Below, in pieces: positions 1-12,607 of a stretch of 12,607 nucleotides of DNA. Numbering within the stretch: the stretch's first letter is position 1; each line of letters opens with the position of its first letter. The notes beneath the pieces are model-generated. The model did no database searches. It saw only the letters and a program-made list of their open reading frames with translations, and was not told where the DNA came from. This stretch comes from an uncultured Porphyromonadaceae bacterium (GTDB lineage: Bacteria > Bacteroidota > Bacteroidia > Bacteroidales > Muribaculaceae). The stretch lies in assembly GCA_947174735.1 (NCBI GenBank), contig CAMWKC010000036.1:1-12607 (forward strand), written 5' to 3'. Made by a program: the position numbers and the translations under genes.

Positions 1-95
1 GGTACCTTGACAATCAGGACTGGATGGACAATATCACCTCCGGAGACTACGAACGCTATTACGACGATATGTATAGTAACCGTCTGAAAGCTTAG
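1..95 (+). CDS. C-terminal end of an unidentified protein (partial, cut by left edge)
   Basis: The frame starting at base 3 is open from the window edge and encodes 30 residues ending in SNRLKA before a TAG stop at 93-95. The other two forward frames are broken: one meets a stop within the first ten bases, the other stops at 85-87. The visible tail is hydrophilic and rich in Asp and Tyr (DWMDN, YERYYDDMYSN), as in the end of a soluble protein. A strong terminator begins 35 bases after the stop, which supports a real gene end. The family cannot be named from so few residues. Confidence 0.6.
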   Translation, partial: YLDNQDWMDNITSGDYERYYDDMYSNRLKA

Positions 96-129
96 GAGTA
101 AGAATCTGAAATAAATTCTTCCTAAAGTT

Positions 130-185
130 ATACATAAAATCCCTGAGGAGTCTTGCATGCAAGAATCCTCAGGGATTTTATGTAT
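130..185 (+). terminator. Strong, possibly bidirectional terminator after the left-edge gene
   Basis: Bases 130-149 and 166-185 are perfect 20-bp inverted repeats. The core is CCCTGAGGA pairing with TCCTCAGGG, flanked by A/T-rich ends (ATAAAA and TTTTAT). The 16-base loop contains a self-complementary CTTGCATGCAAG. The T-run on the right works for + strand transcripts and the matching A-run on the left works for - strand transcripts. It ends the left-edge gene and insulates the gene at 314. Confidence 0.85.
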
Positions 186-223
186 ATTTATGGTAAATTA
201 AGAATAAATCTCTTGAAAATACT

Positions 224-231
224 TATCTTTG
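224..231 (+). promoter_or_regulatory. Possible Bacteroidetes -7 box for the gene at 314
   Basis: TATCTTTG fits the Bacteroidetes -7 consensus TAnnTTTG. It would start transcription near base 236 and leave a 5' leader of about 78 nt. No TTTG -33 element is seen at the usual distance of about 20 nt, so the call rests on the -7 box and on its position between a terminator and a gene start. Confidence 0.4.
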
Positions 232-313
232 TAGACGAATCCATATACGATACTGATTTTACAGACTAAACAAGTTTTATATTAATATTACTAATTTTAA
301 AAACTAACGTGAC

Positions 314-2089
314 ATGAAGAGATTTTACTCTGTTATGGGTGTGGCATTGGCTGGCGTGATGGCTGCTAATGCGTACACAGTGAAGCCGGAGACCGGGTCT
401 TCGGTATGGGAAAATGCCGGTAAGGGCGTGTCGTTCCGTGTTGACGGTAATCAGGCAGCCGGGATGAAGTCAGACCGTGCTAAGGTGTTCGGTAAGCTTC
501 CGGCAGAATCAGTAACGGGCCGGAAAGCTCCGGCACGCGAAGGTGAGGAGTTTAACGTTATCACTACTCCACCGGCAGGAGAGACTTTGACAATGTGCGG
601 CAGCTCAATCTCATTCTTCGTTGACTATGGTGAGGTGATGCAGGATGAGTGGGACGGTCTGGCTTATGACGCTGTAGTCACAGAAGACGGCGATTTCTAT
701 CTTAAGAATCCTATGAGCCGTCTGCAGTGGGATACTTATATCAAAGGTAAAATTACCGATGAGGGAGTAACTTTTGAGTTTCCTCAGCCACTGTACCGTA
801 TTGAAGATGAAGAGATGGGGGTAATTGACCTTTATGCTGAGGTATTGGAATATGCCGAGATAGAGGTTGGTATTGACGATTATGTAGTCACCTTTATACC
901 TGCCGAGGATACCCGTACAATTACTTTCGAGAAAGATGAAGACGGTAACTATGCTATGCTGGGTGACAATATGCTCGGTGTAGTCAACAGTACCGGCAAC
1001 TGGCAAGGTTTCGGTGAGTATCAGTTAGTGTTGAAACCATTTAAGGCTGAAAAGATTGAGGTACCCGCAGATATTAAATACGATTATACCTACGTATTGG
1101 CTGACGAGATTTTCGGCTGGGACCATACTATACTGCGTCCTATGGCTATCGGTTTTGACGGTAGCGACGCCTATCTCAAGGGTATTTCTTTAGCAATGCC
1201 GGATGCTGTTGTCAAGGGTAGCTTTGATGCTGAGACCCAGATACTCAGTATCCCGACTAATCAGTTTATGGGTCAGTTCTACAACTACTATATCTTTATG
1301 ATGGTCGGTGACGGATATGAGTATTATGATCCATCGTGGGATTCGGATATGATTGAAACCAACTTCACAGACGAACCCCTCAGAATGCTCTATGATGCTG
1401 AGACTAACGTATACACTCCTATAATAAATGAAGAGGATCATTTTGCTGTAATGTTTTTCAACTTCGGTAATACCAATGTATCACCTTGTGAATATTACGA
1501 AGTAAACCGTATATACAGTCAGGGTGAAATCACTGACTATGCACCGTTGGCTCCGCAGATTGAAGATATATATTCTGTAAGCGAGTTTGATCCTAACTAT
1601 TCTTACTGCATCGAGTTTATGGTATTCGCCGATAATGCTGATGGTCAGATGCTGATGGATAGTAATATCTATTATAATATTTTCATCAACGGCGAACTTT
1701 ATCCGCTGACTGTTGAGGAATTCCCCGGTCTCGCTAATTTCGGTATTGAATCCATAACCGATATACCGGCATCCTTATCCGACGATGACGATATTTATGC
1801 TTCGGGTAATTTCCACGGCATAGCTTTCCGCAACCAGAATATCTCTACAATAGGTATACGTGCGGTTTATATCGCTGACGGTGTACGCGGTGAGAGTGAG
1901 ATCGTAACTGTGGAGGCTCCTACTAACGGAGTAGAGAATGTGGGCAACAGTCTGCAGGTGGTATCAGAAGAATACTTCGATGTTGCCGGACGCCGTCTGT
2001 CAGGTCCTGTAGCCGGTTCGATAGTACTTCGTCGCGCTGTTATGTCTGACGGTACTGTTAAGACAAGCAAAGTTATGATGCGCAAGTAA
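314..2089 (+). CDS. Secreted protein of unknown function with type-IX-like C-terminal tail
   Basis: This gene encodes 591 residues of unrecognised function. The N-terminus is a clear Sec signal peptide (Lys-Arg, hydrophobic stretch to about residue 16, cleavage likely after ANA at residue 20) with no lipobox. The mature chain is acidic and rich in Tyr, Asp and Phe, without Cys-rich or catalytic motifs that I can see; this resembles beta-sandwich surface proteins. The last 38 residues (554-591, starting YFDVAGRRL, containing VAGSIVLRR and ending KVMMRK) resemble the short C-terminal sorting tails of type IX secretion cargo and their degenerate versions common in Muribaculaceae and Prevotella. 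Surface or secreted location is therefore inferred. The ATG at 314 is chosen because it gives the signal peptide directly. The gene stands alone between two terminators and has no evident link to the B12 operon. Confidence 0.85.
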   Translation: MKRFYSVMGVALAGVMAANAYTVKPETGSSVWENAGKGVSFRVDGNQAAGMKSDRAKVFGKLPAESVTGRKAPAREGEEFNVITTPPAGETLTMCGSSISFFVDYGEVMQDEWDGLAYDAVVTEDGDFYLKNPMSRLQWDTYIKGKITDEGVTFEFPQPLYRIEDEEMGVIDLYAEVLEYAEIEVGIDDYVVTFIPAEDTRTITFEKDEDGNYAMLGDNMLGVVNSTGNWQGFGEYQLVLKPFKAEKIEVPADIKYDYTYVLADEIFGWDHTILRPMAIGFDGSDAYLKGISLAMPDAVVKGSFDAETQILSIPTNQFMGQFYNYYIFMMVGDGYEYYDPSWDSDMIETNFTDEPLRMLYDAETNVYTPIINEEDHFAVMFFNFGNTNVSPCEYYEVNRIYSQGEITDYAPLAPQIEDIYSVSEFDPNYSYCIEFMVFADNADGQMLMDSNIYYNIFINGELYPLTVEEFPGLANFGIESITDIPASLSDDDDIYASGNFHGIAFRNQNISTIGIRAVYIADGVRGESEIVTVEAPTNGVENVGNSLQVVSEEYFDVAGRRLSGPVAGSIVLRRAVMSDGTVKTSKVMMRK

Positions 2090-2109
2090 TTCTGCTGTCT
2101 ACATAATGT

Positions 2110-2154
2110 AAAAATGCCGGGAGAGCCTTAACGGGTTCTTCCGGCATTTTTTTC
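2110..2154 (+). terminator. Rho-independent terminator after the secreted protein
   Basis: AAAATGCCGG at 2111-2120 pairs perfectly with CCGGCATTTT at 2141-2150 around a 20-base loop, and a run of seven T follows (2147-2153). It begins about 20 bases after the stop codon at 2089 and separates this gene from the riboswitch operon. Confidence 0.85.
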
Positions 2155-2234
2155 TGACCTCCTTCATCTTTTATATCAGCTTTAATATTGGAGATTTGAT
2201 CAGGTTTGTCGGAAAGGTGATTTCCCGAAAATTT

Positions 2235-2265
2235 TTTGCAGATTCAAAAGTTAATTGTACCTTTG
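2235..2265 (+). promoter_or_regulatory. Bacteroidetes-type promoter of the B12-riboswitch operon
   Basis: TTTG at 2235-2238 (-33 element) lies 19 nt before TACCTTTG at 2258-2265 (-7 element, consensus TAnnTTTG). Transcription should start near 2270-2272, at the first base of the riboswitch aptamer. The same TACCTTTG box, with a TTTG 20 nt upstream, stands before the second riboswitch at 12500-12531. Two independent copies with correct spacing strengthen the call. Confidence 0.8.
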
Positions 2266-2270
2266 TGGCA

Positions 2271-2422
2271 CGTTTTGGTTCGCGATGACGCGATTAATAG
2301 GGAATCCGGTGAGAATCCGGAACAGACCCGCTACTGTAATTCCTACCACAACTCATCGGTATGATGTCACTGTCAGATTGACGGGAAGGCGCCGGTGAGC
2401 AGGATAAGTCAGGAGACCTGCC
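2271..2422 (+). ncRNA. Cobalamin (B12) riboswitch aptamer
   Basis: The hallmark cobalamin riboswitch segments appear in order: GGGAATCCGGTGAGAATCCGG (split as GGGAATCC and GGTGAGAATCC, 2300-2320), AACAGACCCGCTACTGTAAT (2321-2340), TCACTG (2367-2372), GGGAAGGC (2383-2390), and the 3' B12 box containing GTCAGGAGACCTGCC (2408-2422). A 5-bp hairpin TCGCG/CGCGA (2280-2293) opens the element. Family knowledge: adenosylcobalamin or a related corrinoid binds this RNA and lowers expression of the downstream gene, typically a transporter or B12 pathway gene. Here it precedes a TonB receptor operon, so B12 sufficiency should repress that operon. The 5' 71 nt are nearly identical to the partial element at 12537. 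Confidence 0.93.
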
Positions 2423-2560
2423 ATAACAACATATTGTTTTGTAGTTTTCGGGTTATATTACCACAAAACAGCTATTCGCCTTCCTGTCAGGGGGTGTAAT
2501 ATGGTTTGCTGTGTAATATCGCCTCAATAATAATCCTGTTGCAGCAAACCGTTATGAGGC
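2379..2560 (+). promoter_or_regulatory. Riboswitch expression platform with competing helices up to the start codon
   Basis: Four pairings are visible. (1) TGACGGGAAGGCG (2379-2391, inside the aptamer core) can pair over 13 positions, with one G-U, with CGCCTTCCTGTCA (2477-2489). (2) TGTTTTGT (2435-2442) pairs with ACAAAACA (2463-2470). (3) GGTTTGCTG (2503-2511) pairs perfectly with CAGCAAACC (2542-2550), ending three bases before the receptor ATG. (4) GCCTCA (2521-2526) pairs with TGAGGC (2555-2560), covering the TG of that ATG. Helices 3 and 4 cross and so should exclude one another or form a pseudoknot. No T-run follows any helix before the start codon, so control of translation initiation is more likely than termination. 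Which state is ON cannot be decided from sequence alone. Confidence 0.6.
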
Positions 2561-4773
2561 ATTGCTTGATTACATTTCTGATATTTATATGCCGCCTGTC
2601 TTCACAGGGGGCTTTGTCGGTATATACCATATCGGATGAAGATATGGATTTACCGTTCGGAGGAGGTAATCCTAATGCCGGAGATGAGATAAAGACAGAC
2701 AGCATAAGCAGTGCCGGTAATAATACGTTTGAGCTGCAAGATGTGAAAGTCTATGGCAAAAGTGCCGCTAAAAGACTTGAAGAAGGAGTCTTTTCCGTAA
2801 ATGCTGTCGAGATAGCACCTAACATCAACAAACTGGTTACACTCACTGAAATCATTGACCGCAGCGCCGGGATAAAAATAAGACGCGAGGGTGGGGCAGG
2901 TTCGGAATTCGATCTTACGATAAACGGGATGTCGGGCAACTCGATACGTTACTTTATTGACGGTGTACCGTTGGAAACAAAGGGAGAAGGATTGACATTG
3001 GATAATGTGCCGCTGAATATAGTTGAACGTGTGGAACTGTATAAAGGTGTCGTACCGTCACATTTAGGTCTGGACGCTTTGGGGGGTGCTGTAAATATTA
3101 TCACAAAAAGACAGCGACAGAATTTTCTTGATGCCTCTTACGGTATCGGCTCCTTCTGTACTCATTCAGGTAATCTGACCGGACAGTATTTCATACCCGG
3201 CACGGCAGTAGTGATACAGCCGACATTCAGTATCGGATATTCGAAGAATAACTATATGATGAAGGGAGTTGAGGTGTGGAGTGATGAGGAGGATCGTTAT
3301 ATATTTACGCAGCGACGCAGATTTCATGACGATTACTTTTCGCTTTTCGGTCAGATAGAAGCAGGTGTGACCGATGTCAGGTGGGCAGACCGTTTTTTTG
3401 TGGGTGTCTCTTATAACAAGGTTGATAAGGAACTACAGACCGGAGCTATACAGAACAAAGTTTATGGTGAAGCAAGCCGGCACGCAAATTCCCAAGCCGT
3501 TTCCGCACGCTATAACAAACGCTGGAATCGTATTTCAGTCCGGGCTGCCCTGTCATATACATGGAATCATAGCGAGACTGTGGATACAGCCTACCGTAAA
3601 TACTCGTGGGACGGCACATGGCTGCCTTCATCTGGCAACGAACTGAATAACAAAACACGTACACTACGTGTGTATAAACGTCCGCTGACGATAGTCAACG
3701 CCGGAGCGGATTATGAACTGAACCGACATCATGTATTTTCTCTCAACTATATGTTTAACCGTCGGGGTAATGAGCGATATGATAAAGCGGACAGGTTTTT
3801 TGAGCCATCAAAAGATGTAATTAGTAAACATATAATATCGCTGACATATTTACAAACATTCTTTGACCGCAGATGGCAAACTTCATATTTTGTCAAGGAC
3901 TATATCAATTCACTTTCGATAGAACAGACTGATAATTTTACAATTACCGGGTCTGACAAAATAGATTCCCATACTGTTAAAAGCTATTGGGGAGCTGGTC
4001 TTGGCAGCCGCTATAAGATATGTGAACCGCTCTCGGTCAAAGCATCATACGAACACAGTGTGCGTCTGCCTTTATCCCGTGAGCTTTTAGGCAACGGTAC
4101 AACAGTGTATGCCAATCTTGCGCTGAATCCCGAGAGCAGTAATAATTATAATATAGGTCTCTTTGGCAATGTTCCGGTCGTTAGGACAAGTCAGTTCAGT
4201 TACGAGGTAAACGGATTCATACGTCATGTACAGAATTACATCCGTGCCGCAGTTTCGGAACGTGACGGTATGATACAATATGCCAATGAACCGGCTATAG
4301 ATATAAAAGGAATTGATGTCGAGCTGTCATATCTGTGGAACGGCTGCCTGCAGCTTACAGCAAACGGTAGCTGGTGTGATGCACGTGATCTGAAAAAATA
4401 CAAGACCGACGGCAATCCGTCGGCTACGTACAGAAACCGTGTGCCCAACCGTCCGTGGCTGTTCGGTAATGCTGAAGCTTCTTATACTTTCCGAAATCTG
4501 TTTGCTAAGACCGACCGTCTGAAAGTGGGAATGACATATCAGTATATACACTGGTATTATCTTAACTGGGAGACTTTCGGCACCGCATCATCAAAAGCCC
4601 GTATTCCCACCCAAAATGTTACCGATGTCTATATATCTTATTCATGGAAAGAAGATAGGTACAGTCTCTCGCTGAAGTGTGATAATATATTTGACAGGCT
4701 TGCCTACGACAATTATATGCTTCAGAAGCCGGGCCGTAGTTTTGGAGCTAAGTTCAGAATCTTCATAAATTAA
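2554..4773 (+). CDS. TonB-dependent outer-membrane receptor, B12-riboswitch controlled (BtuB/HmuR-like)
   Basis: This outer-membrane active transporter has 739 residues from the chosen start. The ATG at 2554 gives a compact signal peptide (MRHCLITFLIFIC, to about residue 22). An in-frame ATG at 2506 would add 16 residues, but it lies inside the left arm of the leader hairpin. A TonB-box-like ELQDVKVYG follows at about 60-68, then a plug domain to about 186 with the usual pieces (TLTEIIDRSAGIKI, YFIDGVPL, VERVELYKG, GGAVNIITKR). The rest is a 22-strand-type barrel ending in KFRIFIN. There is no N-terminal carboxypeptidase-like domain, so it is not a SusC type. At about 503-528 it reads VRLP and NPES where haem receptors of the HmuR/HemR group usually carry FRAP/YRAP and NPNL-like motifs. 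Together with the B12 riboswitch this favours a corrinoid or other tetrapyrrole ligand over haem, but the ligand is inferred. It precedes the lipoprotein gene by 19 nt. Confidence 0.93.
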   Translation: MRHCLITFLIFICRLSSQGALSVYTISDEDMDLPFGGGNPNAGDEIKTDSISSAGNNTFELQDVKVYGKSAAKRLEEGVFSVNAVEIAPNINKLVTLTEIIDRSAGIKIRREGGAGSEFDLTINGMSGNSIRYFIDGVPLETKGEGLTLDNVPLNIVERVELYKGVVPSHLGLDALGGAVNIITKRQRQNFLDASYGIGSFCTHSGNLTGQYFIPGTAVVIQPTFSIGYSKNNYMMKGVEVWSDEEDRYIFTQRRRFHDDYFSLFGQIEAGVTDVRWADRFFVGVSYNKVDKELQTGAIQNKVYGEASRHANSQAVSARYNKRWNRISVRAALSYTWNHSETVDTAYRKYSWDGTWLPSSGNELNNKTRTLRVYKRPLTIVNAGADYELNRHHVFSLNYMFNRRGNERYDKADRFFEPSKDVISKHIISLTYLQTFFDRRWQTSYFVKDYINSLSIEQTDNFTITGSDKIDSHTVKSYWGAGLGSRYKICEPLSVKASYEHSVRLPLSRELLGNGTTVYANLALNPESSNNYNIGLFGNVPVVRTSQFSYEVNGFIRHVQNYIRAAVSERDGMIQYANEPAIDIKGIDVELSYLWNGCLQLTANGSWCDARDLKKYKTDGNPSATYRNRVPNRPWLFGNAEASYTFRNLFAKTDRLKVGMTYQYIHWYYLNWETFGTASSKARIPTQNVTDVYISYSWKEDRYSLSLKCDNIFDRLAYDNYMLQKPGRSFGAKFRIFIN

Positions 4774-4792
4774 CCAAAATATATAACCGCTT

Positions 4793-6061
4793 ATGAGAAA
4801 GATTAAATTTCTGCTACTCTTATTCATATCCCTATCCGTAGCTTTCGGCATGACAGGGTGTAAGAGTAATGACGAACCCGGTAACTCCGATGGACCATCA
4901 GTCATTCAGGACTATCATTTTGACCTGTGGGTTGCTCTTGACCGTCACGGCGGTATAGGACGCGATGTGCAGACCCTTGTACGCAGCATTAACTCACTCG
5001 AGGCTGACCAGCCGGAAATTACTTTTCAGGGTGCCGGTACTGAAGTCAACTCACTGCTGTCGCTTGAAACCATACTCAAAGGTGCATATTACTATCAGGT
5101 GCCTGTATCGGGTGACCGTTTTGCCAAGTACGTTATCAGAAATAACGAGATTGAGGTAATTAAGGAACGCCGCTTTCAGACCAATACCTATTCCACACGT
5201 AAGTACACCCACGCATGGCTCAATGATAATACTCTTGTCATTATGGCCTCGAACGGTGATGGCGACAAAATCCTATGGACCAAGCTCAATGCCGACGACA
5301 TGAGCATCATATCCGAAGGTACTCTTGATGTAAGTATGCCTGAAGGAGGAGTGGTATTCACAACTTCAGGTATTCTGACTTATCGTGCCTCGGACAATAA
5401 ACTTTTCTATTTCTATTATGCCAAGAGCGGCGGTAAACGCGCTCAGCGTGTGACACCTATGATAACCGCTGTCATCAATCCCGTCACTATGGCCGTCGAG
5501 AGTAACACACCCTGTTTCCTTGATTGCGAAATGGTAGGCAGCGCTTATGGCGAATTACTCCAGACTTCAACTTTTATTGATGGTAATAACAACCTTTATA
5601 TAGCCTGTTTCAACACTGACGCCGAAGGTAACGAACACAGTCATCTGCTGAAGATACCGGCCGGTTCCACAACCTTTGACCGGAATTATGACGGCTTTAC
5701 TGCCGACGGTAAACTCATCTCAGTAATTTATATGGGTGACAATAAGGTGATGGCTTATGCCCGTGAAGACCAGAGAGGTACCGGAATCGATGACTTCAGC
5801 CACTACTATATTATAATTGATGTGGTGACAAAAGCAAACAGTCCTGTCACTTACAACGGACAGCGTCTGGCCTACAGCAGCGGTCGTTTCTCATCACGTA
5901 TGGCATACGTGAATCATAAGGCCTATATAGGAGTAGATGCCGAGGGCCGTAGCCCGCAGATTTACATATATGATGTTAATACAGGTAAAACTTCTCTCGG
6001 CGCAACTATAGCACCGGGTTACTACTTTGAACAGATCAGAGTAGTGGAAAATCTTAGATAA
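4793..6061 (+). CDS. DUF4374-like surface lipoprotein, putative substrate-capture partner of the receptor
   Basis: The product has 422 residues. It carries a lipoprotein signal peptide (MRKIKF, hydrophobic core, lipobox MTGC) with acylation at Cys23, followed by KSNDEPGNSDG, an acidic spacer of the kind associated with surface export in Bacteroidetes. The body consists of repeated beta-rich units containing lines such as WTKLNADDMSIISEG and IYIYDVNTGKTSLG, typical of propeller-like proteins. I read it as DUF4374-like from overall pattern, not from a search. Family knowledge: DUF4374 and other propeller lipoproteins pair with TonB receptors in Bacteroides, for example XusB for a siderophore, while BtuG, from a different propeller family, captures B12 on BtuB. 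Its position directly behind a B12-controlled receptor suggests the same lid or capture role for the imported tetrapyrrole. No HmuY-type protein is present. Confidence 0.8.
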   Translation: MRKIKFLLLLFISLSVAFGMTGCKSNDEPGNSDGPSVIQDYHFDLWVALDRHGGIGRDVQTLVRSINSLEADQPEITFQGAGTEVNSLLSLETILKGAYYYQVPVSGDRFAKYVIRNNEIEVIKERRFQTNTYSTRKYTHAWLNDNTLVIMASNGDGDKILWTKLNADDMSIISEGTLDVSMPEGGVVFTTSGILTYRASDNKLFYFYYAKSGGKRAQRVTPMITAVINPVTMAVESNTPCFLDCEMVGSAYGELLQTSTFIDGNNNLYIACFNTDAEGNEHSHLLKIPAGSTTFDRNYDGFTADGKLISVIYMGDNKVMAYAREDQRGTGIDDFSHYYIIIDVVTKANSPVTYNGQRLAYSSGRFSSRMAYVNHKAYIGVDAEGRSPQIYIYDVNTGKTSLGATIAPGYYFEQIRVVENLR

Positions 6062-6112
6062 GTATTTGGCTCATACTAAAGTATATAATAGTTTTTCTTT
6101 GTTTCTCTGAAT

Positions 6113-6144
6113 ATCCTCCCGGGGTATTGATATTCCGGGAGGAT
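6113..6144 (+). other. Strong intercistronic hairpin within the operon
   Basis: ATCCTCCCGG (6113-6122) and CCGGGAGGAT (6135-6144) form a perfect 10-bp GC-rich stem with a 12-base loop. It sits in the only sizeable gap (117 bases) of the operon, between the lipoprotein and the chelatase genes. GTTCCTTC follows it, not a T-run, so it is a weak terminator at best. It may stabilise the upstream receptor-lipoprotein mRNA or lower downstream expression. No convincing new promoter was found in the gap. Confidence 0.6.
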
Positions 6145-6178
6145 GTTCCTTCAAATTTAAATTCTCAAAATTACAGAT

Positions 6179-7078
6179 ATGAAACACTTTATTCTTATAA
6201 TTATGCTTTTATGTTATGTAACAGGCACAAAGGCAGTGGATTTTAACGACTGGCCTAAGGAACGCATTGCTATCCTTATGGTACATTTCGGTACTACGTT
6301 CGATGATACAAGAGCACTTACCATTGACGCTATCAATGCTAAGGCACAGGAAATGTTTCCGGATGTAAAAGTTGTCGAAGCCTACACGTCACGTATCATT
6401 ATTGATCGTCTCAAAAAGCGCGGTATATCGAAACCTACACCTCAGGAAGCCTTGCTACGTCTGGCTGCCGACGGATTTACTCATGTCGTAGTACAGGGTA
6501 CCAATATCATAGACGGTATCGAAGCTGAAGTACTGCGTAACGAAGCAGCCCGTATGGCACCGTTCTTTACTGAAATCCGTGTAGGACGTCCGTTGCTTTA
6601 CTCTATTGAAGACTGTGAGAAAGTGGTAAGTATTCTGGCCGGACAGTATGGCCGATATACCGGTAAATCATCAGCTGTGGTACTTATAGGTCACGGCACA
6701 TCGACGCCGGCCAATGCCATATATTCACAGATTGATTATATGTTTTCTGCCGACGGCACTCCGGCTTTTCATGTGGCTACTGTCGAAGGTTATCCTACAT
6801 ATAACACCACTCTCGCCCGTCTGAAAGCACAGCATGTCAAAAATGTAACACTCGTACCATTTATGTTTGTGGCCGGTGATCATGCCCGTAACGATATAGG
6901 TGTGGAATGGCGCGAGCAGTTAGAGCAAGAAGGGTACAAGGTATCGGCCGTTCTTGAAGGTTTAGGTCAGCTAAGTGAGATACAGGATATATACATTGAG
7001 CATATAAAGGAAGCTTTCGCTGCCCCTGTACCTGATGCGATGAGCCGTAAGAAATCCTATATCATGGAAAATCTTTAG
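6179..7078 (+). CDS. cbiK: Exported CbiK-type sirohydrochlorin cobaltochelatase (periplasmic)
   Basis: This is a 299-residue class II chelatase homologue. CbiK proteins insert Co2+ into sirohydrochlorin in anaerobic B12 synthesis. The three metal-site residues known from CbiK structures (His145, Glu175, His207 in Salmonella) are all visible, with matching spacing: His172 in LIGHG, Glu203 in TVEGYP and His235 in VAGDHARND. The N-terminal half has the usual IAILMVHFGTT opening strand (30-40). Unlike cytoplasmic CbiK, it begins with a Sec signal peptide (MKHFILIIMLLC, cleavage likely after TKA at residue 19), so it should act in the periplasm, like the exported CbiK(P) of Desulfovibrio, which has been linked to iron or haem transport. 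It lies 8 nt upstream of the giant chelatase gene and is very probably co-transcribed with it. The direction of metal transfer and the true tetrapyrrole partner are unknown. Confidence 0.92.
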   Translation: MKHFILIIMLLCYVTGTKAVDFNDWPKERIAILMVHFGTTFDDTRALTIDAINAKAQEMFPDVKVVEAYTSRIIIDRLKKRGISKPTPQEALLRLAADGFTHVVVQGTNIIDGIEAEVLRNEAARMAPFFTEIRVGRPLLYSIEDCEKVVSILAGQYGRYTGKSSAVVLIGHGTSTPANAIYSQIDYMFSADGTPAFHVATVEGYPTYNTTLARLKAQHVKNVTLVPFMFVAGDHARNDIGVEWREQLEQEGYKVSAVLEGLGQLSEIQDIYIEHIKEAFAAPVPDAMSRKKSYIMENL

Positions 7079-7086
7079 ATTGGATT

Positions 7087-10000
7087 ATGTCAGGAGTTAG
7101 AAAAATAACGTTGATTGTCGACATTCTTATTCTGTCGGCTGCTGTAGCTGTAATAGTCTATTGTATATGGTTGAGGCCGACAAGAATCCTTGTAGTCAAT
7201 CCGTTACCTGCGCAGTCAGCGGAAATCGTGCTTAATAATGACAGCCGTCATATCCGGGTTACATGTAAACCTATGGAAGAAGCGACGGATTTTGAGAAGT
7301 ACGATGCCGTACTGATGTACGGACGCGGACTGTATCTTGACTCCTTACAGCTTCGGTCACTTGACAAAGCAGCAAAGAAAGGTGTACCGGTCTTTACCAA
7401 CACACTGCGCAATTTCAGTTTTGTTGTCACACATAATCTTGATTCGACACAGTGTGCTCTGCTACAGCAGTATTTTTCAAATCCCTGTCGTGATAATTAC
7501 CGCAATATGCTGCGGTATGTGAGAAATATTGCCACACCGAAACGTTTCGGTGACCATGATTATGCTTCGCCTGTTGAGATGCCTTCTGAAATGTATTATC
7601 ACTTGGCAGCGGGTAAATATTTCAAAGACCCGGATAGTCTCACTGAACACCTTATAAAAACAGGATTATATAATGACGGAGGGGAGAATGTGGCGTTTAT
7701 CTCAGGAGTGAGTTTTCCGGTAGAAAATAACCGTACTCATGTTGATACTATTGTAAGACGCCTGACACAGCTTGGCTATAATGTATATCCTCTGACTGCT
7801 ACCGGACGGCGACGCGGCGAAATGATAAAAGCTGTCCGGCCGAAAGCTATAGTCTATTTTCCTATGGGACGCTTAGGTAATGATTCGCTGATAAACTGGG
7901 CTTATGATAATCGGATTCCCCTGTTTATGCCATTCCCGCTTACTCAGAGTCGTGAAGACTGGCTCGACATCAGTAAACCTTTAGGAGGAGGTTCACTTAA
8001 CGCACGTGTTGTAATACCGGAAACAGACGGCGGTATGATACCGCTATGTATCTCGACACAGAATCCGAATGAGGAAGGTTATATTCTTTACACTCCCGAA
8101 AAGGAAAGGACGGACGCTTTCATAGAGCAGTTTGAACGATTTATGGGCCTGAAGACAAAAGCTAACAAAGAGAAGAAGATAGCTATTTGTTACTTTAAAT
8201 CACCCGGTAAAGACGCGCTTCTCGCCTCCGGTATGGAAGTGGTACCGTCACTCTATAATTTTCTGAACAGACTCCGTGCCGAAGGTTATGATGTGAGCGG
8301 CCTGCCACCGACACTTGAGCAATTCAGGCAGCAGCTTATGTCACGGGGTAGTGTAATGGGTTCGTATGCTCCGGCTGCCCAGAAACAGTTTATGAAAGAA
8401 GCTAATCCGTTATGGATTCAGAAGAAAGATTATGAAGGCTGGGCTAAAGAAGTATTGTTACCTGAGAAGTATGCCGAAGTAGAGACACATTACGGCAAAG
8501 CGCCCGGCAGTCTGCTTGCACGTGACGACAGTCTGGCGGTAGCAGCAATACGTTATGGAAACATTCTGTTGTTTCCGCAGCCGCGTCCGGCATTAGGTGA
8601 CGACGAATTTAAGATTGTGCACGGTGCGGAGGTAGTACCGCCTCATTCCTACATCGCTCCTTACCTTTACATGCAGAAAGCCTTTGGTGCCGATGCTCTT
8701 ATACACTTCGGCACTCACGGTAATCTTGAATTTACTCCCGGTAAGAATGTAGGCCTGTCACAAGCTGACTGGGCCGATGTGCTTATCGGAAACCGTCCTC
8801 ATTTTTACTTTTACACTACCGGCAACGTAGGTGAGGCTATTATTGCCAAAAGACGTAGTCACGCAGTTCTGGTGACACATCTCACACCTCCATACGTGGA
8901 AAGCGGTCTGCGGCAAAAATATAATGCACTTATCGAAGAATTGCACGATGTTATCGCTGAGCCTGCACGTAACAATACGAAGCTGAAACAACAGATAATA
9001 CAGTATGGTCTGCACAGAGATCTAGACCTTGACTCCGTACAAGGAGGAGTCTACACTATAGACGAACTTAAGAAGGTGGATTCTTTTGTAGAGGAATTAG
9101 CCAATGAAAAGATAACCGGTGCCTTTTACATCATGGGTGAGCCTTATTCAGATAAAGATATGCTCGTGAGCGTGCTTGCTGTCATGGCAGACAAGATAGC
9201 TTACGAACGTGCGAAAAAAGACTACGAAAAGGGCAAAATTCCGAAAGAATCACTACAGGACTTCACTTACATAGCCCACCATTATCTTCCCGGTGTAAAA
9301 AGAGAGCTGACAGAAGTTCTTTCCGGACATGGGGCTACCTCGGTATCCGATTCAAAGGAAGCTCTTGAAATACGAAGGCTTCTTATCGAGTCGGCCGGTG
9401 CTGAGATTGATGCGATGTTAAAGGTGCTTAACGGCACGCCTGTGCGTCCTGCTCCCGGAGGAGATCCCGTACTGAATCCTAATGTATTACCAATGGGGCG
9501 GAACATGTACAGCATAAATGCCGAGACTACTCCCGGTAAAACGGCCTGGAATAACGGAGTGGTTTTGGCAGAGCAGACTTTACGTAATTATTTTGACCAA
9601 CACGGAGAATATCCGAAAAAAGTCAGCTATACGTTCTGGGCCGGAGAATTTATATCTTCGCAAGGAGCGACTGTGGCACAGGCTATGCGTATGCTCGGAG
9701 TGGAACCCGTCAGAGATGAGCAGGGACGTGTGATAGATATGAAACTGACTCCCTCCGAGGAACTCGGCCGACCGAGAATCAATATTCTTGTGCAGGTATC
9801 AGGACAGCTTCGCGATATTGCCGGTTCACGTCTCAAAATGCTTACCGACGCTGTAGCGCTTGCTTCACAGGCTACTGACGATATTTATCCGAACTATGTA
9901 GCCGAAGGCACTATCGCGCAGGAAAAAGAACTCGTGGAGAAAGGAGAGTCGCCGAAAAGAGCGAGAGAACTCTCCACTATGAGAGTATTCGGACCGGCCA

Positions 10001-10980
10001 ATTCCGGTTACAGTACCGGAATGTTAGGTTATACCGAAAACTCCGGAGAATGGGATGACCGTCAGGAACTTGTCGAGGGTTATATCAATAATATGTGTGC
10101 CATGTATGGTGATGAGGAGAACTGGGGCAACATGAATAAAGACCTTTTTACAGCTGCCATTACAGGTACCGATGTGATAGTACAGCCTCGTCAGAGTAAC
10201 ACATGGGGCCCTATCTCTCTTGACCATGTCTATGAGTTTACAGGTGCGTTGTCTTTAGCCGCCACTTCGATAAACGGTAAAGAACCTGATGCAGTGTTAG
10301 CTGATTACCGCAATTCTTATCTTCCGCGTCTTCAGAACGCTAAAGAGGCGGTAGCAGTAGAGACAAGAGCCACGTTGCTGAATCCGGAGTATATAAAAGC
10401 CCGTATGAAAGGAGATGCCACTACTGCCCAGATGTTCGGAAAGATATTCCGCAATATTTTCGGTTGGAGTGCCATGCGTCCGAGTGCCCTCTCAGCCAAT
10501 CTGTATGATGAGCTTTACGACATGTATATCACCGATAGTAACGGACTCGGTATTGAAGAATATTTTGACAAAGTGAATCCGGTGGCTCTGCAAGAGATGA
10601 CAGCGACAATGCTTGAAAGTGCCCGTAAAGGTTTTTGGAATGCAGACAGTGAACAGTTGGCAGCCACAGCTAAGCTTCATGCCCGTCTTACCGAGCGTCA
10701 CGGTGCACCATGCACCGAATTTGTGTGTGCCAATGCAAAACTTCAGGAGTTCACTTCGTCTCAGCTTAGTGAAGAAACTGCCGATAAATACAGAAATGCC
10801 ATTTCTGAAGCTACAGCTCAACCGGCAGAAGGTAAAGTATTAAAGGAAGAACGTGTCAGTCTTCTTCCCGATTCCACCTCCGGTTCTGTCTCAGGATATG
10901 TGATTGCCGCAATAGTAGGTATAGTGTTTATTATACTGTTACTATTCATTATAAAAAAGAGGAAAGAGAGGCAAAAATGA
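7087..10980 (+). CDS. cobN: CobN/HmuS-family (Mg-chelatase H-type) chelatase anchored at both ends
   Basis: The product has 1297 residues, close to HmuS of the hmu operons. Family motifs appear in order: HFGTHGNLEFTPGK (His540, His544), an AKRR and HLTPP segment just after it, APGGDPVLNP and LPMGRNMY (from about 789), and FGPANSGYSTG (from about 968). Membrane helices lie at about 7-29 and 1270-1289. The C-terminal helix ends in KKRKERQK, which by the positive-inside rule stays in the cytoplasm, so the large domain should face the periplasm. Canonical CobN is a soluble cytoplasmic subunit that inserts Co2+ into hydrogenobyrinate diamide with the CobS and CobT ATPases. No such ATPase genes occur here. 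HmuS relatives have been implicated in anaerobic removal of iron from haem. I therefore prefer a HmuS-like envelope metal-exchange enzyme, here under B12 control. It overlaps the next gene by ATGA. Confidence 0.9.
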   Translation: MSGVRKITLIVDILILSAAVAVIVYCIWLRPTRILVVNPLPAQSAEIVLNNDSRHIRVTCKPMEEATDFEKYDAVLMYGRGLYLDSLQLRSLDKAAKKGVPVFTNTLRNFSFVVTHNLDSTQCALLQQYFSNPCRDNYRNMLRYVRNIATPKRFGDHDYASPVEMPSEMYYHLAAGKYFKDPDSLTEHLIKTGLYNDGGENVAFISGVSFPVENNRTHVDTIVRRLTQLGYNVYPLTATGRRRGEMIKAVRPKAIVYFPMGRLGNDSLINWAYDNRIPLFMPFPLTQSREDWLDISKPLGGGSLNARVVIPETDGGMIPLCISTQNPNEEGYILYTPEKERTDAFIEQFERFMGLKTKANKEKKIAICYFKSPGKDALLASGMEVVPSLYNFLNRLRAEGYDVSGLPPTLEQFRQQLMSRGSVMGSYAPAAQKQFMKEANPLWIQKKDYEGWAKEVLLPEKYAEVETHYGKAPGSLLARDDSLAVAAIRYGNILLFPQPRPALGDDEFKIVHGAEVVPPHSYIAPYLYMQKAFGADALIHFGTHGNLEFTPGKNVGLSQADWADVLIGNRPHFYFYTTGNVGEAIIAKRRSHAVLVTHLTPPYVESGLRQKYNALIEELHDVIAEPARNNTKLKQQIIQYGLHRDLDLDSVQGGVYTIDELKKVDSFVEELANEKITGAFYIMGEPYSDKDMLVSVLAVMADKIAYERAKKDYEKGKIPKESLQDFTYIAHHYLPGVKRELTEVLSGHGATSVSDSKEALEIRRLLIESAGAEIDAMLKVLNGTPVRPAPGGDPVLNPNVLPMGRNMYSINAETTPGKTAWNNGVVLAEQTLRNYFDQHGEYPKKVSYTFWAGEFISSQGATVAQAMRMLGVEPVRDEQGRVIDMKLTPSEELGRPRINILVQVSGQLRDIAGSRLKMLTDAVALASQATDDIYPNYVAEGTIAQEKELVEKGESPKRARELSTMRVFGPANSGYSTGMLGYTENSGEWDDRQELVEGYINNMCAMYGDEENWGNMNKDLFTAAITGTDVIVQPRQSNTWGPISLDHVYEFTGALSLAATSINGKEPDAVLADYRNSYLPRLQNAKEAVAVETRATLLNPEYIKARMKGDATTAQMFGKIFRNIFGWSAMRPSALSANLYDELYDMYITDSNGLGIEEYFDKVNPVALQEMTATMLESARKGFWNADSEQLAATAKLHARLTERHGAPCTEFVCANAKLQEFTSSQLSEETADKYRNAISEATAQPAEGKVLKEERVSLLPDSTSGSVSGYVIAAIVGIVFIILLLFIIKKRKERQK

Positions 10981-11477
10981 AAATTCTGTTATTAATCTTT
11001 TTTATAATGATAGCAATAAGTGCAGTGGTGAAACTGTCAATTATGCCTGTCAGAATAATGGTAGCCTACAGTCTTTTCTGGGGTATTGCGGCCGGAATAC
11101 TTACAATTATAATGACCGGATTATCAAAACAGGAATTATCCTCTTTCTTTAACATAAAGGAAGTGGCAGCTTTCGAATTTATAGAAGTGCTGATTTTCAT
11201 AGGTTTTGTATTTTCCCGTAGCAATAAATCGGTATTATTGCGTTTTTATCCCGGTTTAATGATTGCAGTGCCGTTAGCTTTAGTATCGTCAGTAGCAGTA
11301 CGCTTATTTCCCGGTATTGATTTTAATCTGACAGGTGTCCTGACAGGGCTGGTAGTGTTTCTGACTGTCGGAGGGGCAGCTTTGTTATGCCGTTACTTGC
11401 AGGCCGGCAAGCAGAGTCTTTATCTGATTTCTTTTATTATTATGGTTATTACTATTGTAATCTATGGTATGGCATGA
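10977..11477 (+). CDS. HmuT-like polytopic inner-membrane protein
   Basis: This is a 166-residue, very hydrophobic protein with about five predicted helices: roughly 3-20, 24-47, 65-81, 88-110 and 117-137, with a last one near 147-164. The helix count is by eye. A charged loop (SKQELSSFFNIKE) lies between the second and third. I recognise no catalytic motif. The call rests on position: in P. gingivalis hmuYRSTUV the gene between the CobN-like HmuS and the ExbB-like HmuU is a similar small membrane protein. ATGA overlaps join it to both neighbours, which implies translational coupling and a complex made in fixed ratio. Its role is unknown; it could be a scaffold or permease part for the chelatase and the channel. 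Confidence 0.75.
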   Translation: MKILLLIFFIMIAISAVVKLSIMPVRIMVAYSLFWGIAAGILTIIMTGLSKQELSSFFNIKEVAAFEFIEVLIFIGFVFSRSNKSVLLRFYPGLMIAVPLALVSSVAVRLFPGIDFNLTGVLTGLVVFLTVGGAALLCRYLQAGKQSLYLISFIIMVITIVIYGMA

Positions 11478-12064
11478 ATGGAATTTTTAATATATTATTC
11501 GTAATCTCTAACGGGCTACTTATTCCGGTGGTTCTGATACTTCTATACCTTTTATGCAAAGCACTAATCATCGTAGTCGGTTTCTATAACGAATACCGGA
11601 AACAGAAACTCATTTCTTCTGCCATGCAGGAGATAACTCATAATTATTCTTATGAACGGCTTGTAGATACTGACGTCAGTCTTGGCAGTATGTCAGATGC
11701 TCCTGTGGTCAGCTGTCTGCGCGATATGGTCGCACATAAAGATGACAGGATTTATTGTGAACATACCTTAGCAGACTTTCAGGTAGAAGTGCAGAAAATA
11801 CTCTCCAAAAACAGAATGTTGATAAAATTCGGCCCTATGCTTGGTCTTATGGGTACGCTAATTCCTATGGGACCGGCTCTTGTAGGACTTGCAGTGGGTG
11901 ATATAGCTTCAATGGCTTACAATATGCAGGTGGCGTTTGCTACGACAGTAATCGGAATGTTAGTAGCCGGTATCGGTCTGGCTACACTTCAGGTGAATCA
12001 GCGTTTCTATGCCCGCTCATTTAATGCTCTTGAGTTTATATACCTTAAAATTACTGAAAGATGA
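11474..12064 (+). CDS. MotA/TolQ/ExbB-type proton-channel protein (HmuU-like)
   Basis: The product has 196 residues. It shows ExbB/TolQ topology: one N-terminal helix (about 9-37), a long cytoplasmic stretch (38-118, Lys/Arg/Asp-rich), and two closely spaced helices (about 119-141 and 153-175). These carry the family signature FGPMLGLMGTLIPMGPAL and FATTVIGMLVAGIGL. ExbB-like proteins form the pentameric stator through which protons flow to drive a periplasmic partner. An upstream in-frame ATG at 11387 would add 29 residues, but it lies inside the previous gene and gives a Tyr-rich, non-helical start. The ATG at 11474 overlaps the previous stop as ATGA, matching the pattern at both neighbouring junctions, so it is preferred. 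The partner is the DUF2149 protein just downstream. Confidence 0.88.
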   Translation: MNGIFNILFVISNGLLIPVVLILLYLLCKALIIVVGFYNEYRKQKLISSAMQEITHNYSYERLVDTDVSLGSMSDAPVVSCLRDMVAHKDDRIYCEHTLADFQVEVQKILSKNRMLIKFGPMLGLMGTLIPMGPALVGLAVGDIASMAYNMQVAFATTVIGMLVAGIGLATLQVNQRFYARSFNALEFIYLKITER

Positions 12065-12393
12065 AGAGAAATCCGATTCTTTATGAAGATGATGAAAGGG
12101 ATAACCCGTTAGGGATGCTTACTAATCTCTTTGATGTGGCTATGGTATTTGCAGTTGCTCTCATGGTGGCACTGGTGACTCATTTCAATATGAGTGAGAT
12201 TTTTTCCAAGGAAGATTTCACCATAGTGAAAAATCCGGGAGCAGACAACATGGAAATAATAACCAAAGAAGGAAGCGAAATAAAGAAGTATACTCCCTCG
12301 GATGCTGAAAATCCCGCCTCCGGTAACAAAGGCCGGCGTGTGGGAACGGCGTATCAGTTGGAAAACGGTGAGATTATCTATATACCCGAATAG
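12061..12393 (+). CDS. DUF2149 ExbD-like partner protein (HmuV-like)
   Basis: This is a 110-residue protein with a short cytoplasmic N-terminus, a single membrane helix (about 23-42) and a small periplasmic domain to the end. The segment NPLGMLTNLFDVAMVF is the DUF2149 signature. Asp25 sits at the start of the helix, as the proton-carrying Asp does in ExbD/TolR, and this supports an ExbD-like rotor role inside the upstream channel. The periplasmic part ends GTAYQLENGEIIYIPE and is shorter than in ExbD (about 140 residues in total). It overlaps the channel gene by ATGA (12061-12064) and is the last gene of the operon. No tonB gene is visible, so the pair either uses a distant TonB or drives the chelatase or HmuT-like protein directly. 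Confidence 0.85.
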   Translation: MKRNPILYEDDERDNPLGMLTNLFDVAMVFAVALMVALVTHFNMSEIFSKEDFTIVKNPGADNMEIITKEGSEIKKYTPSDAENPASGNKGRRVGTAYQLENGEIIYIPE

Positions 12394-12499
12394 TGCTTTC
12401 GCCTGTAAAATATCTGTCATAGTGTCAGACTTCTACATAGTATATATAGAATAACTGCATACAGAAAATATACAGATGTTAAAAAAATTAACAGGATTC

Positions 12500-12531
12500 T
12501 TTGGTCAATTAGAAAAATAACCTTACCTTTG
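12500..12531 (+). promoter_or_regulatory. Bacteroidetes-type promoter of the second B12 riboswitch
   Basis: TTTG (12500-12503), then 20 nt, then TACCTTTG (12524-12531). The -7 box is identical to that of the first riboswitch. The 106 bases between the DUF2149 stop and this promoter are A/T-rich and hold no clear terminator. Transcripts of the upstream operon could therefore run into this leader. Confidence 0.75.
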
Positions 12532-12536
12532 CAATA

Positions 12537-12607
12537 CGTTTTGGTTCGCGGCGACGCGATTAATAGGGAATCCGGTGAGAATCCGGAACAGACCCGCTAC
12601 TGTAATT
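12537..12607 (+). ncRNA. Second cobalamin riboswitch (5' part, cut by right edge)
   Basis: The 71 visible bases match 2271-2341 of the first riboswitch at 69 positions. They include GGGAATCCGGTGAGAATCC and GACCCGCTACTGTAATT. The only two differences change the loop of the first hairpin from ATGA to GCGA, leaving the TCGCG/CGCGA stem intact. The 3' half, B12 box and regulated gene lie outside the window. It implies that a second B12-controlled transcription unit starts directly after this operon. Confidence 0.9.

Follow-up and report, generated by a model that had tools for sequence, protein, structure and literature searches.

In the window (the whole 12,607-nucleotide stretch of DNA analysed here), a cobalamin riboswitch heads an operon that joins a XusAB-like receptor and lipoprotein to two exported proteins of chelatase fold, a CbiK-family protein and a CobN-like protein separated from the haem de-chelatase HmuS by its clade and its residues. 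We propose, giving it nearly an even chance, that the operon takes up a tetrapyrrole other than a corrin, alters its metal in the periplasm and supplies a truncated corrin pathway, and thus serves in the envelope as the front end of a headless, anaerobic route to B12.

Operon organisation and conservation

All features described here lie on the + strand. The gene upstream of the operon probably ends in an intrinsic terminator (2110..2151; an 18-nt inverted repeat, 89% complementary, followed by a T-run), whose sequence makes it likely to insulate the operon from that gene. A pattern scan located a TTTG-N-TAnnTTTG motif beginning at 2235 (promoter-like TTTG...TACCTTTG, Bacteroidota type, 2235..2265), which corresponds to what we take to be the Bacteroidota promoter consensus and forms a putative promoter ahead of riboswitch 1. 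The aptamer of riboswitch 1 (2259..2439) matches the RF00174 covariance model over its full length (1-189) with 112.4 bits and E 4.5e-28, against a gathering score of 31.5, and by this score is a cobalamin riboswitch. A second cobalamin aptamer, absent from the initial annotation, lies at 12525..12607 (RF00174, 55.5 bits), where the contig end cuts its 3' side.

Riboswitch 1 is followed by the genes for the TonB-dependent receptor (2554..4773; Pfam Plug, E 3.2e-12; start taken as ATG 2554, a TTG at 2506 upstream being also possible), the lipoprotein (4793..6061), the CbiK-family class II chelatase (6179..7078) and the CobN/HmuS-like class I (de)chelatase (7087..10980). A trio completes the series: an HmuT-like protein with six hydrophobic spans, assigned by position and hydropathy and without a Pfam match (10977..11477), an HmuU-like proton channel protein of ExbB/MotA type (11474..12064; PF01618) and an HmuV-like DUF2149 protein with one hydrophobic span (12061..12393; PF09919, 111.6 bits). 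The initial annotation had described this series as almost gapless, which is confirmed by the covariance and Pfam matches and by the gene junctions: five of six overlap or measure less than 20 nt, the exception being the 117 nt between the lipoprotein and CbiK genes.

The further description of the locus as a relative of hmuRSTUV that is headed by a B12 riboswitch, lacks HmuY and encodes two exported chelatase-fold proteins is supported by gene content and hydrophobic spans. A TonB-dependent receptor, a membrane-anchored CobN-like protein and HmuT-, ExbB- and DUF2149-type proteins are shared, in like gene order, with the hmuYRSTUV/HmuS haem de-chelatase systems of B. thetaiotaomicron and P. 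gingivalis. The R-, S-, T-, U- and V-type genes are present in the window, and the set remains incomplete for want of any match to the HmuY model among its eight proteins. Unlike hmuYRSTUV, moreover, the locus is led by a B12 riboswitch, contains inserted genes for a XusB-like lipoprotein and CbiK, and encodes an S-type protein without the methionine-rich insertion (MRI) and with changes at Met79, His254 and Ser1014 of HmuS.

The arrangement is conserved in relatives. CbiK lies directly upstream of the CobN-like gene in 21/21 loci with sequence there, and its position immediately ahead of that gene in 19 other genomes argues against a chance assembly. A survey of riboswitch-led clusters, suggested in the initial annotation, gave a clear division: a B12 riboswitch, in one case truncated, precedes the receptor gene in 17/17 loci of the MRI-less clade with upstream sequence (6 of the 23 loci lack sequence there), and in 0/17 loci of the HmuS clade. 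With the window CbiK as query, no match was obtained in 18 HmuS-type loci, and divergent CbiK queries gave a single 30-residue match there (E 0.001). An order-level search gave matches in 24/295 genomes, relatives of the 57-98% class consisting of the window itself only, and 2 loci were recovered when contigs were scanned with the CobN-like protein as query. The match in G008 (1342 aa) is apparently insertion-poor and adjoins ExbB and DUF2149 genes, with neither CbiK nor lipoprotein as a neighbour.

The CobN-like protein and its CbiK neighbour

The CobN-like protein (PF02514, 902.8 bits; PDB match HmuS 9d26) carries one hydrophobic span near each end (9-27 and 1271-1289). In a tree built by a quick method and bearing two very long outgroup branches, it belongs to a clade whose members are ~1300 aa long and lack the MRI; the corresponding region of domain IV measures 27 residues in the window protein as against 125-179 in the 17 HmuS-clade rows aligned. 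The haem ligands Met79 and His254 of HmuS correspond to Arg80 and Met260 in the window protein. Among the 17 of 23 MRI-less sequences aligned (the second copy in G536 and five partial sequences were left out), Arg occurs in 17/17 and Met in 17/17, Ser1014 is replaced by Ala in 17/17, and His538 and His1209 are kept; the Met/His pair itself is kept in 17/17 HmuS-clade sequences. On these sequence grounds the protein is not HmuS. Its position outside the haem-specific clade, on which the initial annotation had staked its reading, is borne out by tree and residues alike, and a haem-specific reading of the protein was set aside on the same evidence.

Most of the central cleft of HmuS is nevertheless kept in the window protein, including His538, Ser1067, Gln1198, Ser1199, Trp1202, His1209 and the QPRQSNTW motif. 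The equivalog cut-off for CobN is not reached (558 bits vs 1619 for the best-scoring model and 428.6 vs 822 for TIGR02257), and no gene for the ATPase partner of CobN is found within the operon.

CbiK (PF06180, 257.5 bits) has a hydrophobic N-terminal segment that is signal-like by hydropathy. Its PDB relatives are the CbiK proteins of D. vulgaris and Salmonella and FetB of P. gingivalis (9b86, E 7.9e-33). The closest solved CbiK is 2xvx (E 1.2e-40), which we take to be the periplasmic enzyme of Desulfovibrio vulgaris, and for which we know of no CobN-like partner. In alignments the protein keeps both histidines of the GHG and GDH motifs, presumably catalytic. Since it scores 196.7 bits against an NCBIfam equivalog cut-off of 400 for sirohydrochlorin cobaltochelatase, it is regarded as a CbiK relative and not filed as that equivalog; the failure of both chelatase-like proteins to reach such cut-offs counts against our proposal. 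Every CbiX match sits within a CbiK gene in 16/16 searched genomes with an MRI-less CobN-like gene, and the signal-bearing CbiK is the only CbiK/CbiX type found in such genomes. Against the proposal, no CbiK was found in G321 and G663, where the contig carrying the CobN-like gene starts inside that gene.

An hmu paralogue that is now under B12 control and still strips iron from haem would share the hmuRSTUV core, and would fit the poorer growth on haem iron of a B. fragilis btuS1 btuS2 double mutant compared with its parent and the single mutants, the btuS1 single mutant showing no significant defect in the available text of PMC6460266. Like the window protein, BtuS1, of the BtuS family, is exported and represents a CobN-like paralogue other than HmuS; it is likened to the window protein by length, a 4,094-nt cloned fragment minus flanks giving ~1,320 codons, near the 1,297 here (PMC6460266, available portion). 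It was studied as a haem-iron factor, and the word "riboswitch" is absent from the main text as available (PMC6460266). This haem-iron reading is nonetheless improbable: MRI, Met79 and His254 are lacking in 17/17 sequences of a separate clade, no HmuY model is matched in the window, and seven genomes also carry a second, longer homologue, represented in G499 by the odd X_G499 protein.

The Iht system of P. gingivalis, with the CbiK-like lipoprotein IhtB/FetB, likewise combines a TonB-dependent receptor, an exported CbiK homologue and an ABC importer. Its chemistry is discussed as haem/iron or Mn-porphyrin, and its components as listed in the accessible parts of PMC10913741 and PMC13402209 include no CobN-like protein, unlike the window operon.

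Receptor, lipoprotein and candidate ligands

The best PDB match of the receptor is 9gbc_A, of the XusAB complex (E 5.6e-96), and its likeness to E. coli BtuB is confined to the plug region. The lipoprotein (lipobox Cys23) had been called DUF4374-like in the initial annotation. No Pfam model for DUF4374 matches it, and a single-sequence phmmer search of the PDB gave nothing credible; the kinship itself is upheld by a 16-row family profile that matches B. fragilis XusB (E 6e-6) and by the predicted fold. Among the best 50 of 1163 fold matches BfXusB (9hqe) comes first (E 6.6e-14) and BtuG-type chains rank far below. This AlphaFold model, computed from an alignment of 4 rows and modest in its confidence (pLDDT 65.9, pTM 0.73), gives the lipoprotein a DUF4374-type beta-propeller fold. 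A role of the two proteins as a BtuB/BtuG pair for B12 uptake was considered and is weakened by their likeness to XusA and XusB and by a BtuB1/BtuG1-type pair that is encoded elsewhere in the genome (L110), behind a different B12 riboswitch.

The same observations bear on a reading in which the operon serves to import late-stage or complete corrinoids (cobinamide, cobyrinate, unusual cobamides) and the chelatase-fold proteins would bind or hand over the corrinoid and perform no metal chemistry. The B12 riboswitch, a BtuFCD-type importer next in line and nearby corrinoid genes are in keeping with such a role, and the available text of PMC6461909 predicts the highest share of cobinamide salvagers in Bacteroidetes, with most tetrapyrrole-precursor salvagers in Firmicutes. 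We regard it as unlikely, given the XusA/XusB-like front end and the BtuB1/BtuG1-like pair with a riboswitch of its own. Moreover, the kept histidines and QPRQSNTW of HmuS, together with both CbiK histidine motifs, suggest from sequence that catalysis takes place.

Cobalt uptake is commonly under B12 riboswitch control. The riboswitch ahead of the operon and the resemblance of receptor and lipoprotein to the siderophore-type XusAB could accordingly signify cobalt acquisition, in which B12 synthesis would draw on metal taken from cobalt-tetrapyrroles or chelates in the surroundings and the ring would be thrown away. This seems hardly probable, as it leaves unexplained both CbiK beside the CobN-like gene in all those loci and the missing ring-making genes, and a Pfam scan recognised no cobalt permease in the operon. 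The XusABC xenosiderophore system shares the receptor and the lipoprotein fold, and PepSY proteins occur in neighbouring modules here; its ligands are Fe-siderophores in the available part of PMC13142918, whereas the window has a B12 riboswitch and chelatases.

A truncated B12 pathway and its possible supply

The family appears from sequence searches to be headless for B12. HemB was found in 0/37 of its genomes and HemC in 0/35 (control genomes 11/14 for each), and CbiL exceeded its cut-off in 0/30, as against 4/14 controls; this search of entry steps covered HemB, HemC and CbiL. Matches to TIGR01467 (CbiL) are all below cut-off in 30/30 genomes and, among the matches listed, fall in CbiHC and CbiGF frames. 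Since all TP-methylase matches in 37 genomes belong to frames of CbiHC, CbiGF, CbiET or RsmI size, or to nine weak frames, no SUMT was seen. A CbiL hidden among these nine was rejected because they form one RsmI-type family: that of G345 scores as RsmI-type (99.3 bits, below the model cut-off of 167.9) and the remaining eight share 52-64% identity with that copy.

Corrin-assembly genes are present and go with the CobN-like gene. CbiGF was found in 18/22 genomes with that gene vs 46/375 without it, a comparison that assumes the same 397 genomes in both searches and is not proof, its Fisher p ignoring shared ancestry and physical linkage; 64 of 67 CbiGF rows were kept, those of G365, G492 and G509 being removed because they were cross-hits or covered a fragment of 61 residues. 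Counting against the proposal, the CobN-like gene occurs without a CbiGF match in 4/22 (G321, listed as 99% complete, G573, G623 and G655), and CbiGF without the CobN-like gene in six non-g199 genomes (G395, G445, G516, G556, G572 and G605), of which G395 and G516 also lack CbiK.

The linkage is physical in G617, whose CobN-like protein is 98% identical. There the operon runs through riboswitch 2 into BtuFCD and cbi/cob genes, in the order TBDR2-SLP2-PepSY-BtuFCD-ApgM-TBDR-PepSY-CbiHC-CbiET-CbiGF-CbiJD-CbiA, then cob genes. A complete copy of riboswitch 2 heads TBDR2-SLP2-PepSY-BtuFCD in the relative L068, and BtuF and BtuC lie directly 3' of the CobN-like gene in 6/7 loci without the HmuT/ExbB/DUF2149 trio. 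Contiguity of corrin-assembly genes in this near-identical relative, together with the upstream enzymes not being found, points to a pre-corrin tetrapyrrole, and since the first half of the pathway is missing the operon may supply a B12 skeleton from neighbours.

What we infer, namely the substrate, the direction and order of the metal steps and the riboswitch response, would run as follows. When B12 is scarce, the riboswitch would permit expression. The XusAB-like receptor and its lid lipoprotein would capture a non-corrin, B12-related tetrapyrrole, a candidate being an isobacteriochlorin (siroheme, sirohydrochlorin or a C20-methylated "factor III" type), and deliver it to the periplasm, where the membrane-anchored CobN-like protein and the trio could strip an unwanted metal. 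Exported CbiK could then put cobalt in, and a BtuFCD-type importer would hand the cobalt form to cytosolic CbiHC, CbiET, CbiGF, CbiJD and CbiA, where the corrin would be finished.

The initial annotation had instead proposed that B12-like corrinoids, once imported, may have their metal taken out, put in or swapped, cobalt salvage included. That version would suit a B12 riboswitch in charge of a pair of exported proteins with chelatase fold, but the linked cytosolic enzymes act before a corrin exists, and cobalt is not known to leave an intact corrin. With the XusA/XusB-like front end and the separate BtuB1/BtuG1-type pair, this makes it very improbable indeed, and less likely than import of a non-corrin tetrapyrrole.

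Against the proposal, the absence of CbiL means that cobalt-factor III, the known substrate of CbiH, has to be supplied with its C20 methyl group already in place, unless CbiH can work on a ring that lacks this group; neither possibility was found documented in the literature consulted. In its most specific form, which we find possible but doubtful, our proposal is that these Bacteroidales depend on B12 left unfinished by neighbouring organisms. They would scavenge cobalt-free or mis-metallated isobacteriochlorins (siroheme, sirohydrochlorin, factor III) and use a class I de-chelatase paired with a class II chelatase to exchange the metal while the ring is still periplasmic; the cobalt form would then be imported and made into cobalamin. 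The step of cobalt insertion, normally cytosolic, would thereby have been shifted to the outer side of the inner membrane, and C20 methylation would be performed by another species or dispensed with.

Corrin-ring genes of P. gingivalis without precursor genes were reportedly called an enigma in 2000, in a title cited by PMC6461909. A P. gingivalis precedent and the BtuS proteins are already in print, and no publication with the present combination was found in the literature. Tetrapyrrole-precursor salvagers also have a corrin pathway that lacks its early steps: PMC6461909 names P. gingivalis as unable to carry out the steps leading to precorrin-2, and the precorrin-2 gap is offered as an explanation for B12-requiring Bacteroidales (PMC6593275). 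The available sections of both name no machinery for taking up such precursors, and here CbiL is also not found. The present analysis ties orphan corrin genes of one bacterial family to a module for uptake and metal handling that is headed by a B12 riboswitch, so that the question can be tested with defined substrates. If the proposal is true, B12 intermediates rather than finished cobamides would be a further currency of gut cross-feeding, and HmuS-type proteins would have a second function beyond haem. Annotation of CobN or CbiK in Bacteroidales should not be taken as B12 prototrophy.

CbiK genes also occur in other settings. In favour of the proposal, an independent arrangement, B12 riboswitch-TBDR-CbiK lipoprotein-TBDR-CbiHC, is present in 4/4 g199 loci examined; against it, TBDR-CbiK or TBDR-lipoprotein-CbiK groups lie away from cbi genes in L134, L135, L136, L138 and L139.

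The CobN-like protein and its clade

The window is one contig (C36, 12,607 bases) of a 2.49 Mb assembly of 388 contigs that is 72% complete. Every gene that the initial annotation had claimed is present in the order stated, with an RF00174 match (Rfam, 112.4 bits) at 2259-2439. The lipoprotein, for which no Pfam model gave a match, resembles XusB both in profile search and in fold, and the best solved relative of the receptor is 9gbc, the XusAB complex. Hydropathy indicates export or anchor features in both CbiK and the CobN-like protein. A second Rfam match to RF00174, at 12525-12607, is broken off by the contig end. Upstream, 314-2089 encodes a protein of 591 aa whose N-terminus looks signal-like; it has no match in Pfam or NCBIfam and is parted from the operon by a likely terminator.

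CobN-like proteins were matched in 65 of the 397 genomes of the family and, leaving aside short fragments, fall into two classes. The first comprises proteins of about 1,300 aa with 57-98% identity, in 22 genomes and, because genome G536 has two copies, 23 loci; the second, mostly of 1,400-1,500 aa, shows about 35-52% identity. Both lengths occur together in seven genomes. A tree built by a quick method from 37 sequences, rooted at the midpoint and including two long outgroups, places 17 first-class proteins (support 100) apart from 17 second-class ones (support 96); in this comparison, which the initial annotation had proposed, the clade of the window protein is separate from the HmuS-type clade. 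CbiK lies directly 5' of the CobN-like gene in 21/21 first-class loci with sequence there, and the receptor and lipoprotein lie 5' of CbiK wherever the contig extends that far. Of the 22 loci whose contig continues 3' of the CobN-like gene, 15 have ExbB and DUF2149 genes there. With the window CbiK or lipoprotein as query, no match was found in 18 HmuS-type loci (L089-L106); divergent CbiK queries gave one match there, of 30 residues, in L101.

The initial annotation had also asked how often a B12 riboswitch leads such clusters. This is the case in all 17 first-class loci with upstream sequence, the six of 23 that begin within the operon being outside the count: 16, including the window and L082, carry a complete riboswitch 5' of the receptor, and L072 a truncated one (Rfam). 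An Rfam scan of all 18 HmuS-type loci revealed a B12 riboswitch in L094 only, whose CobN-like protein, X_G499, is assigned to neither clade by the tree. In this locus (genome G499, reverse strand) the riboswitch stands over a TonB receptor (TBDR), an HmuY-family gene and a CobN-like gene of HmuS length. L094 is possibly a B12-controlled hmu intermediate.

HmuS is described in PMC12583661 as defined by a methionine-rich insertion together with Met79 and His254, ligands of haem at the head/neck interface; the same paper predicts that residues including Ser1014 hold the propionates of the porphyrin. In alignment, the insertion is absent from the window's clade (17-30 residues vs 125-179), the Met79 and His254 positions are Arg and Met, and that of Ser1014 is Ala, each in 17/17 sequences. 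Phe502, His506, His538, Ser1067, Ser1199, Trp1202 and His1209 are conserved in all 17 and Gln1198 in 16. By these changes and conservations, the haem-specific site is gone and the central cleft looks largely intact, which may reflect a different ligand. X_G499, which alone combines the insertion (here 134 residues) with a B12 riboswitch, likewise has Met at position 254 and Ala at 1014, and has Pro at 79.

A corrin pathway whose upstream enzymes were not found

HemB was found in 0/37 and HemC in 0/35 family genomes, the same searches being positive in 11 of 14 control genomes in each case (Bacteroides ihuae was negative in both). CbiL exceeded the cut-off in none of 30 family genomes and in 4/14 controls. 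The TP-methylase matches of 37 genomes, classed by size with example proteins identified, are frames of CbiHC, CbiGF, CbiET or RsmI size plus nine weak frames forming one RsmI-type family; therefore, no SUMT was seen among them. CbiX matches fall within CbiK genes in all 16 searched genomes with a CobN-like gene. There are three CbiK gene copies in G536 and two in G573, the latter outside the CbiX search. Since the CbiK N-termini inspected, including the third copy of G536, are signal-like by hydropathy, cobalt insertion, if performed by a CbiK/CbiX enzyme, probably occurs outside the cytosol, a prediction from hydropathy alone in genomes 72-99% complete.

CbiGF was matched in 67/397 genomes (64 after removal of three weak rows): 18 of the 22 with the CobN-like gene vs 46 of the 375 without. 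Genus g199, in which the 397-genome search matched no CobN-like protein, supplies 40 of these 46. All four g199 loci examined (L117-L120) present a B12 riboswitch, TBDR, CbiK lipoprotein (364-370 aa), TBDR and cbi genes, and CbiK is present in 7/7 g199 genomes searched. We regard this layout as an alternative solution that serves the same purpose. Genome G605 (L131, reverse strand) retains CbiK and the BtuFCD-cbi genes, with the receptor and lipoprotein missing from their usual place; the stretch between CbiK and BtuF holds only short matches to ExbB (E 1.5e-6), to DUF2149 (E 1e-10) and to the C-terminal region of the CobN-like protein, remnants of the lost middle of the operon.

The contig of G617, a genome with a CobN-like protein 98% identical to that of the window, runs on into riboswitch 2 (117.5 bits), followed by TBDR2, SLP2, PepSY, BtuF, BtuC, BtuD, ApgM-like, TBDR and PepSY genes, then CbiHC, CbiET, CbiGF, CbiJD, CbiA and cob genes. 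The later part of this series is on contig C4 in the window's genome. The ApgM-type protein (2,3-bisphosphoglycerate-independent phosphoglycerate mutase family) lies between BtuD and the cbi genes in L077 (11346-12386) and L125 (674-1714). In L068, riboswitch 2 (8070-8254), counterpart of window 12525-12607, leads a second TBDR-lipoprotein-PepSY-BtuFCD module. A BtuB1/BtuG1-like uptake pair stands 3' of another B12 riboswitch on contig C17 of the window's genome (L110, 1546-4909; receptor vs BtuB1, E 2.8e-135; partner, a YncE-family lipoprotein).

A possible route and its substrate

We suggest a five-step scheme in which the XusAB-like parts would capture the substrate, the CobN-like protein with the proton-channel trio (HmuT-like, ExbB-like and DUF2149) would take metal out, CbiK would put cobalt in, BtuFCD would carry the product across the inner membrane, and CbiHC and later enzymes would complete the corrin. 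In 7/22 loci the trio is missing, so the CobN-like gene does not always have it as a neighbour; BtuF and BtuC are directly 3' of that gene in six of the seven (L077, L079, L080, L082, L085, L086) and not in L087. The main difficulty for the scheme is that CbiL was not found. As CbiH, as far as known, requires a C20-methylated ring, either factor III is imported or CbiH tolerates lack of the C20 methyl. A pre-corrin substrate is preferred over corrinoids, since the linked cytosolic enzymes act before a corrin exists and cobalt is not known to leave corrins.

Both metal steps have precedents: HmuS takes iron out of haem (PMC12583661), and FetB, a CbiK-like lipoprotein of P. gingivalis, inserts manganese into protoporphyrin, according to a review (PMC13402209). 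BtuS proteins and proposals of precursor salvage are already published. PMC6460266, a study of the B. fragilis proteins BtuS1 and BtuS2, credits Rodionov 2003 with describing the BtuS family as a third type of CobN and with predicting its role in metalloporphyrin salvage; HmuS homologues of other clades have been suggested to have distinct functions (PMC13227078), and precursor salvage has been proposed (PMC6461909, PMC6593275). Among titles and abstracts, covering few subscription papers, no description of a B12 riboswitch combined with CobN/CbiK chelatases and a TonB receptor was found.

Two loci, L080 (6335-7843) and L082 (reverse strand, 4053-5564), have an additional gene between those for the lipoprotein and CbiK; its product shares 39-41% identity with the L068 PepSY protein and might reduce the metal complex after import. 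L134, L135, L136, L138 and L139 encode TBDR-CbiK or TBDR-lipoprotein-CbiK without adjoining cbi or CobN-like genes, an arrangement reminiscent of P. gingivalis Iht/FetB.
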